From the NCBI GenBank assembly GCA_947623505.1, contig CANQGT010000001.1:62001-126000 (forward strand): a stretch of DNA of 64,000 nt, written 5' to 3'. The position numbers and the translations under genes were made by a program. Source of the DNA: an uncultured Clostridia bacterium. GTDB taxonomy: Bacteria; Bacillota; Clostridia; Oscillospirales; Acutalibacteraceae. This document shows positions 1-64,000 of this stretch, one piece after another (the first letter of the stretch is position 1; each line of letters begins with the position of its first letter). The notes under the pieces are model-generated. The model was given only the letters and a program-made list of their open reading frames with translations, was not told the origin of the DNA and made no database searches.

Positions 1-645
1 TTCACGGTCTATAACGCGCCTTATTTTATTCAGCTCGTCCATAAGATTTTTCTTGTTATGCAGTCTGCCCGCCGTGTCCACTATTATTACGTCGGCGTTT
101 CTGGCCTTGCCCGCCTGTATCGTATCAAACACAACGGATGCGGGATCCGAGCCTTCGGCGGATTTTATAAGATCGACCTGCGCCCTGTCCGCCCAAACCT
201 GAAGCTGCTCGATAGCCGCCGCGCGGAATGTGTCCGCGGCGCCGAGAATAACGCTTCTGCCCTGCTCCTTGAGGCGCAGCGCCAGCTTTCCTATCGTGGT
301 CGTTTTCCCCACGCCGTTTACGCCGATAACAAGTATAACGGACGGCTTGGTGCGCAGTTTTAGATAGCTGCCGCCCCATACGATACCCGAAACAACGTCT
401 TTAAGAGTTTCCTTGACCTTTGAAACTTCCTTTATCCTGTCGTTTTCCACTTTTTCTTTAAGACTTTTTATAATCTTTTCGGCGGTCGGAAAACCGACGT
501 CGCCCATTATGAGCACTTCCTCAAGCTCATCGAAAAGCTCGTCCGTGATTTTTTCGTAGGACTCCATAACGTCGTCTATCTGCGCCGTTATTCCTTCCTC
601 GCGCGTCTTTTTCAGACCTTTTCTGAATTTATCAAATAATCCCAT
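1..645 (-). CDS. ftsY: Signal recognition particle receptor FtsY (C-terminus cut by window edge)
   Basis: SRP GTPase receptor that docks ribosome-nascent chain complexes to SecYEG at the membrane. 215 codons are present, starting at the ATG at 645-643 with AGGAG just upstream, and the frame stays open to base 1, so the C-terminal part of the G domain lies outside the window. Visible: an N domain (about residues 10-90) with a helical bundle; the G1 P-loop GVNGVGKTT near residue 108; a DTFRAAA motif; and DTAGR near the cut end. The acidic A domain of E. coli FtsY is absent, as is usual in Firmicutes. It is the last visible gene of the smc unit, 28 bp after smc. Confidence 0.97.
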   Translation of the reverse strand, partial: MGLFDKFRKGLKKTREEGITAQIDDVMESYEKITDELFDELEEVLIMGDVGFPTAEKIIKSLKEKVENDRIKEVSKVKETLKDVVSGIVWGGSYLKLRTKPSVILVIGVNGVGKTTTIGKLALRLKEQGRSVILGAADTFRAAAIEQLQVWADRAQVDLIKSAEGSDPASVVFDTIQAGKARNADVIIVDTAGRLHNKKNLMDELNKIRRVIDRE

Positions 646-673
646 AAGTAACTCCTGTACGAATTATGTAAAT

Positions 674-3600
674 TTACGCGTCAAGCCCCATTTTCGCGGC
701 AAGCTCCGCGCTTTGCAGCTCAAGGAGCTTTGAAACGCCCTTTTCCTGCATCGTAACGCCGTAAAGTACGTCCGCCTCTTCCATAGTTCCGCGGCGGTGC
801 GTTATTGAAATGAATTGGGTATTGTCCGTCATTTTACGCATATATTTCGCGAAACGCTCCACGTTTACGTCGTCGAGCGCCGCCTCGACCTCATCGTAAA
901 TGCAAAACGGCGAAGGCATTACCTTTAAAACGCTGAACAGCAGAGCCAACGCGGCAAGCGATTTTTCCCCACCCGAGAAAAGGTTTATATTCTGAACAGA
1001 TTTGCCGGGAGGCTGGATTTTGATTTCTATCGGGCTTTCAAGGCAGTTGTCGGGCTCCTCCAAAATGACCTCGCCCTTTCCTCCGCCGAAGAAATCCGCA
1101 AAAGAATTGTTAAATTCGGCGTTTATCTTTTTAAACTGCGCCATAAATTTCTCGCTCATCGACGATGTAAGGTCGTCTATGATTCTTCCGAGCTCCGCTT
1201 TGGATTTTTCGATATCGTCTATCTGCTCTTTAAGAAATTCGTAGCGTTCGGAAACCTCTTTGTATTCCTCGATAGCGCCCACGTTTATCGAGCCGAGTTT
1301 TTTTACGGCGAGTTTTATTTCGGTAAGCCGCCTGTTGGCCTCGTGCATATCTTCTATCACGATATTCAGATTTTCCGCCTCGCGTTTGGTGAGCTCATAC
1401 TGCTCAAACAGCATATCGTTCAGCTCGTCGTATTCCTTACGCATAGCGATTTTATGCTCGTCAAGGCGGACTATTTCTCCGGATATTCCTTCGCGCTCGT
1501 CTATCTTGCTTCGCTCAAGAACGCGAAGCTCGCCGGAGCGTTTTTCAAGAGCGTTTCTGCTCTCTATCCTGTCGGCAATATCGCCGCTCAGAGCCGATGA
1601 TCTCTCACGAAGCTCCCGCGCCTGCGCTCTGATTTTTTCCGCGTCCGCCCGAAGCTCGCCGTTTCGCGCCTCGATTTGAGCTATCTCGTTTTTTATTGTC
1701 TTGACTCTGCCGCTTTGGGAAGCGCGCCGCTCACCAAGCTCTTTAACGGCAAGCTTCGCCGCCTGAGCGTCCCTTTCAAGCGAAACCGCGGCGAGTCTTA
1801 TCTCCTCCGCCTTTTGCCTCAGTGTTTCGCGCTTTTCGGAAATGCTTTGGGCGTTGCCTGAAACGGAGGCCAGCTTTTCCTGCGCCTTGTCTATCCGAGC
1901 CTGAACGGCGTTCATCCGCTTTTCTGCCTCTTTAAATTCGGCGCTGAGCATAGCTATTCGCTCCGTTGTGCCGCTCTTTTCCGATTCAAGCGCCTGCTTT
2001 TGCGCCTCCGTCGAAGCGAGCTTGTCGCCTATCAGCTTGTCCTCTCCCTCGGCGCGTATCAGATATTCCTTTGCCGTCTGCAAATCGGCTTCACAAGCCT
2101 GAAGCTCCGCCTCGGCGCGCGCCTGCTCCCGAACCGCCGTTTTAAGCTGTTCCGCAACGAAAGCCGCGTCCTTTTCAAGCGCTTTGGCCTGCTCCTTGAG
2201 TTCCTCTATCATATTGGCTCTTGATAAAATACCCGAGCCTTTTGCCCCGCTTCCTCCCGTCATTGAACCGCCGGGATTCATAACCTGACCGTCAAGCGTT
2301 ACTATTTTAAATCTGTTGTTATATTTTTTTGCCATACCGATGGCGCAGTCCATATCCTCGGCCACAACTACGCGGGAAAGCAGATTTTCTATTATCTCTC
2401 TGTACTTCGCCTCACAGCTCACAAGCTCCGAAGCTATAGCGATAAAGCCGAAGCAATCGCCAAGCCCTTTTTCTTCAAGCCTTCTGCTCTTTATGTTTGA
2501 AATCGGCAAAAATGTGGCTCTGCCGAGATTGTTGTTTTTAAGATAGTAAATAGCGCGTTTCGCGTCCGCCTCATTTGCGGTTACGATATTCTGCATAGCC
2601 GCGCCGAGTGCCACCTCAATGGCGGTGGAATATTCGTTATCCACCTGAATCAGCTTAGATACGGGGCCGTGTATGCCGCCCAGCGCCTTTGCGGCCGACT
2701 GCCTCATAACAGCCTTTACCGCGCCGGAATAGCCCTCCATATTTTTCTCAAGCTCCGAAAGCATTTTGGCTTTTGAGAGCTTTTCCTCAAGATTTCTGTT
2801 TGCCTTATCAAGGCTTTCTCTTAATTTTTCGGCCTTTTCCGTTCTGCTTTTTACTTTCAGCCTGCATCCGTTTATTGAGTTTACGTTTTCCTCTATACGC
2901 CGGGCAATCGATTTCAGATTTTCCTCGCTTTCTGCCTTGCGTGCCTTTTCCGCCTCAAGCTCTTCAGAAACGGCGTTTATGCTTTCTTCGATTGTTGAAG
3001 AACGAGATTCTATTTCCTCAATGCTTGATTTTGCGCCGGAATATTTAACTCTTTGGTCGGTAAGTTCAAAAGTAAGCGCGGTGATTTCGCGGTTCAGATC
3101 CGCAGTCTGCTTTGAAAATTCATCGTTTGAATCGGCAAGTTGCTTAGTTTCTCTTTCAACCGCGGAAAGCTCCTCGTTCTTTTTAAGAACTTCGGCGGCA
3201 CATTTTGCAATAAAATCTTCTCTTTCGGCCATCTGCGCCTCTATCGAAAGATTGCCCTTCGCCGTTTGCGCCATATCTTCTTTCAGGCGGGCTATCATCT
3301 CGCTGTTATGCTCGATATTGGCATCCAAAACCGAAGCCTCGCCGTCCTTGCGCAGCGCTTCCTCCTCGCCCGATGACGCGCTGAGCCGCTGCTCTTCTAT
3401 TTGAGTGTTGACGGCGGCTATCTCCTCCGATATTTTCTCTATTTCGGCGCCTATTTCGCCTATCTCTTTTTCACATATTTCATAGGAGGCGTTGGCGGCG
3501 TCTATCTTGTGCTCCTGCTCCCTCAGAAAATTCGTAAATTTGTTGATTTTGTTCAGCCATACGCCTATTTCAAGAGTTTTCTTTTCTTCGGAAAGTTCAA

Positions 3601-4246
3601 TGAAACGCGCCGCCTTTTCGCTCTGCTCCTTCAAAGGCCCCACGCGCCCCTCAAGCTCGCCTAAAATATCAAGGAGACGGACAAGATTTTCCTGAGCCTG
3701 TTCAAGTCTGCGCTGAGCGTCCGTCCTCTTATGGCGAAAGCGCGAAATGCCCGCCGCTTCTTCAAAAAGCTCACGCCTGTCCTCATTTTTGGCGGAAATG
3801 ATACTGTCTATTTTACCTTGACCGACGATTGAATAGCCGTCGGCTCCGAGGCCGGTATCCATAAAAAGCTCGTGAACGTCACGCCGCCTTACAAGCTCGC
3901 CGTCTATCTTGTATTCGCTCTCGCCGCTTCTGTAATAGCGGCGGGTGACGGTCACTATCTCGCCCTTGTCTTTAAGCGTGCCGTCGCAGTTGTCGAGCGT
4001 CAGCTTTACCTGCGCGAATCCCAAAGATTTTCTTGAAGATGTGCCGCCGAAAATAACGTCCTCCATCTTTGAGCCTCTGAGCGACTTCGTGGAGGTTTCG
4101 CCGAGCACCCACCGAACCGCGTCCGCGATATTGCTTTTTCCCGAACCGTTAGGCCCGACAATGGCGGTTATTCCCTTGCCGAAATTCAATTCGGTTTTAT
4201 CGGGGAAGGACTTAAAGCCCTGCATTTCAAGAGTTCTTAAAACCAT
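674..4246 (-). CDS. smc: Chromosome segregation ATPase SMC
   Basis: Condensin subunit that, with ScpA and ScpB, organises and separates the chromosome. The 1190 residues are normal for the family. Walker A GPNGSGKS lies at residues 31-38, followed by a long coiled coil rich in E, K, A and R, a glycine-rich hinge around 510-680 (GSMTGGSGAKGSG at its end), and a second coiled coil. The C-terminal head has the ABC signature FSGGEK at about 1090-1095 and Walker B FCIYDE near 1114-1119. The signature begins with F rather than the usual L. It overlaps the upstream radical SAM gene by 20 bp, which suggests translational coupling, and precedes ftsY. Confidence 0.98.
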   Translation of the reverse strand: MVLRTLEMQGFKSFPDKTELNFGKGITAIVGPNGSGKSNIADAVRWVLGETSTKSLRGSKMEDVIFGGTSSRKSLGFAQVKLTLDNCDGTLKDKGEIVTVTRRYYRSGESEYKIDGELVRRRDVHELFMDTGLGADGYSIVGQGKIDSIISAKNEDRRELFEEAAGISRFRHKRTDAQRRLEQAQENLVRLLDILGELEGRVGPLKEQSEKAARFIELSEEKKTLEIGVWLNKINKFTNFLREQEHKIDAANASYEICEKEIGEIGAEIEKISEEIAAVNTQIEEQRLSASSGEEEALRKDGEASVLDANIEHNSEMIARLKEDMAQTAKGNLSIEAQMAEREDFIAKCAAEVLKKNEELSAVERETKQLADSNDEFSKQTADLNREITALTFELTDQRVKYSGAKSSIEEIESRSSTIEESINAVSEELEAEKARKAESEENLKSIARRIEENVNSINGCRLKVKSRTEKAEKLRESLDKANRNLEEKLSKAKMLSELEKNMEGYSGAVKAVMRQSAAKALGGIHGPVSKLIQVDNEYSTAIEVALGAAMQNIVTANEADAKRAIYYLKNNNLGRATFLPISNIKSRRLEEKGLGDCFGFIAIASELVSCEAKYREIIENLLSRVVVAEDMDCAIGMAKKYNNRFKIVTLDGQVMNPGGSMTGGSGAKGSGILSRANMIEELKEQAKALEKDAAFVAEQLKTAVREQARAEAELQACEADLQTAKEYLIRAEGEDKLIGDKLASTEAQKQALESEKSGTTERIAMLSAEFKEAEKRMNAVQARIDKAQEKLASVSGNAQSISEKRETLRQKAEEIRLAAVSLERDAQAAKLAVKELGERRASQSGRVKTIKNEIAQIEARNGELRADAEKIRAQARELRERSSALSGDIADRIESRNALEKRSGELRVLERSKIDEREGISGEIVRLDEHKIAMRKEYDELNDMLFEQYELTKREAENLNIVIEDMHEANRRLTEIKLAVKKLGSINVGAIEEYKEVSERYEFLKEQIDDIEKSKAELGRIIDDLTSSMSEKFMAQFKKINAEFNNSFADFFGGGKGEVILEEPDNCLESPIEIKIQPPGKSVQNINLFSGGEKSLAALALLFSVLKVMPSPFCIYDEVEAALDDVNVERFAKYMRKMTDNTQFISITHRRGTMEEADVLYGVTMQEKGVSKLLELQSAELAAKMGLDA

Positions 4247-5216
4247 TCTCTACCCTCAATTCATTTGCGTTAAGCGAATCGTCAAATAATATATCCATTT
4301 TGTAACCGGCGTTTTCAAGCGCCGTAATATTCGCTTTCCTGTTTCCTTTCAGCTTTGAAAGGCTTTTTCTGTTTATGTAAACCGTGTAATTTCCGGACGG
4401 ATACGAAAGTATTTTGTTAAGCATAATTCTCGACTGCACCATTTCGCCGAGGCTGTCGTGAAATCCGCCGGCAAGCATATTTTCCTTGAGTTCCGTGCTT
4501 GAATGGAGCCCGAGGCGTATCACCCTTACACCGTTTTGCTCAAAATCCTCAACAAGCCGCGCGCAGAGGGAAACCGTATCCTCAAGTGAATCCGGAACGT
4601 AAGCGCCCTTTTCCAAAAGCGCCGCGAGATAAGTTTCCTTTAATATCACGGTGGGGTAAATGCGCACCGTATCGGGTTTCAGCGCGATAAGCTCTTCGGC
4701 GGTATAAATATCAAGCTCGCGTGAAGAACCGTAAAGGCCGGTCATCATCTGAAGGCCGAGCTCAAAGCCACGCTCTTTTATCATACGCGAAGCGTTTTTC
4801 ACATCCTGCGCGGTATGCCCGCGAAGATTTTTTGAAAGCACCGCGTCATCCATACTCTGCGCGCCGAGCTCTATTGCCGTAACGCCGTAGGATTTTAGAA
4901 CGCCGAGAACTTCATCATCAATGAAATCGGGTCTTGTGGAGCAGCGTATTCCCTTTACTTGACCGCTTTTCACAAACGGGTATGCCGCCTTGAGAAGCGA
5001 GAGCATATAATCCCTGTCTATCGCGGTGAACGATCCGCCGAAAAACGCTATTTCAAAATCGCGCTCCGGCGTTTTAAGGGCGGTTTTTACCGCCGCTTCA
5101 ACGTCTTGCGCGGTGGGAGCGCCGGTCTCACCCGTTATAGTGTTTTGATTGCAAAAAGAGCATTTTTGCGGGCAGCCGATATGGGGAACAAAAATCGAAA
5201 TATTGCCTTTTTTCAT
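4227..5216 (-). CDS. Radical SAM protein, Elp3-like (clostridial rnc-smc linker gene)
   Basis: 329-residue radical SAM enzyme. The cluster cysteines are C15, C19 and C22 in the motif GCPQKCSFC (CX3CX2C), which binds the 4Fe-4S cluster that cleaves S-adenosylmethionine. FGGSF near residues 60-64 and an Elp3-like core follow, but no acetyltransferase domain is present, so this is the short form often found between rnc and smc in Clostridia. The substrate is unknown; a tRNA modification role is only an analogy with Elp3. It overlaps rnc by 4 bp and smc by 20 bp, so it is probably translated as part of the same unit. Confidence 0.85.
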   Translation of the reverse strand: MKKGNISIFVPHIGCPQKCSFCNQNTITGETGAPTAQDVEAAVKTALKTPERDFEIAFFGGSFTAIDRDYMLSLLKAAYPFVKSGQVKGIRCSTRPDFIDDEVLGVLKSYGVTAIELGAQSMDDAVLSKNLRGHTAQDVKNASRMIKERGFELGLQMMTGLYGSSRELDIYTAEELIALKPDTVRIYPTVILKETYLAALLEKGAYVPDSLEDTVSLCARLVEDFEQNGVRVIRLGLHSSTELKENMLAGGFHDSLGEMVQSRIMLNKILSYPSGNYTVYINRKSLSKLKGNRKANITALENAGYKMDILFDDSLNANELRVENGFKNS

Positions 5217-5896
5217 ATTCCCATCAGCTTCAGCGCCTCGCGCGCCGCCTCCTGCTCCGCCTGCTTTTTGCTTTTGCCCGCTCCCCTGCCTATCACGTTT
5301 GAGTTGAGGTGCACCTCCACTTCAAACCGTTTATCGTGGTCGGGGCCGCTTTCGCCGACTGTAACATAATTGAGCGTTTCATCGGGATTTTGCTGAACTA
5401 CCTCCTGCAAAACCGTTTTATAATCCTTGAAATTCATCTTGTGATTTTCAAGCGCGCTGTTAAGAAAGCGCAATATATGCGCCTTTGCCTTCTCCATTCC
5501 GCCGTCAAGATAAACGGCGGCGATAAGCGCCTCAAAGGCGTTTTCAAGAATGGACGGCCTTTCCCTGCCGCCCGAATGGAGCTCGCCCTTTCCCAGATAA
5601 AGATAATTTCCAAGATCGATCTCCTGAGCGAAGCCCGAAAGCTCCGCGGTGCAGACAAGGCTTGACCTTAGCTTTGAGAGCTCGCCCTCCGGCATATCGG
5701 GAAATTTCGTGTAAAGCAGCTCCGCCGTAACAATGGACAGCACGGCGTCGCCGAGAAATTCCATACGCTCGTTGCACTTTACGCCGTTTCGCATTTCGTT
5801 CGCGTAGCTTGAATGTGTAAGCGCCTCTTTCAGCAGCTCCTTATCGGCAAACACATAACCTATTCTTTTTTCGATACCGCTTAAATCACTGTTCAT
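5213..5896 (-). CDS. rnc: Ribonuclease III
   Basis: Double-strand-specific endoribonuclease that processes rRNA precursors and structured mRNAs. The 227 residues match the family. The catalytic signature ERMEFLGDA is at residues 43-51, with the metal-binding acidic residues intact, and a second acidic motif (ENAFEALIAAVYLDGG) lies near 115-130. A double-stranded RNA binding domain occupies about 155-226 and ends in KKQAEQEAAREAL. The start overlaps the end of plsX by 11 bp, and the stop overlaps the radical SAM start by 4 bp. In many Firmicutes acpP lies between plsX and rnc; here there is no room for it. Confidence 0.97.
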   Translation of the reverse strand: MNSDLSGIEKRIGYVFADKELLKEALTHSSYANEMRNGVKCNERMEFLGDAVLSIVTAELLYTKFPDMPEGELSKLRSSLVCTAELSGFAQEIDLGNYLYLGKGELHSGGRERPSILENAFEALIAAVYLDGGMEKAKAHILRFLNSALENHKMNFKDYKTVLQEVVQQNPDETLNYVTVGESGPDHDKRFEVEVHLNSNVIGRGAGKSKKQAEQEAAREALKLMGI

Positions 5897-6884
5897 TTTC
5901 TTTACCGAACGCTTTCTCAGTTTCGTTTATTAAATCGTTTTCCAAAAACCACACGGCCTGCTTGACGGCGTTTTTAAAAGTGCGGGCGTCCGCCGAGCCG
6001 TGCGCCTTTACTACAGGTTTTCTCACGCCGAGCATAACCGCTCCGCCGTATTCCTTATAATCAAACTGCTTTTTCATATCTTTTATTCCGCCCATAACGC
6101 CGAGCGCGCAGAGCTTTGTAAACGCATTTTTATAAAATATGTTCTTAACGCCGTTCATCAGCACCTTGGCAACGCCCTCATATGTTTTGAGAATCAGGTT
6201 CCCCGTAAATCCGTCGGAAACGACAACATCGGCGTCGCCGTAGGGTATCTGCCGCCCTTCTATGTTGCCTGTAAAATTGTAATCGGCGTTTTTCATCAGT
6301 TCATATGCCTCTTTAACAAGAGGGGTGCCTTTTGTATCCTCCTCGCCGTTGTTCGCAAGAGCGACGCGCGGATTTTCCCTTTTCATTATGCTTTTCATAT
6401 AAAGGCTGCCCATTTTTCCGAACTGATATAAAAATTCCGCTCTGCATTCGGCGTTCGCGCCGCAGTCGAGAAGCAAAAACGGCTTATCGGCGCTCGGCAT
6501 AATAGTCGCTATGCAGGGGCGCTTAACGCCCTTTATCCGCTTTGTAATGAAAGTTGCGCCGACCGTTATTGCCGCGGTGCTTCCCGCCGAAACAAAAGCG
6601 TCGCCTCTGCCCTCGCTGAGCAGGCGAAAGCCCACGCCCATACTTGAATCCGCCTTTTCTTTAAGCACGGCCTTGGCGTCGTCGTGCATATCTATAACGC
6701 CCTTTGTGTCAACGATTTCGGCGTTTTTAAGTTTGATTCCGTTTTCTTTTGCGCATTCAAGGAGTTTTTCCCTGTCGCCCGTAAAGAGGACTTCTATGCC
6801 GTATTCGTCAACCGCAAGCATCGCGCCTTTTAATATTTCGAGCGGCGCGTTATCGCCTCCGAAAGCATCAATTATTATTTTCAT
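5886..6884 (-). CDS. plsX: Phosphate acyltransferase PlsX
   Basis: Peripheral membrane enzyme that makes acyl-phosphate from acyl-ACP, the first step of phosphatidic acid synthesis in the PlsX/PlsY route. The 332 residues are full length. It begins with the family signature MKIIIDAFGGDNAP and has the conserved segments STAAITVGATF, LLDCGAN and VVSDGFTGN. It overlaps trmFO by 17 bp and rnc by 11 bp. The acyl carrier protein gene that usually follows is missing at this locus and must be elsewhere. Confidence 0.97.
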   Translation of the reverse strand: MKIIIDAFGGDNAPLEILKGAMLAVDEYGIEVLFTGDREKLLECAKENGIKLKNAEIVDTKGVIDMHDDAKAVLKEKADSSMGVGFRLLSEGRGDAFVSAGSTAAITVGATFITKRIKGVKRPCIATIMPSADKPFLLLDCGANAECRAEFLYQFGKMGSLYMKSIMKRENPRVALANNGEEDTKGTPLVKEAYELMKNADYNFTGNIEGRQIPYGDADVVVSDGFTGNLILKTYEGVAKVLMNGVKNIFYKNAFTKLCALGVMGGIKDMKKQFDYKEYGGAVMLGVRKPVVKAHGSADARTFKNAVKQAVWFLENDLINETEKAFGKENEQ

Positions 6885-8169
6885 CGGCTGCTCCTTTCAA
6901 ATCGTCCAAAGCCCTTTGAGCAAAGGCGGCGTATCTTTCGCGCTTGTCCTTAATTTTTATATCAAGAGGCGGAAGAATGCCGAAATTCGCGCCCATCGGC
7001 TGAAAATTTTTAACGGTCTCATCGCTTATATACGCGCTGAGCGCCCCCATCATCGTGGTTTTCGGCAGACGCAGGGATCCCCGTCCTTCGGCTCGCCTTA
7101 CGGCGTTTATTCCCGCCATTATGCCCGACGCCGCGGATTCCATATATCCCTCAACGCCCGTTATCTGCCCCGCGAAAAACACATTTGGGTTTGATTTAAG
7201 GCTGAAATCGAAGTTAAGCACCCTCGGCGAATCGAGAAACGAATTTCTGTGCATAACGCCGTAACGCACAAATTCGGCGTTTTCAAGACCGGGTATCATT
7301 GAAAATACTCTTTTTTGCTCGCCGAATTTCAGATTCGTCTGAAATCCCACAAGATTATACATCGTGCCTTCGGCGTTTTCGCGCCTGAGCTGAACCGCCG
7401 CCCACGGTCTGCGGCCTGTTGACGGATCGGTGAGCCCCACGGGCTTCATCGGGCCGAAACGCGGAGCGTCAAGCCCTCTTTTTGCCAGCTTTTCTATCGG
7501 CATACAGCCCTCGTAAACGTCAAAATCGTGGAGCACGGCTCCCTCGGCGTTCACAAGCTCGTTTATAAAATTTTCATACTGCTCTTTGTTAAATGGGCAG
7601 TTGAGATAATCGTCGTCGCCGCCCCTGCCGTAGCGCGAAGCGCCGAACACAACGCTCATATCAACGGATTCCGCGGTGACTATCGGCGCGGCAGCATCAT
7701 AGAAAGAAAGACATTTGCCGCAAAGCGCATTTATCGCCTCGCTCATTTTTCCTTCGGTAAGCGGCCCCGTGGCGACTGTTACTATTCCGCCGTCGGCAGG
7801 TATCTCCATAGCCACTTCATATACGATTTCTATATTTGGGTGCGATTTTATTTTTTCGGTAACCGCCTTTGAAAAAACGTTTCTGTCCACCGCCAGCGCT
7901 CCGCCGGCCGCAACGGCGCAGGAGCGCGCTGTTGGAACGGTTACGGAACCGAGGCGCGCCATTTCCTCTTTCAAAAGCCCGGCGGCCGAATCGAGCCTGC
8001 TTGCTTTCAGTGAATTTGAGCAGACAAGCTCCGCGAAATCATCTGATTTGTGAGCCGGAGATCTTTTCAGCGGCTTTTGCTCAACAAGCCTTACTTTATA
8101 TCCGGCGCGGGCAATCTGCCACGCCGCCTCAACGCCCGCAAGCCCGGCGCCGATAACCGTAAATTTCAT
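6868..8169 (-). CDS. trmFO: Methylenetetrahydrofolate-tRNA uracil-54 methyltransferase TrmFO
   Basis: FAD-dependent enzyme that makes 5-methyluridine at position 54 of the tRNA T-loop using methylenetetrahydrofolate, the route typical of Firmicutes. 433 residues. The dinucleotide-binding motif GAGLAGVEAA lies at residues 7-16, and conserved segments CSNSLKA, ATGPLTE and GQITGVEGYMESAASG follow. The start codon shares one base with the topA stop (TAATG arrangement), and the 3' end overlaps plsX by 17 bp. The neighbouring topA-dprA order is common in Clostridia. Confidence 0.97.
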   Translation of the reverse strand: MKFTVIGAGLAGVEAAWQIARAGYKVRLVEQKPLKRSPAHKSDDFAELVCSNSLKASRLDSAAGLLKEEMARLGSVTVPTARSCAVAAGGALAVDRNVFSKAVTEKIKSHPNIEIVYEVAMEIPADGGIVTVATGPLTEGKMSEAINALCGKCLSFYDAAAPIVTAESVDMSVVFGASRYGRGGDDDYLNCPFNKEQYENFINELVNAEGAVLHDFDVYEGCMPIEKLAKRGLDAPRFGPMKPVGLTDPSTGRRPWAAVQLRRENAEGTMYNLVGFQTNLKFGEQKRVFSMIPGLENAEFVRYGVMHRNSFLDSPRVLNFDFSLKSNPNVFFAGQITGVEGYMESAASGIMAGINAVRRAEGRGSLRLPKTTMMGALSAYISDETVKNFQPMGANFGILPPLDIKIKDKRERYAAFAQRALDDLKGAADENNN

Positions 8170-10271
8170 TATTCCTCTCCGCTCTTTTTCTTTCTCGGAG
8201 CAGGCTTTGTAAATCCGCAGCCCTCCTTATCGGGGCAGTAGAGCACGTTGCCCTTTCTTTTAAAGAGGGATTTTCCGCATTTTGGGCAAACCTCGTCGCT
8301 CGGCGCGTCCCAAGTGCTGAAATTGCATTTCGGATAATTTGAGCATCCGTAAAACGAGGTGCCGCGCTTAGTCTTCTTTTCTATTACCTCGCCGCCGCAT
8401 TCCGGACATTTTGCCGTTGTTTTGAAAACGAGCGGCTTTGTGTTCTTACATTCGGGATACCCGGGGCAGGCAAGGAATTTACCGAATCTGCCCACCTTGA
8501 CGACCATTTTTCTGCCGCATTTTTCGCATATCTCGTCTGTTTCTTCTTCCTTAAGTCTGATTTTTACGCCCTGCATTTCCTTTTTCGCACGCTCAAGCGG
8601 AGCCTCAAATTCATCGTAATAAAGGCGTATCATATCGACGTAATTTTCACTGCCGTCGTCGATCCTGTCAAGGTCGTTCTCCATTTTGGAGGTGTATTTT
8701 ACATCGACGATATTGGGTATTTTATCCTTGAGCAAATTTGTTACCGCCTCGCCGAGCTCGGTAGGCACAAACTGCTTACCCTCCCTCTTTATATATTCGC
8801 GCGAAAGTATGGTTGAAGTTATTGTAACATAGGTTGACGGCCTTCCGACGCCGTTTTCCTCAAGTGCCTTGGTAAGGCTCGCCTCCGTGTATCTTGACGG
8901 CGGCTGCGTGAAATGCTGATTTCCGAGTATGGATTTGAGCTTCAGTATATCGCCCTTGGCAAGCTCGGGGAGCGGAGCCTCGGAATCTGCGCCGCCGTCG
9001 TCTTTCAGCTCCTCGTAAAGAGCGGTAAAGCCGTCAAATTTAACGGTATAACCCGTTGCGACAAAGATATATTCCCCTGCCGCGATCTCGGCCTTGACCG
9101 TTTCCTGTAGGCAGCTCTCCATAAGCGATGCGATAAAGCGTTCCCATACCAGCTTGTAAATCTTGAATTGATCAGAAGTCAGAGAGGCTTTTACGGATTC
9201 CGGAGTTACGTTTGGCATTGTGGGGCGGATAGCCTCGTGCCCGTCCTGAATATTTCCCTTTGATTTATAATATCTCGGCGTTTTCGGAAGATATTTTTCG
9301 CCGTAGGTTTCACTGATATACTTATTTCCGGCGGCTCTCGCGTCCTCAGAAATACGCAGGGAATCCGTTCTCATATATGTGATAAGGCCGACCGTTCCGA
9401 GCCCGTTTACATCGACTCCCTCATACAGCTCCTGAGCCGCTTTCATCGTTCTCTTCGCCTGAAAAGAGAGCCTGCGCGACGCTTCCTGCTGAAGCGTTGA
9501 CGTTGTAAAGGGAGGGGTGGGATTTTTCTTTCTTGTTCCTTTTTTGATGGAAGCCACTTCATACTGCGCGTTTTCAAGTTCGGCAAGCACAGCGTCGCTC
9601 TGCTCCTTGTTCGTGATTTTCAGCTTTTTGCCGTTTTTGGAATAAACGGCGGCGGAAAACACCTTTTTCCCGGGAGGATTCGTAAATTTCGCGTCGATCG
9701 ACCAGTATTCCTGCGGAACGAAAGCGCGGATCTCCTCCTCCCTGTCAACTATCAAACGCAGAGCAACGGACTGAACGCGCCCTGCCGACAGCCCGCGCCT
9801 TATCTTGTGGCTGATGAACGGAGAAAGCTTATAACCGATAAGACGGTCAAGAATACGCCTTGCCTGTTGGGCATCCACCAAGTCTATATCTATCGAGCGC
9901 GGCTGAGACATACCCTCGGTAACGCCGTGCTTTGTTATCTCGTTAAAGGTTACTCTGTTTTTATCGTTAAGATCAAGCCCGAGCAGTGTTGCGAGATGCC
10001 AGCTTATCGCCTCGCCCTCTCTGTCGGGGTCGGTGGCAAGATAGACGTAATCCGAAGAATCGGCTTTCTTTTTCAGATTTTTTACAAATTCCGCTTTGCC
10101 CTGAATAACTTCGTATTTGGGGGCAAAATCGTTTTCTATATCAACGGATAGGCGCTCCGCCGGAAGATCGCGGACGTGCCCCATAGAAGCGACAACGTCA
10201 TAGCCTTTTCCGAGATATCCTTTGATGTTTTTTGCCTTTGCGGGCGATTCTACAATAACAAGTTTTGACAT
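8169..10271 (-). CDS. topA: DNA topoisomerase I (type IA)
   Basis: Relaxes negative supercoils. 700 residues. The N-terminal TOPRIM domain has E8 in VIVESPAKAKNI and the acidic triad DPDRE at 81-85; the active-site tyrosine is Y299 in GLITYMRTDS. Three C-terminal zinc-ribbon units are visible (CEKCGRK...CPGYPEC, CPECGGE...CSNYPKC, CPKCGKS...CPDKEGC), followed by a short basic tail. It begins 18 bp after dprA and shares its stop with the trmFO start. Confidence 0.98.
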   Translation of the reverse strand: MSKLVIVESPAKAKNIKGYLGKGYDVVASMGHVRDLPAERLSVDIENDFAPKYEVIQGKAEFVKNLKKKADSSDYVYLATDPDREGEAISWHLATLLGLDLNDKNRVTFNEITKHGVTEGMSQPRSIDIDLVDAQQARRILDRLIGYKLSPFISHKIRRGLSAGRVQSVALRLIVDREEEIRAFVPQEYWSIDAKFTNPPGKKVFSAAVYSKNGKKLKITNKEQSDAVLAELENAQYEVASIKKGTRKKNPTPPFTTSTLQQEASRRLSFQAKRTMKAAQELYEGVDVNGLGTVGLITYMRTDSLRISEDARAAGNKYISETYGEKYLPKTPRYYKSKGNIQDGHEAIRPTMPNVTPESVKASLTSDQFKIYKLVWERFIASLMESCLQETVKAEIAAGEYIFVATGYTVKFDGFTALYEELKDDGGADSEAPLPELAKGDILKLKSILGNQHFTQPPSRYTEASLTKALEENGVGRPSTYVTITSTILSREYIKREGKQFVPTELGEAVTNLLKDKIPNIVDVKYTSKMENDLDRIDDGSENYVDMIRLYYDEFEAPLERAKKEMQGVKIRLKEEETDEICEKCGRKMVVKVGRFGKFLACPGYPECKNTKPLVFKTTAKCPECGGEVIEKKTKRGTSFYGCSNYPKCNFSTWDAPSDEVCPKCGKSLFKRKGNVLYCPDKEGCGFTKPAPRKKKSGEE

Positions 10272-10289
10272 ACTGTTTTTTTATTCCTT

Positions 10290-11495
10290 TCAGGAGCGTT
10301 TGTATCTTTTGCCTCCGGCGCTCTGAGCGAGATCCGCTATTTCAAGCGCCGTAAGCGCGCTCAGCACCGCCGAAACAGGCATTGCGCATTTTTCGGTAAT
10401 AATATCTATATGCTGAAAACTCTCGGTTAAAACTCCGTAAACCGTTTTGCAGCTTTCGCTGAGACCGAAAAGCGCTTTTTCGCGTTTTTCTATCTTTTGC
10501 CTGCCCTCTTCGAGCCTTTCAAAGGATAGCTTATCTTCCGCCGCGCCTGCGATATTCGCGTTTTTATCCGCCGTTTCCTCCATAAGTTCGTTTACGGTTT
10601 TCACTTTCGACATATCGATTTTGAATCTTTCGGCATACGGAAAAAGCAGGTCGGCCGGTTTTAACGCAATCGTCGCGCCGTCCTCGATAAGCTTGTTTGT
10701 GCCCGCATAATCGGGCGAAAGTATCGAACACGGAACGGCAAAAACGTCTCTGCCCTGCTCAAGCGCAAATTCCGCCGTTATGAGACTGCCGCTTTTGACT
10801 CCGGCCTCAACAACGAGAACGCCGAGCGAAAGCGCGCTGATGAGCCTGTTTCTAAGCGGAAAAGTATATTTGGTAGCCGGGGTGAACGGAGGAAATTCCG
10901 TTACAAGAGCTCCGCCGTTTTTTATCGCGTTTCGCAACGGCCTGTTCGCCGCGAGATAATTTGTTCCGAATCCGCAGCCGAGCACCGCAACGGTTTTGCC
11001 GTTGACGCTCAAAGCGCCTCGGTGCGCCGCGGAATCAACCCCGAGAGCGCCGCCGGAAACGACCACCGCGCCGCAGCGGGCAACTCCGCCGCTCATAAGC
11101 CCGGTGACCTTAACGGCGTATTCGCTTGCCCTTCGTGTGCCAACTATACCCAAAACAACTCTTGAGTCTATATCGGGGAGCTCACCGTCAACATACAGCA
11201 CGGCGGGCGGATTCACAATCTCCCGCAGCCTTTGGGGATAGCGGTCGTCGTCGTAATCTATTATCTGCCAGCCGTTTCGCTCACAAAGCCGCGCCATATT
11301 CTCCGCATCGGAAAGCTTTGCCTTTTCAAGCCTTGAAATCTGCTTCGAGACAAGAGCGGGGCTCATTTTCCATTCAAGAATATTTGAATCGTAAAGCGCC
11401 TTTACACCGCCGAAATCCTTAATTATCTCTTTGAAAAAGGCTCCCTCGCCCAATGCCTTTTGCAGCCAAAGCCAATAAACAGCGTTTTTACTCAT
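10290..11495 (-). CDS. dprA: DNA processing protein DprA (Smf)
   Basis: Binds single-stranded DNA and loads RecA during natural transformation; it is also widespread in non-competent bacteria. 401 residues. The Rossmann-like core begins at VVLGIVGTRRAS and contains the SGGALGVDSAAHRGAL segment. The C-terminal quarter (from about residue 330) ends in a winged-helix-like DprA domain containing LSALTALEIADL. It overlaps the upstream RNA methyltransferase by 4 bp and precedes topA. Confidence 0.95.
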   Translation of the reverse strand: MSKNAVYWLWLQKALGEGAFFKEIIKDFGGVKALYDSNILEWKMSPALVSKQISRLEKAKLSDAENMARLCERNGWQIIDYDDDRYPQRLREIVNPPAVLYVDGELPDIDSRVVLGIVGTRRASEYAVKVTGLMSGGVARCGAVVVSGGALGVDSAAHRGALSVNGKTVAVLGCGFGTNYLAANRPLRNAIKNGGALVTEFPPFTPATKYTFPLRNRLISALSLGVLVVEAGVKSGSLITAEFALEQGRDVFAVPCSILSPDYAGTNKLIEDGATIALKPADLLFPYAERFKIDMSKVKTVNELMEETADKNANIAGAAEDKLSFERLEEGRQKIEKREKALFGLSESCKTVYGVLTESFQHIDIITEKCAMPVSAVLSALTALEIADLAQSAGGKRYKRS

Positions 11496-12277
11496 TTATT
11501 TCCCCGCACCATTTCCCACATTATTATGGCGGCGGCCGTTGAAGCGTTCAGGCTTTCCGCCATTCCGGGCATATTTATCGTTATCAGCTTATCGGCGGCG
11601 TTTTTTACTTCATCGGAAACGCCGTTTGCCTCGTTGCCTATAACGCAGACGGAGGAATCGGAAAAACGCGTTTCGCAAACGCTTGACGCGCTGCGCGACG
11701 GCACCGCGGCGTAAACGGCAAATCCCTTTTCCTTTACGGCAATCAAATCCCGCTCAAGATTTTCGCTTTGAATAACGGGAAATCTCAGCGCGCTGCCCAT
11801 TGAGGCTCTAAGCGCTTTCTGATTGTAGACGTCGCAGCAGGAAAAGCAGATTGCCCCGTCTATGCCGAGAGCCTCCGCCGTTCTTATTATAGCGCCTAAG
11901 TTTGACGGATCCTGTACTCTGTCCAGCGCGATATACTTTTTGTTTTTCACGATTTCGGGGCGCTTTTCCGGCATTTCGCATACGCAGAAAACACCCTGAG
12001 TGTTTTTTGTATCGCTCAGCTTTTCGGCTGTTTCCTCAGAAATAAAATATGCGCTCCGCGCCGTTTTAACCATTTTTTTAAACTGCTCGGGATATTTTTC
12101 CGCGGCCTTTTCCGTAATAAAAAAATGAGTTACGGCAATTTCCGAATTTAAAGCATCAAAACAGAGCCTTGCGCCCTCAAGAGCAAATTTTCTTTCAATC
12201 CGCCTTGCCCTGTGAGAATCGAAAAGCCTTTTTGAATACTTTATCAGACTGTTATTTTTGCCTGTTATCTTTTCCAT
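11492..12277 (-). CDS. TrmH/SpoU-family rRNA or tRNA 2'-O-methyltransferase
   Basis: SPOUT-class RNA methyltransferase that adds a methyl group to a ribose 2'-hydroxyl. 261 residues. An N-terminal substrate-binding domain (about 1-95) precedes the catalytic domain with motif 1 DRVQDPSNLGAIIRTAEALG, motif 2 VIGNEANGVS and motif 3 INMPGMAESLNASTAAAI. These match the RlmB/TrmH/YsgA group; the exact target nucleotide cannot be read from sequence. It is the first gene of the unit running through dprA and topA to smc-ftsY, with a sigma-A-like promoter at 12310-12338. Confidence 0.9.
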   Translation of the reverse strand: MEKITGKNNSLIKYSKRLFDSHRARRIERKFALEGARLCFDALNSEIAVTHFFITEKAAEKYPEQFKKMVKTARSAYFISEETAEKLSDTKNTQGVFCVCEMPEKRPEIVKNKKYIALDRVQDPSNLGAIIRTAEALGIDGAICFSCCDVYNQKALRASMGSALRFPVIQSENLERDLIAVKEKGFAVYAAVPSRSASSVCETRFSDSSVCVIGNEANGVSDEVKNAADKLITINMPGMAESLNASTAAAIIMWEMVRGNK

Positions 12278-12309
12278 ACGTTATTCCGGCATATTTTAAG
12301 ATATAAATT

Positions 12310-12338
12310 ATAATACATTATATGGTGAAAAAGTGCAA
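12310..12338 (-). promoter_or_regulatory. Sigma-A-type promoter for the trmH-dprA-topA-smc unit
   Basis: On the minus strand TTGCAC (12338-12333) and TATTAT (12315-12310) are separated by 17 bases, about 40 bp upstream of the methyltransferase ATG. The region is AT-rich, and GGAA precedes the start codon. Confidence 0.6.
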
Positions 12339-12351
12339 CACTAAAAAATAA

Positions 12352-12380
12352 AAAAGGCAAAGAATTTTTCTTTGCCTTTT
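12352..12380 (-). terminator. Intrinsic terminator after rplT
   Basis: Perfect 11-bp stem AAAAGGCAAAG/CTTTGCCTTTT with a 7-base loop, followed on the minus strand by a T-rich run. It lies 11 bp after the rplT stop, closing the infC-rpmI-rplT operon. Confidence 0.85.
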
Positions 12381-12391
12381 AAAACACTCTT

Positions 12392-12745
12392 TTAAAGCGC
12401 CGATTTTGCGGTTTCAACAAGGGAAGAAAAGCCCTGAGCGTCCGCAACCGCTATTTCGGCGAGCATTTTTCTGTTGAGCTCGACGCCGGCCTTTTTAAGA
12501 CCGTTCATAAAGGTTGAATAATTCATACCGTTTGCCTTGCACGCGGCCGAAATACGGCTTATCCAAAGACGGCGAAATTCTCTTTTCTTCTGCTTTCTGC
12601 CGATGTAGGCATACTGGCCGCTTTTCATAACCGCCTGCTTAGCGGTTTTGAAAAGATTATGCTTGCTGCCGTAATAACCCTTGGCAGCCTTTAAAACTTT
12701 CTTTCTTCTTTTGCGGGTGGCCAAAGCGCCCTTTATTCTTGCCAT
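12392..12745 (-). CDS. rplT: 50S ribosomal protein L20
   Basis: Binds 23S rRNA early in large-subunit assembly and, in Firmicutes, represses its own operon by binding the infC leader. 117 residues. It begins [19 protein letters not shown] and carries the conserved [20 protein letters not shown] and [18 protein letters not shown] segments. Last gene of the infC operon, with a strong terminator just behind it. Confidence 0.99.
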
Positions 12746-12795
12746 AACTTAAATACCTCCGATAATAATAGTTTCCTTACAGTGCCGCCGGCAAT

Positions 12796-12993
12796 TTATT
12801 TGTAAGGAATAAGTCTCTTCATCTGCTTCTGATTCGTTACATCGCCGACAGCGGTTTTGCGCAGATTTCTCTTGCGCTTTGTGGATTTTTTCGTAAGAAT
12901 GTGTGAGGTGTAAGCATGAGCGCGCTTAACCTTGCCGCTTTTCGTTTTTTTGAAACGCTTTTTCGCGCCTGTGTGTGTTTTGATTTTAGGCAT
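12796..12993 (-). CDS. rpmI: 50S ribosomal protein L35
   Basis: 65-residue ribosomal protein beginning [20 protein letters not shown] and ending QMKRLIPYK. The start chosen is the ATG at 12993-12991, preceded by GGGAGGAATAATT. The open frame extends 23 codons further upstream, but those lie in the infC-rpmI gap and in infC and do not resemble L35. Middle gene of infC-rpmI-rplT. Confidence 0.99.
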
Positions 12994-13012
12994 AATTATT
13001 CCTCCCTGTGAT

Positions 13013-13531
13013 TTACTTACTTTGCTTGGACGACAGGAACATAAGTATCTGCCTTCCCTCAAGCTTGGGTGCCTTATCTACGCTGATGTCTTCTCCGAGC
13101 GCCGAGGCAAATCTTTCCATATTGCCTACGCCTATGTCGGAGTGAGCCATCTCGCGGCCGCGCAGTCGTATTGAGACCTTGAGTTTATCGCCCTTTGAAA
13201 GAAATTTCTTCGCCTGATTTACCTTTGTGTTGAAGTCGCCGGTATCAATATTCAAAGAAAGGCGTATTTCCTTGGTCTCTATCGTTTTCTGCTTTTTGCG
13301 GTTTTCCTTTTCACGCTTGGACTGCTCATAGCGGAATTTGCTGTAATCCATGATCTTAACGACGGGAGGCTTTGCCTGCGGAGCGATCTTAACAAGATCC
13401 ATCCCCCTCTTTTCAGCCTCACTCTGAGCGTCTTTCGCGCTCATAATTCCGAGCTGCTCTCCGTCTGCGGTTATAACACGAACTTCCTTATCCCTGATTT
13501 CGCCGTTGAGCTGCGGAGCTTCCTTGCTGAT
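13013..13531 (-). CDS. infC: Translation initiation factor IF-3, probable AUC start
   Basis: Prevents premature subunit joining and proofreads the start codon-initiator tRNA pair. From the start chosen it is 172 residues, with the N-domain segment [13 protein letters not shown], a basic linker ([19 protein letters not shown]) and the C-domain [20 protein letters not shown]. The only usual codon available is a GTG at 13540, but it overlaps the ribosome binding site AAGGGG. The codon ATC at 13531-13529 sits 8 bases after AAGGGG and gives a start matching clostridial IF-3 (SKE...). IF-3 genes commonly use AUU/AUA/AUC starts, through which IF-3 limits its own synthesis. Confidence 0.95.
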
Positions 13532-13559
13532 AAAAAACACCCCTTAAAAAAGTTTAAAA

Positions 13560-13582
13560 GCGCGAACACAAAATGCCCGCAC
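13560..13582 (-). promoter_or_regulatory. Leader hairpin/attenuator before infC (probable L20 leader)
   Basis: On the minus strand GTGCGGGC and GTTCGCGC can form an 8-bp stem (three G-U pairs) with a 7-base loop, followed by TTTTAAACTTTTTT immediately before the infC ribosome binding site. This has the form of an intrinsic terminator inside the leader. Firmicute infC operons are known to carry L20-controlled leaders at this position; assignment here is by position and shape. Confidence 0.6.
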
Positions 13583-13665
13583 TTCAACCCTTTGATAATT
13601 GAATATTTCCCTTTTTGCCTGCGCTAAAGGAGAGAACGAGCCGTGTTCTTCTTTATTGTGAGATT

Positions 13666-13694
13666 ATATTAGCATAGGAAAAAGCGTTTGTCAA
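13666..13694 (-). promoter_or_regulatory. Promoter of infC-rpmI-rplT
   Basis: Consensus TTGACA (13694-13689), 17-base spacer, and extended -10 TGCTAATAT with TAATAT at 13671-13666. The -35 hexamer overlaps the folA stop codon. The implied leader to infC is about 125 bases. Confidence 0.8.
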
Positions 13695-14170
13695 CACTTT
13701 TTTGTATAAAGAACGTGGCTGTATTCCACGCCGTCCTCGCACTGCTGCGAAAGCACGCGCCTGTTCCATAGCGATTTATCGAATTTCGGGAAAAAAGCGT
13801 CCGCGTCGCCGCATTCGGCGTTTATCTCTGTGAGGTAAATCCTATCCGCGTATTCCAAAAATTCGGAATAAATCGCTCCTCCGCCTATAACAAACACATC
13901 GTCGTTTTCGCAGAGCTTTAACGCTTCGGAGACGCTTTTGCACACCTCGGCGCCCAACGCCTTATAACCGGCGTTGCGAGTTATAACTACGTTTCGCCTG
14001 CCCGGCAGGGCCTTTGGCAGGGATTCAAAAGTTTTTCTGCCCATAACAACGGTGCGGCCCATAGTGGTTTCCTTAAAAAATTTCATATCCCCGCGCAGGC
14101 GGAAAACGAGTTCGTTTTTTCTGCCTATCTCATTGTTTTTGCCGACGGCGGCTATCATTGAAACGCTCAT
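13691..14170 (-). CDS. folA: Dihydrofolate reductase
   Basis: NADPH-dependent reduction of dihydrofolate to tetrahydrofolate; it regenerates the folate oxidised by thymidylate synthase, whose gene lies 8 bp upstream. 159 residues. Conserved segments are MIAAVGKNNEIGRKNELVF near the N-terminus, GDMKFFKETTMGRTVVMGRK, the VVITRN strand and the FVIGGGAIYSEFL dinucleotide loop. The usual LPW of the substrate loop is LVF here, as in some other clostridial enzymes. Its 3' end contains the -35 element of the infC promoter. Confidence 0.96.
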   Translation of the reverse strand: MSVSMIAAVGKNNEIGRKNELVFRLRGDMKFFKETTMGRTVVMGRKTFESLPKALPGRRNVVITRNAGYKALGAEVCKSVSEALKLCENDDVFVIGGGAIYSEFLEYADRIYLTEINAECGDADAFFPKFDKSLWNRRVLSQQCEDGVEYSHVLYTKKC

Positions 14171-14178
14171 AATTTCTC

Positions 14179-15081
14179 CTACTGAGCTATTGGAAAAGAT
14201 ATTTTTCCCATATGTTTATAATCTATCAGCTTTACGTCCGCGCAGTCGGCGCTGTTGTCAAAATCAAAAAAGTTTTTGACTTCGGGATTGAGCCAGAGCT
14301 TAGGAGCGGTCAGATCGCCCTGTTCGTCAAAACGGCAGAGCTGCTCCTTAATGCCGTCAATTTGATTTACATATATATGAGCGTCCTTTATACTCCAATC
14401 TACCGTGCCGGGCTCAAGGCCGCAAACCTGCGCCAGCATACAGAGCAAAACGGCATACTGCGTAACGTTGAACGGCAGACCGAGAGGCACGTCGCAGCTG
14501 CGCTGATGCACCCAGCAGTTGAGCTTTCCGGCCGTAACGTCCCATTCGCTGCTCCAGACGCAGCTTGGAAGCACGGCCGTGTCAAGATAATCGTCCTGCC
14601 ACAAGGTCATAAGCATACGCCTGTCCTCGGGGTGGTTTTTGAGCTTGTCTATAAGTTTTTGCGTCATTTGAAATTTTCTTACGATATATCCGTAGGCGGT
14701 GCCTATGGTATGGGCGTACTCTTTTCCGAAATTCTTATGAACGGCGGTTTTAACAAGTTTTCCATTCCCGTCCGGCAACATTTGCTCCGCGTTCCAAATT
14801 CCGTTTTCGTCGATTTCCCATTCGTTCCATATTTTCACGTTTCTGCTTTGCAGCCATCTTACGTCGTTTGACTGCGCCTGATATATCCAAAGCATTTCAA
14901 GCACCGCCTGCCTTATAAAAAGCTGCTTCGTCGTGAGAACGGGAAATTCCTCCGAAAGGTCAAAATGAAAATGATGAGACGGTATTTTTATCGAATCAAC
15001 GCCTGTTCTGTTTTCAACTCTTGTGCCCTCGTTAAGTATTTTTCGGCAAAGGCCGAGATAATCCTTATCCCACTGTGACAT
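14179..15081 (-). CDS. thyA: Thymidylate synthase (ThyA type)
   Basis: Methylates dUMP to dTMP with methylenetetrahydrofolate, leaving dihydrofolate for folA downstream. 300 residues. The folate/dUMP site segments QRSCDVPLGLPFNVTQYA and KDAHIYVNQID are clear. The catalytic cysteine is in LPSCVWSSEWDV, where the usual PCH is replaced by SCV; otherwise the core is conserved. Part of the pyk-mltG-thyA-folA unit, 17 bp after mltG. Confidence 0.95.
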   Translation of the reverse strand: MSQWDKDYLGLCRKILNEGTRVENRTGVDSIKIPSHHFHFDLSEEFPVLTTKQLFIRQAVLEMLWIYQAQSNDVRWLQSRNVKIWNEWEIDENGIWNAEQMLPDGNGKLVKTAVHKNFGKEYAHTIGTAYGYIVRKFQMTQKLIDKLKNHPEDRRMLMTLWQDDYLDTAVLPSCVWSSEWDVTAGKLNCWVHQRSCDVPLGLPFNVTQYAVLLCMLAQVCGLEPGTVDWSIKDAHIYVNQIDGIKEQLCRFDEQGDLTAPKLWLNPEVKNFFDFDNSADCADVKLIDYKHMGKISFPIAQ

Positions 15082-15098
15082 AAAAACTCATCCTTTCC

Positions 15099-16133
15099 TT
15101 ATCTGTGCCAAGGATACTGCTCCTTGAGCCTTTCAAACTCCTGCGCGCTTGAGGCGAAATGAAATTCGCCCTGCAAGTCGGAGAAAAAGTAAATATAATC
15201 CGTATCGGGGCAGTTGATCACCGCGTCCGTTATTTCCGTTCCCGAATTTGTTATAGGCCCTGCGGGAAGTGCGGGGCATCTGTAAGTGTAATAAGCGTCG
15301 TAAACGCTGCGGGAAAAGCCGTGATCGAGCAGGGCTTTGGCGTAATAATACGTTACGTCGCATTGCAGCTTTATGCCCCTGTTGATCCTGTTTACAAGGG
15401 CGGAAGCTATATTGGCGGCGCTTTCTTTGGTGAGCGCCTCCTCCTGAACTACGGAGCAAAGGGAGATAAACTCATAGAGCGACATACCTTTTTCTTTACA
15501 GTAATCGAGTATTTTTGAGCTGAGGCGGCTGTCGAACGCGTCGAGCATTTTTGATACAACATCTTTTGCGGGCGTGTTTTCGCCTAAATCATACGTGGCG
15601 GGGAAAAGAAAGCCCTCCAAAATAAAGCCGATGTTCTCTCTGTCCTGCGGAAAATCCTTAAGCCAATCGTAATCGTAGCCCTCGGTTACGGATACGGCGG
15701 CGTAAAAATCCTCGGAGGAGCATATATTGTTTTCCTCAAGCGTTTTGGCAATGTCAAAGACGTTATAGCCCTCAGGTATCGCCACCCTTACGGTTTTATG
15801 GCTTATATCGGGGTTTTGGAGCTTTTGCGCTATCTCCTCATAGCTCATTGCGGAATTAAGATAATATTCCCCGTTTATGTAGGTGAAATCGGGATAATGC
15901 CTGTCCATCCACATAGTCCAGACGGAATTGTCTATAACTATTTTGTTATTCATCAGCTTGTCAGCGATTTGGTATTCAAAATCGTTTTCATTTATTACAA
16001 GGGTATATTCCGTAGTCTCGCCCTTTTCCGAACCGTCTATATCGCTTTTTATTGCTGAGTATATCCAAACGCCCGCGGCTATGACCGAGGCGATTATAAC
16101 GACGGCGGCGATTATCCACGCTTTTTTCTTCAT
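15099..16133 (-). CDS. mltG: Endolytic murein transglycosylase MltG (YceG-like)
   Basis: Membrane-anchored enzyme thought to cleave nascent peptidoglycan strands and set their length. 344 residues. One transmembrane helix (about 6-26), then a LysM-like region (YEEIAQKLQNP) and the YceG domain with the catalytic-glutamate region SVVQEEALTKESAANIASAL, followed by LQCDVTYYYA and CPALPAGPITN, typical of the family. It starts 3 bp after the pyk stop, so the two are probably cotranscribed. Confidence 0.94.
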   Translation of the reverse strand: MKKKAWIIAAVVIIASVIAAGVWIYSAIKSDIDGSEKGETTEYTLVINENDFEYQIADKLMNNKIVIDNSVWTMWMDRHYPDFTYINGEYYLNSAMSYEEIAQKLQNPDISHKTVRVAIPEGYNVFDIAKTLEENNICSSEDFYAAVSVTEGYDYDWLKDFPQDRENIGFILEGFLFPATYDLGENTPAKDVVSKMLDAFDSRLSSKILDYCKEKGMSLYEFISLCSVVQEEALTKESAANIASALVNRINRGIKLQCDVTYYYAKALLDHGFSRSVYDAYYTYRCPALPAGPITNSGTEITDAVINCPDTDYIYFFSDLQGEFHFASSAQEFERLKEQYPWHR

Positions 16134-16136
16134 ATT

Positions 16137-17570
16137 CTAAACCTCCTGCGCTTTCAGCATATTTGTTGTGCCGCTCTGCCCCAGAGGGATACCGGCCGTG
16201 ATTACAACTATATCGCCTTTTTTGATAATTCCCGTTTCAAGAGCCACCTCTACCGCGTGCTCAAACAATTCGTCCGTGTTTGACTTTTCGGAGCACATAA
16301 CGGGAATAACGCCCCATGAAAGATTATTTTGCCTTCGCACTTTGGCGCTGGTGGTGGCGGAAATTATGGGGCAATTCGGCCTGTATTTTGAAATCTGGCG
16401 GGCGGTGTTGCCGCTTTTCGTAACGGTGATTATCGCCTTCGCGTTAAGGTCGTGCGCCGTGGTGACGGTGGCGTGTGAAATGGCGGAGGTTATATCTCTC
16501 TTTCCGTGCTTCGGCATCACCTTTTTGAACTGCTCAACATAATTTATGTCACGCTCCGTCGTTTCGGCTATTGACGCCATGGTTTTAACCGATTCAACAG
16601 GGTGGGCTCCCATAGCCGTTTCGCCCGAAAGCATAAGAGCCGAAGTGCCGTCGTAAACGGCGTTCGCAACGTCGGTTATCTCCGCTCTCGTGGGGCGCGG
16701 ATTCGTTATCATCGATTCCAGCATCTGCGTTGCCGTAACAACTATTTTTCCGGAGGCGAACACCTTGTGAATTATCATTTTCTGAAGCGCCGGAATATTT
16801 TCAAACGGTATCTCAACGCCCATATCGCCGCGGGCTACCATAATACCGTCCGCCTCTTGGATAATTCCGTCTATATGCTCAACGCCCTCGTGATTTTCTA
16901 TCTTCGCGATTATTTTCACGTCGTTCCAGCCGAGAGCGTGGCAAAAATCGCGCAGATACGCTATGTCGGCGCCCGTTCTGCAAAATGAAGCCGCTATGAA
17001 ATCAAATCCCATTTCCGCTCCGAATTTCAGATCCTGCATATCCTTTTCAGAAAGATAAGGCATTTCGAGGGAGACGTTCGGCACGTTGACCCCCTTGTGG
17101 TCCGTGAGCAGACCGCCATCGTCAACGCGGCATATTATATCGTTATCCTTTATATCCGTAACGGTCATTGAAACAAGGCCGTCGTTTATAAGTATTTTAG
17201 TGCCCGCGCCGAGTTCCTGCGGCAACCGTTTATATGAAACGGAGCACTTTTTGCCGTCGCCCTCCACCTCATCGGAGGTGAGAACATAAGTTTCGCCTTT
17301 TCTTACCTCAACGCCCTGCGGTTCGGCAAAGGAACCGAGGCGTATTTCGGGCCCTTTCGTGTCGAGCAGGGTGGCAAGCGGCGCGTCAAGTTCCTCGCGA
17401 ACATGCCTTATATTTTCAAACCAAACCTTAAAATTATCGTAATCCGCGTGGGAAAAATTAAATCTTGCCACGTCCATACCCGCTTTTGCGAGCTTTCTGA
17501 GCACATCCTTTTCGCAGGAGGAGGGGCCGATGGTGCATATAATTTTGGTTTTTCTTTTTGAATTTATCAT
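16137..17570 (-). CDS. pyk: Pyruvate kinase
   Basis: Last step of glycolysis, phosphoenolpyruvate plus ADP to pyruvate plus ATP, feeding the PFOR encoded at 58834. 477 residues. KTKIICTIGPSS and ARFNFSHADY open the barrel, and the active-site segment IAKIENHEGVEHIDGI and MVARGDMGVEIP follow. The C-terminal domain ends near residue 475, so the extra PEP-utilising domain seen in Bacillus enzymes is absent. First gene of the pyk-mltG-thyA-folA unit. Confidence 0.98.
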   Translation of the reverse strand: MINSKRKTKIICTIGPSSCEKDVLRKLAKAGMDVARFNFSHADYDNFKVWFENIRHVREELDAPLATLLDTKGPEIRLGSFAEPQGVEVRKGETYVLTSDEVEGDGKKCSVSYKRLPQELGAGTKILINDGLVSMTVTDIKDNDIICRVDDGGLLTDHKGVNVPNVSLEMPYLSEKDMQDLKFGAEMGFDFIAASFCRTGADIAYLRDFCHALGWNDVKIIAKIENHEGVEHIDGIIQEADGIMVARGDMGVEIPFENIPALQKMIIHKVFASGKIVVTATQMLESMITNPRPTRAEITDVANAVYDGTSALMLSGETAMGAHPVESVKTMASIAETTERDINYVEQFKKVMPKHGKRDITSAISHATVTTAHDLNAKAIITVTKSGNTARQISKYRPNCPIISATTSAKVRRQNNLSWGVIPVMCSEKSNTDELFEHAVEVALETGIIKKGDIVVITAGIPLGQSGTTNMLKAQEV

Positions 17571-17601
17571 TGCTTTACCTCACAAATCACCGATAGATAA
17601 T

Positions 17602-17629
17602 ATTATAGCAAAAAATAAAGTAAAAGCAA
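17602..17629 (-). promoter_or_regulatory. Promoter of the pyk operon
   Basis: On the minus strand TTGCTT (17629-17624), 16-base spacer, TATAAT (17607-17602), about 32 bp upstream of the pyk start. GAGGTAAAGCA precedes the ATG. Confidence 0.6.
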
Positions 17630-17653
17630 TAAAAATCGCCCCGTTTTTATCAA

Positions 17654-17720
17654 GTAAAAAGCATGGTCGGCTTTTTACCTCGCGAAATTCGCGCGAGAGC
17701 GCCGAAAAGCGCCCTTTTTT
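17654..17720. repeat. Three consecutive hairpins in the pyk/17816 divergent region
   Basis: Perfect stem GTAAAAAGC/GCTTTTTAC (17654-17662, 17670-17678), then CTCGCG/CGCGAG (17679-17684, 17692-17697), then GCGC/GCGC (17699-17702, 17709-17712) followed by CC and a T run. The last is terminator-like on the plus strand although no plus-strand gene lies upstream. Function unknown. Confidence 0.5.
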
Positions 17721-17742
17721 TGCCGTTTACACCCGTTTTTTC

Positions 17743-17771
17743 TTGAACGCCGCCGCTTTTTCTGATATAAT
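17743..17771 (+). promoter_or_regulatory. Promoter for the membrane protein at 17816
   Basis: TTGAAC, 17-base spacer, TATAAT, 45 bp upstream of the ATG at 17816; AGAGGA serves as ribosome binding site. Confidence 0.75.
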
Positions 17772-17815
17772 TTTCATACGGTTATTTTTCGGATATTTCA
17801 AGAGGATTTACGGAT

Positions 17816-18451
17816 ATGGAAAAATACAAAAAATATTTGAATAACAATTATAAATTCGGCAAGGTGACTTTTGCCGCTATACTGTGCGCGATTTTTGTAA
17901 TTTCAAACTTTTACGGATTTGTTTACGAAGTTATCTTCTACTATTTTAACGGCGGAATGAAAGATATTTACTGGCGCGGAGGCTGTTTCGGCCCATGGAT
18001 AATCATCTACGGCATCGGCGCTCTGCTCATCTATTTCACCGCGTATAAGCGCAGGAAAAAGCCGCTTGAGGTGTTTCTGATAAGCGGCTTGGGCTGCGGC
18101 GCCCTTGAATTTCTCACCGGAGCGGGCTTTTATTATCTTATGGACGGAACAAGACATTGGGATTACAACACCGAAATTTTGAATTTCGGAAATATCGGCG
18201 GTTTCGTATGCCTGCGTTCGGTTCTTGTTTTCGCCGTATCCGGTATGCTTCTCATATATGTAATAGTGCCGCTTTTATACTATCTCGCAAAAAAGATGAA
18301 CAGAAAGGTTTTTCTCGCGGTTTGCTTTACGCTTTTCGCAATATATGCCGCCGATCAGCTTTACAGTTCGCTGATAACCGCCGTTTTTCCGAATTTGCCC
18401 GACGCATATGACATTTACGGAAATCTCGGTTTCAAATTTATGGAATTTTAA
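17816..18451 (+). CDS. Putative ABC-transporter type IV membrane protein (CmpB-like, PF06541-like)
   Basis: 211-residue integral membrane protein with about five or six hydrophobic helices (roughly 18-40, 60-78, 87-110, 127-158, 165-195). The segment GFVYEVIFYYFNG followed by RGGCFGPWIIIYGIGAL resembles the small Firmicute family named putative ABC-transporter type IV, whose biochemical role is unknown. No ATPase is adjacent. It is followed 15 bp later by another membrane protein, probably in one transcript, and the pair is transcribed away from pyk. Confidence 0.75.
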   Translation: MEKYKKYLNNNYKFGKVTFAAILCAIFVISNFYGFVYEVIFYYFNGGMKDIYWRGGCFGPWIIIYGIGALLIYFTAYKRRKKPLEVFLISGLGCGALEFLTGAGFYYLMDGTRHWDYNTEILNFGNIGGFVCLRSVLVFAVSGMLLIYVIVPLLYYLAKKMNRKVFLAVCFTLFAIYAADQLYSSLITAVFPNLPDAYDIYGNLGFKFMEF

Positions 18452-18466
18452 AAGAGCGTTATAATA

Positions 18467-19156
18467 ATGGAATTTTATGAACTTTTAAAAGAAATAGTCG
18501 GCTTTATTCCCGATGAATTTCAGCTTTTGAGGGAGCTGTCGGCTCTTGCCCTGCCATGGGTTATGGGAATATGCACTGCCGCCACCTGCTTTTTCGGCCA
18601 TAAGCTGCACGGGATTTGGAAAGCGTTTTTGTTTTTTTGGATAGGCTTTTTCTTTCCTCTCTTAATAATTCAGCTTATTTTAAAACTTGACGGGGCGCTG
18701 TTTTGGATAAGCGTTGCCTTGTGCGCGGCGCTTGGCGTTTTGTGCGCTGTAAAATCCAAAAAGCTGCATAAAATAGAGCTTTTTGTTACAACATTTTTTC
18801 TGGTGTTCATTGCCGTTCCGCCCTACCTTTCTTTTCTCGGAAATTTGGGAAGCGCCGCGGCGGGATTTATAACGGCTGCGGTTGCCGCTATACTGAGCAT
18901 CAGATACAAATATATTACCGTTATAGTAACGACCGGATTTACAGGCGCTTTTCTGCTTTTCGGTATGATAGAGAATATAACCGGACTTTCCCACACGCTT
19001 ATTACGGCGCTTGCCGTTTTTGCAGGGCTCGCGGGCATAGCGGTTCAATGCTTTGTTGAGAGAAAAGAACTGAAAGAAACGAGCGAGCATCTAAAAAAGA
19101 GAAAGGAACAGATAAAATCCGTTCCCGATAAAATAAAATCGCATAAGGAAAGTTAA
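18467..19156 (+). CDS. Multi-pass membrane protein with charged C-terminal tail, unknown function
   Basis: 229 residues and no family recognised with confidence. After a short amphipathic N-terminus there are seven or eight hydrophobic segments between about residues 25 and 195, several rich in alanine and phenylalanine, then a highly charged tail (about 198-229: RKELKETSEHLKKRKEQ) likely to be cytoplasmic and helical. It follows the CmpB-like gene by 15 bp and ends at a bidirectional terminator. A DUF4203/TMEM198-like fold is possible. Confidence 0.65.
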   Translation: MEFYELLKEIVGFIPDEFQLLRELSALALPWVMGICTAATCFFGHKLHGIWKAFLFFWIGFFFPLLIIQLILKLDGALFWISVALCAALGVLCAVKSKKLHKIELFVTTFFLVFIAVPPYLSFLGNLGSAAAGFITAAVAAILSIRYKYITVIVTTGFTGAFLLFGMIENITGLSHTLITALAVFAGLAGIAVQCFVERKELKETSEHLKKRKEQIKSVPDKIKSHKES

Positions 19157-19183
19157 AGCGCGGGTATAAAAACCCGCGCTTTA
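19154..19183. terminator. Bidirectional terminator between convergent genes
   Basis: Perfect 12-bp inverted repeat TAAAGCGCGGGT/ACCCGCGCTTTA with a 6-base loop, between the membrane protein ending at 19156 and the lipase ending at 19185. A and T runs on both sides allow it to work on either strand. Confidence 0.85.
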
Positions 19184-19184
19184 A

Positions 19185-21350
19185 TTATGCAGTTATCCCG
19201 CGCACGGCGGCGCGTTTTTTTCTAAGCTTTTTACGATGCTTTACGATTGCCTTTATTATAAATACAATAATCAGAAGCAAAAGCGCTGCCGCGATAACGG
19301 CGGCGATTACCGCCAAAGCAACGGTAAATCCTGATAAAACATACACTCTGCATATCGCCGTAAATCCTCCGTAACTCGCTTTAACAACCGTTTGGCCGGC
19401 ACTTTTTGCCATGAGATTTCCGTTTTCGTCTATTTCGGCAACGTCCGAATCCGTAACGCTCCACCGCGCCTTGCCGGCATTGATGTTCTCTCCCAAAGCG
19501 GACACGCCGAAAGCGTATTTCCCGTTGACAACGGTAAATAGCATACTTTTATCAAGTTCGGTATAAAGAGCGTCCGAATACGGCAAAAGCGAGAGCGGGA
19601 TTTTGCCCGAATCGCTGATTACAGCGGGAGACTGCGAGCCGACGGTTATTTCGGCCGCCTCGGCGTCTGTATTGGCCGCGTAGACCGAAAGCGTGTCGTT
19701 TTCCGCCGATTTTGTTAAGAATATATTTTCCGCCCCGTCAAGACTTTCCGCCTTCACCGTTATATCTCCGTTTTTTGTGTAAACACGGAAGAAACCGGCG
19801 CCGCTTTCGTCCTCAAAACGGTAAACGCCCGTATCCTGCCGTGAAAAGACCTTTTCACCCGCTTTTGAATCGTAAATAACGCCGTTTCTATCCGAAACGG
19901 AAATATTATCCGCTGAGCAGGAAAGCGTGTAAACGGGGACGATCTCGGAGCCGTTTTCCGACTTTATCTCAACGGTTATCTTCGTTCCGTCGCTTTTAAT
20001 CTGTTCCAAATCAAACGTGAAATACGATTCTGTCACCTTTGCGCCGTCGGGCTTTCCGCGATAGCCGTCCGCTCTCGCGGCCTTATCGAGTTTTACCGCG
20101 GGTTTGCCGTCGAGCGTTACGAAAATAAAGCCGTCCTCTTCCTTTAACGCCGCGTCGCCGTCTGCATACAGGGTAAGCTTATCGTGGCCGCCGCAATCAA
20201 CAACGGTGTCCGTACCGTCGCCCTCAAAATAAAAATACGAATCGTTTCCCGCGCTGCCGTCTATAATATCGTCGCCTCTGCCGCCGACAAGAACGTCGTT
20301 TCCGTCTCCCGATTCAAGATAATCGTCGCCGTCGCCGCCGTAGAGCGTATCAAGCCCGCCGTGCGCCCCGGGAGAAGTCAGAACACCCGCCTTTGAATCG
20401 CCGAGCAAAACCGCTCCGTCTATATTCGTTACGGTAAGAACGCTTTGAGAACCGCTTACAACGCTTTTGCCCTTTTCGTCGGAGAGCTCGATGCTTTCAT
20501 TTTTTTCGTCTATGTCAAGCATATGCGCAACGGAATGCGAAAAGAATTTGTCGCCCGTGTTGCGGTTTTGGTGTTTTATCGCGTTTTTGAAAAGGCCGTA
20601 TTCAAAAGAACCCACTATGAAATCATGCTCGTTGACGTGGTCGACCGTTTGCCAATAATCAAACCCGCGGTAAACCTTGCCGAATACGGGAGCGTTGTCG
20701 TAATAAAGCGTGCCCGTCATCTGCGCCGCGTTAAATGTTTCACCGTGCCAACCGTAATACTGAGCGATTTCGGTCGCGAGCGCCCCGCCGAGCGAATGAC
20801 CCGTTGAGGAAAACGTATAATCTGAATTTGACAAAATATAGTCTTTCGTAAGCTCAAGCGTATCGTTTATCTGAGGCGCGTCGATGGAAATAAGGCCGAA
20901 TTCGGCGTCGTTTATGCCGTCCTTGCCCAAAGCGTCGGAAGTGCCGCGAAAAGCAAGAACTATTTGCTTTGAATCTTCGTTCTTATAAGCGCAGGCAAAA
21001 AATCCGCTGCTTTCGTTGACGAAGACCTCATCGACCGTCCATTCCCCGACGTATTTTTTCAGCATATCGCCGTTGCCGATTTTCGCTTCGGAATTTTTAA
21101 GCCAAAGGCGGCCGGACTTTTTCAAAACGTCGGTACCGTCAACTATTTCCGCCACGGTTTTCCCCTCGCAGCCCGAAAGCTCGCAATACGAAAGATTGCT
21201 GAAAAGCATATACTGTATATCGGTTACATCGGCAGAGCCGCCCAAAGCCGCGCCGCTTGCCGCCGACGCCGCCGTTTGCGGAAGTATAGCAGCGCATATG
21301 AGAGAAAAAGCGGCAAGAATAATTTTGAGTTTACTTAGTAAAGAGCCCAT
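19185..21350 (-). CDS. Secreted, membrane-anchored lipase (class 3) with RTX-type repeats and Ig-like domain
   Basis: 721 residues from the ATG at 21350-21348 (GGAG 8 bases upstream); the frame also opens 17 codons earlier without a good site. A signal peptide spans about 1-31. The alpha/beta-hydrolase domain has the nucleophile motif GHSLGG (184-189, Ser186) and resembles fungal-type class 3 lipases. RTX-like nonapeptides (GGDGDDYLESGDGNDVL, GGRGDD, GSAGND) span about 331-372, expected to bind calcium. A Big_2-like module precedes a hydrophobic helix (about 675-699) and a basic tail, so the protein is probably tethered to the outer face of the membrane. Substrate unknown. Confidence 0.88.
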   Translation of the reverse strand: MGSLLSKLKIILAAFSLICAAILPQTAASAASGAALGGSADVTDIQYMLFSNLSYCELSGCEGKTVAEIVDGTDVLKKSGRLWLKNSEAKIGNGDMLKKYVGEWTVDEVFVNESSGFFACAYKNEDSKQIVLAFRGTSDALGKDGINDAEFGLISIDAPQINDTLELTKDYILSNSDYTFSSTGHSLGGALATEIAQYYGWHGETFNAAQMTGTLYYDNAPVFGKVYRGFDYWQTVDHVNEHDFIVGSFEYGLFKNAIKHQNRNTGDKFFSHSVAHMLDIDEKNESIELSDEKGKSVVSGSQSVLTVTNIDGAVLLGDSKAGVLTSPGAHGGLDTLYGGDGDDYLESGDGNDVLVGGRGDDIIDGSAGNDSYFYFEGDGTDTVVDCGGHDKLTLYADGDAALKEEDGFIFVTLDGKPAVKLDKAARADGYRGKPDGAKVTESYFTFDLEQIKSDGTKITVEIKSENGSEIVPVYTLSCSADNISVSDRNGVIYDSKAGEKVFSRQDTGVYRFEDESGAGFFRVYTKNGDITVKAESLDGAENIFLTKSAENDTLSVYAANTDAEAAEITVGSQSPAVISDSGKIPLSLLPYSDALYTELDKSMLFTVVNGKYAFGVSALGENINAGKARWSVTDSDVAEIDENGNLMAKSAGQTVVKASYGGFTAICRVYVLSGFTVALAVIAAVIAAALLLLIIVFIIKAIVKHRKKLRKKRAAVRGITA

Positions 21351-21375
21351 AATACATTCTCCAAGTGTTTTATAG

Positions 21376-21412
21376 CTGAGGGAAGCCGTTTGGATATTCA
21401 AAATTCCCTCAG
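21376..21412. repeat. Inverted repeat between the AAC(3) gene and the lipase gene
   Basis: CTGAGGGAA (21376-21384) and TTCCCTCAG (21404-21412) form a perfect 9-bp inverted repeat with a 19-base loop, 26 bp upstream of the lipase start. It could be a leader hairpin, an operator, or a weak terminator for the AAC(3) gene; no T run follows on the minus strand. Confidence 0.5.
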
Positions 21413-21437
21413 TTTTCGCAATATCCCCGATTCTTAA

Positions 21438-22181
21438 CTACGTCTTTAAACCGTACAGTTTAAACGCATCGTTTTTTAATTCCTGCGCGTATAGCCCCAC
21501 CACATCGGATATATTAAAGAGCATAGCCTTTGAATTGCCGATCATTCCGTCTTTGATAACGCCTTTTTCATACGCAATATTCTGAATTGTGTACCAAGGT
21601 TTTACGGGAAAAATTCCCGATTCTATAATCCATTCATCAGGAGGATATATTTCGTTGATTTCATCGCTTAAAGGGAAATAGTTTTTTATATCGTCGGGAA
21701 GCAAATCCTCAACATAGTGCATCGCGGTTAATTTGTAAATATCAACACCGAGCATAAGAGCTTTACCGCCATTGCTTATTAAATATTGCAGACCGTCCTT
21801 GACTTCGTTTTTTGACTTGCCCCAAGCGGAGATGCGGAATATTCCCTCGTTTGTAACAGTATCGGGCATTTGTCTGAAAGTATCGGCTATAACGCCCATT
21901 GCGCTTTGTTTGCAATCTTCGGGTAATATTTGAATTTTAGTTGTAATGCCAAGCAATTTATCTTTTTCAGTCAACGGGAACTCTTTACTCAATCTTAAAG
22001 ATGGCATAAATATACTGCCTTTTTTGCCAACAACATCCTTTAACGCACAAATAACTGTTTTCGCTCCGCCGTCAACATATCCAAAGCTGCTTAATGAGCT
22101 ATGCACTTCAATTTCATCGCCTGTTTTTACGCCTAAGTCAAGCAGCCCGTTTATTATATCTTGTTTTGTAACGGTTTTCAT
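21438..22181 (-). CDS. AAC(3)-family N-acetyltransferase
   Basis: 247 residues, similar in form to aminoglycoside 3-N-acetyltransferases, which use acetyl-CoA. The start-proximal motif VHSSLSSFGYVDGGAKTV, MPSLRLS, and the active-site histidine segment GVDIYKLTAMHYVEDLL are present. Members of this family without proven drug targets are common on Firmicute chromosomes, so resistance should not be assumed. It is the last gene of the peptidase E-DUF2441-AAC(3) operon, 5 bp after its neighbour. The segment is visibly more AT-rich than the housekeeping region. Confidence 0.85.
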   Translation of the reverse strand: MKTVTKQDIINGLLDLGVKTGDEIEVHSSLSSFGYVDGGAKTVICALKDVVGKKGSIFMPSLRLSKEFPLTEKDKLLGITTKIQILPEDCKQSAMGVIADTFRQMPDTVTNEGIFRISAWGKSKNEVKDGLQYLISNGGKALMLGVDIYKLTAMHYVEDLLPDDIKNYFPLSDEINEIYPPDEWIIESGIFPVKPWYTIQNIAYEKGVIKDGMIGNSKAMLFNISDVVGLYAQELKNDAFKLYGLKT

Positions 22182-22186
22182 AAATC

Positions 22187-22735
22187 TTATTTATATTCCT
22201 TTACTATTTCAACAACCTCAATATCACCGTCAACAAGCATTTCCGAAACCGATGATTCATCAAAGCCCTTGTTCGCCCAATATTCTTCGGCAAGAATAAG
22301 GTTTTCTTTTTCCGTTAATCTGCCGTTAAAGCATTTTTCCGCATCACCGTAAAACACATTTCCGTTTATTTTTAACTTAACAATCTGAAATGTCGGTCTG
22401 CCTAAACCAATAAAATAATCAAACCAATTTTCAGCCTCACGCAATGTTTTTGAAACATACAGACAAGCCAATCTTGAGGGGTAATCAGAATATTTATCTT
22501 CTCTGACTTTTTCTAATGCCAATTCCCGCAATGCCACAGAGGTGTGGTGTTCAAGTTCAACATTCTTGTATCTCTCAGGATAATTATAAATATCATTAAC
22601 TATATCAACTTTTTCATTAACTCTTTTCCAAACGCCGTTATGATGATTTTCATCAAAAATTATATGCTGACCTAAAAACATAGGCTTTTCGGTTACAACA
22701 TGATAAGCCGTTAATTCTGCCATACCTATAATCAA
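22187..22735 (-). CDS. DUF2441-like protein
   Basis: 182 residues. The N-terminal segment AYHVVTEKPMFLGQHIIFDENHHNGV and the arrangement of aromatic residues resemble DUF2441 proteins, which have been compared with ADP-ribosyltransferase folds; no activity is known. The start chosen is TTG at 22735, 5 bases after AAAGGA; the ATG four codons in has no spaced site. It lies between the peptidase E and AAC(3) genes on one transcript. Family assignment is from memory of the pattern. Confidence 0.6.
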   Translation of the reverse strand: MIIGMAELTAYHVVTEKPMFLGQHIIFDENHHNGVWKRVNEKVDIVNDIYNYPERYKNVELEHHTSVALRELALEKVREDKYSDYPSRLACLYVSKTLREAENWFDYFIGLGRPTFQIVKLKINGNVFYGDAEKCFNGRLTEKENLILAEEYWANKGFDESSVSEMLVDGDIEVVEIVKEYK

Positions 22736-22762
22736 ATGATTCCTTTCATTAAATAAAACAAA

Positions 22763-23359
22763 TCAATCCGTATATTCAACCGTGTAATCATCGTTGCTGT
22801 TGACTATAACTGCCTGACTGTTTGTAAGCACTATAAAATTGAGATTCGGGTATTCGCTTATTGTTTTATCGATCAAAGCGCTGTATTCCTCACTGCTTTT
22901 ATAATGGGGCAGTATATACGCATTTATCAAATTAAGCGACTTATAATCCGTAAGTAGCTTAGCGTCATTTTTATTATCAAGATTGGAAACATATTCGATG
23001 GACGGGCACGCAACGCATGAGCCCGCGCTTGCGCCGATATAAATCTTTTTACGCGCGAAATCCCTTAATTCGTTTAAAACATTTTTCTGTTTTATCTGCT
23101 GTAATAAGTAAAAGCAGTTACCGCCCGCGACATAAAGCGCATCGATCGTATTGAGCTTTTCAACGATTTCTTCTTTGCTCTGCGTTGAAAGCTCAATATC
23201 AATTATTTTATATCCCATATTTTGCAGATCCGTTTTATTTTGCGCCGTATAACTGCGATCCTTTTCCACTTCGGACGCTGTTGGGATAAAGCCGACCGCG
23301 GAGCCCTCTTTTACATATTTTTTAATTATCCGCATATTGCCCGAAAGTAATATTTCCAT
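22763..23359 (-). CDS. Peptidase E-like serine peptidase (family S51)
   Basis: 198 residues, the usual size for S51 enzymes, which cleave N-terminal aspartyl dipeptides. The nucleophile serine lies in YIGASAGSCVA (Ser111); VAGGNCFYLL near 78-86 and the histidine segment ILPHYKS near 150 are also typical. No signal peptide, so cytoplasmic. First gene of a three-gene operon with a promoter at 23396-23425. Confidence 0.88.
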   Translation of the reverse strand: MEILLSGNMRIIKKYVKEGSAVGFIPTASEVEKDRSYTAQNKTDLQNMGYKIIDIELSTQSKEEIVEKLNTIDALYVAGGNCFYLLQQIKQKNVLNELRDFARKKIYIGASAGSCVACPSIEYVSNLDNKNDAKLLTDYKSLNLINAYILPHYKSSEEYSALIDKTISEYPNLNFIVLTNSQAVIVNSNDDYTVEYTD

Positions 23360-23395
23360 TTAATAGCTTTGCCTTTCTGTTACCGTACTTATTTA

Positions 23396-23425
23396 ATAAT
23401 ATCATAAGGAGTAATAAAAGTCCAA
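23396..23425 (-). promoter_or_regulatory. Promoter of the peptidase E operon
   Basis: On the minus strand TTGGAC (23425-23420), 18-base spacer, TATTAT (23401-23396), 37 bp upstream of the start; AGAAAGG lies before the ATG. Confidence 0.6.
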
Positions 23426-23438
23426 CAAATAAAAAAAG

Positions 23439-23464
23439 GTCAGAGTATCACAAGACACCCTGAC
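23439..23464 (-). terminator. Intrinsic terminator after the methyltransferase gene
   Basis: An 11-bp stem (GTCAGGGTGTC with GATACTCTGAC, two G-U pairs), tetraloop TTGT, then CTTTTTTT on the minus strand. A second small hairpin, ATAATCCG/CGGATTAT (23473-23498), lies between it and the stop codon. Confidence 0.8.
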
Positions 23465-23503
23465 TTATCTTTATAATCCGAAATGTGTATCGGATTATGC
23501 TTT

Positions 23504-24328
23504 TTACTTAATGCCGATTCGCATACGGTAACAAAAGCCGATGTCAAATTCATCGCTGCCGTAAATTGATTTTACCTTTTTCTCAAACAGTTCAATATCT
23601 TTTTCAATCAAATCAGGGTGTATTTTGAGTATTGTCTGCAAGCTGCCTTGACTGAGAGCAATGCCGATAAATCTGTTTGCATTGCATTTTTCCTGATTCA
23701 TAAAAACAATCTCTCTGCAATACCTGAAATAGCCGCTTTGCCTGATATTTTGCAAATGCATATCCTTATTCCAACGCTGAAAGGTTTTGTTAATATCTTT
23801 ATTTTCATATTCAATTAATTTAACTTTATTGTAAAACTGCATATAGGCCGATTCCGCCTCTAAGCCGCATACAGGCGGCCAATCGCAGTCTATCGTAGCA
23901 AACACTCCGTTAGATTTCAGAATACGGTCAACTTCTTTTAAAGTGTTGGCGGGATTCATCCAATGAAACGATTGCGAGCAAATAACAATATCCGTTGAAT
24001 GTTCGGGCAAAGTTGTACTGTCGGAATAAGCCTTAATGAATGAAATGCCGCTGCTTTTCCGCTTTGCGATTGAAAGCATTTCATCGTTTGGTTCAATGCC
24101 GATTATGTTATCGCACTTGCCGAGCCAAGCCATAGTTGACAGACCTGTTCCGCAGCCTAAATCAACGATCTGTTCGGGCTTGCGTTCAAGATATTTCATC
24201 ACCATATTACAGGCGAACGCGGGAACGGCAGGTCTGCTGTTTTCATAAAGCTGAGCAAACCCCGAAAAACGGTTTGAATTGATTTTGTCGTTTTGAATAT
24301 CATTTAACTTGTTATCCTTAATTTCCAT
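23504..24328 (-). CDS. Class I SAM-dependent methyltransferase
   Basis: 274 residues from the ATG at 24328-24326, preceded by AGGTGATAAT; an in-frame start 12 codons upstream lacks a site. The SAM-binding motif VDLGCGTGLS lies near residue 50-60, followed by GIEPNDEM and the motif IV region DIVICSQSFHWM, typical of Methyltransf_11/25 enzymes of the UbiE/Tam1 type. Substrate unknown. It is transcribed alone, with its own promoter and terminator, within the AT-rich accessory stretch. Confidence 0.85.
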   Translation of the reverse strand: MEIKDNKLNDIQNDKINSNRFSGFAQLYENSRPAVPAFACNMVMKYLERKPEQIVDLGCGTGLSTMAWLGKCDNIIGIEPNDEMLSIAKRKSSGISFIKAYSDSTTLPEHSTDIVICSQSFHWMNPANTLKEVDRILKSNGVFATIDCDWPPVCGLEAESAYMQFYNKVKLIEYENKDINKTFQRWNKDMHLQNIRQSGYFRYCREIVFMNQEKCNANRFIGIALSQGSLQTILKIHPDLIEKDIELFEKKVKSIYGSDEFDIGFCYRMRIGIK

Positions 24329-24344
24329 ATTATCACCTGATTTA

Positions 24345-24372
24345 ATTATAACCGATAATCTCAATATGTAAA
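24345..24372 (-). promoter_or_regulatory. Promoter of the methyltransferase gene
   Basis: TTTACA (24372-24367), 16-base spacer, TATAAT (24350-24345) on the minus strand, 16 bp from the chosen ATG. Confidence 0.65.
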
Positions 24373-24552
24373 GAAACTGTTTGTTGCTGTTAAACGCGAA
24401 GTTATTTTGACTGAAATTATATATTTATGTCGAAAAACGAGCCTTTCGGTTTTTGGCAAACATCCCATAATTCCGTATAAATCGCTCCCCCATTTTGCCC
24501 TTTGTTAATCAAATTAAATATTTGTCTGAAATTAACGTAAGTCGTTTAACTT

Positions 24553-25212
24553 TTATACGGCACGCCGTATAGCTTTCGTTCCTTTCACAATCATAAAAAC
24601 AGAGATGGCTGAAATCATAAAGAAAACACACGCGCCAACACAGTTTCCCATAATGATTCGGAACTCTTCGGAATCACCGAATGCCGAGATCATCGCAGAT
24701 TGAAGAGAATAAACCGAAATGGCGGCAACGGCAAGAGAAAGCGCTTTACTTGCCGATAAAACAGGATCGTTGTATTTTCGGTAAATTACCACATTCCTTA
24801 TTGCTGTTATCGCTGTGTAAAATGTGTAGGCCGCCATTGCGTAAATCATATATCCAGGATATGTGATGATATGCCCCATATACAGAGTAATACAGTGAAT
24901 GCCTAAAAGGGCAAAATTCAAAATCAGCATAATAAATGCGCTGTTTCTGTACTTTTTCCATTTTTTAACGATATTCACTTTTTTATGACCAAGCAGTAAA
25001 GAAAAGCGAATCGTGCTTAGCGTCAGGTAATAAAAAGCAAGCGTTCCGGCCCAAATTGAGCGGGCTGCAACGCCGTTTACTCCTTGCAAAACCGCATACG
25101 CCAAATTGACGACAAAACTGAAATACAGCAGAACCTCCGCCCGCAGGCGACTGTCTTTTTGTAGCTTTTTTACCGTTGTCCGAAGCTGTGATTTTTTATC
25201 CGTCTCTTTCAC
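24553..25212 (-). CDS. Multi-pass membrane protein, unknown function
   Basis: 219 residues from a GTG start at 25212. A basic N-terminal 25 residues is followed by about six hydrophobic helices (roughly 28-48, 55-75, 90-112, 116-140, 152-172, 185-208). No domain recognised. It lies 21 bp after a TetR regulator and ends the operon that begins with the 119-residue membrane protein, so its expression is probably TetR-controlled. A transport or stress role is a guess from this context only. Confidence 0.65.
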   Translation of the reverse strand: MKETDKKSQLRTTVKKLQKDSRLRAEVLLYFSFVVNLAYAVLQGVNGVAARSIWAGTLAFYYLTLSTIRFSLLLGHKKVNIVKKWKKYRNSAFIMLILNFALLGIHCITLYMGHIITYPGYMIYAMAAYTFYTAITAIRNVVIYRKYNDPVLSASKALSLAVAAISVYSLQSAMISAFGDSEEFRIIMGNCVGACVFFMISAISVFMIVKGTKAIRRAV

Positions 25213-25233
25213 TTTAAAAAGTCTTTTCTTAAT

Positions 25234-25830
25234 CTAAATTTTTTCTTTTCCGCTTGGAATAATGCAGCTCATACAGACACCGACAATCTGTTCTATGGAG
25301 TCAGCGCAGTCATTCCCTATCCATTCCTTAACAATAGCCATAAGGCCGCCGATATAAAACATAATAATATAGGATTTATCTTGCTCCGCAAAATGAAATC
25401 TTTCCAATATCGGCGAAAAAACGTTTACAAACAACTGCCTAAACGTACCCTCTGTATTCAAAGAAGCGGGATGAGAAAGCGCGATCTTGAATAAGCGCTT
25501 ATTCTCTCTTACAAATTCAAAATACGGTCTGAGATATTCGGGTGAAATGAAAATCAAATCTTCCGGATGTTCAGATGTCAGCCGTTTTTTTATATCGGCA
25601 AGTTCCGAAGAATATCGCTGAAAGCATTTGTTGTTTGTGTACTCCACGCATTCGTTTAATAGGTCGTCGATCGTTTCATAATGCAGATAAAAGGTGGAAC
25701 GGTTGACTCCGGCTTTTTCGCATATTTCTTTCACGGTAATATACTCAAAATCCTTTTTCGCCAGGCACTCGATCAAAGCCTCGTCCATACGTGAGGCAGT
25801 ACTGAAATACTTGCTTTTCAAATTTTTCAA
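25234..25830 (-). CDS. TetR/AcrR-family transcriptional regulator
   Basis: 198 residues from a TTG start at 25830. The N-terminal helix-turn-helix is clear: YITVKEICEKAGVNRSTFYLHYETIDDLLNE (about residues 34-64, in two parts). The rest is a helical ligand-binding domain of TetR_C type, with ligand unknown. It lies between two membrane-protein genes; an inverted repeat overlapping the operon promoter (26280-26319) is a candidate site for it, which would make it autoregulatory. Confidence 0.9.
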   Translation of the reverse strand: MKNLKSKYFSTASRMDEALIECLAKKDFEYITVKEICEKAGVNRSTFYLHYETIDDLLNECVEYTNNKCFQRYSSELADIKKRLTSEHPEDLIFISPEYLRPYFEFVRENKRLFKIALSHPASLNTEGTFRQLFVNVFSPILERFHFAEQDKSYIIMFYIGGLMAIVKEWIGNDCADSIEQIVGVCMSCIIPSGKEKI

Positions 25831-25862
25831 CCGTCCCGCCGCCTTTCTCAGCTAATGCGCTC

Positions 25863-26222
25863 TTAATCCTCGTTGCCGGCAATTTCCGTTGCAAGGCGAA
25901 TGATATCGCCCGCATATTTGTTTTTGCTTTTCTGCAAAATCCGCTTATATATCGGATAATTCACGGCCATTCCCGCAAAACCGATGATACCGACAACTAT
26001 TCCAAGCCCCGTGAATACTGCCGTTCCCGTTCCGATGACGCCCATCGACAGGCACATTCCCGTTCCGGCAATCAGAGCGCTTATAACGCCGAATGTGTAG
26101 GTAAAAATCTGAGCAGGCGTTTTCGCCGCCCTGTCCAGCTTGCGGAGCGCAACCACTTTTGACGCACTCTTTTTTGAGTACTCGTTTACAATAGCCTCTG
26201 CATAAATCTTATCTGTGTTCAT
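25863..26222 (-). CDS. Small two-helix membrane protein in a TetR operon
   Basis: 119 residues. A polar N-terminal part (about 1-33) is followed by two long glycine-rich hydrophobic segments (about 36-60 and 63-88) and a polar C-terminus. No known domain recognised. GGAGGTATTGAATT precedes the ATG. First gene of the operon with the TetR regulator and the 219-residue membrane protein. Confidence 0.75.
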   Translation of the reverse strand: MNTDKIYAEAIVNEYSKKSASKVVALRKLDRAAKTPAQIFTYTFGVISALIAGTGMCLSMGVIGTGTAVFTGLGIVVGIIGFAGMAVNYPIYKRILQKSKNKYAGDIIRLATEIAGNED

Positions 26223-26254
26223 AATTCAATACCTCCATTTGATTTTGTAACTAC

Positions 26255-26283
26255 ATTATAACAAGCAGAATATTGAAATTGAA
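26255..26283 (-). promoter_or_regulatory. Promoter of the TetR operon
   Basis: On the minus strand TTCAAT (26283-26278), 17-base spacer, TATAAT (26260-26255), 33 bp upstream of the ATG at 26222. A second TATAAT at 26344-26339 could serve a longer transcript. Confidence 0.5.
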
Positions 26284-26319
26284 CGACACAATTGCGGATT
26301 TCTGTCGAGTTGGCGTTCA
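26280..26319. promoter_or_regulatory. Nested inverted repeat, candidate TetR operator
   Basis: Outer arms TGAACG (26280-26285) and CGTTCA (26314-26319), inner arms CGACA and TGTCG around a 14-base centre. The outer left arm overlaps the -35 hexamer of the TetR operon. The form fits an operator; binding is not shown. Confidence 0.45.
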
Positions 26320-26386
26320 TTTATTCTCATTTAATATTATTATAGCATAAATTTATGTTCTTTTCTACTTTCGTATGTAAAGTACC

Positions 26387-26735
26387 TTATCTGTCGTTTA
26401 CTGTGTTTTTGAGAAACTCATCAAGATTTTCAGATAAATTTATTTTGACCTGCGGTTCCGTCAATAACGCCATTTTTAGGCTTTGCGACGCAAAGGTATT
26501 TTGTGTTTGCTCCTTAAAATAAAAACTGCCGCCTTTTACAAAGAAAACAGCGGCAGGGGCATAAGCCGAGCGCCGATAAAGCAGTATTTCTTTAAAATAC
26601 GAAATTTTTGCACAATAACGCGTTAAAAACCGCCGATATGCGTCAGCTTTGCGAGGCTTTTGGCAAAAATACGGGGAATTTTGCTCGAGGAACAAATGAT
26701 CCCTTATCGGCATTCGGCTTATATTCCCGTGTTAT
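26387..26735. other. Region after the Nudix gene with no convincing gene
   Basis: Together with the promoter/operator part at 26223-26386 this makes a 512-bp stretch without a supported gene. A 108-codon open frame on the minus strand is present, but a strong intrinsic terminator (26526-26556) lies inside it and the translation resembles nothing I recognise. The segment also follows a 12-bp palindrome CATAAATTTATG at 26346-26357. Confidence 0.5.
26526..26556 (-). terminator. Intrinsic terminator downstream of the Nudix gene
   Basis: Stem CTGCCGC/GCGGCAG with an AT-rich inner part that can extend the pairing (TTTT/AAAA), followed on the minus strand by TTTTTATTTT. Confidence 0.75.
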
Positions 26736-27248
26736 TTAGAATTTGCAGGCAACATCGGTGAAAAAGTAGCTTAATGTATCTACGGAATCGCCCTTATCAA
26801 AAAGCGCTTTAAATTCTTCGGCGGTGACCCACCTTGTTGTTTTGACTTCGGCGGACAAAGCGTTTTTTAAATTTACCTCGCCGTCATATTCAAAGAGCCA
26901 CACATCCACAATATCGTTAAACGGCTTGCCGTCCACGGTTTTTCGTACACGCGAAAACAGCAATTTTCCGCTTTCGGGCGAAAGATCTATTCCGACCTCC
27001 TCCTTTACTTCACGAATAGCGCCCCGAAGGCTTGTTTCACCCTTTAACACCGAGCCGCCGACGCATTCCCATTTAAGAGGGAAGGTCGGGCGGTCGGCTG
27101 CGCGCTGAGATATGAGCCATTGACCTTTTGAATTTTTTATCCATATATGGACAACAAGATGAAAAAAGCCGTCCGGTATCTTCTCGCCTCTTATATGCGT
27201 TTTGCCTGTCGACTCGCGGTTTTCTGTATATAAATCCCAAAGCTCCAT
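26736..27248 (-). CDS. Nudix hydrolase
   Basis: 170 residues. The Nudix box GX5EX7REUXEEXGU is intact: GGSVLKGETSLRGAIREV followed by KEEVGI, binding divalent metal for hydrolysis of a nucleoside diphosphate linked to another group. The N-terminal part (ELWDLYTENRESTGKTHIRG) resembles the isopentenyl-diphosphate-isomerase-like Nudix subgroup often annotated only as NUDIX domain protein. Substrate cannot be read. It lies between the terminator of the SCP2 operon and its own terminator. Confidence 0.92.
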   Translation of the reverse strand: MELWDLYTENRESTGKTHIRGEKIPDGFFHLVVHIWIKNSKGQWLISQRAADRPTFPLKWECVGGSVLKGETSLRGAIREVKEEVGIDLSPESGKLLFSRVRKTVDGKPFNDIVDVWLFEYDGEVNLKNALSAEVKTTRWVTAEEFKALFDKGDSVDTLSYFFTDVACKF

Positions 27249-27271
27249 AATAATTTTCTCCTATGAAACAA

Positions 27272-27296
27272 CAAAGCGAGGAATGACCTCGCTTTG
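27272..27296 (-). terminator. Terminator of the SCP2-aminotransferase-transketolase operon
   Basis: Perfect 10-bp stem CAAAGCGAGG/CCTCGCTTTG with a 5-base loop, extended by GAAAC/GTTTC flanks; it lies 20 bp after the stop at 27316. The T run is interrupted by Gs. Confidence 0.65.
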
Positions 27297-27315
27297 TATG
27301 TTTCCGTATCTTTGT

Positions 27316-28113
27316 TTATTTTGCGAGCGCTCCGACGGTCATCATATAATCGCCTATCTGGACTCCGAATTCGGGGCCGCCCTCCATTATAAGCTGCTGA
27401 TCCGCCGTCATTTGGAACATATCGCCCGTGCCGAGCAGGATTTTAAGTGCGGAGGTGGGGCAATCGAATTTCATATTGAAAAACGGCTTTGCCCTTTTGT
27501 ATTCTCCCCTGCCCGCGCGGGATTTGCCCGCCTTGACGCGGATATACGCGGTGCATTCGGGGTGGCCTACTACCTCCCACTGATAGCAGCGGTCGGGAGA
27601 TTTGAGAGCCCATTCGTGAATTGCCGGATGCCCGAGCTTATTAAGCTGGCTTATTCCGCTTGAAAGCAGATAGAAATAAAGCTTGCAAAGCAAAACGGAG
27701 GTAAATTCATCGTTTTCGGGCGGTTCGGGAATATTGAGCAGGCTGCTCATTTTAAGCAGCACCATCATAAATTTTATAAATTTAGGCAGCGATTTTATCT
27801 TCATTTTCGGGAGCTTTGCCATATTGCCCTTCATAAAGGCGTTCATTCTTTCCATAGAGGAAAATTCAAGCTCCCCGTCTATTTTTTTATCGCCCTGATA
27901 TTCGCCCAGCTTAACGGACCACTCGCCGTTTTCAACGATAAAATGAACGGCCTCTTTCGGCTGCCCCTCTACCAAAGCCGAAACCTGATACACGGCGTCA
28001 ACGCCCTCAAACTTTTTCGCAAGCTCGGGAACGTCCGTGGCTATGGTTTTAAGAAGCGGCAGCGCGCCCGCCATAAACACTTTGTTGGCAAATCGTGTTT
28101 CGTCACTTGACAT
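27316..28113 (-). CDS. Double SCP2-like (sterol carrier) domain protein, last gene of the operon
   Basis: 265 residues. Two halves each look like an SCP2-type hydrophobic-ligand-binding module: about 40-125 (VHFIVENGEWSVKLGEY, then ELEFSSMERMNAFMKGN) and about 170-260 (AYIRVKAGK, then MKFDCPTSALKILLGTGDM). They are joined by a methionine- and leucine-rich helical linker. No signal peptide, so probably cytoplasmic. The last gene of the five-gene operon whose first gene is a second protein of the same design, which suggests the two handle a hydrophobic substrate or product of the enzymes between them. SCP2 assignment is from pattern only. Confidence 0.6.
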   Translation of the reverse strand: MSSDETRFANKVFMAGALPLLKTIATDVPELAKKFEGVDAVYQVSALVEGQPKEAVHFIVENGEWSVKLGEYQGDKKIDGELEFSSMERMNAFMKGNMAKLPKMKIKSLPKFIKFMMVLLKMSSLLNIPEPPENDEFTSVLLCKLYFYLLSSGISQLNKLGHPAIHEWALKSPDRCYQWEVVGHPECTAYIRVKAGKSRAGRGEYKRAKPFFNMKFDCPTSALKILLGTGDMFQMTADQQLIMEGGPEFGVQIGDYMMTVGALAK

Positions 28114-28157
28114 AGTAACACTGTCCTTTCATAAAATTATCCGTGAAAACGGGGATA

Positions 28158-29168
28158 TTAAAATTCATCGTCCCACGCGTCGTCCGCCTCAAAATCGGCG
28201 TGCATCATTTCCTGTATAGTCTCGGCAATTCCGTTGGCGTCTATCTTCGCGAGAGCGAGCAGATCCTCCTGAAGTCCGATAGTGGAAAACGCGTTTTGAT
28301 GGCCGAGAGTTTTAAAGGCGCATGCTTTACCGGATTTTGCGACTACCTCCGCAACGGCGGAGCCGAGACCGCCCATAACCTCGTGATCCTCAACGGTGAT
28401 TATGCGGCGCGTATCCATAACGGCGCTGAGTATAGCCTCCTCGTCTATCGGCTTTATGGTGTGCATATTTATAACTCTCGCCTTTATGCCGCCGTCCGCC
28501 TCAACCATACGCGCGGCCTGCATAGCCTCGAAAACGCAGGAGCCGCAGGCGATAACGGTTATATCTGTGCCGTCGTTCATAAGGGTGGATTTATTCCACT
28601 CGAATTTGCAGTCCTCCACGTTTTTGTAAATAACCTGATCGAAGCCTCTGTTTATACGGATATAAACGGGGCCTTCTATATCGTAAGCCGCCTTAACGGC
28701 GTGATAAGTCTCCGCTCCGTCGCACGGGCAGATGACCGTCATATTCGGCAGACTTCTCATACAGGCCATATCGATAAGCGAATGATGTGTGGAACCCGCC
28801 TGACCGAAAGAGGTGCCGGCGTGGGTGGCTATAATCTTTACGGGGATATTCTGATAGCATATATCGGTGTGTATCTGATCAAGCGAACGGGCGGCGGCGA
28901 ATATCGCGAAAGTGGAAGTGAAAGGAATAAGTCCGTTTTTCGCGAGTCCTGCCGAAACGCCGAAAAGGTTCTGCTCGGCAATGCCGACGTTGAAAAAGCG
29001 CTCGGGGAATTTTTCTCCGAACATACCTATTTTTGTTGATTTTGCAAGATCGGCCGTAAGGGCGACAACGTCGCCGTGTTCCTCGCCGAGCTCGCAAAGG
29101 GCGATACCGTAACACTCAGCAGTTGAAAGCTTGGTGGTATCCGTCATAGTATAAGTCATTCCGCCCAT
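28158..29168 (-). CDS. Transketolase, C-terminal subunit (split form)
   Basis: 336 residues covering the pyrimidine-binding and C-terminal transketolase domains. The activating glutamate is in FFNVGIAEQNLFGVSAGLA; AGTSFGQAGSTHHSLIDMA and RINRGFDQ are also typical. GGAGGCGTAAGCT precedes the ATG. It is 3 bp after the N-terminal subunit gene and must pair with it to bind thiamine diphosphate. Split transketolases occur both in the pentose phosphate pathway and in dedicated sugar pathways; the neighbours here argue for a dedicated role. Confidence 0.92.
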   Translation of the reverse strand: MGGMTYTMTDTTKLSTAECYGIALCELGEEHGDVVALTADLAKSTKIGMFGEKFPERFFNVGIAEQNLFGVSAGLAKNGLIPFTSTFAIFAAARSLDQIHTDICYQNIPVKIIATHAGTSFGQAGSTHHSLIDMACMRSLPNMTVICPCDGAETYHAVKAAYDIEGPVYIRINRGFDQVIYKNVEDCKFEWNKSTLMNDGTDITVIACGSCVFEAMQAARMVEADGGIKARVINMHTIKPIDEEAILSAVMDTRRIITVEDHEVMGGLGSAVAEVVAKSGKACAFKTLGHQNAFSTIGLQEDLLALAKIDANGIAETIQEMMHADFEADDAWDDEF

Positions 29169-29171
29169 AGC

Positions 29172-30065
29172 TTACGCCTCCTTTTCCGCGCGCTCGCAAC
29201 GCGTCTTATAATATTTGTCAAGGGAATCATAGGCCTGCTGCACCATAGCGTCATCAAGCGAACCGTAGTGCCAAAGATAATTATCCTCCATAAAATCTAC
29301 GCCCGCGCCCTTGAATGTGTCCATAATCACGGCGGTAGGCTTGTCTCCGCCGTCCTGATGATTTTTGATGGCCGCTTCAATCGCATTGTTGAGCTCTTTG
29401 AAATTGTGCCCGTCAACGCGCATAACGTTGAAGCCGAACGCCTCAAACTTTTTGTCCACGGGCTCGATGCTCATCTCGTCGTTTACTCTGCCGTCTATCA
29501 TACATTTGTTATTATCGACAAAAACAACTACGTTTGAGAGTTTAAATTGCGCGGCGCTCATAGCCGCCTCCCAGTTTGAGCCCTCGTTGAGCTCGCCGTC
29601 GCCCGTTACAACGTAGTTCATATAGTCGATACCATTTACTCTTCCGGCAAGGGCAAAGCCGACGGCAAGAGAAATGCCGTGACCGAGAGAACCCGTTGAG
29701 CAGTCAACGCCGTTTACCTTGTTGCAGTCAAGGTGCATTCCGATTTTCGCGCCCGTGAGGTTGAAAATGTGCAGTTCCTCCTCCGGCATAAAGCCGTAGT
29801 CAACGAGAACGGGGGCGTAGCCGACCGCCGCGTGACCTTTTGAGAGAACAAAGCGGTCTCTGTCCTCCATTTTGGAGTTATTGACGTCCAGCTTCATAAA
29901 GCGGTGGTAAAGTATCGTCATAACGTCCATTGCGCTCATGGCGCCGCCCAGATGGCCCGAGCCGCCCCACACCGCCGTTTTGATGGTGAGGCGTCGTAAC
30001 TCATCGGCCTTTTTCTCAAGGCGGAGCCATTCCTCTTTATCAAACGGCTTGTAATTTGCAGGCAT
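29172..30065 (-). CDS. Transketolase, N-terminal subunit (split form)
   Basis: 297 residues holding the thiamine-diphosphate-binding domain: GGSGHLGGAMSAMDVMTILY at about 35-54, SKGHAAVGYAPVL, and the GDG...NN diphosphate motif from GDGELNEGSNWEAAM to VVVFVDNN. It lies between the class III aminotransferase (24 bp upstream) and the C-terminal transketolase subunit (3 bp downstream). Together they would move a two-carbon ketol unit between sugars; donor and acceptor are not evident. Confidence 0.92.
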   Translation of the reverse strand: MPANYKPFDKEEWLRLEKKADELRRLTIKTAVWGGSGHLGGAMSAMDVMTILYHRFMKLDVNNSKMEDRDRFVLSKGHAAVGYAPVLVDYGFMPEEELHIFNLTGAKIGMHLDCNKVNGVDCSTGSLGHGISLAVGFALAGRVNGIDYMNYVVTGDGELNEGSNWEAAMSAAQFKLSNVVVFVDNNKCMIDGRVNDEMSIEPVDKKFEAFGFNVMRVDGHNFKELNNAIEAAIKNHQDGGDKPTAVIMDTFKGAGVDFMEDNYLWHYGSLDDAMVQQAYDSLDKYYKTRCERAEKEA

Positions 30066-30089
30066 AAATTTTTCCTCCTTAAAAATTAT

Positions 30090-31370
30090 TTATTTTATCG
30101 GCGAAAGGTCGAGTTCGGGATGTTTCGCCTGAACCGCTCCGAACGCGTCCTCCGCTATATCTATCGCAAGCCTTATATCATCATCGGTTATTGAAGCGTT
30201 TATAAAATGATTATGGTGCGACGCAAGGAAAAGCCCCCTTGAAACGCATTCCGCTATCCATTCCTGGTGGAGCATAAGGCTGTCGTCATTTGCTATTCGC
30301 AGATAGAACAGCGCCGGCTCGCCTGAAACAACAAGATTAAATCCGTGCTCCTTTCCGGCGGCAACGAAACCTTCGGTGATTTGCGTGCCGATTCTGCGGA
30401 ACATATTGGGAATATCCAGCTTTTTCATTTTCGGTATGCAGGCGAGGCACGCCGCGAAAGGCTCGGCGCTCATCCAATAAGAACCCGTGTAAGTTACGGA
30501 CGACGCTGTGGCTTTCATATGCTCGCCGCCGCAAAGAGCGGACATATTGTAGCCGTTTGCGAGCGCCTTACAGAAGCATATAAGATCCGCCTTTATTCCG
30601 TAATAGTGGTCGGAGCCGGCGATATCAAGGCGAAAGCCGGTGCGAACGTCGTCAAAAATAAGTACAATGCCCTTTTCATCGCAGAATTTGCGCACGGCCT
30701 GCCAATATTCCTTGTTCGCGACTTCGTTATCCTTAAAATTGCCGTGGTCGTAAGGCTGGGCGATTAGTCCTGCAACGTCTCCGCCGCATTCGTCGTAAGC
30801 CCTTTGCAAAGCGTCAAGATCAAACCATGGAACAACGACGTTGTTTTGCACTTCCTCGGGGAGAATGCCCGGATAATCGAGCTTCTGAGCCCACTGAAAA
30901 TCGCCGTGATAGTATCCCTGAAGGAAGAATATCTTTTTCTTGCCCGTATGCGCTCTTGCTATCATAACGGAAAAGGTGGTGGCGTCCGAACCGTTTTTCA
31001 TAAAGAACGCCCAGTCGGCGCTGGCAACGGTATCTTTGAGCAGTTCGGCGCATTCAACCATTTTATAAGACGGAGAAGTGGTGCAGTTGCCGATTTTAAG
31101 CTGAGCTATCGCCGCCGCGTCCACGTCGTCGTCACAATAGCCGAGAACGTTCGGGCCGTATGCGCACATAAGATCAAGATACTTATTTCCGTCCACATCC
31201 CAAAAATAGGTTCCCTTGGCGTGATCGCTCATAAGCGGCCATTTTGTTATCGGAAGAAACAGACCCTCGCTCGGGCCGAGATGCCCGTAAACACCGGAGG
31301 GTATGGCGTTCAGCGCCCTGTTGAACCATTCCTGGCTTTTTTCGTGTTTATATTCGGGATATTTACTCAT
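30090..31370 (-). CDS. Class III PLP aminotransferase, glutamate-1-semialdehyde aminomutase-like
   Basis: 426 residues from the ATG at 31370-31368 (AGGAG eight bases upstream; an in-frame TTG two codons earlier is less well placed). Fold-type I features: DVDGNKYLDLMCAYGPNVLGY near the start, FMKNGSDATTFSVMIARAHTGKK, the aspartate segment VLIFDDVRTGFR, and the PLP lysine in FCKALANGYNMSA. The NGSDAT segment is typical of the HemL-type subgroup, but there are no heme genes nearby and the operon context points to amination of a sugar-derived ketone or aldehyde. Exact substrate unknown. Confidence 0.85.
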   Translation of the reverse strand: MSKYPEYKHEKSQEWFNRALNAIPSGVYGHLGPSEGLFLPITKWPLMSDHAKGTYFWDVDGNKYLDLMCAYGPNVLGYCDDDVDAAAIAQLKIGNCTTSPSYKMVECAELLKDTVASADWAFFMKNGSDATTFSVMIARAHTGKKKIFFLQGYYHGDFQWAQKLDYPGILPEEVQNNVVVPWFDLDALQRAYDECGGDVAGLIAQPYDHGNFKDNEVANKEYWQAVRKFCDEKGIVLIFDDVRTGFRLDIAGSDHYYGIKADLICFCKALANGYNMSALCGGEHMKATASSVTYTGSYWMSAEPFAACLACIPKMKKLDIPNMFRRIGTQITEGFVAAGKEHGFNLVVSGEPALFYLRIANDDSLMLHQEWIAECVSRGLFLASHHNHFINASITDDDIRLAIDIAEDAFGAVQAKHPELDLSPIK

Positions 31371-31405
31371 AATCAACTCTCCTAATCTGTAATTTATCCG
31401 TGTTG

Positions 31406-32170
31406 TCAGCCGAGATAAGCGGCTACCCTGTCAAGTATGCGGTTGAGATTATCCACCATTGAGATCATACCGGCCATATAGATATTGCCCTTGCAAAGCT
31501 CCGCAATAGTGGAGACAGAGCCGGTAAAGAGGCCGTAAGCAAGGTCTATATCCGCAAATTCCATAACGGCGCGCGGATTTTCGGGCTTTGATTTTGTCGT
31601 TTTAAAAACGTGATCTTTAACGGATATTGTGGCATAGCAGGTGTTTTTTATACCCATCGAAACATCGCCGTCAACGGTGCTTGACGCGGTAAACATAGAA
31701 ACGGAATCGGAATTCGCGAGCGCCGATATTGCCCCCGCTATCGTGTAGAACGTGAGCACGGTGGACTCCTCGAAAAACGCCCTATCTTTTAGATCTTCCT
31801 CGCTCGGACGCAACAGCTTTGTCATTCTGTCCGTCAGCTTAGTAAAGGGGCCGAGCAGGAATGTGAGCACCTGCACCATACCCTTGGACGGCATACCGGG
31901 TTTGGAATCGTCGATAAGCGCGTTGAATTTGGCCGGAGTAGCGAAATTCATCTTGCAGGTGCAACCGTCCGCGCCCTCGGTCATTTTACATCCGTCTTTC
32001 GTAAAATGAAATGTTGCGCAAGGACCGTTTGTAACGTCGAAACACAGGGAGACAGGCTTTTTGAGCGTTTTAAGAATCTCTTTCGCCTCGCCGTCGATCT
32101 CGCAAAGATTTTCGAGAGTGGCAAGCACGCCGTACATATTCACATATGCCATTGCTTTTGCTTCTTTCAA
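31406..32170 (-). CDS. Double SCP2-like domain protein, first gene of the operon
   Basis: 254 residues from a TTG start at 32170, seven bases after AGGAGG; a later ATG (codon 7) is less well placed. Two SCP2-like halves: about 40-95 (ATFHFTKDGCKMTEG, MNFATPAKFNALIDDSKPG) and about 160-250 (ATISVKDHVFKTTKS, AVMEFADIDLAYGLFTGSVS). Cysteine-rich in the first half (CKMTEGADGCTCKM). Related in design to the protein at 27316, the two bracketing an aminotransferase and a split transketolase. Probably a hydrophobic-ligand-binding or protein-interaction component. Confidence 0.6.
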   Translation of the reverse strand: MKEAKAMAYVNMYGVLATLENLCEIDGEAKEILKTLKKPVSLCFDVTNGPCATFHFTKDGCKMTEGADGCTCKMNFATPAKFNALIDDSKPGMPSKGMVQVLTFLLGPFTKLTDRMTKLLRPSEEDLKDRAFFEESTVLTFYTIAGAISALANSDSVSMFTASSTVDGDVSMGIKNTCYATISVKDHVFKTTKSKPENPRAVMEFADIDLAYGLFTGSVSTIAELCKGNIYMAGMISMVDNLNRILDRVAAYLG

Positions 32171-32226
32171 ATTTATTCCTCCTTTTAGTAAACGGTAAGA
32201 ATTAAAACAACTTATATATATGAAAA

Positions 32227-32256
32227 ATTATATCATATTTTTGCCTTCGCTTTCAA
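32227..32256 (-). promoter_or_regulatory. Promoter of the SCP2-aminotransferase-transketolase operon
   Basis: TTGAAA (32256-32251), 18-base spacer, TATAAT (32232-32227) on the minus strand, giving a leader of roughly 50 bases. Confidence 0.7.
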
Positions 32257-32307
32257 TAATTAAGAGCGCCAAAAAAAGGGAATGATTTTAGTCATAATAA
32301 ACAAAGC

Positions 32308-32335
32308 GCCGCCCCGATAATGAAATCGAAACGGC
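32308..32335 (-). terminator. Terminator after trpS
   Basis: 11-bp stem (GCCGTTTCGAT with ATCGGGGCGGC, three G-U pairs), 6-base loop, then GCTTTGTTTATT on the minus strand. Confidence 0.65.
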
Positions 32336-32358
32336 ATATTAAATAAAATTATAGCGAA

Positions 32359-33366
32359 TCAGATAACAAATCCTACCTTTTTCATAACCTTGCTGAGAGT
32401 TCTTGCCGCAATTCGCGAAGCCTTTTCCGCCCCTGCCTTTTCACATTCCGTAAGATAAGCCTTATCGGCAAGAATGCGCTTGTATTCCGCCTGAACGGGT
32501 CTCAGTTCCTCAACAACGGCCTCTCCCACGGCCTTTTTGAAATCGCCGTAGCCTTTGCCTGAAAAATCGGCCTCTATCTGTTCAAAGCTCTTTTTTGTGA
32601 CGGCGGAATAAATAGTCATCAGATTATTTATACCGTCCTTGCCCTCGCCGAAACGAACGCAGGTCTCGCTGTCCGTAACGGCGGATTTAAATTTGTTCAT
32701 AATTACGTTCGGCTCGTCGTTGAGCATTACCGTCGCCCTCGGATTAAGATCCGATTTGCTCATTTTCTTTTTCGGATCGGCAAGGCTCATTACCCTTGCG
32801 CCGAATTTCGGAATAAACGGTTCGGGAAGCGTAAAAACGTCGCCGTAAATACCGTTGAAGCGTTTCGCAATATCTCGGCAAAGCTCAACGTGCTGTTTCT
32901 GATCGTCGCCAACAGGCACCACGTCCGCCTGATAGATAAGAATATCGGCCGCCATAAGGCAGGGGTAAGTAAAGAGGCCTGCGTTGATATTATCGCTGTG
33001 CTGAGCCGATTTATCCTTAAACTGCGTCATACGCCCGAGCTCGCCGAATTGGGAATAGCAGTTGAGTATCCACGCAAGCTGGGAATGAGCCGGCACCTGC
33101 GACTGAATAAACACAACGCCGCGCTGAGGGTCGATACCGAGCGCGAGGAGCATAGCGAACATCTCGTGCGTACGCTGCCTGAGCTTTGCGGGCTCCTGCC
33201 TTACGGTTATTGAATGTAGATCGGCAACACCGTAAACCGTGTCGTACTCGCCCTGAAACGACGGCCAGCTTTTAAGAGCCCCAAGATAATTGCCGAGCGT
33301 CGGAACCGAAGTCGGCTGTATGAACGACAGGCTCCTCTTTTTGTTCTCTGTTTTCATTTCTTCCAT
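32359..33366 (-). CDS. trpS: Tryptophanyl-tRNA synthetase
   Basis: Class I synthetase, 335 residues, charging tRNA-Trp. The HIGH-equivalent PTLGNYLGAL is near residues 22-31 and KMSKS is in DPKKKMSKSDLN near 205. LHSITVRQ and the DILIYQADVVPVGDDQKQH segment bind tryptophan and ATP. GAGGTAAATATT precedes the ATG. It follows an aminotransferase gene by 10 bp; no T-box-like leader is visible there. Confidence 0.97.
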   Translation of the reverse strand: MEEMKTENKKRSLSFIQPTSVPTLGNYLGALKSWPSFQGEYDTVYGVADLHSITVRQEPAKLRQRTHEMFAMLLALGIDPQRGVVFIQSQVPAHSQLAWILNCYSQFGELGRMTQFKDKSAQHSDNINAGLFTYPCLMAADILIYQADVVPVGDDQKQHVELCRDIAKRFNGIYGDVFTLPEPFIPKFGARVMSLADPKKKMSKSDLNPRATVMLNDEPNVIMNKFKSAVTDSETCVRFGEGKDGINNLMTIYSAVTKKSFEQIEADFSGKGYGDFKKAVGEAVVEELRPVQAEYKRILADKAYLTECEKAGAEKASRIAARTLSKVMKKVGFVI

Positions 33367-33376
33367 AATATTTACC

Positions 33377-34564
33377 TCACTTAAACTGTTTTGCTGTCTC
33401 TCCCATTATTTTTACGCCTTTAACTATATCCTCGTCCGACGGAGTGGAATAATTCAGACGCATATAACTGCACGGTTTGGTATCGTCAGTCATAAAGGCG
33501 GTGCCCGGAACTACCGCCACTTTTCTCTCTATCAGTCTGTTTACATAATCCGTCATATCAACGCTTTTGGGGAGCTTTGCCCATATAAACAAACCGCCCT
33601 GCGGCCTTACGTATTCTATAAAGCCGCCGCAGTATTCGTCAAGGCAATCGCACATAAGAGCAAGCTTCCTGCGATAGATTTTTCTTATATCCTCAATATG
33701 GGCGTCAACGTCGTATTCGTCAAACCAGCGTGAAACAATCATCTGATTCAGCACGCCCGTATGAACATCCGAAACCTGCTTGCCTATCGTGAACGCGCCC
33801 GCCATTTTTTTCGGCACAACGGCGTAGGCCACCCTTATGCCGGGGGCGAGTATCTTTGAAAACGAACCGGCGTAAACGACAATGCCATCGGTATCCATAC
33901 TCTTGATTGACGGCACGCTTTCGCCCTCCACGCGCAGATTTCCGTAAGGATCGTCCTCAAGAATGACAAGGCCGTTTTCTTTGGCAAGGTCATACATTCT
34001 CCTGCGCTTTTCAAGGCTGAGCGTAGTTCCTCCGGGATTTTGAAAATTCGGAATGGTGTAAATGAATTTTGCGCGCTTGCAGCGCTTTATTGTTTTTTCA
34101 AGCGCGTCGATATTCATTCCGTCAGAATCTATCGGCACACCCGCAAGGCTTAAACCGTGAGAGCGAAAGCAGTTGAGCGAACCGATAAAGGAGGGATCCT
34201 CGCAAATCACGGTATCGCCCTCGCCCGCGAGTATTCTTGCGGTTATATCCATAACCTGAGTGCCGCCTGACGTAATGATTATCTCATCGTCGGCGGTGCC
34301 TACATTATCGCGCCGTTTAAGCCATTCCCTCACCTGAACGCGCAGAGGCTCATAGCCCTCGGAAACGCCGTAAACAAGGGCGGAAACCGGATTTTCGCTC
34401 AGAATTTTATTCGACAGCGTTTTTACCTCTTCGCACGGAAACGCCTCAACGGCAGGAGACCCGCCGGCGAAAGCTATCATTCCCGGCTGGCTTGTCGCCT
34501 TCAGTATCTCCCTTACCGCCGACGGCCTGAGCCGCGCAAATTTTTCTGATAATTCGTAACTCAT
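33377..34564 (-). CDS. Class I/II PLP aminotransferase (MocR/2-aminoadipate-type)
   Basis: 395 residues. AFAGGSPAVEAFP and GYEPLRVQVREWLKRR open the domain, ITSGGTQVMDITARIL binds the cofactor phosphate, EDDPYGNLR contains the conserved aspartate, and the PLP lysine is in YAGSFSKILAPGIRVAY. The pattern fits the multisubstrate aminotransferases related to LysN and the MocR C-terminal domain, without a DNA-binding domain. The gene begins one base after the preceding glycerophosphotransferase gene and is followed by trpS. Confidence 0.88.
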   Translation of the reverse strand: MSYELSEKFARLRPSAVREILKATSQPGMIAFAGGSPAVEAFPCEEVKTLSNKILSENPVSALVYGVSEGYEPLRVQVREWLKRRDNVGTADDEIIITSGGTQVMDITARILAGEGDTVICEDPSFIGSLNCFRSHGLSLAGVPIDSDGMNIDALEKTIKRCKRAKFIYTIPNFQNPGGTTLSLEKRRRMYDLAKENGLVILEDDPYGNLRVEGESVPSIKSMDTDGIVVYAGSFSKILAPGIRVAYAVVPKKMAGAFTIGKQVSDVHTGVLNQMIVSRWFDEYDVDAHIEDIRKIYRRKLALMCDCLDEYCGGFIEYVRPQGGLFIWAKLPKSVDMTDYVNRLIERKVAVVPGTAFMTDDTKPCSYMRLNYSTPSDEDIVKGVKIMGETAKQFK

Positions 34565-35695
34565 TTATTTCGCCTGCTTTATAATATTTTCAACAAAGCG
34601 CTTACAGGAATCCCCGTCGCAGAGGGATACGAAACGCTCCTTGAATTTTTTAAGCTTTTCATCGCTTTTTCCCGCATTTTTCACGGCGGCGGCAAGCTCG
34701 CTTTGCTCAGTTACCACCGCTCCGCAGGAATAGTCCTCATAATCAAAATAAAATCCCCTCTCCCCGCTGTAATCCTCAAGATCGGGAGCATATAAAACGG
34801 AGGGATTGTCAAGTATCGCGTTTTCAAAGATAACGGAGGAGTAATCCGTTACCAAAACGTCGGTTATAAACAGAATATCGTTTATTTCGCGCTCGTCGCT
34901 GAAATCAAAAACTCTTCCGGCGGCTTCGCGCGGGATTTCGGGCGCGTTTTTGATAAACGGATGGTATTTGAGTATGATCGCCCAGTCGTCTCCAAGCTCG
35001 TTTGCGAACGCGGAAATATCAAGAAATTCCTCGGGATAATATCCGTCGTTCACGTTCGCTCCCCTGAATGTCGGCGCGAAAAGGCATATCTTTTTGCCTT
35101 TAAGGCGCGGTTCTCTCTCATAGAGCCGTCTTTTTGCTTTTTCCCTGTATTCATTATCAAAAAGCATATCCGTTCTGGGAACGCCCACGGGCTTTACCCT
35201 GCTTTCGTCTATGCCGAAAGCCTCGGCGTAAATTCCCGTTATTTCCTTTGAGGAAACTATCGCCTCGGTATAATTTTTATGGGTGAGCGAGTTTTTCTCG
35301 GCCGAGGCTCTGCCGTAGCCGAATTTTTTGAAAGCCCCCATGGCGTGCCATACCTGAACGAGATGCTGACCCTCGCGCAGCTTTAAAACATAAACGACGG
35401 GTTCAAAATCGTCAACAAGAATAAATTCGCTTTTGGCCATTTCCCTTGCCACGGTTTTATCGTCCGGCATATTTTCGTTTGTAAAGGCGGTTATTCTGTA
35501 CGGCAGGGCGTTTTTTTCGATATAATCCTTAACGGCGGAAAGATTTCCGCCGAGCCTGCCTCTTGAGGTGGTAAACATAAGTATTTTATCGCTTTCCATA
35601 GGCTCAGCCTTGCAGGCTTTATCGTAAAGCGATATGAATTTTGCGAACCTCAGCCTTTGCAAAGTCGGGTAAAACGCGGAAATTATACTACTCAT
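34565..35695 (-). CDS. CDP-glycerol glycerophosphotransferase family protein (TagB/TagF-like)
   Basis: 376 residues corresponding to the catalytic half of TagF-like enzymes, which transfer glycerol phosphate from CDP-glycerol to a lipid-linked primer or growing teichoic-acid-like chain at the inner membrane face. Conserved motifs: LVQVWHAMGAFKKFG, ICLFAPTFRG, LKYHPFIKN and VLVTDYSSVIFENAIL. No N-terminal glycosyltransferase domain. It overlaps the paralogue upstream by 8 bp, so the two are probably cotranslated and act in sequence as primase and polymerase, though which is which cannot be told. Confidence 0.88.
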   Translation of the reverse strand: MSSIISAFYPTLQRLRFAKFISLYDKACKAEPMESDKILMFTTSRGRLGGNLSAVKDYIEKNALPYRITAFTNENMPDDKTVAREMAKSEFILVDDFEPVVYVLKLREGQHLVQVWHAMGAFKKFGYGRASAEKNSLTHKNYTEAIVSSKEITGIYAEAFGIDESRVKPVGVPRTDMLFDNEYREKAKRRLYEREPRLKGKKICLFAPTFRGANVNDGYYPEEFLDISAFANELGDDWAIILKYHPFIKNAPEIPREAAGRVFDFSDEREINDILFITDVLVTDYSSVIFENAILDNPSVLYAPDLEDYSGERGFYFDYEDYSCGAVVTEQSELAAAVKNAGKSDEKLKKFKERFVSLCDGDSCKRFVENIIKQAK

Positions 35696-36887
35696 TCGTC
35701 TTTGCTCCGTAATTATATCTGCCGTCGTAAACTCCTCTTACGAGTTCATCGATAACGACTCCGTAAACTTTTGTGACGCTCGGGAATTTTTTATCAACAT
35801 ACGCTTTTTTAAACGCCTCCGCCTTTTCTGCGGGAGCGGTTTTTCCGTCGGCTATCGCGCCGTAAATCTCCAGCGCCGTTTTGCCGTAAACGGCGGGAAT
35901 ATCTTTCCAAAAATCAATGTAAAAGCCGCGCTCGTCTATATATCTTTCACCGTCAAAGCAATAGATATAAAGCGGGAGATCTTTCAAAAGCGCCTCGTAA
36001 ATTATGGAGCTGTAATCGGTTATCACAAAATCGCAGACGCACATAAAATCCATTCCCATAAAAGCGCTGCCGCTTAAATCATCATCCTTTGAGGCGGTAT
36101 ATATTTCCTCAAGCCCCGTATCAACGGCGTGATGCTTGACAACAAGATTAAAGCGGTCGAAATCCACGGCGTTTTTAAGCTCCTCCGTCTTTTGACGAAG
36201 CCGCTCCGTATCCTGCGGGTTATCGCGGAACGTGGGAACGTAAAGTATTGCTTTTTTACCGTTATCAAGCTGCGGATAAACGGAATAAACCGCTCTTTTC
36301 GTTTTTTCTGCCTCGTTCGCGTCGGTAAGATAATCCATTCGCGGAATCCCTATAGGAATAAATTTTTCCTCGGGCTGACCGAAAGCCTCGGCAAAATATT
36401 TTACGCATTCGCCGCCGCTCGTTGCGATAAGATCGTAATTTTCGTGCATTTTAAAGGCTTCGGCAACCCTGCTTGAGCTGCCGCCCTCCATATCGAGTAT
36501 TGATTTTCCGAATCGCTTAAACGAGCCGAGGGCGTGCCAAATCTGAATTATTTTCAAATCTTTTTTATGCCTTAACATACAGGCGAGTATGCAGTAGCCG
36601 TCAAGAATTACAACCTTTGAGGCGGCAAGGGCGTTCATCTGGCGCAACATTTCAAAAAGGTAACTGATTTTGCCGACGATTCCGCTCGGTATCATCTTGC
36701 AAAGCACCACGGTTTCATACTGAGGATAACGTTCGTTAAGCTCGCTGATAAGATAACGGAAATCAAGCGAAGGCTCGTTGCCCTGCCGCGATATGAAAGC
36801 AACCTTGTTTTTCGTCTTTTTAAGTTTGAAAAAAGAATATATTATCCCCATAAAAAAGCCGAAAAGCTTTGCGAATACGCCTATCAC
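35688..36887 (-). CDS. CDP-glycerol glycerophosphotransferase family protein (second paralogue)
   Basis: 399 residues from a GTG start at 36887. A hydrophobic N-terminus (about 1-18, GVFAKLFGFFMGIIYSFF) may associate with the membrane, then the same motif set as its neighbour: IIQIWHALGSFKRFG, ILYVPTFRDN, VVKHHAVD and FVITDYSSIIYEALL. First gene of a unit running through the second paralogue and the aminotransferase to trpS, 60 bp downstream of glyA. A TagH-like ABC ATPase lies at 41521, but no TagG permease or polymer-primer genes are in the window. Confidence 0.88.
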   Translation of the reverse strand: MIGVFAKLFGFFMGIIYSFFKLKKTKNKVAFISRQGNEPSLDFRYLISELNERYPQYETVVLCKMIPSGIVGKISYLFEMLRQMNALAASKVVILDGYCILACMLRHKKDLKIIQIWHALGSFKRFGKSILDMEGGSSSRVAEAFKMHENYDLIATSGGECVKYFAEAFGQPEEKFIPIGIPRMDYLTDANEAEKTKRAVYSVYPQLDNGKKAILYVPTFRDNPQDTERLRQKTEELKNAVDFDRFNLVVKHHAVDTGLEEIYTASKDDDLSGSAFMGMDFMCVCDFVITDYSSIIYEALLKDLPLYIYCFDGERYIDERGFYIDFWKDIPAVYGKTALEIYGAIADGKTAPAEKAEAFKKAYVDKKFPSVTKVYGVVIDELVRGVYDGRYNYGAKTNE

Positions 36888-36947
36888 CTTTTCTCACTTC
36901 CCGTCCGGCCGATTATCCGCCAAAAATTCGTCCGCGCCGATTACGCG

Positions 36948-38201
36948 TCACTCATAAAGCGGATATTTCGCGCATATTTTCGCAACACCGTTTGAAATAT
37001 AATCCCTGTTTTTTTCAAAATCGGTAACGGCAAGATAGATATATTCGGCTATCCTGTCAAAATCAGCCTCGTTGAGCCCTCTTGTTGTCGCCGCGGGAGT
37101 GCCTATGCGCACGCCGGAAGTTACGAACGGTGAAAGCGGTTCGTTCGGGACGGTATTTTTATTGAGGGTAATATGCACCTCGTCAAGCCTTGACTCAAGC
37201 TCCTTACCGGTAACGCCCGTGCCTATGAGCGACAGGAGCATAAGATGATTGTCCGTGCCGCCGGAAACGAGATTGAGCCCACGGCCGATAAGACCGTTCG
37301 CAAGTGCTTTAGCGTTATTTATCACCCTCTGCTGGTACTCTTTAAATTCGGGCTTCAGAGCCTCGCCGAAGCATACGGCCTTGCCCGCGATAACGTGCAT
37401 AAGCGGCCCGCCCTGAGTGCCGGGGAAAACGGCGGAGTTAAGCTTTTTGATAAGATATTCGTTATTGCAGAGGATAAGTCCGCCCCTCGGTCCCCTGAGA
37501 GTTTTATGCGTTGTGGTTGTAACAACATCAGCGTAAGGAACGGGATTCTGATGAAGCCCCGCCGCGACAAGTCCGGCGATATGAGCCATATCCACCATAA
37601 ACATAGCGCCGTTTGCGTGGGCAATATCCGCCATCGTTTTAAAATCGATTGCTCTCGGATAAGCCGAAGCGCCGGCGACAACAAGCCTCGGCTTTACCTT
37701 TGAAACCTGCTTCGCGAATGCGTCAAGATCTATAAATCCGTCGTCATTCACGCCGTAGGGCACAAAATTGAAATACTTACCGCTGATATTTGCCGGCGAA
37801 CCGTGTGTAAGATGACCGCCGTTGTCAAGACTCATACCCATAACGGTATCGCCCAAATTGAGCAAAGCAAGATAAACGGCGGTGTTTGCCTGAGCGCCCG
37901 AATGAGGCTGCACATTCGCGAAATTCGCGCCAAACAGCTCGCATGCTCTCTTTATCGCTATGTTTTCAACAACGTCAACGTATTGGCAGCCGCCGTAATA
38001 TCGCTTGGCCGGCAGGCCTTCGGCGTATTTATTTGTAAGCACGCTGCCCATAGCCGCCATAACCTGCGGAGAAACAAGATTTTCCGAGGCGATGAGTTCT
38101 ATATTCTCCCTCTGGCGCTTTAACTCCAACGCCATAGCCTGTGCCACTTCGCCGTCCGTTTCCGCCACCTTTGCTATTGAATCGCAGTAATCTGAATACA
38201 T
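36948..38201 (-). CDS. glyA: Serine hydroxymethyltransferase
   Basis: PLP enzyme making glycine and methylenetetrahydrofolate from serine; it supplies one-carbon units to thyA and trmFO. 417 residues. The PLP lysine is K233 in [16 protein letters not shown], with [23 protein letters not shown] and [12 protein letters not shown] earlier. AAGGAGAACTACT precedes the ATG. No glycine riboswitch is visible in the short leader. Confidence 0.98.
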
Positions 38202-38232
38202 AGTAGTTCTCCTTGCAAAAATAATTATAAAT

Positions 38233-38261
38233 ATAATAACATATCAAAAGTTTTAATACAA
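38233..38261 (-). promoter_or_regulatory. Promoter of glyA
   Basis: TTGTAT (38261-38256), 17-base spacer, TATTAT (38238-38233) on the minus strand, 32 bp from the glyA start. Confidence 0.55.
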
Positions 38262-38362
38262 GTCCCGAAAACAAAAAGAACGCCCGCCCGTTCGCGGAAG
38301 ATACGCGCGGCGCTTTTTGGCGCTTTTTAAGCAAAAAAATTTGCCCGAAAGCATTTTTACTA

Positions 38363-38391
38363 TTGAAAGGCAAAAACATATGTGATAAAAT
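38363..38391 (+). promoter_or_regulatory. Promoter of yebC
   Basis: TTGAAA, 17-base spacer, TAAAAT, 33 bp upstream of the ATG at 38424. Confidence 0.65.
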
Positions 38392-38423
38392 TATTGAAGA
38401 TTTTTTTAAGGGAAGCGTTAATT

Positions 38424-39167
38424 ATGAGCGGACATTCCAAATGGAGCACAATAAAAAGAAAAAAAGGCGCCAACGACGCGGCGAGAGCAAAGATTTTTAC
38501 GAAAATAGGCAGAGAGCTTGCCGTTGCCGTTAAAAACGGAGGCGCGGATCCTAACGTAAATTCAAAGCTGAAAGACGTTATCGCAAAGGCTAAGCAAAAC
38601 AATGTGCCGAACGACAATATTGAGCGTATGCTCAAAAAGGCCGCCGGCGAAAGCGGCGGGGCGGATTATGAGGAGATAATCTATGAGGGCTACGGCCCGA
38701 GCGGCGTGGCGGTTATCGTTGAGGCGCTTACGGACAACAGAAACAGAACCGCCGGAGAAGTAAGGCATTATTTTGACAAGGCGGGCGGAAATATGGGCAA
38801 CCCGGGCTCCGTTACGTTTATGTTTTCACGCGAGGGCGTTATCCTTATCGAAAAGGAGGACGTTGACGAGGAAGAGCTTATGATGGAAGCGATAGACGCG
38901 GGGGCGACCGATTTTATTTCCGACGACGAGGACGTTTTTGAAATCAGAACAGCCGCAAATGACGTGGGCGCTATCCGCGACGCGCTTGAGGCCAAAGGAT
39001 ACAAGGCGATCTCAAGCGAGCCGGCTTATATTCCCTCCACCTATACTCATCTTGACAATCAGGACGATATGATGAAAATGAGCAGAATGATCGATATGTT
39101 TGAGGAAAACGACGACGTTCAAAACATCTGGCATAACTGGGAAAACGAGGACGATTACGAAAGCTGA
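38424..39167 (+). CDS. yebC: YebC/PmpR-family protein
   Basis: 247 residues starting MSGHSKWSTIKRKKGANDA, the family hallmark; AAGGG precedes this ATG, and the open frame upstream (14 codons) contains the promoter. Further motifs: NDNIERMLKKAAGE, YEGYGPSGVAVIVEALTDN and GGNMGNPGSVTFMF. The family has been described both as transcriptional regulators and, in recent work on some members, as factors easing ribosome stalling at proline runs. Single gene, divergent from glyA. Confidence 0.96.
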   Translation: MSGHSKWSTIKRKKGANDAARAKIFTKIGRELAVAVKNGGADPNVNSKLKDVIAKAKQNNVPNDNIERMLKKAAGESGGADYEEIIYEGYGPSGVAVIVEALTDNRNRTAGEVRHYFDKAGGNMGNPGSVTFMFSREGVILIEKEDVDEEELMMEAIDAGATDFISDDEDVFEIRTAANDVGAIRDALEAKGYKAISSEPAYIPSTYTHLDNQDDMMKMSRMIDMFEENDDVQNIWHNWENEDDYES

Positions 39168-39181
39168 TTTCATATTTTTTG

Positions 39182-39213
39182 GCTCCGGAGCGCGCGCTTT
39201 CGGAGCTTTTTTA
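39182..39213 (+). terminator. Terminator of yebC
   Basis: Stem GCTCCG/CGGAGC with a 13-base GC-rich loop, then TTTTTT. Confidence 0.75.
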
Positions 39214-39234
39214 TATATTTTCGCGTAAAAAAAC

Positions 39235-39259
39235 AATCCCTCCGTTTACAGGAGGGATT
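39235..39259 (-). terminator. Terminator of the condensation-domain gene
   Basis: Perfect 9-bp stem AATCCCTCC/GGAGGGATT, 7-base loop, then GTTTTTTTAC on the minus strand. It stands back to back with the yebC terminator. Confidence 0.85.
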
Positions 39260-39290
39260 CAGTATGTAAAGTAATTTGCCTTTACAGAAT

Positions 39291-40571
39291 TCACTGCGTA
39301 AGTAGATCGATATTTTTAACGATAAGATCGAAGAAACGCTCAACGATTTCCTTGTCCTGCTCGTTGCCCCTTACGCACATTGAAACGGTAAGCTCTTTTC
39401 TCAACGATGTGACGGAAAGAAGCGCATACGGCTTATATTTCACGGCTCCGCTCATAAAGCCGTCCGTGGGCTCATGGCCGCAAAGCGAGAGCTTATCCAC
39501 CTCAAGTATGCCGATATTGCTCATCGCAAGCAGGGGGTTCGCGTAGCCTATCTTAATTACCTCCTCCGAAGCGGCAAGAGGCATAATTTTATAGCCCAAA
39601 GAGAGAAGCGGAAGGCCGTGAAGCCCCATAAATCTATCCTCTTTAAATCTGTTTGAGGAATAAACAACGTAGTTTAGAGTCTCAAAAATATCGGCTCCTC
39701 TTTCGGGAACCCTGCACTGCATCCAGGCGGTATGATTAGTGAGCCCCTGATTTTTTGAGCTTTTAAGGTGCCGCCTTAAATCTATGGCGCAGGAAATGGA
39801 GACGCTTTCCTTAGGGCTGAAATCGGCAAGCTCGTAAAGCGAATAGAAATACGCGGTAAGCAGCATTTCGTTTATCGTTGCGCCGTGTTTCTTGCCCGCA
39901 AAACGTATTTCGTCAAATTTTGACGCGGGTATTTTTCTTTTCGCGATAAAAGATTTATCTTTAATGCTGTTCGGGGTAAACGGAAATCCGTGATTGTCCT
40001 TTGAATTTATGTTTTTATACAGATTTTTGGCCATTCGCTTTTCGCCCGATGAAAAATCCTCATACACCGATTCGTAAGAACGCGTGCCGGTTCTGAGGGA
40101 GACGGGGCTTATCCCCTTCTCGACAAAATCCGTATAGCTTTGACAAAGCGTTTTCATAAAATACTTTAAATCTCCGCCGTCCATACACATATGGTTTTCA
40201 ACAACACACAAAACGGATTTCCCGCCGTGCCTGAACACGGCGACGTGCATTTGTATATCGGCTTCCGGAGGTATGTACTGAACGAGGAAATCGTTTATCT
40301 CCTTATCAAGCTCGTCTTCCCCTACGTCCTTAACCGTAAGCACGTCCTCTATACGGTAATCCTTTACCTCCCAATAAGGCGATACTCTGTTATCGGTAAA
40401 GGAGGAATGCAAAACGGGCGCTTTCTCAAAAAAGCAAATAAGCACCGTTTTGAGCGCCTCAATATCTATCTCAAAATCGTAATGAAGCTCAACGTGAACC
40501 ATTCTGTCGTTATAATCGCGGAAAAGATAGTGCATTTTATCCCAAAGCTGAGCGTTTAATTTTCTTGCCAT
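39291..40571 (-). CDS. Stand-alone condensation-domain / acyltransferase-like protein
   Basis: 426 residues, the size of a single NRPS condensation domain or an alcohol/phenol acyltransferase of the chloramphenicol-acetyltransferase superfamily. The active-site motif HXXXDGG appears as NHMCMDGGDL (His127, Asp131), and a second half contains INEMLLTAYFYSLYEL and ISCAIDLRRHLK as in WES/PapA-type enzymes. The DFGWG-like motif is not evident. No adenylation or carrier domains are encoded in the window, so a free-standing acyl- or peptidyl-transfer role is more likely than NRPS. Overlaps the HAAS-like membrane gene by 16 bp. Confidence 0.75.
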   Translation of the reverse strand: MARKLNAQLWDKMHYLFRDYNDRMVHVELHYDFEIDIEALKTVLICFFEKAPVLHSSFTDNRVSPYWEVKDYRIEDVLTVKDVGEDELDKEINDFLVQYIPPEADIQMHVAVFRHGGKSVLCVVENHMCMDGGDLKYFMKTLCQSYTDFVEKGISPVSLRTGTRSYESVYEDFSSGEKRMAKNLYKNINSKDNHGFPFTPNSIKDKSFIAKRKIPASKFDEIRFAGKKHGATINEMLLTAYFYSLYELADFSPKESVSISCAIDLRRHLKSSKNQGLTNHTAWMQCRVPERGADIFETLNYVVYSSNRFKEDRFMGLHGLPLLSLGYKIMPLAASEEVIKIGYANPLLAMSNIGILEVDKLSLCGHEPTDGFMSGAVKYKPYALLSVTSLRKELTVSMCVRGNEQDKEIVERFFDLIVKNIDLLTQ

Positions 40572-41362
40572 TGATCCACTACCTCCTGATTATAACGTCT
40601 GTTTCTTACCATTGAGATATACATCACAACAACATCCAAAAACAGCGACAGAATTATAAGTATCCAGCCGGTGCTCCACGAAAGGATATAAAGCCCCGAA
40701 AGTATGATATAAAGCATTGTGGCGATAATCGGAATATAGATAAGATAATAAATAATGGCGAATCTCACTTTTGTTATGTAAGTATAAGCCGCGTCAACAA
40801 TAAACATCATCGCTATTCCGGCGATAAGGATAACCCAGCTTTTCGGATAGCTCAAAGCCACGAGGCAGAAGAGGAATACCGCAACGGACAGTATCATTAT
40901 CGCCCCCGCCAAAAGTATTCTCGCGAAAATATGAAAAATACGTTTAAACGAAGTTATCTTTTTCGCGGCGACCGTAAGGATATAGAAAAGCCAAAGCAAA
41001 ATTCCGTCTACGATAACAAGCCAAGTATGCCCCCAGCGGTCTGTGCTGAAGCTGAGCGCGAAAAACAGCACGATCATTCCGACAAAATATACCAGAGAAC
41101 CGATTATTCGCGTAACCATACGCGCTTTGGCGCGCCTTTTCGCCGCCTGCTTATCGTGATACGCTTTGTACTCCCCCGCGATATCCTGATGCTCGCTGAT
41201 GATAAGATCGGTTATCACACGCTGATTTGTTATTCCTCTGCGTGAAACTTCAAGATACCTGTCGTTCATTTCGTCAAGAAGTTCCCTTTTGAACTTATAT
41301 AAAATTTTGTCGGTGCCTCTGTCGGGCAGGGCGCTGTCTAAATATTCGATAAATTGCTGCAT
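40556..41362 (-). CDS. Membrane protein with N-terminal HAAS-like helical domain
   Basis: 268 residues from the ATG at 41362-41360 (GGGAGGGATAAAA before it). The N-terminal 65 residues (FIEYLDSALPDRGTDKILYK, then EMNDRYLEVSRRGITNQRVI) resemble the HAAS helical domain found ahead of membrane modules in Firmicutes. About six hydrophobic helices follow (roughly 82-105, 110-128, 140-165, 170-188, 198-222, 228-250). Function unknown. Cotranscribed with the condensation-domain protein, so it may anchor or regulate that enzyme. Confidence 0.65.
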   Translation of the reverse strand: MQQFIEYLDSALPDRGTDKILYKFKRELLDEMNDRYLEVSRRGITNQRVITDLIISEHQDIAGEYKAYHDKQAAKRRAKARMVTRIIGSLVYFVGMIVLFFALSFSTDRWGHTWLVIVDGILLWLFYILTVAAKKITSFKRIFHIFARILLAGAIMILSVAVFLFCLVALSYPKSWVILIAGIAMMFIVDAAYTYITKVRFAIIYYLIYIPIIATMLYIILSGLYILSWSTGWILIILSLFLDVVVMYISMVRNRRYNQEVVDQWQEN

Positions 41363-41400
41363 TTTTATCCCTCCCAAATCCGATTACATATTTTAATTTG

Positions 41401-41429
41401 ATTTTAGCACAAAAACAACAATTTTTCAA
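41401..41429 (-). promoter_or_regulatory. Promoter of the HAAS-condensation operon
   Basis: TTGAAA (41429-41424), 17-base spacer, TAAAAT (41406-41401) on the minus strand, 39 bp from the ATG. Confidence 0.7.
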
Positions 41430-41476
41430 TAAGATATATATTAAATTATGATAAACGGAATGCGCGTCCTTATTTA

Positions 41477-41511
41477 AAAAAGGAAAGAATCGCACGCGTC
41501 CTTTCCTTTTT
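41477..41511 (-). terminator. Terminator of the TagH-like ABC gene
   Basis: Perfect 11-bp stem AAAAAGGAAAG/CTTTCCTTTTT with a 13-base GC-rich loop; the minus-strand tail is T-rich. Confidence 0.75.
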
Positions 41512-41520
41512 AAAGTATTT

Positions 41521-42540
41521 TTACTGCTGAAAATGAGAGCTGCTGTAAACATCGACAAATTCCGTGATATTCTCGCTCTTCGGTCTCTCCGTGCGAACCT
41601 CGTCCACGGCCTTATTGAATCGGCCGGCCATTTCGGAGCTTTCACCGGACGCGACGGACGCGACGGCAGTCTGCTGCCGTTTTGATGAATTTGCCTCACT
41701 CTCTTCCTGCTCGGCTTTTTTCTCGGCGGCCGCCCTTTCCTCTTTATTTTTATTGAAAAGAGCAACCTCTTTTGCGATAAACTGCTTATCGTTCTTTTCG
41801 CCCTTCGATATTCTTTGGTAGAGATCCGTTACCTCTTCAACATCGCCGTTTGCAATGATCTCGCCGTGATTTATCAGAATAGCCCTATTGCATATCTCTT
41901 TAACCTGCTGAGCGTTGTGTGAGACGAAAAGCACGGTAACCCCGCCGTCAAACATCGATTTGATTTTGTTCATACTCTTTTCCCGGAACTTCGCGTCGCC
42001 TACAGACAGCACCTCGTCAAGTATAAGAACATCGGGTTCAATGGCGGTGGCTATGGAAAATCCGAGGCGGGCTTTCATACCCGACGAATAATTTTTCAAC
42101 GGGACGTTTATGAAATTTCCAAGCTCCGAAAATTCAACTATCTCATCATATTTCGACTGAATATATTCCCTTGAATAGCCGAGTATCGAGCCGTAGAGAA
42201 AGATATTTTCCCTGCCGGAGTAATTGGGATCGAATCCCGCGCCGAGTTCAAGAAGCGGAGCGATAACGCCGCTGCGTTCAACGGTGCCTGAAGTAGGCTT
42301 ATAAACTCCCACTATCGCCTTGAGCAGTGTGCTTTTGCCAGCTCCGTTAAAGCCCATTATAGCAAGGCGATCCCCTTTTTTCACCTCAAAGCTTATGTCT
42401 TTCAAAGCGTCAAACTTTTTATATTCAAGCTTATGTGTAACTGCCTTTATAAAATATTCTTTAAGATTATCAACTTTTTCTTTGTTAAGATTGAATGACA
42501 TTGAAACATTCTTAACCGAAACAGCAACGTCTTTATCCAT
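41521..42540 (-). CDS. Polysaccharide/teichoic-acid export ABC ATPase (TagH-like)
   Basis: 339 residues. Walker A GFNGAGKS at 63-70, signature YSSGMKARLGFS and Walker B DVLILDEVLSVGD, with the family-specific RSGVIAPLLELGAGF segment: the pattern of TagH/RfbB/Wzt-type exporters of lipid-linked polymers. Residues from about 250 on form a charged, alanine- and glutamate-rich tail instead of the TagH SH3-like domain. The partner permease (TagG) is not adjacent, which is unusual. It follows ilvD by 42 bp. A link to the glycerophosphotransferases at 34565-36887 is inferred. Confidence 0.88.
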   Translation of the reverse strand: MDKDVAVSVKNVSMSFNLNKEKVDNLKEYFIKAVTHKLEYKKFDALKDISFEVKKGDRLAIMGFNGAGKSTLLKAIVGVYKPTSGTVERSGVIAPLLELGAGFDPNYSGRENIFLYGSILGYSREYIQSKYDEIVEFSELGNFINVPLKNYSSGMKARLGFSIATAIEPDVLILDEVLSVGDAKFREKSMNKIKSMFDGGVTVLFVSHNAQQVKEICNRAILINHGEIIANGDVEEVTDLYQRISKGEKNDKQFIAKEVALFNKNKEERAAAEKKAEQEESEANSSKRQQTAVASVASGESSEMAGRFNKAVDEVRTERPKSENITEFVDVYSSSHFQQ

Positions 42541-42582
42541 TATTTCGTCGTCCTTTAAACCCTCGTATTATGCGCGCGATGA

Positions 42583-44247
42583 TCAGTCGTCTTCAAATAC
42601 GGCGCCTCTTGAGCCGCTCGTAACGTGCTGCGCGTATCTCTTCAGGTAACCGGTAAGCTCTCTTACGGGCGGGCGCCATTTGGCTTTTCTTTCGGCAAGG
42701 ACTTCGTCGGAAACATTCACACGAAGCACTCTTTCGGGAATATCAATCTCAATCTCGTCCCCGTCCTCAACAAGGGCGATGGTTCCGCCGACTGCCGCCT
42801 CCGGGCTTATATGACCGATCGACGCACCACGCGTTGCGCCGCTGAATCTGCCGTCCGTGAGCAGGGCAACGGAATTGCCGAGCCCCATACCTACTATAGC
42901 GGAGGTGGGAGAAAGCATTTCTCTCATACCCGGTCCGCCCTTCGGGCCTTCATAGCGGATAACGACAACGTCGCCGGAAACAACTTTGCCGGAATTTATA
43001 GCGTCTATCGCTTCTTCCTCGCTGTCATAGCACTTGGCGGGGCCCTTGTGCTTCATCATTTCGGGAAGAACCGCGCCCTTCTTAACAACGCAGCCCTCTT
43101 CGGCGAGGTTGCCCCAGAGCACCGCTATTCCGCCGTCCGCCGAATATGGTTCTTCAAGTCTGCGGATTATCTTTCCGTCCGCTTCGGGAGCGGAAGCAAT
43201 CCTCTCGGCAACGGTGCCGCTTACGGTGAGCGCATCCGTGTTTACCATACCGCCCCTTGCAAGCTCTTTCATAACGGCCTGTATGCCGCCAACTTCGTTC
43301 AAATCGGTTATAAATACCGATGACGCGGGATTGAGCTTGCATATCTGCGGAGTTTTTCTTCCGTATCCGTCAAGAGTGGCAAGGTCTATATCGTGACCCG
43401 CCGCGTGGGCTATGGCGGTCAAATGCAAAATCGTATTTGTGGAACAGCCGATAGCCATATCGGTGCGCATAGCGTTTTCAATGGCTTTTTCGGTGATTAT
43501 ATCGCTCGGCTTTATATCGTCCCTGAGAAGTTCCATAACTCTCTCGCCCGCCATTTTGGCAAGGCGGAGCCTGGCGCTCATAACAGCGGGTATCGTTCCG
43601 GAACCGGGCAGGGACATACCGATAGTTTCGGTAAGGCAGTTCATCGAATTTGCCGTGTACATACCGCTGCACGATCCGCAGGTGGGGCAGGCGGTAAACG
43701 CGCAGGATTCAAGATTTTCAAGGCTCATATTGCCGACATTGTATTTGCCGACATACTCGAAAAGCTCGGAAAGGCCGATTCCGGCTTCGGTTTCGGTGCT
43801 CTTGCCGGGAAGCATCGGGCCTCCCGAAATAAAGATGCTGGGCAGATTCAGCCTGCACGCCGCAAGGAGCATACCGGGCACTATCTTATCGCAGTTTGGA
43901 ATAAACACAACGGCGTCAAGAGGGTGCGCGGTGAGCATTACCTCTATGGAATCGGCAATAAGCTCGCGTGAGCAAAGGCTGTATTTCATACCCTTGTGAT
44001 TCATGGCAATACCGTCGCAAACTCCGATGGTGTTGAACTCAAACGGAACGCCGCCCGCGTTTCTGATGCCCGCCTTTACCTGCTCCGCGATTTTATCAAG
44101 GTGCATATGGCCGGGAATATAATCGCTCTTTGAATTAACGACAGCGACGAAGGGCCTTTTCATTTCAAGCTCATCTATACCGAGCGCCCTTAAAAGGGAA
44201 CGGTGCGAGGCTCTTGACGGGCCCTCTTTGATTAAATCTGATCTCAT
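42583..44247 (-). CDS. ilvD: Dihydroxy-acid dehydratase
   Basis: Third step of valine, leucine and isoleucine synthesis, dehydrating dihydroxyisovalerate and its homologue. 554 residues. The iron-sulfur cysteines are in NCDKIVPGM and [39 protein letters not shown] near the C-terminus is a family hallmark. ACGGAGATGTTAAT precedes the ATG. The short leader (about 60 bases) shows no T-box features. No other ilv or leu genes are nearby. Confidence 0.98.
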
Positions 44248-44320
44248 ATTAACATCTCCGTTTTAACTGAAAATAAACATATTTTTTATAATTTGGAGCG
44301 GCAACGCCGTTATTTTATAC

Positions 44321-44349
44321 ATTTTACTATATTTTATATCATTTGTAAA
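44321..44349 (-). promoter_or_regulatory. Promoter of ilvD
   Basis: TTTACA (44349-44344), 17-base spacer, TAAAAT (44326-44321) on the minus strand. Confidence 0.65.
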
Positions 44350-44394
44350 TAGCAAAATTATTGATAAAAACGCGCCGTGGCAAAGCGACTGAAA

Positions 44395-45006
44395 TCAAAG
44401 ATTTTCCCAGTCGATTTTCTCGTTTTTGTAGAAATATATCCTTTCCCTCTCGCCTATTTCTCTGAGAACACGGCAGGGATTGCCCACCGCGACTACGTTT
44501 GCGGGAATATCTTTCGTAACAACGCTGCCTGCGCCTATCACGGAATTTTCCCCGATTGTTACTCCGGGAACGATTATAGCGCCCGATCCTATCCATACGT
44601 TATCGCCTATGCGCACCTCTTTATTATATTGCAACGCGCGTTCTCTCAATTCGGGAAGTATCGGGTGATTCGCCGTGGCGACGGTGACGTTTGGCCCAAA
44701 CATCACTTTGTTACCTATATAAATATCAGCGTCATCCACAATGGTGAGGTTGAAATTCGCGTAAACATTGTCTCCGAGAAAAACGTGCTTTCCCGCCCAG
44801 TTGGCGTGAAACGGCGGCTCGATATAACAGCCCTCTCCCACCTTCGCGAACATCATTTTCATCAGCGCTTCGCGTTTTATCGATTCGCTCGGGCGCGTGG
44901 CGTTAAAATCGTAAAGCAGTTCAAGATATGAATTTTGCTCGTCCATTATCTCGCTGTCAACAGGATCATACACAAGCCCCGCTTCCATTCGCTCTCTGTT
45001 ATTCAT
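44395..45006 (-). CDS. Maltose-type sugar O-acetyltransferase
   Basis: 203 residues from the ATG at 45006-45004, preceded by GGAGGAGTTGCTT; the open frame extends 21 codons upstream through the promoter. An N-terminal Mac domain (RMEAGLVYDPVDSEIMDEQ) precedes a left-handed beta helix with hexapeptides: DNVYANFNLTIVDDADIYIG, NVWIGSGAIIVPGVTIGEN and VIGAGSVVTKDIPANVVAVG. It acetylates a sugar or galactoside hydroxyl from acetyl-CoA and forms trimers. Acceptor unknown. Confidence 0.93.
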   Translation of the reverse strand: MNNRERMEAGLVYDPVDSEIMDEQNSYLELLYDFNATRPSESIKREALMKMMFAKVGEGCYIEPPFHANWAGKHVFLGDNVYANFNLTIVDDADIYIGNKVMFGPNVTVATANHPILPELRERALQYNKEVRIGDNVWIGSGAIIVPGVTIGENSVIGAGSVVTKDIPANVVAVGNPCRVLREIGERERIYFYKNEKIDWENL

Positions 45007-45040
45007 AAGCAACTCCTCCGTAAACGATTTTCCGATTCTT

Positions 45041-45069
45041 ATTCTACATTCGGCAAATAAAAAAGTCAA
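45041..45069 (-). promoter_or_regulatory. Promoter of the O-acetyltransferase gene
   Basis: TTGACT (45069-45064), 17-base spacer, TAGAAT (45046-45041). The -35 hexamer touches the foot of the terminator stem of the preceding gene. Confidence 0.65.
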
Positions 45070-45100
45070 TTCCCGTAAAGCAAAATCACTTTACGGGAAT
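45069..45100. terminator. Terminator after the GNAT gene, usable on both strands
   Basis: Perfect 12-bp stem ATTCCCGTAAAG/CTTTACGGGAAT with an 8-base loop; T runs occur on both sides (GACTTTTTT on minus, GCGTTTTTTC on plus). Confidence 0.85.
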
Positions 45101-45132
45101 GCGTTTTTTCTTTTCAGAGTAAAATCAAACTG

Positions 45133-45588
45133 TCAGTTGAGCACTTTAAGAAGTTTAAGATATTTTCCGTCAGCGTCCTCACCTATAAAAAGAATGTGGG
45201 TGAAGCCAGTTTCAAAATAGAGCTTAACGGCGGGATAATTTTCAATATCAACGCCGACGGACAGTTCGCATAAGCCCATATTTGAGGCTGTTTGCGAAAC
45301 GTAATCAATAAGACTTCTGCCAATTCCCCGACGCCGGTATTCGTTTTTTACAACAAGGTGCGAAACGCAGGCGCGGCGGCCTTTAACCGTATAATCCGAA
45401 TCGTTCATATCAAGCACAAGAGAGATTTCGGCTATAAATTCACCGTCAATCTTATAAATATATGTAAGCCTGTTGCCCGAAACAAGCTCCCCGCAGAAGC
45501 GTTTTGCAAGCTCGGCGTGCTTTTTTAAATTCCAAATGCCCGCGCATTTTTCAAAATCCCGCGCGTCAAGCCGTTCTATCGTGTGCAT
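45133..45588 (-). CDS. GNAT-family N-acetyltransferase
   Basis: 151 residues. The acetyl-CoA loop is VKNEYRRRGIGRSLIDYV (motif A, about residues 82-99) preceded by ACVSHLVV, with a C-terminal YFETGF strand-turn. Target unknown; both small-molecule and protein targets are possible. It lies 24 bp downstream of a sirtuin-type deacylase gene in the same orientation, so an acetylase and a deacylase are likely cotranscribed. Confidence 0.88.
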   Translation of the reverse strand: MHTIERLDARDFEKCAGIWNLKKHAELAKRFCGELVSGNRLTYIYKIDGEFIAEISLVLDMNDSDYTVKGRRACVSHLVVKNEYRRRGIGRSLIDYVSQTASNMGLCELSVGVDIENYPAVKLYFETGFTHILFIGEDADGKYLKLLKVLN

Positions 45589-45612
45589 AATTTTTCCTTT
45601 CTTTTTCCACCG

Positions 45613-46326
45613 TCAAAACCGTGAAAACACCTCTCCGAGACTTTTGTGCAGCACAAGATTCGCGTAGCCGTCGTAAGGCGTGGCGTCGCGGTTAATAAGC
45701 ACAAGGCGATTTCCCCTGTAATATCTTATAAGTCCCGCCGCGGGATAAACCGTCAGACTTGTGCCCGCAACTATCAACATATCCGCCTCGCCTATGGCGG
45801 ATACGCTTTTTTCTACCGTTTCCTCATTGAGAGGCTCCTCGTAAAGCACGACATCCGGCTTTACCGCGCCGCCGCAGGTACACTTTGGCACGCCTTCGCA
45901 ATCCCGAATATATTCGGCGGGATAGAATTTACCGCACCGCGTGCAGTAGTTGCGAAAGATACTGCCGTGAAGCTCCAAAACGTTTTTACTTCCGGCTTTC
46001 TGATGAAGCCCGTCTATATTCTGAGTTATAACGGCAAGGAGGCTGCCCTCGCGTTCCCATTTCGCGAGAACCTTGTGAGTTACGTTCGGCTCGAAGCCGA
46101 TAGGCAGCATTTTTTCACGGTAAAACCGAAAAAAATACTCGGGATCTCTAAGGAAAAAGCTCCGGCTTATAATCGTTTCGGGCGGATAATCGAATTTTTG
46201 GCTGTAAAGCCCGTCCACACTGCGAAAATCGGGAATGCCGGATTCGGTGCTTACGCCCGCTCCGCCGAAAAACACAATGTTTTTGCTTTCGCTTACCCAT
46301 TCTTTTAACTTTTCAATATCCGTCAT
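45613..46326 (-). CDS. cobB: NAD-dependent protein deacylase (sirtuin)
   Basis: 237 residues. NAD-binding GAGVSTESGIPDFR from residue 22, TQNIDGLH at 101-108, catalytic His120 in LELHGS, zinc cysteines C128, C131, C149 and C151 (CTRCGK...CTCGG), then GTSLTVYPAAG. It removes acetyl or longer acyl groups from lysines using NAD. The gene is followed by a GNAT acetyltransferase, a possible writer-eraser pair. Confidence 0.95.
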   Translation of the reverse strand: MTDIEKLKEWVSESKNIVFFGGAGVSTESGIPDFRSVDGLYSQKFDYPPETIISRSFFLRDPEYFFRFYREKMLPIGFEPNVTHKVLAKWEREGSLLAVITQNIDGLHQKAGSKNVLELHGSIFRNYCTRCGKFYPAEYIRDCEGVPKCTCGGAVKPDVVLYEEPLNEETVEKSVSAIGEADMLIVAGTSLTVYPAAGLIRYYRGNRLVLINRDATPYDGYANLVLHKSLGEVFSRF

Positions 46327-46403
46327 ATTTTAAACCCCTCAGCTTTTTATCCGCCCCGCACAAACAGCGAAACAGTTTTAGCAAAAATCTCTTTGCCTTA
46401 AAA

Positions 46404-46646
46404 TCAGAGCAGCGGATCTTCAAAATCAAGACTGAGCCGCGATGACCCGTCGGGAAAAATCGTCAGGGTATTGTATATACCTTTGATATTTATTTCCGTT
46501 GAAACAACGGTTTTTCCGTCTCTCGCTCCGATTTTAGTGTTTTCGGCATAAGAATAACGCATTATTCTGCGCAGAGTATCCTCGTCTAACCTGTATTTCT
46601 CACGAGCTGTCCAAAGTAATACTTCTTTTATTTTACCGTCTATCAT
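46404..46646 (-). CDS. Small conserved-looking protein of unknown function
   Basis: 80 residues from the ATG at 46646-46644, with AAGGAAGGGTATTATA before it; the nine extra codons upstream overlap the preceding gene. Mixed alpha/beta composition (REKYRLDEDTLRRIMRYSY, then VVSTEINIKGIYNTLTIF). No family recognised. The start lies 14 bp inside the 3' end of the SLOG-type gene, so the two are probably translated together, opposite to the XRE regulator. Confidence 0.6.
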   Translation of the reverse strand: MIDGKIKEVLLWTAREKYRLDEDTLRRIMRYSYAENTKIGARDGKTVVSTEINIKGIYNTLTIFPDGSSRLSLDFEDPLL

Positions 46647-47118
46647 TATAATACCCTTCCTTGGGCAATGCAAGATTGACCGTTTCTTTTTTTCTCCTCA
46701 AAGCATATCGATATGTTTGATACGCGCCGCCGAAGTCACGGCAGACATAAACTATCAGAATATCGGCTCTGTCAACCATCCAGCGATTCCGGCGTCCGAT
46801 CGCGGCCTTGTAATGAACATTATCAAGTGCGGCGGGAATGATTATTTTATCGTAACTTATGCGATAGTATTCCCTGTCTGCATTAAGCCTTTCGGTAAAA
46901 TACGGCATAACAAGCGCCAAAGTTATTTTTATTTCGGGATGGCGGCTTTTCGCTGCCCTGACAGCGGAAGCGCATATACCGTCAAAGCTGCCCATACCGC
47001 CGTTTAAAAACAAAAACTCACTGTCGGTCAGCAATAATTTTTCTATTTCGGCTTCCACACGTTTTTCGAGATTCGGCAGATACGCTTCTCTATGTCCCGC
47101 AAAAGCGCAGGTAATCAT
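46633..47118 (-). CDS. SLOG/DUF1273-like Rossmann protein
   Basis: 161 residues. CAFAGHREAYLPN at the N-terminus, FLNGGMGSFDGICASAVRAAK (in two parts) and the late RADILIVYVCRDFGGAYQTYRYA match the SLOG superfamily (relatives of DprA and LOG), which is proposed to bind nucleotide-derived ligands. Role unknown. It is divergent from an XRE regulator and separated from it by a perfect 49-bp palindrome, and its 3' end overlaps an 80-residue protein. Confidence 0.8.
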   Translation of the reverse strand: MITCAFAGHREAYLPNLEKRVEAEIEKLLLTDSEFLFLNGGMGSFDGICASAVRAAKSRHPEIKITLALVMPYFTERLNADREYYRISYDKIIIPAALDNVHYKAAIGRRNRWMVDRADILIVYVCRDFGGAYQTYRYALRRKKETVNLALPKEGYYNDRR

Positions 47119-47132
47119 CTTGTACGCCCTTC

Positions 47133-47181
47133 TATTATAATAATCTGTAGCCGTATAATACGGCTACAGATTATTATAATA
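47133..47181. repeat. Perfect 49-bp palindrome in the SLOG/XRE divergent region
   Basis: Arms of 24 bases (47133-47156 and 47158-47181) are exact reverse complements around one central A at 47157. Each arm contains CTGTAGCCGTAT, and the outer ends carry TATAAT-like sequences on both strands. It could be a shared operator for the regulator at 47235, a pair of overlapping promoters, or a hairpin in RNA. Confidence 0.85.
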
Positions 47182-47234
47182 CACTTTTGCAAAGGTTACA
47201 ATAGTATTAACAATATAAAAAAGAGGAAAGCGTA

Positions 47235-47612
47235 ATGGAACTCAATTATAAAGCGATTGGGAAAAGAATAAAAATTTCTCGAATTAAATCCGATCTCACG
47301 CAGGAGCGCCTTGCGGAAATCGTGGGCGTTTCTCCGTCGCATATGAGCAACATTGAAACAGGTACCACCCGCGTAAGTCTTACAACGATAGTGGCTATTG
47401 CCAACGCGCTTTATGTAACGGTGGATGAACTGCTTTGCGACAGTTTGGCGGCGGCGCGTGCGCCGTTTGAAAAAGACATAGCCGATATACTTGAGGATTG
47501 CAGCGAATATGAACTCCGTATGATTTCCGATATGGCCAAAGCGTTGAAAGAATCCCTCAGAAAAGGCGAATATCTATATAAAAACCCACGCAAAACCAAC
47601 GGCGATTTTTAA
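47235..47612 (+). CDS. XRE-family helix-turn-helix regulator
   Basis: 125 residues. A Cro/CI-type HTH spans about 8-62: RIKISRIKSDLTQERLAEIV, GVSPSHMSNIETGTTRVSLT, TIVAIANALYVTVDELL. A helical C-terminal extension (about 70-118) may dimerise. GAGGAAAGCGTA precedes the ATG. It probably acts at the palindrome 54 bp upstream and so on the divergent SLOG gene; its signal is not evident. Confidence 0.92.
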   Translation: MELNYKAIGKRIKISRIKSDLTQERLAEIVGVSPSHMSNIETGTTRVSLTTIVAIANALYVTVDELLCDSLAAARAPFEKDIADILEDCSEYELRMISDMAKALKESLRKGEYLYKNPRKTNGDF

Positions 47613-47765
47613 TAATCTTCACCTATCTTCCGCTTACGCCGCCGAAGAGCTTTTTGATTATTCATAAGGCACTTTCGGAGTGCAACGCTCCCGCGGCGGT
47701 GTAATTTCACACTTAGCCGCTCTAAAGAAACGAAAAAACAGCCCCGCCCGTAAGACCGAGTGCCG
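47613..47765. other. Unassigned structured sequence after the XRE gene
   Basis: Contains GCGGC(G)GTGT...ACAC(TTA)GCCGC, which can form a two-part hairpin (about 47692-47720). Short open frames are present on both strands but have no family resemblance or good ribosome binding site. It may be an RNA element or a decayed sequence. Confidence 0.35.
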
Positions 47766-47798
47766 AAAGCCGCTTGAACTCGATGTTCAAGCGGCTTT
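47766..47798. terminator. Hairpin between convergent XRE and lepB genes
   Basis: Perfect 14-bp stem AAAGCCGCTTGAAC/GTTCAAGCGGCTTT, loop TCGAT. Probably a bidirectional terminator, although the T runs are short. Confidence 0.7.
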
Positions 47799-47855
47799 CT
47801 CAATGCAGTTATTATTAAAAACTATATCGACTGAAATTTTGCCGTTTCCGAAAGC

Positions 47856-49091
47856 TCAGTTGAGCTTTTCAAATTTCGGCCAGTATTTGAATAATACTTT
47901 TCCGATTATTTTGTCCTCGGCCACATAGGCGAATTTCCAAGAGCGCGAATCCAAAGAAGTGTTTCTGTTGTCGCCCATCATAAAGTAAAGATTTTCGGCA
48001 ATAACATAATTCCCGTTACCATCTTTAACGCAATATTTTTCTAAAAATTCCGAATTGCCGACCACGAGGCCGTTTTCGGCATAACACATATCGCCCTGCG
48101 CGGTTATTATCTCTCCCTTTTCGGGAACGTAATACGGTCCGAAATTTCCTCTCGGCTCATCTGACGGATTTGCAAAGCTCTGATCAGTTATAAGCTCCTT
48201 GCCGTCCTTTGTCTTTACGTGAGCGATTCCGTCTATAACCGTAAGAGTTTCGCCCGAAGACGCGATAAGCCTTTTAACATATATCTGGCTTTCGTCATCG
48301 GGATAATAAAACAGCAGGATATCATATCTCTTCGGAGAATTATTGATGTAAGCGAGCCTGCTGGCGATTATATTTTCCTTGGCATTTATTGTAGGAGTCA
48401 TCGAACCCGTCGGAACGAACGCGTTTGCGATAACAAATCTTTTAAGAATAAGAGCAACTATCAGCGCTATAAATATAGGCAAGAGAAATTCAACCGTATC
48501 TTTCAGCTTGCTACTTTTTTTATCCTCTTTTTTGCCTTTGCCGCGCCGCTTTTTGCGTTTTCCGCTTTCATTCTCCTCATCTGTTTCGTCAAAATCTTCA
48601 TTTTGTGAAAATTCTTCGTCATAGAAAACGGAATCGATACCGTCTGTAAAGTTATTTTCCTTTACATCATTTTTTTCTTCGGCATTTTCAAAATATTCAT
48701 CTACAGTATCATTTTCTTCGGGTTTTGAAGAAATTTCGGTCTCCGTTTCCTCTTCGGAAACAAAACCGTAGTCCGTTTCTTCAGCGGAGCTTTGGGCTTC
48801 GTTCGCGTTTTTTGTATCGCGGCTTTCGTCAACGGAAACTTTACCACCGTAATTCTCCGTTTCGGGCGTATCACTCGAAGTCTCCGACTTTGGCGGAACT
48901 TTTTCGCCGTTTACCGACGGAGCGCTTAAATCACCGCTTTCGTCTTTATTATCAATAATTTCAATCTGCTTTGTGGCACTGTTTTTATTCAGTGCGAAAT
49001 CAATGTTGTAATATTCCGCGCCGCACACGGGGCAAACAAGCCATTCGCCGTTATTCAGCAGCGTGTCGCAGCCGCATTTTTTACAAACCAT
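47856..49091 (-). CDS. lepB: Signal peptidase I with N-terminal zinc ribbon and acidic linker
   Basis: 411 residues, about twice the length of typical Firmicute SipS. A zinc-ribbon motif lies at the N-terminus (C3, C6, C20, C23: CKKCG...CPVCG). Residues about 45-175 are a low-complexity acidic linker, followed by a lysine/arginine-rich patch (178-197) and a membrane helix (about 201-218). The S26 catalytic domain has Ser230 in VPTGSMTP and Lys273 in YVKRLIASSGE, with GDNRNTSLDSR near the end. By topology the ribbon and linker should be cytoplasmic. It cleaves signal peptides of exported proteins. It follows a glycosidase gene by 18 bp. Confidence 0.93.
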   Translation of the reverse strand: MVCKKCGCDTLLNNGEWLVCPVCGAEYYNIDFALNKNSATKQIEIIDNKDESGDLSAPSVNGEKVPPKSETSSDTPETENYGGKVSVDESRDTKNANEAQSSAEETDYGFVSEEETETEISSKPEENDTVDEYFENAEEKNDVKENNFTDGIDSVFYDEEFSQNEDFDETDEENESGKRKKRRGKGKKEDKKSSKLKDTVEFLLPIFIALIVALILKRFVIANAFVPTGSMTPTINAKENIIASRLAYINNSPKRYDILLFYYPDDESQIYVKRLIASSGETLTVIDGIAHVKTKDGKELITDQSFANPSDEPRGNFGPYYVPEKGEIITAQGDMCYAENGLVVGNSEFLEKYCVKDGNGNYVIAENLYFMMGDNRNTSLDSRSWKFAYVAEDKIIGKVLFKYWPKFEKLN

Positions 49092-49109
49092 TGTTATACG
49101 CCTCTTTCC

Positions 49110-51443
49110 TTAACGTTTTTTCTTTCGTTTAAGTATATCCGCAAAAGTGATTATCTGGTCATATGGCGTTGCGGAATTTATCACCTTGAAGCCGGGCGCG
49201 TTTGATGTTATTTCGGTGGATACCTGCGCCTTCGCGCGCTCATTGTAGCCCGAGCATTCAAGGCGATCGTTGATATAAATTTTAAGCATACGGTTTTTCT
49301 CGCGCACTACCGTTATTTTATGCCTCGACGAGCCGATAATGCTTTCGGATTTAAGCGTCAAAATTCCCACTTTTACGCTTAGCCTGCCCTTTTCGACGCA
49401 TATCATAATATCGCTGTTTTGGCATATAAGACTATCGTTGCCGTCATAATCGAAGCTTATTGTGAAATCGTTGCCCAAGCGTGTTTTCGGATTTCTGTTG
49501 TCGGTCTTTCCGAATTGGAATATTTTTATCTCAAAAGGCGCGAGAGTAAGGTCTATTTTGCCGTTGTATGAATACAGATTATCGTCTTTCTTCCCCGAAT
49601 CATCGTAAACGGCGAATTTCTTTACATTTTCAAGAGATTCGGGGCAGCCCATCAGCTTGTTTAACGTAAGAGTAAGAGCCGCGGCCTCGTCCGTGGGATT
49701 TCGCAGAGCGATTATGCCCTCGCCGTCCTCAGTCCACGAGGCGTAACAGTAAACGTTGTTTTCGGTGGGATCTCCTCCTAAAAACATAGCGTTTTTAAGT
49801 ATGTGGAAATTTTGCTTTTGCCAGCACAAAACGTCCGAAAGTATGCTCCATTTTTCACCGTCCATCATACTTTCCGAAATGTAAAGCTCATTGAGCGCCG
49901 CGCCGCGGCATGCGTTCCAGTAAAACGCTTTTTCAAATTCGCGGTCGGTGTAATCAAGCTTTGCCTCTCTGCCGTAAATGGGTTCGTGATTATATATGTT
50001 AGCGGCGGGGAACTGCAATCCCCTTGTAACGAGAAAATCATAGTATATCCCGTCTCTGTATGTAAGCTCCGCGTCAACCTGCGCCTGCGCGCCCTTAGGA
50101 TAATTTTCGGCAAAGCCTATATCGTTGCTGTTTTGCAGCCAAATCGAATTGACGTATTGCAGCCACCAGGGAGAGGGATTTACATAGCAGGTTATATTCA
50201 GCCATATTTTTTTGCCCTGCTTTGCCCTTGCGCCGCGAAGCGACTTGAATATTTTTATCCATCTCGCCCACATTTCACTTATCATATACATTTCGTGGTC
50301 GCCGCCGGTTATATGATCGTGCCTTGAATCGAGGCAGGGTTTAAGCATAAAACCGTCAAGCTTCCAATATGAAATATCGTTTTCAAGCGTGGTTTTAACA
50401 AGAAATTTTTCAAGATTGTTTAAATAGGTTTCGGAAGCTACGCAAATATCGTCGGACTGCGCGTTATAATAGCCGTTTCCGCTTTTCTCGATTCTTTTGG
50501 CGAAAGCGTGATTGGTGCCGTAGCCGCCGCGCGGGCCGAGCCATACCCCAAACTCGCTGCCGAAGCATTTCGCCATATGGCTCGCGTCAAGAAATCCGTT
50601 TGGAAAATCGGATTGATCATATTCCCAAAACTGAGCTTTATAGTTTGGCCAGCCGTCGTCTATAACATACCCGTCAAGCGGAGGAACACCGTGTGAGGAC
50701 AGCTTCTTTTCAACGTTGTAAAACGCCTTTTGAATGTTTTCGGCGTCTATATTCTTCATTCTGTCGTACCACGTATTATACTGCACTCTTAACGGCGACG
50801 GCTGAGCAATTCCGTCTATATATTCAAAAAACGCCTCTCGCAGTTCAACAAGTGAAACACCTTTGGCGCCGCCCATTACCGTTACAGGGCATATGAGCCG
50901 GTTTTCCGCGCTTTTTCCAACATAAAAAATTACCTGCCCCCTGCCGTGAGTTATTTCATTTTTCGTGGCGGGAAATTCGCAGCCGAAAAACAGGCTGTCA
51001 ATATAAAAAGGCTGACCGAGATTTGAGTAAAATTCATCGATGTCGGTCTTTCCGCCGGGAACGGAATAGGAGGAGTGCGAATTGATTATGCCCACATCCT
51101 CAAGAGCGATGCAGTCAATAACCTTAGGCTCGCTTTGAACAAGAGCAAGCTGCTTTTCAATCGTGGAATTGTCTTTGGAAACACGGTAGCTGACCGTTAC
51201 CGTTGTGTTCATATACTCCTTGAACCGGAAAAACAGCCTGCCGTTTTTTTCGGCGCATTCATCCACCTGAAGAACTTTCGACGAGAACTCGTCTCCGTCG
51301 GCAAACCTGACGGTAAATTCGGAGCCGTTACCGTCGGGAATAAACGTAAGCCCCGACGAGGTGTTGATTATCTGCGAAGCATAGAGAGCGCCGTCCGCGA
51401 CCTTAAATTCTCTTATCAGATTTTTGCTTTCAAGTTTAAACAT
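49110..51443 (-). CDS. Clan GH-D alpha-galactosidase-like glycoside hydrolase (GH36-like) with C-terminal lectin-like domain
   Basis: 777 residues, no signal peptide, so probably cytoplasmic. An N-terminal beta-sandwich (about 1-215) precedes a TIM barrel with DDGW at 262-265, FGVWLGPRGGYG, and the likely nucleophile Asp363 in YWKLDGF, matching the position of the clan GH-D nucleophile (KXD). NPSPWWLQYVNSIWLQ and a beta domain follow. The last 130 residues (FTISFDYDGNDSL onward) look like a concanavalin-A-type/LamG module. Alpha-galactosidase or alpha-N-acetylgalactosaminidase activity is most likely; family placement is uncertain. Confidence 0.75.
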   Translation of the reverse strand: MFKLESKNLIREFKVADGALYASQIINTSSGLTFIPDGNGSEFTVRFADGDEFSSKVLQVDECAEKNGRLFFRFKEYMNTTVTVSYRVSKDNSTIEKQLALVQSEPKVIDCIALEDVGIINSHSSYSVPGGKTDIDEFYSNLGQPFYIDSLFFGCEFPATKNEITHGRGQVIFYVGKSAENRLICPVTVMGGAKGVSLVELREAFFEYIDGIAQPSPLRVQYNTWYDRMKNIDAENIQKAFYNVEKKLSSHGVPPLDGYVIDDGWPNYKAQFWEYDQSDFPNGFLDASHMAKCFGSEFGVWLGPRGGYGTNHAFAKRIEKSGNGYYNAQSDDICVASETYLNNLEKFLVKTTLENDISYWKLDGFMLKPCLDSRHDHITGGDHEMYMISEMWARWIKIFKSLRGARAKQGKKIWLNITCYVNPSPWWLQYVNSIWLQNSNDIGFAENYPKGAQAQVDAELTYRDGIYYDFLVTRGLQFPAANIYNHEPIYGREAKLDYTDREFEKAFYWNACRGAALNELYISESMMDGEKWSILSDVLCWQKQNFHILKNAMFLGGDPTENNVYCYASWTEDGEGIIALRNPTDEAAALTLTLNKLMGCPESLENVKKFAVYDDSGKKDDNLYSYNGKIDLTLAPFEIKIFQFGKTDNRNPKTRLGNDFTISFDYDGNDSLICQNSDIMICVEKGRLSVKVGILTLKSESIIGSSRHKITVVREKNRMLKIYINDRLECSGYNERAKAQVSTEITSNAPGFKVINSATPYDQIITFADILKRKKKR

Positions 51444-51444
51444 T

Positions 51445-51699
51445 TCAGAAGCTTTCCTTTACCTGCTTTAACGCCTGAGCCAGTTGATCGGGGCAGGAAG
51501 TCTGGCGGAAGCCGCACTTTATGCCCTCAAGCTTTTTTATAACATCATCTATCTTCTGACCGCAAACAAGCTTGCTTATTCCCTGAAGATTGCCGTTGCA
51601 TCCCCCGACAAAGGCCACTTTTTTAATTGTTTGGTCGTCGTCTATCTCAAGCTCTATAAGCTGAGAACAGGTGCCTTTTGTTTTATATCTGTACGTCAT
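51445..51699 (-). CDS. TSCPD domain protein
   Basis: 84 residues from the ATG at 51699-51697 (GGAGGTATTAAA before it); the frame extends 18 codons upstream but over the promoter-proximal region. The motif TSCPDQLAQAL near the end and GTCSQLIELEI near the start match the small TSCPD family, related to a domain at the C-terminus of some ribonucleotide reductases. Conserved cysteines suggest metal or redox function; role unknown. First gene of the TSCPD-glycosidase-lepB run. Confidence 0.88.
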   Translation of the reverse strand: MTYRYKTKGTCSQLIELEIDDDQTIKKVAFVGGCNGNLQGISKLVCGQKIDDVIKKLEGIKCGFRQTSCPDQLAQALKQVKESF

Positions 51700-51744
51700 T
51701 TTAATACCTCCGTTAAAACGCGTCGTTTTATGGTGATCAAAGAT

Positions 51745-51773
51745 ATTATACAATCTATTTTTTATCTTTGCAA
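51745..51773 (-). promoter_or_regulatory. Promoter of the TSCPD-glycosidase-lepB unit
   Basis: TTGCAA (51773-51768), 17-base spacer, TATAAT (51750-51745) on the minus strand. Confidence 0.7.
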
Positions 51774-51836
51774 CACAATAAAAACATAATTTTTGTAAAC
51801 AGTTTTCTTTATCTAAACTATTTTTCCAAGTTCATC

Positions 51837-51897
51837 TTGAAATATCAATTTTCATATGATACTATAACTATGTTGAAAATGTGCGTGCGCGCGCACA
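51837..51897 (+). promoter_or_regulatory. Promoter/operator region of the iol genes
   Basis: TTGAAA at 51837 and TATAAC at 51863 give a poor spacer of 20, so the promoter is not firmly placed. Just downstream, 51879-51897 is a strictly alternating purine-pyrimidine tract containing the palindrome GTGCGCGCGCAC (51885-51896), standing out in AT-rich surroundings; it is a candidate repressor site. Confidence 0.4.
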
Positions 51898-51924
51898 AAT
51901 TTATATTATACAGAGGTGCATATT

Positions 51925-52938
51925 ATGGATAAGCTCAAAGTAGGTATTATAGGCGCCGGCCGCATCGGTCAGGTTCACGCGAAGTCGATAACCTATCATA
52001 TCCCGCAGGCGGAAATTGCCGCCATTTCGGATATTTACGTTGACGGCGCAAAAAAGGTTGCCGATGAGCTCGGCATTCCGCGTTATTGCAAGGATTATCA
52101 CGAAATACTTAACGATCCCGAGATAAAGGCGGTTCTGATTTGTTCTTCAACGGATACCCACGCCGATATCGCGTGCGAGGCCGCCGCAGCCGGCAAACAT
52201 ATTTTCTGCGAAAAGCCGGTAGATCTCACCGTTGCCAAAATAAAAAAGGTTATTGAGGCGGTCGATAAGGCCGGAGTAAAGCTTCAGATAGGATTCAACA
52301 GAAGATACGATCACAATTTCGCATATATCAAAGACCTTGCAAACAAGGGCAAGATCGGCGAACTTCAGACGATCAAGATAACGAGCCGCGATCCCGAACC
52401 GCCCCCGATTTCTTACGTTAAAGTATCCGGCGGAATTTTCCTTGATATGACAGTCCACGATTTCGATATGGCGCGTTTCATCGGCGGAGAGGTAGAAGAG
52501 GTTTATGCCAACGCCACCGTTATGGTGGATCCCGCTATCGGCGAGGCCGGAGACGTTGACACGGCGCTCGTTGCTCTTAAATTCAAGAGCGGCGCAATCG
52601 GAGTTATAGATAACTGCAGAAAGGCCGCTTACGGCTATGACCAGCGCCTTGAAGTTTTCGGCTCCAAGGGGCAGGCAACCGCCGCTAATGACACGCCCAC
52701 AAACGTTTCATTCATTGACGAAAGCGGAAATTCATCGGATAAGCCTCTTTATTTCTTCCTTGAGAGATATATGCAGTCATTTACCGATGAAATGACTCAG
52801 TTTATCGACTGCGTTGTAAATGACAAACCCACTCAGACCACCGTATATGACGGCCTTGAGGCGTTGCGTCTCGGCCTTGCCGCGAAAAAATCGGTAGCCG
52901 AGCACAGACCTGTTAAGCTTTCCGAAATAGAGGGTTAA
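51925..52938 (+). CDS. iolG: Myo-inositol 2-dehydrogenase
   Basis: NAD-dependent oxidation of myo-inositol to scyllo-inosose. 337 residues from the ATG at 51925 (AGAGGTGCATATT before it); an in-frame GTG three codons earlier overlaps that site. The Rossmann motif GIIGAGRIGQVHAKS, the catalytic lysine in CEKPVDLT, GFNRRYDHNF and the GGIFLDMTVHDFDMARF segment match IolG of the Gfo/Idh/MocA family. First of iolG-iolD-iolE, with a 2-bp gap to iolD. Confidence 0.92.
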   Translation: MDKLKVGIIGAGRIGQVHAKSITYHIPQAEIAAISDIYVDGAKKVADELGIPRYCKDYHEILNDPEIKAVLICSSTDTHADIACEAAAAGKHIFCEKPVDLTVAKIKKVIEAVDKAGVKLQIGFNRRYDHNFAYIKDLANKGKIGELQTIKITSRDPEPPPISYVKVSGGIFLDMTVHDFDMARFIGGEVEEVYANATVMVDPAIGEAGDVDTALVALKFKSGAIGVIDNCRKAAYGYDQRLEVFGSKGQATAANDTPTNVSFIDESGNSSDKPLYFFLERYMQSFTDEMTQFIDCVVNDKPTQTTVYDGLEALRLGLAAKKSVAEHRPVKLSEIEG

Positions 52939-52940
52939 AT

Positions 52941-54794
52941 ATGAAAAGAGAAAGACTGACAATGTCCCAGGCGCTTGTTAAGTTTCTGGACAATCAATAT
53001 ATCGAGTGCGACGGCGTTGAAACGAAATTCGTTTCGGGAATGTTCGGCATCTTCGGCCACGGCTGCGTTGTAGGAGTCGGCCAGGCGCTTGAGCAGGGCG
53101 GCCACAATCTGAAATTCTATCAGGGCAAAAATGAGCAGAATATGGCTCTCGCCGCAGTTGCCTACGCCAAACAGATGGACAGAAAGGCCATTATCCCGTG
53201 CGTTTCTTCAATAGGCCCCGGGGCAACGAATATGGTAACCGCCTGCGGGTGCGCCACGGCAAACAGAATACCTCTTTTGGTTTTGCCCGGCGATACCTTT
53301 GCCTGCCGACAGCCCGATCCAGTTTTGCAGCAGGCCGAGTTTTTTGATAACTACGGCAGAACGGTGACCGACGCTTTCAAGGGCGTTTGTCATTATTTTG
53401 ACAGAATAATCCGCCCCGAGCAGCTTATGACGGCGTGCATAAATGCTATGCGCGTACTCACCGACCCTGCGGATACGGGCGCGGTTTGCCTCGCAATGCC
53501 GCAGGACGTTGAGGGCGAGGCTTACGATTACCCCGAGCATTTTTTGGCAAAGCGTGTTTGGCACCTTGACAGGAGACCGATCGGCGAGTCGCAGCTTGCC
53601 AGGGCAACTGAGCTTATAAAGGCCGCCAAAAAGCCGATAATCGTATGCGGCGGCGGCGTTCGTTACAGCGGCGCCGAAAAGGAGCTTCTTGAATTTGCCG
53701 AAAAATACAACGTGCCGATAAGCGAAACTCAGGCGGGCAAAGGTCTTATTGACTGGAAACACCCGCTGAATCTTGGCGGAATCGGCGTTACCGGCGGCAA
53801 AGCCGCCAACGTTATCGGCAGAGACGCCGACCTCATTATCGGAGTCGGCACGCGTTTTTCCGATTTTACAACATCGTCAAAATGGCTTTTCAATGAAAAG
53901 AGGAAAGTGCTTGGCATAAACATATGCCCGTTTGACGCGTATAAAATGGACGCGGAAGCCGTTATCGCGGACGCGAAAGAAGCGCTTGCGGCGCTTATCG
54001 AAAGCTGCGATGGCTACAAAACCGCTTACACGGATGAGCCCGCAAAAGCAAAAGCGGAGTGGGACGCCATTGTTGACGAATATTACACAAAGGAGCTTGA
54101 GGGCGGTCTCAGCCAGCCTCTCGCTCTCGGCATTATAAATGAGTTTATGGGCGATGACGACATCGCTCTCGGTTCGGCGGGCTCTCTTCCCGGAGATATG
54201 CAGCGCCTGTTCAGACCGAAAAATTGCAGAACATATCATATGGAATACGGCTATTCCAATATGGGCTACGAGGTGAACGGCGCGCTCGGCGCTAAGCTCG
54301 CGAAGCCCGAGGCGGAGGTTTACACATTCTGCGGCGACGGCTCATTCCTTATGGGTCATTCAGAGCTTTACACCGCGCTTCAGGAAAATCTTAAAATCAA
54401 CGTGTGCCTGTTTGACAATATGGGCTGGGGCTGTATTGAAAACCTGCAAAACAATCAGGGCACGGAAACATTCGGCACCGTTTTCCGCGCGAGAAATCCT
54501 GTTACGGGTATGCTTGACGGCGACGAGATAGACGTTGATTTTGCCAAGATCGCCGAAGGCTACGGAGCGAAAGGATATACGATAAGAACTTCCACCGAGC
54601 TCAGAGCGGCGCTTGAGGACGCGAAAAAACAGACGAAGTCCGTTCTGTTCGACATTAAGGTTCTGCCGAAAACGATGACTCCCGGCTTTGAGTCGTGGTG
54701 GCGCGTCGGCGTTGCCGAGGTGTCCAAGAGCAAAACGGTAGCCGCCGCCTACAAAGATATGCAAAAGCACATAAAAGAAACATTTGATTATTAA
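52941..54794 (+). CDS. iolD: 3D-(3,5/4)-trihydroxycyclohexane-1,2-dione hydrolase IolD
   Basis: Thiamine-diphosphate enzyme that opens the inositol-derived ring to 5-deoxy-glucuronate. 617 residues. GMFGIFGHGCVVGVGQALEQ, YQGKNEQNMALAAVAYAKQ with the activating glutamate, SSIGPGATNM, and the diphosphate motif CGDGSFLMGHSEL...NMGWGCIENLQNNQG are all typical of IolD. GAGGGTTAAAT precedes the ATG. It acts after IolE although it lies before it in the operon. Confidence 0.95.
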   Translation: MKRERLTMSQALVKFLDNQYIECDGVETKFVSGMFGIFGHGCVVGVGQALEQGGHNLKFYQGKNEQNMALAAVAYAKQMDRKAIIPCVSSIGPGATNMVTACGCATANRIPLLVLPGDTFACRQPDPVLQQAEFFDNYGRTVTDAFKGVCHYFDRIIRPEQLMTACINAMRVLTDPADTGAVCLAMPQDVEGEAYDYPEHFLAKRVWHLDRRPIGESQLARATELIKAAKKPIIVCGGGVRYSGAEKELLEFAEKYNVPISETQAGKGLIDWKHPLNLGGIGVTGGKAANVIGRDADLIIGVGTRFSDFTTSSKWLFNEKRKVLGINICPFDAYKMDAEAVIADAKEALAALIESCDGYKTAYTDEPAKAKAEWDAIVDEYYTKELEGGLSQPLALGIINEFMGDDDIALGSAGSLPGDMQRLFRPKNCRTYHMEYGYSNMGYEVNGALGAKLAKPEAEVYTFCGDGSFLMGHSELYTALQENLKINVCLFDNMGWGCIENLQNNQGTETFGTVFRARNPVTGMLDGDEIDVDFAKIAEGYGAKGYTIRTSTELRAALEDAKKQTKSVLFDIKVLPKTMTPGFESWWRVGVAEVSKSKTVAAAYKDMQKHIKETFDY

Positions 54795-54812
54795 AGAAAG
54801 GTAATATTTACT

Positions 54813-55712
54813 ATGCTTGATCCAAAGAAAGTTAAACTCGCTATAGCCCCAATCGGCTGGACCAACGACGATATGCCCGATTTAGGCGCGGAAAATTCCT
54901 TTGAGCAATGCATCAGCGAAATGGCGCTGGCCGGCTTCAAGGGCTCCGAGATAGGCAACAAATATCCGTCCGATCCCGCGGTTTTGAAAAAATATCTTGA
55001 TATACGCGGCTTGCAGATTTGCAACGCGTGGTTTTCATCTTATCTCACCTCAAAGCCTTATGAAGAGACGATCGAGGCGTTTAAGGCGCATTGCGATAAA
55101 CTTCACGCGCTCGGCGCAAAGGTGATAGGCGCGTCTGAGCAGGGCAATTCGATTCAGGGCTGCCTCGATAAATCCATTCTTGATGAAAAGCCGTATTACA
55201 CCGATGAACAGTGGGAAACGGTAGTTAAAGGCTTCAACGAGATGGGCGCTTACGCCAAGTCGAAGGGAATGTATTTCACCGTTCACCACCATATGGGCAC
55301 CGGCGTGCAGACAGTTGAGGAAATCGACAAGCTTATGGAAATGACCGATCCCGACCTTGTATATCTGCTGTTTGACAGCGGACACCTCACTTTCGCCGGC
55401 ATAGATCCCGTTCCCGTGCTCAAAAAGTATATTGACCGCGTTAAGCACGTTCATCTCAAGGACGTTCGCCTTGATGTTTACAATAATCAGGTAGTTCCTC
55501 AGCATATGAGCTTTCTTGACGCTGTCCGCGCGGGCGTATTCACCGTTCCGGGCGACGGGGACGTTGATTTCAAGCCGATATTCGATATACTTGAGGAAAG
55601 CGGCTATGAGGGCTGGGTAGTTGTTGAGGCGGAGCAGGATCCCGCCAAAGCTAATCCGTTTGAGTATGCCCTAAAAGCGAGAAAATACATAGCCGAAAAT
55701 ACCGGACTTTAA
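54813..55712 (+). CDS. iolE: Inosose dehydratase
   Basis: Dehydrates scyllo-inosose to the trihydroxycyclohexanedione used by IolD. 299 residues, a TIM-barrel of the xylose isomerase-like family. [15 protein letters not shown] is the IolE hallmark; metal ligands are expected around [31 protein letters not shown] and VVVEAEQDP. Last gene of the iol unit; a terminator follows at 55749. iolB, iolC, iolA/J and a transporter are not present at this locus. Confidence 0.95.
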
Positions 55713-55748
55713 TATCGAACGGCATTAAAAATTAAAATATGTATTATA

Positions 55749-55774
55749 AAAAGCCCCGATTATTTGGGGCTTTT
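55749..55774 (+). terminator. Terminator of the iol operon
   Basis: Stem AAAAGCCCC/GGGGCTTTT, 8-base loop, then TTTT and further Ts; 36 bp after the iolE stop. Confidence 0.85.
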
Positions 55775-55802
55775 GCTTTTGGAAATAATCTTTTAAAAAC
55801 CC

Positions 55803-56150
55803 GGCTCACCTGTGTAAGGGGAGCTGTCTGCATTTATGCGGACTGAGGGGTTGTCGCTATAATCTTTAACCTCTTTGGCTCACCTGTGCAAGGGGAGCTG
55901 TCTGCCGCAGGCAGACTTAGGGGTTGGTTAGTTATAATAACGCTGTTTTAACAGCACAACCCCTCCGCCTCGCGTCCGCTCGGCACCTCCCCTTACACAG
56001 GTGAGGCAATAAGGAATATTATAGGCACAACCCCTCCGCCTCACATTCGTTCGGCACCTCCCCTTACACAGGTGAGGCAATAAGGAATATCATATGCACA
56101 ACCCCTCCGCCTCGCATCCGCTCAACACCTTCCCTTACACAGGGAAGGCG
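55803..56150. repeat. REP-like repeat cluster
   Basis: Five copies of a short GC-rich element with ends like CTCACCTGTGTAAGGGGAG and GAGGGGTTGTG. Two copies (from 55803 and 55877, about 74 bp apart) are in one orientation; three (from 55954, 56025 and 56096) are in the other as direct repeats with a period of exactly 71 bp, the third with a diverged end. Opposite copies can pair into large hairpins. No open frame. Similar elements are scattered in intergenic regions of gut Oscillospiraceae, to my knowledge. Confidence 0.85.
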
Positions 56151-56350
56151 GAGAGGAAGAAAAAATAAGGGAAGGCGGAGCGTAAAGTAAAAATGCTTTA
56201 CAGTGCCGTCCGTATTCAAATGCGCCTAATGGCACAAAAACGCGGGGGATTTTGCCTTAATTACTGTAATAACATACAAATAATTTTTGTTGACTTTAGC
56301 GTAGTAATATGCTAAACTGTTAATATCTTAAAACAACGGAGGAATACAAA
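56151..56350. other. Spacer between repeats and the ABC transporter
   Basis: Completes the 638-bp gene-free stretch 55713-56350. Holds a partial further repeat end (AAGGGAAGGCGGAG at 56167), a small hairpin GTAAAG/CTTTAC (about 56182-56201) and then the transporter promoter. No gene seen. Confidence 0.6.
56290..56318 (+). promoter_or_regulatory. Promoter of the amino-acid ABC transporter
   Basis: TTGACT, 17-base spacer, TAAACT, 32 bp upstream of the ATG; GGAGG sits before the start. Confidence 0.7.
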
Positions 56351-57181
56351 ATGAAAAAAATCACAAAAATTTTAGCCGTTATTCTGGCGGCGCTGTTTGT
56401 TGCAGGCTGTTTTGCCGCATGCTCATCGCCTTCCGAATCAGATAACGAGGACAACCAAAACGAAAAGAAAACTCTTATAGTCGGCTTTGATCAGGACGGT
56501 TTTGTTCCGTTCGGCTACACCGACGATAACGGTGATTGGACCGGCTTTGATATAGAGCTTGCCAAAGAATGCGTTAAAATTATGGACAACTACGATGATA
56601 TTCAACTTTATCCGCTCAACTGGGACAGCAAGGATCAGCTTATGGAAGCAGGCGCTATTGACATCATTTGGAACGGCTTTACCATTCAAGGCAGAGAGAA
56701 CGATTACGAATGGAGCAAGCCCTATATGAGCAACAGGCAGGTCATCGTTGTACGTGAGGACAGCGGCATCAACACCGTTGACGATTTGGCGGGCAAGGTA
56801 GTAGGCTCGCAGAAAGATTCAAGCGGACTCAACGCCCTTAAAGGAAATGACAAGATTATGTCCATAATTAAGGACAAGAAAGCTATGGAATTTGACGGTT
56901 ATGAAACGGCCCTTATGGAGCTTGAAGCCGGAGGCGTGGACGCGCTTGTTATCGACGAACAGGTTATCACCGTTAAAATCAAGAACGGCGACGTTAAGGA
57001 CTGCAAAATCCTTGACGAATCTCTTGCCACCGAGGATTACGGTATCGGCGCTAAGAAAGGCAACACCGAGCTTATCGCCGAGCTGGAAAATGCGCTTGAC
57101 ACTCTTGCCGCAAACGGAAAAGTTGCCGAGCTTTCCGAAAAATATTTCGGCTATGACGCAACCGTTTGGGCTAATAAATAA
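56351..57181 (+). CDS. Amino-acid ABC transporter substrate-binding lipoprotein
   Basis: 276 residues. A lipoprotein signal peptide ends in VAGC, so Cys20 is the probable lipidated residue (Cys24 is an alternative). The mature protein has a type-II periplasmic-binding fold of family SBP_bac_3: GFDQDGFVPFGYTDDNGDWT, GFDIELAKECVKIM, WNGFTIQGRE and KVVGSQKDSSGLNAL. Ligand probably a polar amino acid (glutamine, cystine or arginine type), not determinable. A terminator-like hairpin separates it from the permease gene, consistent with higher expression of the binding protein. Confidence 0.93.
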   Translation: MKKITKILAVILAALFVAGCFAACSSPSESDNEDNQNEKKTLIVGFDQDGFVPFGYTDDNGDWTGFDIELAKECVKIMDNYDDIQLYPLNWDSKDQLMEAGAIDIIWNGFTIQGRENDYEWSKPYMSNRQVIVVREDSGINTVDDLAGKVVGSQKDSSGLNALKGNDKIMSIIKDKKAMEFDGYETALMELEAGGVDALVIDEQVITVKIKNGDVKDCKILDESLATEDYGIGAKKGNTELIAELENALDTLAANGKVAELSEKYFGYDATVWANK

Positions 57182-57206
57182 TCGCTCTGATTTATAAAAA
57201 ACGCGA

Positions 57207-57226
57207 GGGGCGGCTTTTGCCGCCCC
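57207..57226 (+). terminator. Attenuating hairpin between binding protein and permease genes
   Basis: Perfect 8-bp stem GGGGCGGC/GCCGCCCC with TTTT loop, then GAATTTTTC. Probably partial termination that lowers permease and ATPase expression relative to the binding protein. Confidence 0.7.
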
Positions 57227-57254
57227 GAATTTTTCAGATAAAGCGGAGTTTCAA

Positions 57255-57941
57255 ATGATTTCTTTTCCCTATTTTATTCCATTAAAATTTGATTTTCAGG
57301 TAACGGTATCGCTTTTATGGCGCTTTTTCGGAAAATCAATGCTTATTTTCGGGCTTACGATGCTGCTTGCGCTGCCGCTGGGGCTTATTGTTTGCGCGTT
57401 CAGAAGAAGCAAATTCAAGCCTTTACAGCTTATTTCAAAATTTTACATATCCGTAATGCGCGGCACGCCGCTTATGCTTCAGCTTGTCGTCGTCTATTTT
57501 ATGCCGTACTACGTTTTCGGAATCAAAATATCATCTGATTACCGATTTACCGCCGTGATAATAGGATTTGTGATAAACTACGCCGCTTATTTCGCCGAAA
57601 TATACCGCGGCGGCATAGAGGCGATAAATATCGGGCAGTACGAGGCGGCGCAGGTGCTTGGATTTAATAAAATGCAGACTTTTTTCAGAATAATCCTGCC
57701 GCAGGTTATAAAAATAGTTTTGCCCAGCATAACAAACGAAACGATAACGCTTGTAAAGGACACTTCGCTTGCGTTTTCAATTTCATACGTTGAAATGTTC
57801 ACCACGGCAAAGCAGTGCGTCACCTCTCAATCGTCCATACTTCCGCTGTTCGTGGCGGGCGTATTCTATTACGCCACAAACCTGTTGATAGCGTTTTTGT
57901 TTGAACGACTTGAGAAAAAACTGCACTATTACAGCAGATAA
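57255..57941 (+). CDS. Amino-acid ABC transporter permease
   Basis: 228 residues with about five membrane helices of the HisM/GlnP type. The ABC-contacting EAA loop reads EAAQVLGFNKMQTFFRIILPQ (about residues 133-153), and VMRGTPLMLQLVVVYF is the usual upstream signature. 12 bp before the ATPase gene. Confidence 0.95.
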   Translation: MISFPYFIPLKFDFQVTVSLLWRFFGKSMLIFGLTMLLALPLGLIVCAFRRSKFKPLQLISKFYISVMRGTPLMLQLVVVYFMPYYVFGIKISSDYRFTAVIIGFVINYAAYFAEIYRGGIEAINIGQYEAAQVLGFNKMQTFFRIILPQVIKIVLPSITNETITLVKDTSLAFSISYVEMFTTAKQCVTSQSSILPLFVAGVFYYATNLLIAFLFERLEKKLHYYSR

Positions 57942-57953
57942 GGGGGCGATGAT

Positions 57954-58712
57954 ATGGTTTTGCTTAAAGTTGAAAATCTAAAAAAGAGCTTCGGCGACAA
58001 TCAGGTGCTTAAAGATATATCGCTCACCGTGAACGAGGGCGAAGTCGTTTCCATAATCGGCTCATCGGGTTCGGGCAAATCCACCCTGCTTCGCTGCTGC
58101 ACAACGCTCGAAACGGTTGATTCCGGCAATATTTCATACGGTGATAAAATTCTCGTTTCAACGTCGGACGGCAAGACGAAATACGCCTCCAAAAAGCAGA
58201 TTAAGGAAATAAGGGAATTTTTCGGGCTTGTGTTTCAGAATTTCAATCTTTTCCCGCATTTTTCCGTTTTAAAAAATCTTACGGAAGCGCAGAGAATCGT
58301 GCTTAAACGCGACAAAAAAGAGGCGCTTGAAACCGCGCGAAAGCTACTTGAAAAAATGGGGCTTTCAAATAAGGAAAAAGCCTATCCGAACGAGCTTTCC
58401 GGAGGGCAGCAGCAGCGTGTTTCCATTGCCCGCGCTCTTTCGTTGAATCCGAAAATCCTTTTTTTCGATGAGCCGACGTCGGCACTTGATCCCGAACTTA
58501 CGGGCGAAATATTAAAGGTTATAAAGGAACTTGCCGCCGAAAAAATGACAATGGTAATAGTTACCCACGAAATGAGCTTTGCGCGCGACGTTTCAGACAA
58601 GGTGCTGTTTATGGACGGCGGCGTTATAGTTGAGCAGGGCACTCCCGAAGAGGTGTTCGGAAATCCCAAAATGCAGAGAACGAAGGAATTTCTTAAAAAC
58701 TACGAAAGCTGA
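57954..58712 (+). CDS. Amino-acid ABC transporter ATP-binding protein
   Basis: 252 residues. Walker [10 protein letters not shown] (36-44), Q-loop [11 protein letters not shown], signature [16 protein letters not shown], Walker [16 protein letters not shown] and H-loop VTHEM. This is the PAAT-type (GlnQ/HisP) pattern. AAGGGGGCGATGAT precedes the ATG. Completes a binding protein-permease-ATPase set and is followed by a strong terminator. Confidence 0.96.
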
Positions 58713-58734
58713 TATTTTTTCTTTAATAAGAATG

Positions 58735-58764
58735 AAGCGAACGGTGTAACAGCCGTTCGCTTTT
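58735..58764 (+). terminator. Terminator of the ABC transporter operon
   Basis: Perfect 10-bp stem AAGCGAACGG/CCGTTCGCTT, 8-base loop, then Ts. Confidence 0.85.
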
Positions 58765-58781
58765 ACTATAAAGCATTAAAA

Positions 58782-58814
58782 AATACGGCCGCCTCAAAAC
58801 GAGGCGGCCGTATT
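58782..58814 (-). terminator. Terminator of nifJ
   Basis: Perfect 14-bp stem AATACGGCCGCCTC/GAGGCGGCCGTATT, 5-base loop, then TTTTTTAATG on the minus strand. Confidence 0.9.
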
Positions 58815-58833
58815 CATTTTATAAATCGGGATT

Positions 58834-61800
58834 TCAGTCTTTCTTCGGCGCGTAGTATTCAACGGTGCGAAGAAGATCGTTATATTTCGCGACCGCGTTT
58901 TCGGCGGCGGCGTTAAACAGAACGTCCGCTCTTTCGGGGAAGCTTCTTCTGAGCGATGAATAACGGGTCTCGCCGTTGATGAACTCAATGTAATCGCCTG
59001 TCGGTTCCTTGGAATCGAGCGAGAACGGGTTTTTGCCCTGAGCGATAAGATCGGGGTTGTATCTGAACAGATTCCAGTACCCTGCCGTTACCGCTTTTTT
59101 CTGCTCCGCCTGATTGAACGGCATCTTTATACCGTGGTTGATACAGGGAGCGTACGCGATTATGATTGAAGGCCCGTGATAAGCCTCTGCCTCCTTGAAG
59201 GCCTTTAAGCATTGATTGTAATCCGCGCCCATGGCTACCTGAGCAACATAAACGTAGCCGTAGGACATAGCAATCTTCGCAAGATCCTTTTTCTTGGTTA
59301 TCTTACCCGAAGCGGCAAACTGAGCGACAGCGCCCGTGGGGGTTGCCTTTGAAGCCTGGCCGCCGGTGTTGGAATAAACCTCGGTATCGAATACGAGAAC
59401 GTTTACATCCTGATTCTGAGCGAGGACGTGGTCAAGTCCGCCGAAGCCTATATCATAAGCCCAACCGTCGCCGCCGAAAATCCACTGGCTCTTCTTGGCG
59501 GCGTAATCCTTATCCTTGAGGAAGTCCTCAGCGGCGGCTTTCTCGTCGCCCGTGAGCTCAGCCTTTTCAAGAGCGGCTATAAGCGCCTTTGCGGGCGCGT
59601 CGTTCGCGCGGGTATCATTAAATGTGTCAAGATAAGCCTTAACCTCATCGGCAACAGCGGAATTTTGAAGCGCGAGGGCGTCATTTGCAAGCCTTGAACG
59701 AATCTGCGCGTTTGCAAGGAACATACCGAAACCGAACTCGGCATTGTCCTCAAACAGAGAGTTTGACCACGCGGGGCCGTTGCCCTTCTTATCCACGGTG
59801 TAGGGAGTGGAGGGAGCGGAACCGCCCCAAATTGATGAGCATCCGGTGGCGTTCGCGATATACATTTTATCGCCGAAAAGCTGAGTAGCGAGCTTGGCGT
59901 AAGGCGTTTCGCCGCAACCGGCGCACGCGCCGGAGAACTCAAGATAAGGCTTGAGATACTGCGTGGAAACAATCGTTTTATCGGAAGCTACAACGGGATT
60001 CGGATCGACGTCGCAGAGAGCGTCAAATACGGGCTGCTGTTCCATTTGAGAAGCGATGGGCTTCATAACAAGCGACTTTGTCGGGCAGACGTTCGCGCAG
60101 GATGAGCATCCGGTGCAGTCCAGCGTTGAGACTATAAGCGCAAAGCTGAGGCCGGTGTTCTTGGGAACCTTGAGGTCAACCGCCTTTGTGTTAGCGGGAG
60201 CCTTCGCAAGCTCGTCGGCAGTAAGAGCCACGGGGCGAATTACCGCGTGGGGGCATACCATAGCGCATCTGTTGCACTGAGCGCAGGTTTCGGGAATCCA
60301 CTCGGGAACATCGACCGCGATACCGCGCTTTTCAAACGCGGCGGAACCCTGCGGGAACACGCCGTCCGCCATATCAACAAAGGTTGAAACGGGAACGGAA
60401 TCGCCCTTTTGATGACCGACGGGATCAAGGATTTCCTTAACAAATTTCTTCATTTCGGGGCGGTCGGTCTTGATCTCAAACGTGTTTTCCTCGTCAACGG
60501 CGTTTTTCCAGCTTTCGGGAACCTCAACCTTTATGAGTTCCTTTGAGCCGCGATCGATACCGTTGTGGTTTGCCGCTACAATGGCTTCGCCTTTCTTGGA
60601 AAACTTGGCGGTTGCCTTTTCTTTCATATATTCAATAGCCTGATCTACGGGAAGAATGCCTGAAATCGTGAAGAACGCGGACTGAAGTATCGTTGACGCG
60701 CGGCCTTTGAGCCCTACTTCCTCGGCGATCTTAATGCCGTTGAGAATATAGAAGTTTATATCATTCTGAGCAATATATCTCTTCATCGACGCGGGAAGCT
60801 CTTTATCAAGCTCCTCGGGCGACCAGATGCAGTTGAGAAGGAACGTGCCGCCGGGAACAAGATCCTGCACCATATCGTATTTTGTAACATACGACGGGCA
60901 ATGGCAGGCAACGAAATTTGCCTTGTTGATGAGATACGTTGAGGTTATCGGATTCTCGCCGAAACGGAGGTGAGATACGGTAACGCCGCCCGATTTCTTT
61001 GAATCGTAGAAGAAATAGCCCTGGGCGTACATATCGGTGTGATCGCCTATGATCTTAATGGAATCCTTGTTCGCGCCGACAGTTCCGTCAGAGCCGAGAC
61101 CCCAGAACTTGCAGGAAGTGGTGCCCGCGGGGGTAGTGTCCACATTCTCGCCGGCTTCAAGCGAAAGATACGTAACGTCGTCGGTAATACCTATTGTAAA
61201 CGTCTTTTTCGGCTCGGCGGACTTCATATTATCATAAACGGCGATAATGTGAGCGGGAACGGTATCCTTTGAACCGAGACCGTAACGGCCGTTATATACG
61301 GGAGCGGTCTCAAAAGCGGAGCCCTTGAACGCCGCGACAACATCAAGATAGAGCGGTTCGCCGATGGAGCCGGGTTCCTTCGTTCTGTCCAAAACCGAGA
61401 ACTTCTTTACAGTTGACGGGATAACTTCGATAAGATGCTTCGCGGAGAAAGGTCTGTAAAGATGAACCTTTACAACGCCGACCTTTTCGCCCTTAGCGTT
61501 GAGATAATCAACAGTTTCGGCAATGGTGTCGCAAACGGAACCCATCGCGATGATAACGTATTCAGCATCGGGCGCGCCGTAATAATTAAAGGGCTTGTAA
61601 TCGGTTCCTATTTTAGCGTTGACGTCATTCATATACTTAACGGTAGCGTCAACGGCATTGTTGTAATACTTGTTGCAGGCCTCTCTGTGCTGGAAGAAGA
61701 GATCGGAGTTTTCAGCCGAACCGCGAAGCGTGGGATGCTCCGGATTGAGAGCATGCGCGCGGAAACGCTTAACGTCCTCCATATCAACCATTGATTTGAG

Positions 61801-62370
61801 ATCGTCGTAATCCCAAACCTCTATCTTCTGAACCTCGTGCGAAGTGCGGAAGCCGTCAAAGAAATGAAGGAAAGGAACGCCGCATTTGAGAGTAGCAAGA
61901 TGAGCGACGGCACCGAGATCCATAACCTCCTGCGGATTGTTTGAGCAAAGCATCGCGTAGCCCGTCTGGCGGCAGGCGTAAATATCGGAATGATCGCCGA
62001 AAATGTTGAGCGCGTGTGTTGATACGCAGCGAGCCGAAACGTGGATAACAGACGAGAGAAGCTCGCCGGCTATCTTATACATATTCGGTATCATAAGCAA
62101 AAGGCCTTGCGAAGCGGTGTAGGTGGTGGTAAGAGCACCTGCCGAAAGCGATCCGTGAACCGCACCGGCCGCGCCGCCCTCCGATTCCATTTCCTGAACC
62201 CTTACGTTCTGGCCGAAAATGTTCTTAGCGTCGTGAGACGAAAGAACGTCGGTTACCTCAGCCATAACGGAAGAGGGAGTGATAGGATAAATCGCGGCAA
62301 CTTCCGTAAACGCATAGGAAACATGCGCGGCGGCGTTATTGCCATCCATTGTTTTCTTTTTTCTTGCCAT
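58834..62370 (-). CDS. nifJ: Pyruvate:ferredoxin (flavodoxin) oxidoreductase
   Basis: Oxidises pyruvate to acetyl-CoA and CO2, passing electrons to ferredoxin; central to fermentation in strict anaerobes. 1178 residues, single-chain homodimeric type. Domain order: N-terminal pyruvate-binding domain (YPITPSSVMAEVTD), CoA-binding and gamma domains, two 4Fe-4S clusters (CAQCNRCAMVCPHAV and CTGCSSCANVCPTKS), and the thiamine diphosphate domain with CAGCGETPYAKL, NATGCSSIWGGS and GGDGWAYDIGFGGLDHV. AGGAGGAATTCC precedes the ATG. Transcribed alone, with its own promoter and terminator. Confidence 0.98.
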   Translation of the reverse strand: MARKKKTMDGNNAAAHVSYAFTEVAAIYPITPSSVMAEVTDVLSSHDAKNIFGQNVRVQEMESEGGAAGAVHGSLSAGALTTTYTASQGLLLMIPNMYKIAGELLSSVIHVSARCVSTHALNIFGDHSDIYACRQTGYAMLCSNNPQEVMDLGAVAHLATLKCGVPFLHFFDGFRTSHEVQKIEVWDYDDLKSMVDMEDVKRFRAHALNPEHPTLRGSAENSDLFFQHREACNKYYNNAVDATVKYMNDVNAKIGTDYKPFNYYGAPDAEYVIIAMGSVCDTIAETVDYLNAKGEKVGVVKVHLYRPFSAKHLIEVIPSTVKKFSVLDRTKEPGSIGEPLYLDVVAAFKGSAFETAPVYNGRYGLGSKDTVPAHIIAVYDNMKSAEPKKTFTIGITDDVTYLSLEAGENVDTTPAGTTSCKFWGLGSDGTVGANKDSIKIIGDHTDMYAQGYFFYDSKKSGGVTVSHLRFGENPITSTYLINKANFVACHCPSYVTKYDMVQDLVPGGTFLLNCIWSPEELDKELPASMKRYIAQNDINFYILNGIKIAEEVGLKGRASTILQSAFFTISGILPVDQAIEYMKEKATAKFSKKGEAIVAANHNGIDRGSKELIKVEVPESWKNAVDEENTFEIKTDRPEMKKFVKEILDPVGHQKGDSVPVSTFVDMADGVFPQGSAAFEKRGIAVDVPEWIPETCAQCNRCAMVCPHAVIRPVALTADELAKAPANTKAVDLKVPKNTGLSFALIVSTLDCTGCSSCANVCPTKSLVMKPIASQMEQQPVFDALCDVDPNPVVASDKTIVSTQYLKPYLEFSGACAGCGETPYAKLATQLFGDKMYIANATGCSSIWGGSAPSTPYTVDKKGNGPAWSNSLFEDNAEFGFGMFLANAQIRSRLANDALALQNSAVADEVKAYLDTFNDTRANDAPAKALIAALEKAELTGDEKAAAEDFLKDKDYAAKKSQWIFGGDGWAYDIGFGGLDHVLAQNQDVNVLVFDTEVYSNTGGQASKATPTGAVAQFAASGKITKKKDLAKIAMSYGYVYVAQVAMGADYNQCLKAFKEAEAYHGPSIIIAYAPCINHGIKMPFNQAEQKKAVTAGYWNLFRYNPDLIAQGKNPFSLDSKEPTGDYIEFINGETRYSSLRRSFPERADVLFNAAAENAVAKYNDLLRTVEYYAPKKD

Positions 62371-62442
62371 TGGAATTCCTCCTATAATAAAAATTATTAT
62401 ATTATACAGTAATTTCGGAGCATCCGCCCCGTAACCTTACAT

Positions 62443-62471
62443 ATTATATCATCACGATATACTAAATTCAA
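62443..62471 (-). promoter_or_regulatory. Promoter of nifJ
   Basis: TTGAAT (62471-62466), 17-base spacer, TATAAT (62448-62443) on the minus strand, with a leader of about 65 bases. Confidence 0.7.
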
Positions 62472-62504
62472 TAACAAATTTTAAGTATTTTTACCCTAAT
62501 TTAA

Positions 62505-63368
62505 CTAAATAATTTCAACGGAATCGCCCGTATCCCTAAGATTTCTGAACTTCGGACGCTCGCTGCCCGTCTTATTCGGTGAATGGAAAGTGAGCATAAG
62601 TCCGTCCCTGCCGCTGAAAATCATTCCGTGGCCGCCGTCGTCCGAAATAAGCGGAGGAAGATGAACGAAATTGCCGTTTATCTCGCCGTTATCCGAACGG
62701 GCAAGGCATTGAGCGTATTTTCCGTTTATAAAGGTTGACCAAACCATAAGCAGCTCGCCCTGAGAGGTTCTGAACATAAACGGTCCGTCGGTTATATAAT
62801 GCTCGCCGTGGGGCTTTTTATCAATATAATAGGGCGAAGAGCCCTTAAAAAGCTCAACAGGCTCGCCTTCGCTTTTTTTCAGATCGGCGCTCAGCTTTAT
62901 ATAGCACACGGTTCCGTCGGTTATCTGAGTATGCTCGTGGCAAAACACAAGATACGGTTCGCCCTTTTTATCGACATAAAGCGTTCCGTCTATACATTCC
63001 CAATCGTCGGGAGTAACGGGGCCGTTGCTGTGAGGAACGAACGGTCCCTCGGGCCTGTCCGCCCTGAGGCAATAGGTGCCCCTAAGCGTTGTGAAAAGCC
63101 CCTTTTTTCTTGTGAAAGAGGCAAGCATATAATACCCGCCTCTGTATTTATGCACCTCAGGCGCCCAGTTTACCTGCCGGTTGAGCCCGTATTTTTCGGA
63201 ATTGAAACATTCCTTCGGCTCGCTCCAGTTCTCTAAATCATCGGAGACATAAACGTCAAAACCGCCGGTGTTTCTGCCGAAATCGGCGGCGCGGGTGCCG
63301 TACATATAATATTTACCGCTTTCGTAAAGAACGAAAGGATCCCTTATATTTATTTGAGATAAATTCAT
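62505..63368 (-). CDS. Glycoside hydrolase family 43-like protein
   Basis: 287 residues with no signal peptide. Five-bladed beta-propeller features of GH43: INIRDPFVLYESGKYYMYGT near the N-terminus with the general-base aspartate, WAPEVHKYRGGYYMLASF, and DGTLYVDKKGEPYLVF. The position of the usual general-acid glutamate reads ITDGPFMF, with Asp in place of Glu, so activity may be altered. The family acts on arabinan, xylan or galactan side chains. It lies 17 bp after a zinc-ribbon membrane protein gene. Confidence 0.82.
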   Translation of the reverse strand: MNLSQINIRDPFVLYESGKYYMYGTRAADFGRNTGGFDVYVSDDLENWSEPKECFNSEKYGLNRQVNWAPEVHKYRGGYYMLASFTRKKGLFTTLRGTYCLRADRPEGPFVPHSNGPVTPDDWECIDGTLYVDKKGEPYLVFCHEHTQITDGTVCYIKLSADLKKSEGEPVELFKGSSPYYIDKKPHGEHYITDGPFMFRTSQGELLMVWSTFINGKYAQCLARSDNGEINGNFVHLPPLISDDGGHGMIFSGRDGLMLTFHSPNKTGSERPKFRNLRDTGDSVEII

Positions 63369-63385
63369 AAATCAAATCCACCGTT

Positions 63386-63985
63386 TCATTCGGCATTTAT
63401 TTTTTTGCTTACCGCAAAATGCAGAGCCACCGTAACTATCTGCAGGGCGAGAACAACGAAAAATCCGTAAGCGAGTCCGCCGCCGGCGGAAATTACGGCT
63501 ATGTATATCCCGGAAAACGCGGCAATGCCCGCAGAGGATATCACAACGTTTCTCTTTAGTCCGTTTTTCGTGAAAGAAAACAGCGAAACAACAATAGAAA
63601 CGAGAGCGAAAGCAACAACGCAGACAAAATCGGCAAAGCAGAGCGTAAGCAATGTATCACCGAACACACCGCCGCCTGTAACTGATTTTATAATACCGAT
63701 GAGATTTACCGAATCGCCGTTAGCGGTGAAAACGGGCAGCAGCAGCGCCGCTATGGGAAGCAAAAAGCACACGAGCCGCAAAACGGCGGCAACCGAGCCT
63801 ATTGCGGAAGCCTTTATTCCATTGAGCAGCCTTTCCACCGCGTCAAACTCCCGTTCCGCCTGCTCAGCGTCGTTTTTAAGGCTGTTTTCAAAATCGTAGT
63901 ACATCAGATTCGCTCCGCAGTGGGGGCAAGTCTGTTTGAAATAAAACCGGCCTAATTTTTCGCCGCATTTCGGGCAGTTACTCAT
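63386..63985 (-). CDS. Zinc-ribbon membrane protein, unknown function
   Basis: 199 residues from the ATG at 63985-63983, eight bases after AAGGAGG; a GTG three codons earlier overlaps that site. N-terminal zinc ribbon CPKCGEKLG...CPHCG (about residues 4-24), a polar helix (about 30-58), then four hydrophobic helices (roughly 62-88, 110-135, 145-168, 170-192). No enzyme domain. Similar ribbon-plus-membrane proteins are common in Clostridia without known function. Upstream of a GH43 gene on the same strand. Confidence 0.75.
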   Translation of the reverse strand: MSNCPKCGEKLGRFYFKQTCPHCGANLMYYDFENSLKNDAEQAEREFDAVERLLNGIKASAIGSVAAVLRLVCFLLPIAALLLPVFTANGDSVNLIGIIKSVTGGGVFGDTLLTLCFADFVCVVAFALVSIVVSLFSFTKNGLKRNVVISSAGIAAFSGIYIAVISAGGGLAYGFFVVLALQIVTVALHFAVSKKINAE

Positions 63986-64000
63986 TTTCTCCACCTCCTT

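Follow-up and report, generated by a model that had tools for sequence, protein, structure and literature searches.

A conserved gene unit of Clostridia pairs a class III aminotransferase and an altered split transketolase each with its own predicted SCP2-like protein

The window analysed here, a 64,000-nucleotide stretch of DNA from an uncultured Clostridia bacterium, contains five adjoining genes on the reverse strand, with trpS upstream and a NUDIX gene downstream. The first, SCPa (31406..32170), encodes a 254-residue tandem SCP2-like protein from a TTG start at 32170, with its conserved region beginning at a methionine at 32152. It is followed by AT (30090..31376), encoding a 428-residue class III PLP aminotransferase; by TKa (29172..30065; 297 residues) and TKb (28158..29168; 336 residues), which encode a split transketolase as its N-terminal, ThDP-binding half and its C-terminal half, respectively; and by SCPb (27316..28113), encoding a second tandem SCP2-like protein of 265 residues. 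Gaps of 29, 24, 3 and 44 bases separate the five genes. Upstream lies a sigma-70-type promoter-like site on the same strand (32227..32256; TTGAAA-N18-TATAAT, with TG before the second hexamer), the strongest among 11 such sites in 27200-32400, and an intrinsic-terminator-like hairpin of 11 pairs (27271..27297, reverse strand) follows the last gene, SCPb. A sequence-only reading of this DNA had described five closely spaced genes on one strand, flanked by one promoter and one terminator; an ORF check bears out the genes, their positions and the short gaps, and both signals are borne out as consensus matches only.

The two outer proteins have diverged beyond the reach of most sequence comparisons. 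Against Pfam, the window's SCPa and SCPb match no family at E values up to 1, PF02036 (SCP2) included, and NCBIfam gives no significant match to either, with one insignificant match at E 0.078. A sequence-only search of the PDB with profiles of both proteins likewise found no SCP2 chain, only chance-level matches, so that structure comparison was required. Some homologues do match PF02036 (11 of 46 for SCPa, best E 4.2e-5, and 2 of 19 for SCPb, best E 0.002, both at E up to 5), and 4 of the 46 SCPa homologues match Alkyl_sulf_C (best E 0.093). When AlphaFold models of the two proteins (mean pLDDT 92.2 for SCPa and 90.1 for SCPb) are compared with solved structures, SCP2 folds align to both halves of SCPa and to the C-terminal half of SCPb; the matches include sterol carrier proteins, UbiJ and the alkylsulfatase SdsA1, and among them are the ligand-bound structures 1pz4 (C16 fatty acid) and 2cfz (dodecanol). 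The N-terminal half of SCPb is assigned as SCP2-like only by internal repetition and by hhalign: in the predicted model it repeats elements of the C-terminal half, and SCPa and SCPb can be aligned over both modules. No SCP2 chain aligned separately to this half in the VIA table, which is not evidence against an SCP2 fold.

Structure prediction, rather than Pfam, thereby bears out the earlier proposal that each flanking protein holds two SCP2-type modules, and we take SCPa and SCPb to be predicted tandem SCP2-like proteins that have diverged below Pfam detection. The models suggest a hydrophobic ligand; an SCP2-like fold does not itself fix what that ligand is. This latitude, together with the divergence of the window's proteins below Pfam detection, is a point in favour of a different substrate for the operon, such as a short or polar aminoketone, an amino-polyol, or a polyketide- or isoprenoid-type amine, with the SCP2 proteins acting as scaffolds or binding a different hydrophobic group. 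The presence of two dedicated tandem SCP2 proteins, one for each enzyme, speaks against this alternative and points to a hydrophobic substrate.

The five-gene arrangement is widely conserved. A scan of genome contigs with the aminotransferase gave 294 loci, and the best 80 were kept for counts of gene order. All five genes stand in order in 65 of these best 80 loci; of the remaining 15, nine are cut by a contig end on the right, one is cut on the left, and five lack the transketolase despite at least 5 kb of rightward sequence. In 79 of the best 80 loci the gene immediately upstream of AT is SCPa; the one exception is cut by a contig end. The gene order on which the sequence-only reading relied is therefore conserved in this neighbourhood survey. 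Conservation stops at these five genes: the clusters that come next in frequency in the best 80 loci encode a class I/II-type aminotransferase (21 loci), TrpS (20) and a glycerophosphotransferase-like protein (15). Across the 19 loci that also hold trpS, median identity to the window's proteins is 87.9% for AT, 90.5% for TKb and 73.1% for TrpS, and in 19 of 19 the aminotransferase is closer to its counterpart in the window than TrpS is. Named records come from gut, rumen and faeces, and include Eubacterium coprostanoligenes ATCC 51222 (L060), which has the full operon; sterol reduction, considered as a role in the context of this species, was dropped, as neither enzyme fits it.

Among 200 genomes sampled from the window's family, 48 contain SCPa, and AT adjoins it in 30 of 30 SCPa loci among the matches listed. 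An operon-type TKb (E up to 1e-95) is present in 45 of the 48 genomes with SCPa (all save G077, G188 and G198) versus none of the 152 without it. Outside the family AT is rarer: of 390 other genomes in the class sample, 2 contain it (E up to 1e-80), each with SCPa adjoining. Of 397 other genomes in the phylum sample, 6 contain SCPa. With a six-frame profile scan, which picks up TKb and SCPb also where loci overlap or are rich in GC, the phylum-sample loci comprise three with all five genes in order (L127, L130 and L131), one with four operon genes up to the contig end (L129), a genome in which the genes are split into two groups (L128 and L147), and one with SCPa and AT only (L126).

The separated cases reveal how the operon is built. 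Twelve genomes were searched for SCPb, most of them chosen for having SCPa-AT without a transketolase, and one, that of L060, serving as a full-operon control. SCPb is present in 7 of the 12, control included; in G022, G740, G969, G970, G973 and G975 it lies on a contig apart from SCPa-AT, and TKa and TKb adjoin it in 6 of 6 genomes with the modules apart. No SCPb was found in the other five (G797, G967, G968, G971 and G972), which do have SCPa-AT, and the best TKb matches in these five are at or below 43-44%; module transketolases are at 56% or above. The unit consists of two modules, SCPa-AT and TKa-TKb-SCPb, since the separated pairs tie each enzyme to its own SCP2 protein and show that SCPa-AT can stand alone. 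From the five SCPa-AT genomes without SCPb and an operon-type transketolase, and the three SCPa-containing family genomes without a transketolase of that type, it follows that the aminotransferase is usable without the operon's transketolase. The sequence-only reading had the SCP2 proteins bracketing one pathway; their flanking position stands, and the single bracketed unit gives way to two separable modules. This paired-module architecture is one of two firm results of our analysis, the other being the altered transketolase described below.

The aminotransferase belongs to class III by Pfam (PF00202), and its nearest solved relative is the aminopentol aminotransferase 6hbs (276 bits, E 4.4e-81, query residues 17-426), followed by HemL-type chains at no more than 154 bits (3bs8, 154 bits). 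The earlier description of this enzyme as HemL-like does not hold up, given this closer relative and a TIGR00713 score of 173.9 bits, far short of the cut-off of 527.3; assignment as the guanitoxin transaminase GntE was rejected as well (NF041362, 202.6 bits against a cut-off of 525). From its molecule name, we take 6hbs to be FumI of Sphingopyxis sp. MTA144. FumI deaminates hydrolysed fumonisin B1, a C20 2-amino-3,5,10,14,15-pentol with a long chain, by transferring its 2-amino group to pyruvate (PMC2933618). By analogy, this likeness suggests that the operon's aminotransferase may act on a long-chain 2-amino-alcohol with pyruvate, as FumI does.

TKa and TKb jointly make up one transketolase by their Pfam domains, and their best PDB match is the split transketolase of Carboxydothermus hydrogenoformans (6yaj, 6yak), confirming the two-subunit enzyme that had been read from the sequence. 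Across 68 transketolases of the window's family, the window's own included, the residues His26, His66, His100, Asp155, Glu160, Asn185, Glu411 and Phe434 (E. coli TktA numbering) are kept in 68 of 68; His261 is an alignment gap in all split transketolases, an ordinary control too, and stands outside this residue count. The same enzymes have alanine at the position of Asp469 in 68 of 68, and at that of Arg358 have alanine in 59 and serine in 9; the window's TKb has alanine at both. Nine further, more distant module transketolases have alanine (eight) or serine (one) at the Asp469 position, with Arg358 kept in two of the nine (L146 and L147). The ordinary split transketolase of the same genome keeps both residues. 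In a wider control, the motif was obtained from 20 of 22 transketolase or DXS loci: the four linked to SCPb have Ala, Ser, Ala and Ala at the Asp469 position, and 13 of the 16 without such a link have Asp. The three that lack it (L157, L162 and L170) are atypical transketolases, so loss of this residue is not unique to the operon.

In the E. coli enzyme, Asp469 reads the alpha-hydroxyl of the acceptor and Arg358 contacts its phosphate; the operon's transketolase lacks both of these acceptor residues of a pentose-phosphate transketolase. In a published series of E. coli variants, D469T, D469T/R520Q and S385Y/D469T/R520Q, the accepted aldehydes change from phosphorylated ones, by way of polar and non-polar aliphatic ones, to aromatic ones, and D469T opens the pocket (PMC5073344). 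The substitutions in the operon's enzyme point to a predicted acceptor without an alpha-hydroxyl, for which a lipid-like aldehyde is more probable than a ketose or polyol. They argue against the ketose- or polyol-derived compound of the sequence-only reading and, with the SCP2-like folds, support the hydrophobic intermediate it had also proposed. The phosphate-contact residues Ser385, His461 and Arg520 are kept, so that a sugar phosphate may remain one partner of the enzyme. Their retention can also be read in favour of a substrate of another kind, to which the loss of Asp469 and Arg358 is relevant in the opposite sense, as it fits an ordinary hydroxylated, phosphorylated acceptor poorly.

A simpler explanation would be that the transketolase serves the pentose phosphate pathway, that the aminotransferase is HemL or a general transaminase, and that their grouping is incidental. 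Both enzymes do come from large families. Yet the gene order is kept in most of the best 80 loci and in two distant families, the operon's transketolase follows SCPa across the family sample, and the aminotransferase falls far under the HemL cut-off. The window's genome, moreover, has three Transket_pyr genes: that of the operon, that of a second, ordinary split transketolase with canonical residues (C6), and a gene for a 617-residue DXS-like protein (C5). The operon's transketolase is not the only one in the genome, as the sequence-only reading had needed, and we consider an incidental grouping of ordinary enzymes very improbable.

More distant relatives show the aminotransferase in other settings. 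In G797 (Bacillota), three consecutive genes of one strand encode an amino-acid/amine-type permease, SCPa and AT. Identification of the gene next to SCPa in L126 as a sugar transporter was rejected, Pfam placing it in an amino-acid permease family. Distant relatives of AT lie on plasmids (15 records, 30-38.5% identity), of which six were inspected. ABC importer genes adjoin the aminotransferase in H2, H4 and H10, a substrate-binding protein in H5, and class II aldolase and kinase genes lie nearby in H1 and H5; the surroundings differ in H13, from a Streptomyces plasmid. None of the six inspected plasmid loci has an SCP2 protein or a split transketolase beside AT. The proximity of sugar-kinase, class II aldolase and ABC genes to these relatives is a further argument for a substrate of another kind; weighing it with the arguments above, we hold such a substrate to be rather unlikely.

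Across the 200 family genomes, Ceramidase_alk-like domains, mostly weak partial matches, occur in 39, namely 27 of 48 with SCPa versus 12 of 152 without (odds ratio 15, p 1e-11, a p value that ignores kinship beyond the genus count); at genus level the counts are 20 of 32 versus 8 of 103, and above the curated cut-off 20 of 48 versus 6 of 152. A GH88 control is also enriched (18 of 48 versus 30 of 152; odds ratio 2.4, p 0.02, kinship again ignored), indicating that genomes with SCPa are somewhat richer in such genes generally. Of five matches scanned individually, one, a protein of G040, has both ceramidase domains; in the genome from which the window comes, Ceramidase_alk finds no match. LuxC-type acyl reductases show no link to SCPa: 12 of 188 genomes match, and as only 2 of these 12 have SCPa, biosynthesis by way of such a reductase was rejected. 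In the best 80 loci, no sphingolipid headgroup, ceramidase, aldehyde dehydrogenase or transporter gene is conserved beside the operon. Taken together, the co-occurrence counts give a modest lean to breakdown.

The same enzymes could work in the building direction, with the transketolase joining a two-carbon ketol unit to a fatty aldehyde and the aminotransferase aminating the product to a sphingoid-like membrane base without serine palmitoyltransferase. The conservation of AT and TKb relative to TrpS is high for a peripheral function, the window's operon and its conserved surroundings hold no transporter or catabolic gene, and synthetic cascades to 2-amino-1,3-diols rely on this pair of enzymes, all of which would suit biosynthesis. 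However, the operon has no acyltransferase or headgroup gene as a conserved neighbour, the LuxC-type acyl reductase does not co-occur with it, and the distant contexts of AT look catabolic; we judge the building direction unlikely.

We propose instead, as a possible and still tentative reading, that the aminotransferase and the transketolase together convert a long-chain 2-amino-1,3-diol to and from a fatty aldehyde and a two-carbon unit on SCP2 carriers, with breakdown favoured. Two features, the SCP2 partners of both enzymes and the missing residues for an acceptor with hydroxyl and phosphate groups, speak for a long aliphatic chain and hence for a sphingoid-like compound; substrate, direction, SCP2 ligand and order of steps are what we infer from these features. 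SCPa would pick up a sphingoid-type base, here a hydrophobic 2-amino-1,3-diol, and present it to the aminotransferase. This enzyme would use a keto acid, probably pyruvate, as acceptor of the 2-amino group, leaving a 1,3-dihydroxy-2-ketone. SCPb would then hand this ketone to the split transketolase, whose ThDP would cleave between C2 and C3, taking carbons 1 and 2 off as a glycolyl unit and releasing a fatty aldehyde. The glycolyl unit would pass to a sugar phosphate; with glyceraldehyde 3-phosphate, for example, the product would be xylulose 5-phosphate. Run in reverse, the two enzymes would build a sphingoid-type base from a fatty aldehyde; for the aminotransferase, deamination is somewhat more likely than amination. 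Canonical transketolases form 3S ketols and the common (D-erythro) sphingoid bases are 3R, which is a point against natural D-erythro bases as the substrate. The proposal is also weakened by the absence of conserved lipid-pathway genes next to the operon and of a Ceramidase_alk match in the window's genome, by the genomes in which AT occurs without this transketolase, by the retained Ser385, His461 and Arg520, and by the loss of Asp469 in three transketolases that have no link to SCPb.

The more specific idea, that anaerobic gut Clostridia have here a sphingoid-base route without serine palmitoyltransferase and sphingosine-1-phosphate lyase, interconverting long-chain 2-amino-1,3-diols with fatty aldehydes and pentose phosphate through transamination and ThDP chemistry on paired SCP2 carriers, is somewhat doubtful. 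If true, it would add new amino-lipid enzymology and establish SCP2 proteins as dedicated carriers for soluble enzymes, provide gene markers for sphingoid-base turnover by gut Clostridia, and connect sphingolipids from host, diet or microbes directly with sugar-phosphate metabolism. Even with another substrate, a transketolase tied to a predicted lipid-binding partner is unusual. A literature search found no description of such an operon or of an equivalent.

Several known systems share parts of this design. The C. hydrogenoformans split transketolase has the same two-chain architecture as TKa-TKb, but in the alignment it has the usual Arg and the Asp of the GEDG motif where the operon's enzyme has alanine at both positions, and we know of no SCP2 partner for it. 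FumI shares the class III fold with AT, in a near-full-length alignment that scores far above the HemL-type chains, and comes from another phylum. UbiJ, of ubiquinone synthesis, and the C-terminal domain of SdsA1 have the SCP2 fold in common with SCPa and SCPb, and by analogy with them the operon's proteins may hold a hydrophobic substrate for an enzyme; the operon differs in giving each enzyme a free-standing tandem-domain protein of its own. Synthetic cascades of transketolase and transaminase, which make 2-amino-1,3-diols, combine both reaction types in the order that the operon's enzymes would follow in the building direction; they are engineered and take small aldehydes, whereas the operon is a natural gene unit with SCP2 partners. 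Finally, sphingoid bases are synthesized through serine palmitoyltransferase and broken down through sphingosine-1-phosphate lyase, routes that share the substrate class predicted for the operon, whose breakdown product would again be a fatty aldehyde. The operon encodes neither enzyme, and would in their place employ transamination and ThDP-dependent cleavage, without phosphorylation.

Among the 200 sampled genomes of the window's family, Ceramidase_alk-like proteins are more frequent where the tandem SCP2-like protein SCPa is encoded (27 of 48) than where it is not (12 of 152). The matches are chiefly partial and lie within proteins of about 430-640 residues (loci including L181, L182, L184 and L187), and one two-domain ceramidase of full length is found in genome G040 (L179 4780-7680). 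In three genomes an aminotransferase gene of the DegT/DnrJ/EryC1 type comes after a ceramidase-like one, the pair being Pfam-tested in G177 (L184 166-2667) and G027 (L186 7451-9925) and recognized by N-terminal likeness only in G198 (L183 8423-10892). This pair forms a second small cluster that may merit separate study.

In one genome (L128 4917-7841), genes for a proton-translocating transhydrogenase are next to the SCPa-aminotransferase module in divergent orientation, and in another (L146 2827-6479) such genes are placed in the same way next to the transketolase-SCPb module; their domains are AlaDh_PNT and PNTB, the latter tested in L128 only. Family f96 includes two genomes with a gene for a MurT-like Mur ligase upstream of SCPa (L127 4624-6051, Pfam-tested; L129 6434-7870, by likeness). 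The window itself carries two neighboring CDP-glycerol glycerophosphotransferase-family genes (34565-36887, minus strand; PF04464), which likely function in synthesis of a cell-wall or teichoic-acid-like polymer.

Finally, three split-type transketolases unlinked to SCPb lack the usual transketolase aspartate, with GPLG (L157 and L170) or GTGG (L162) at that site, and are additional atypical transketolases in these bacteria.
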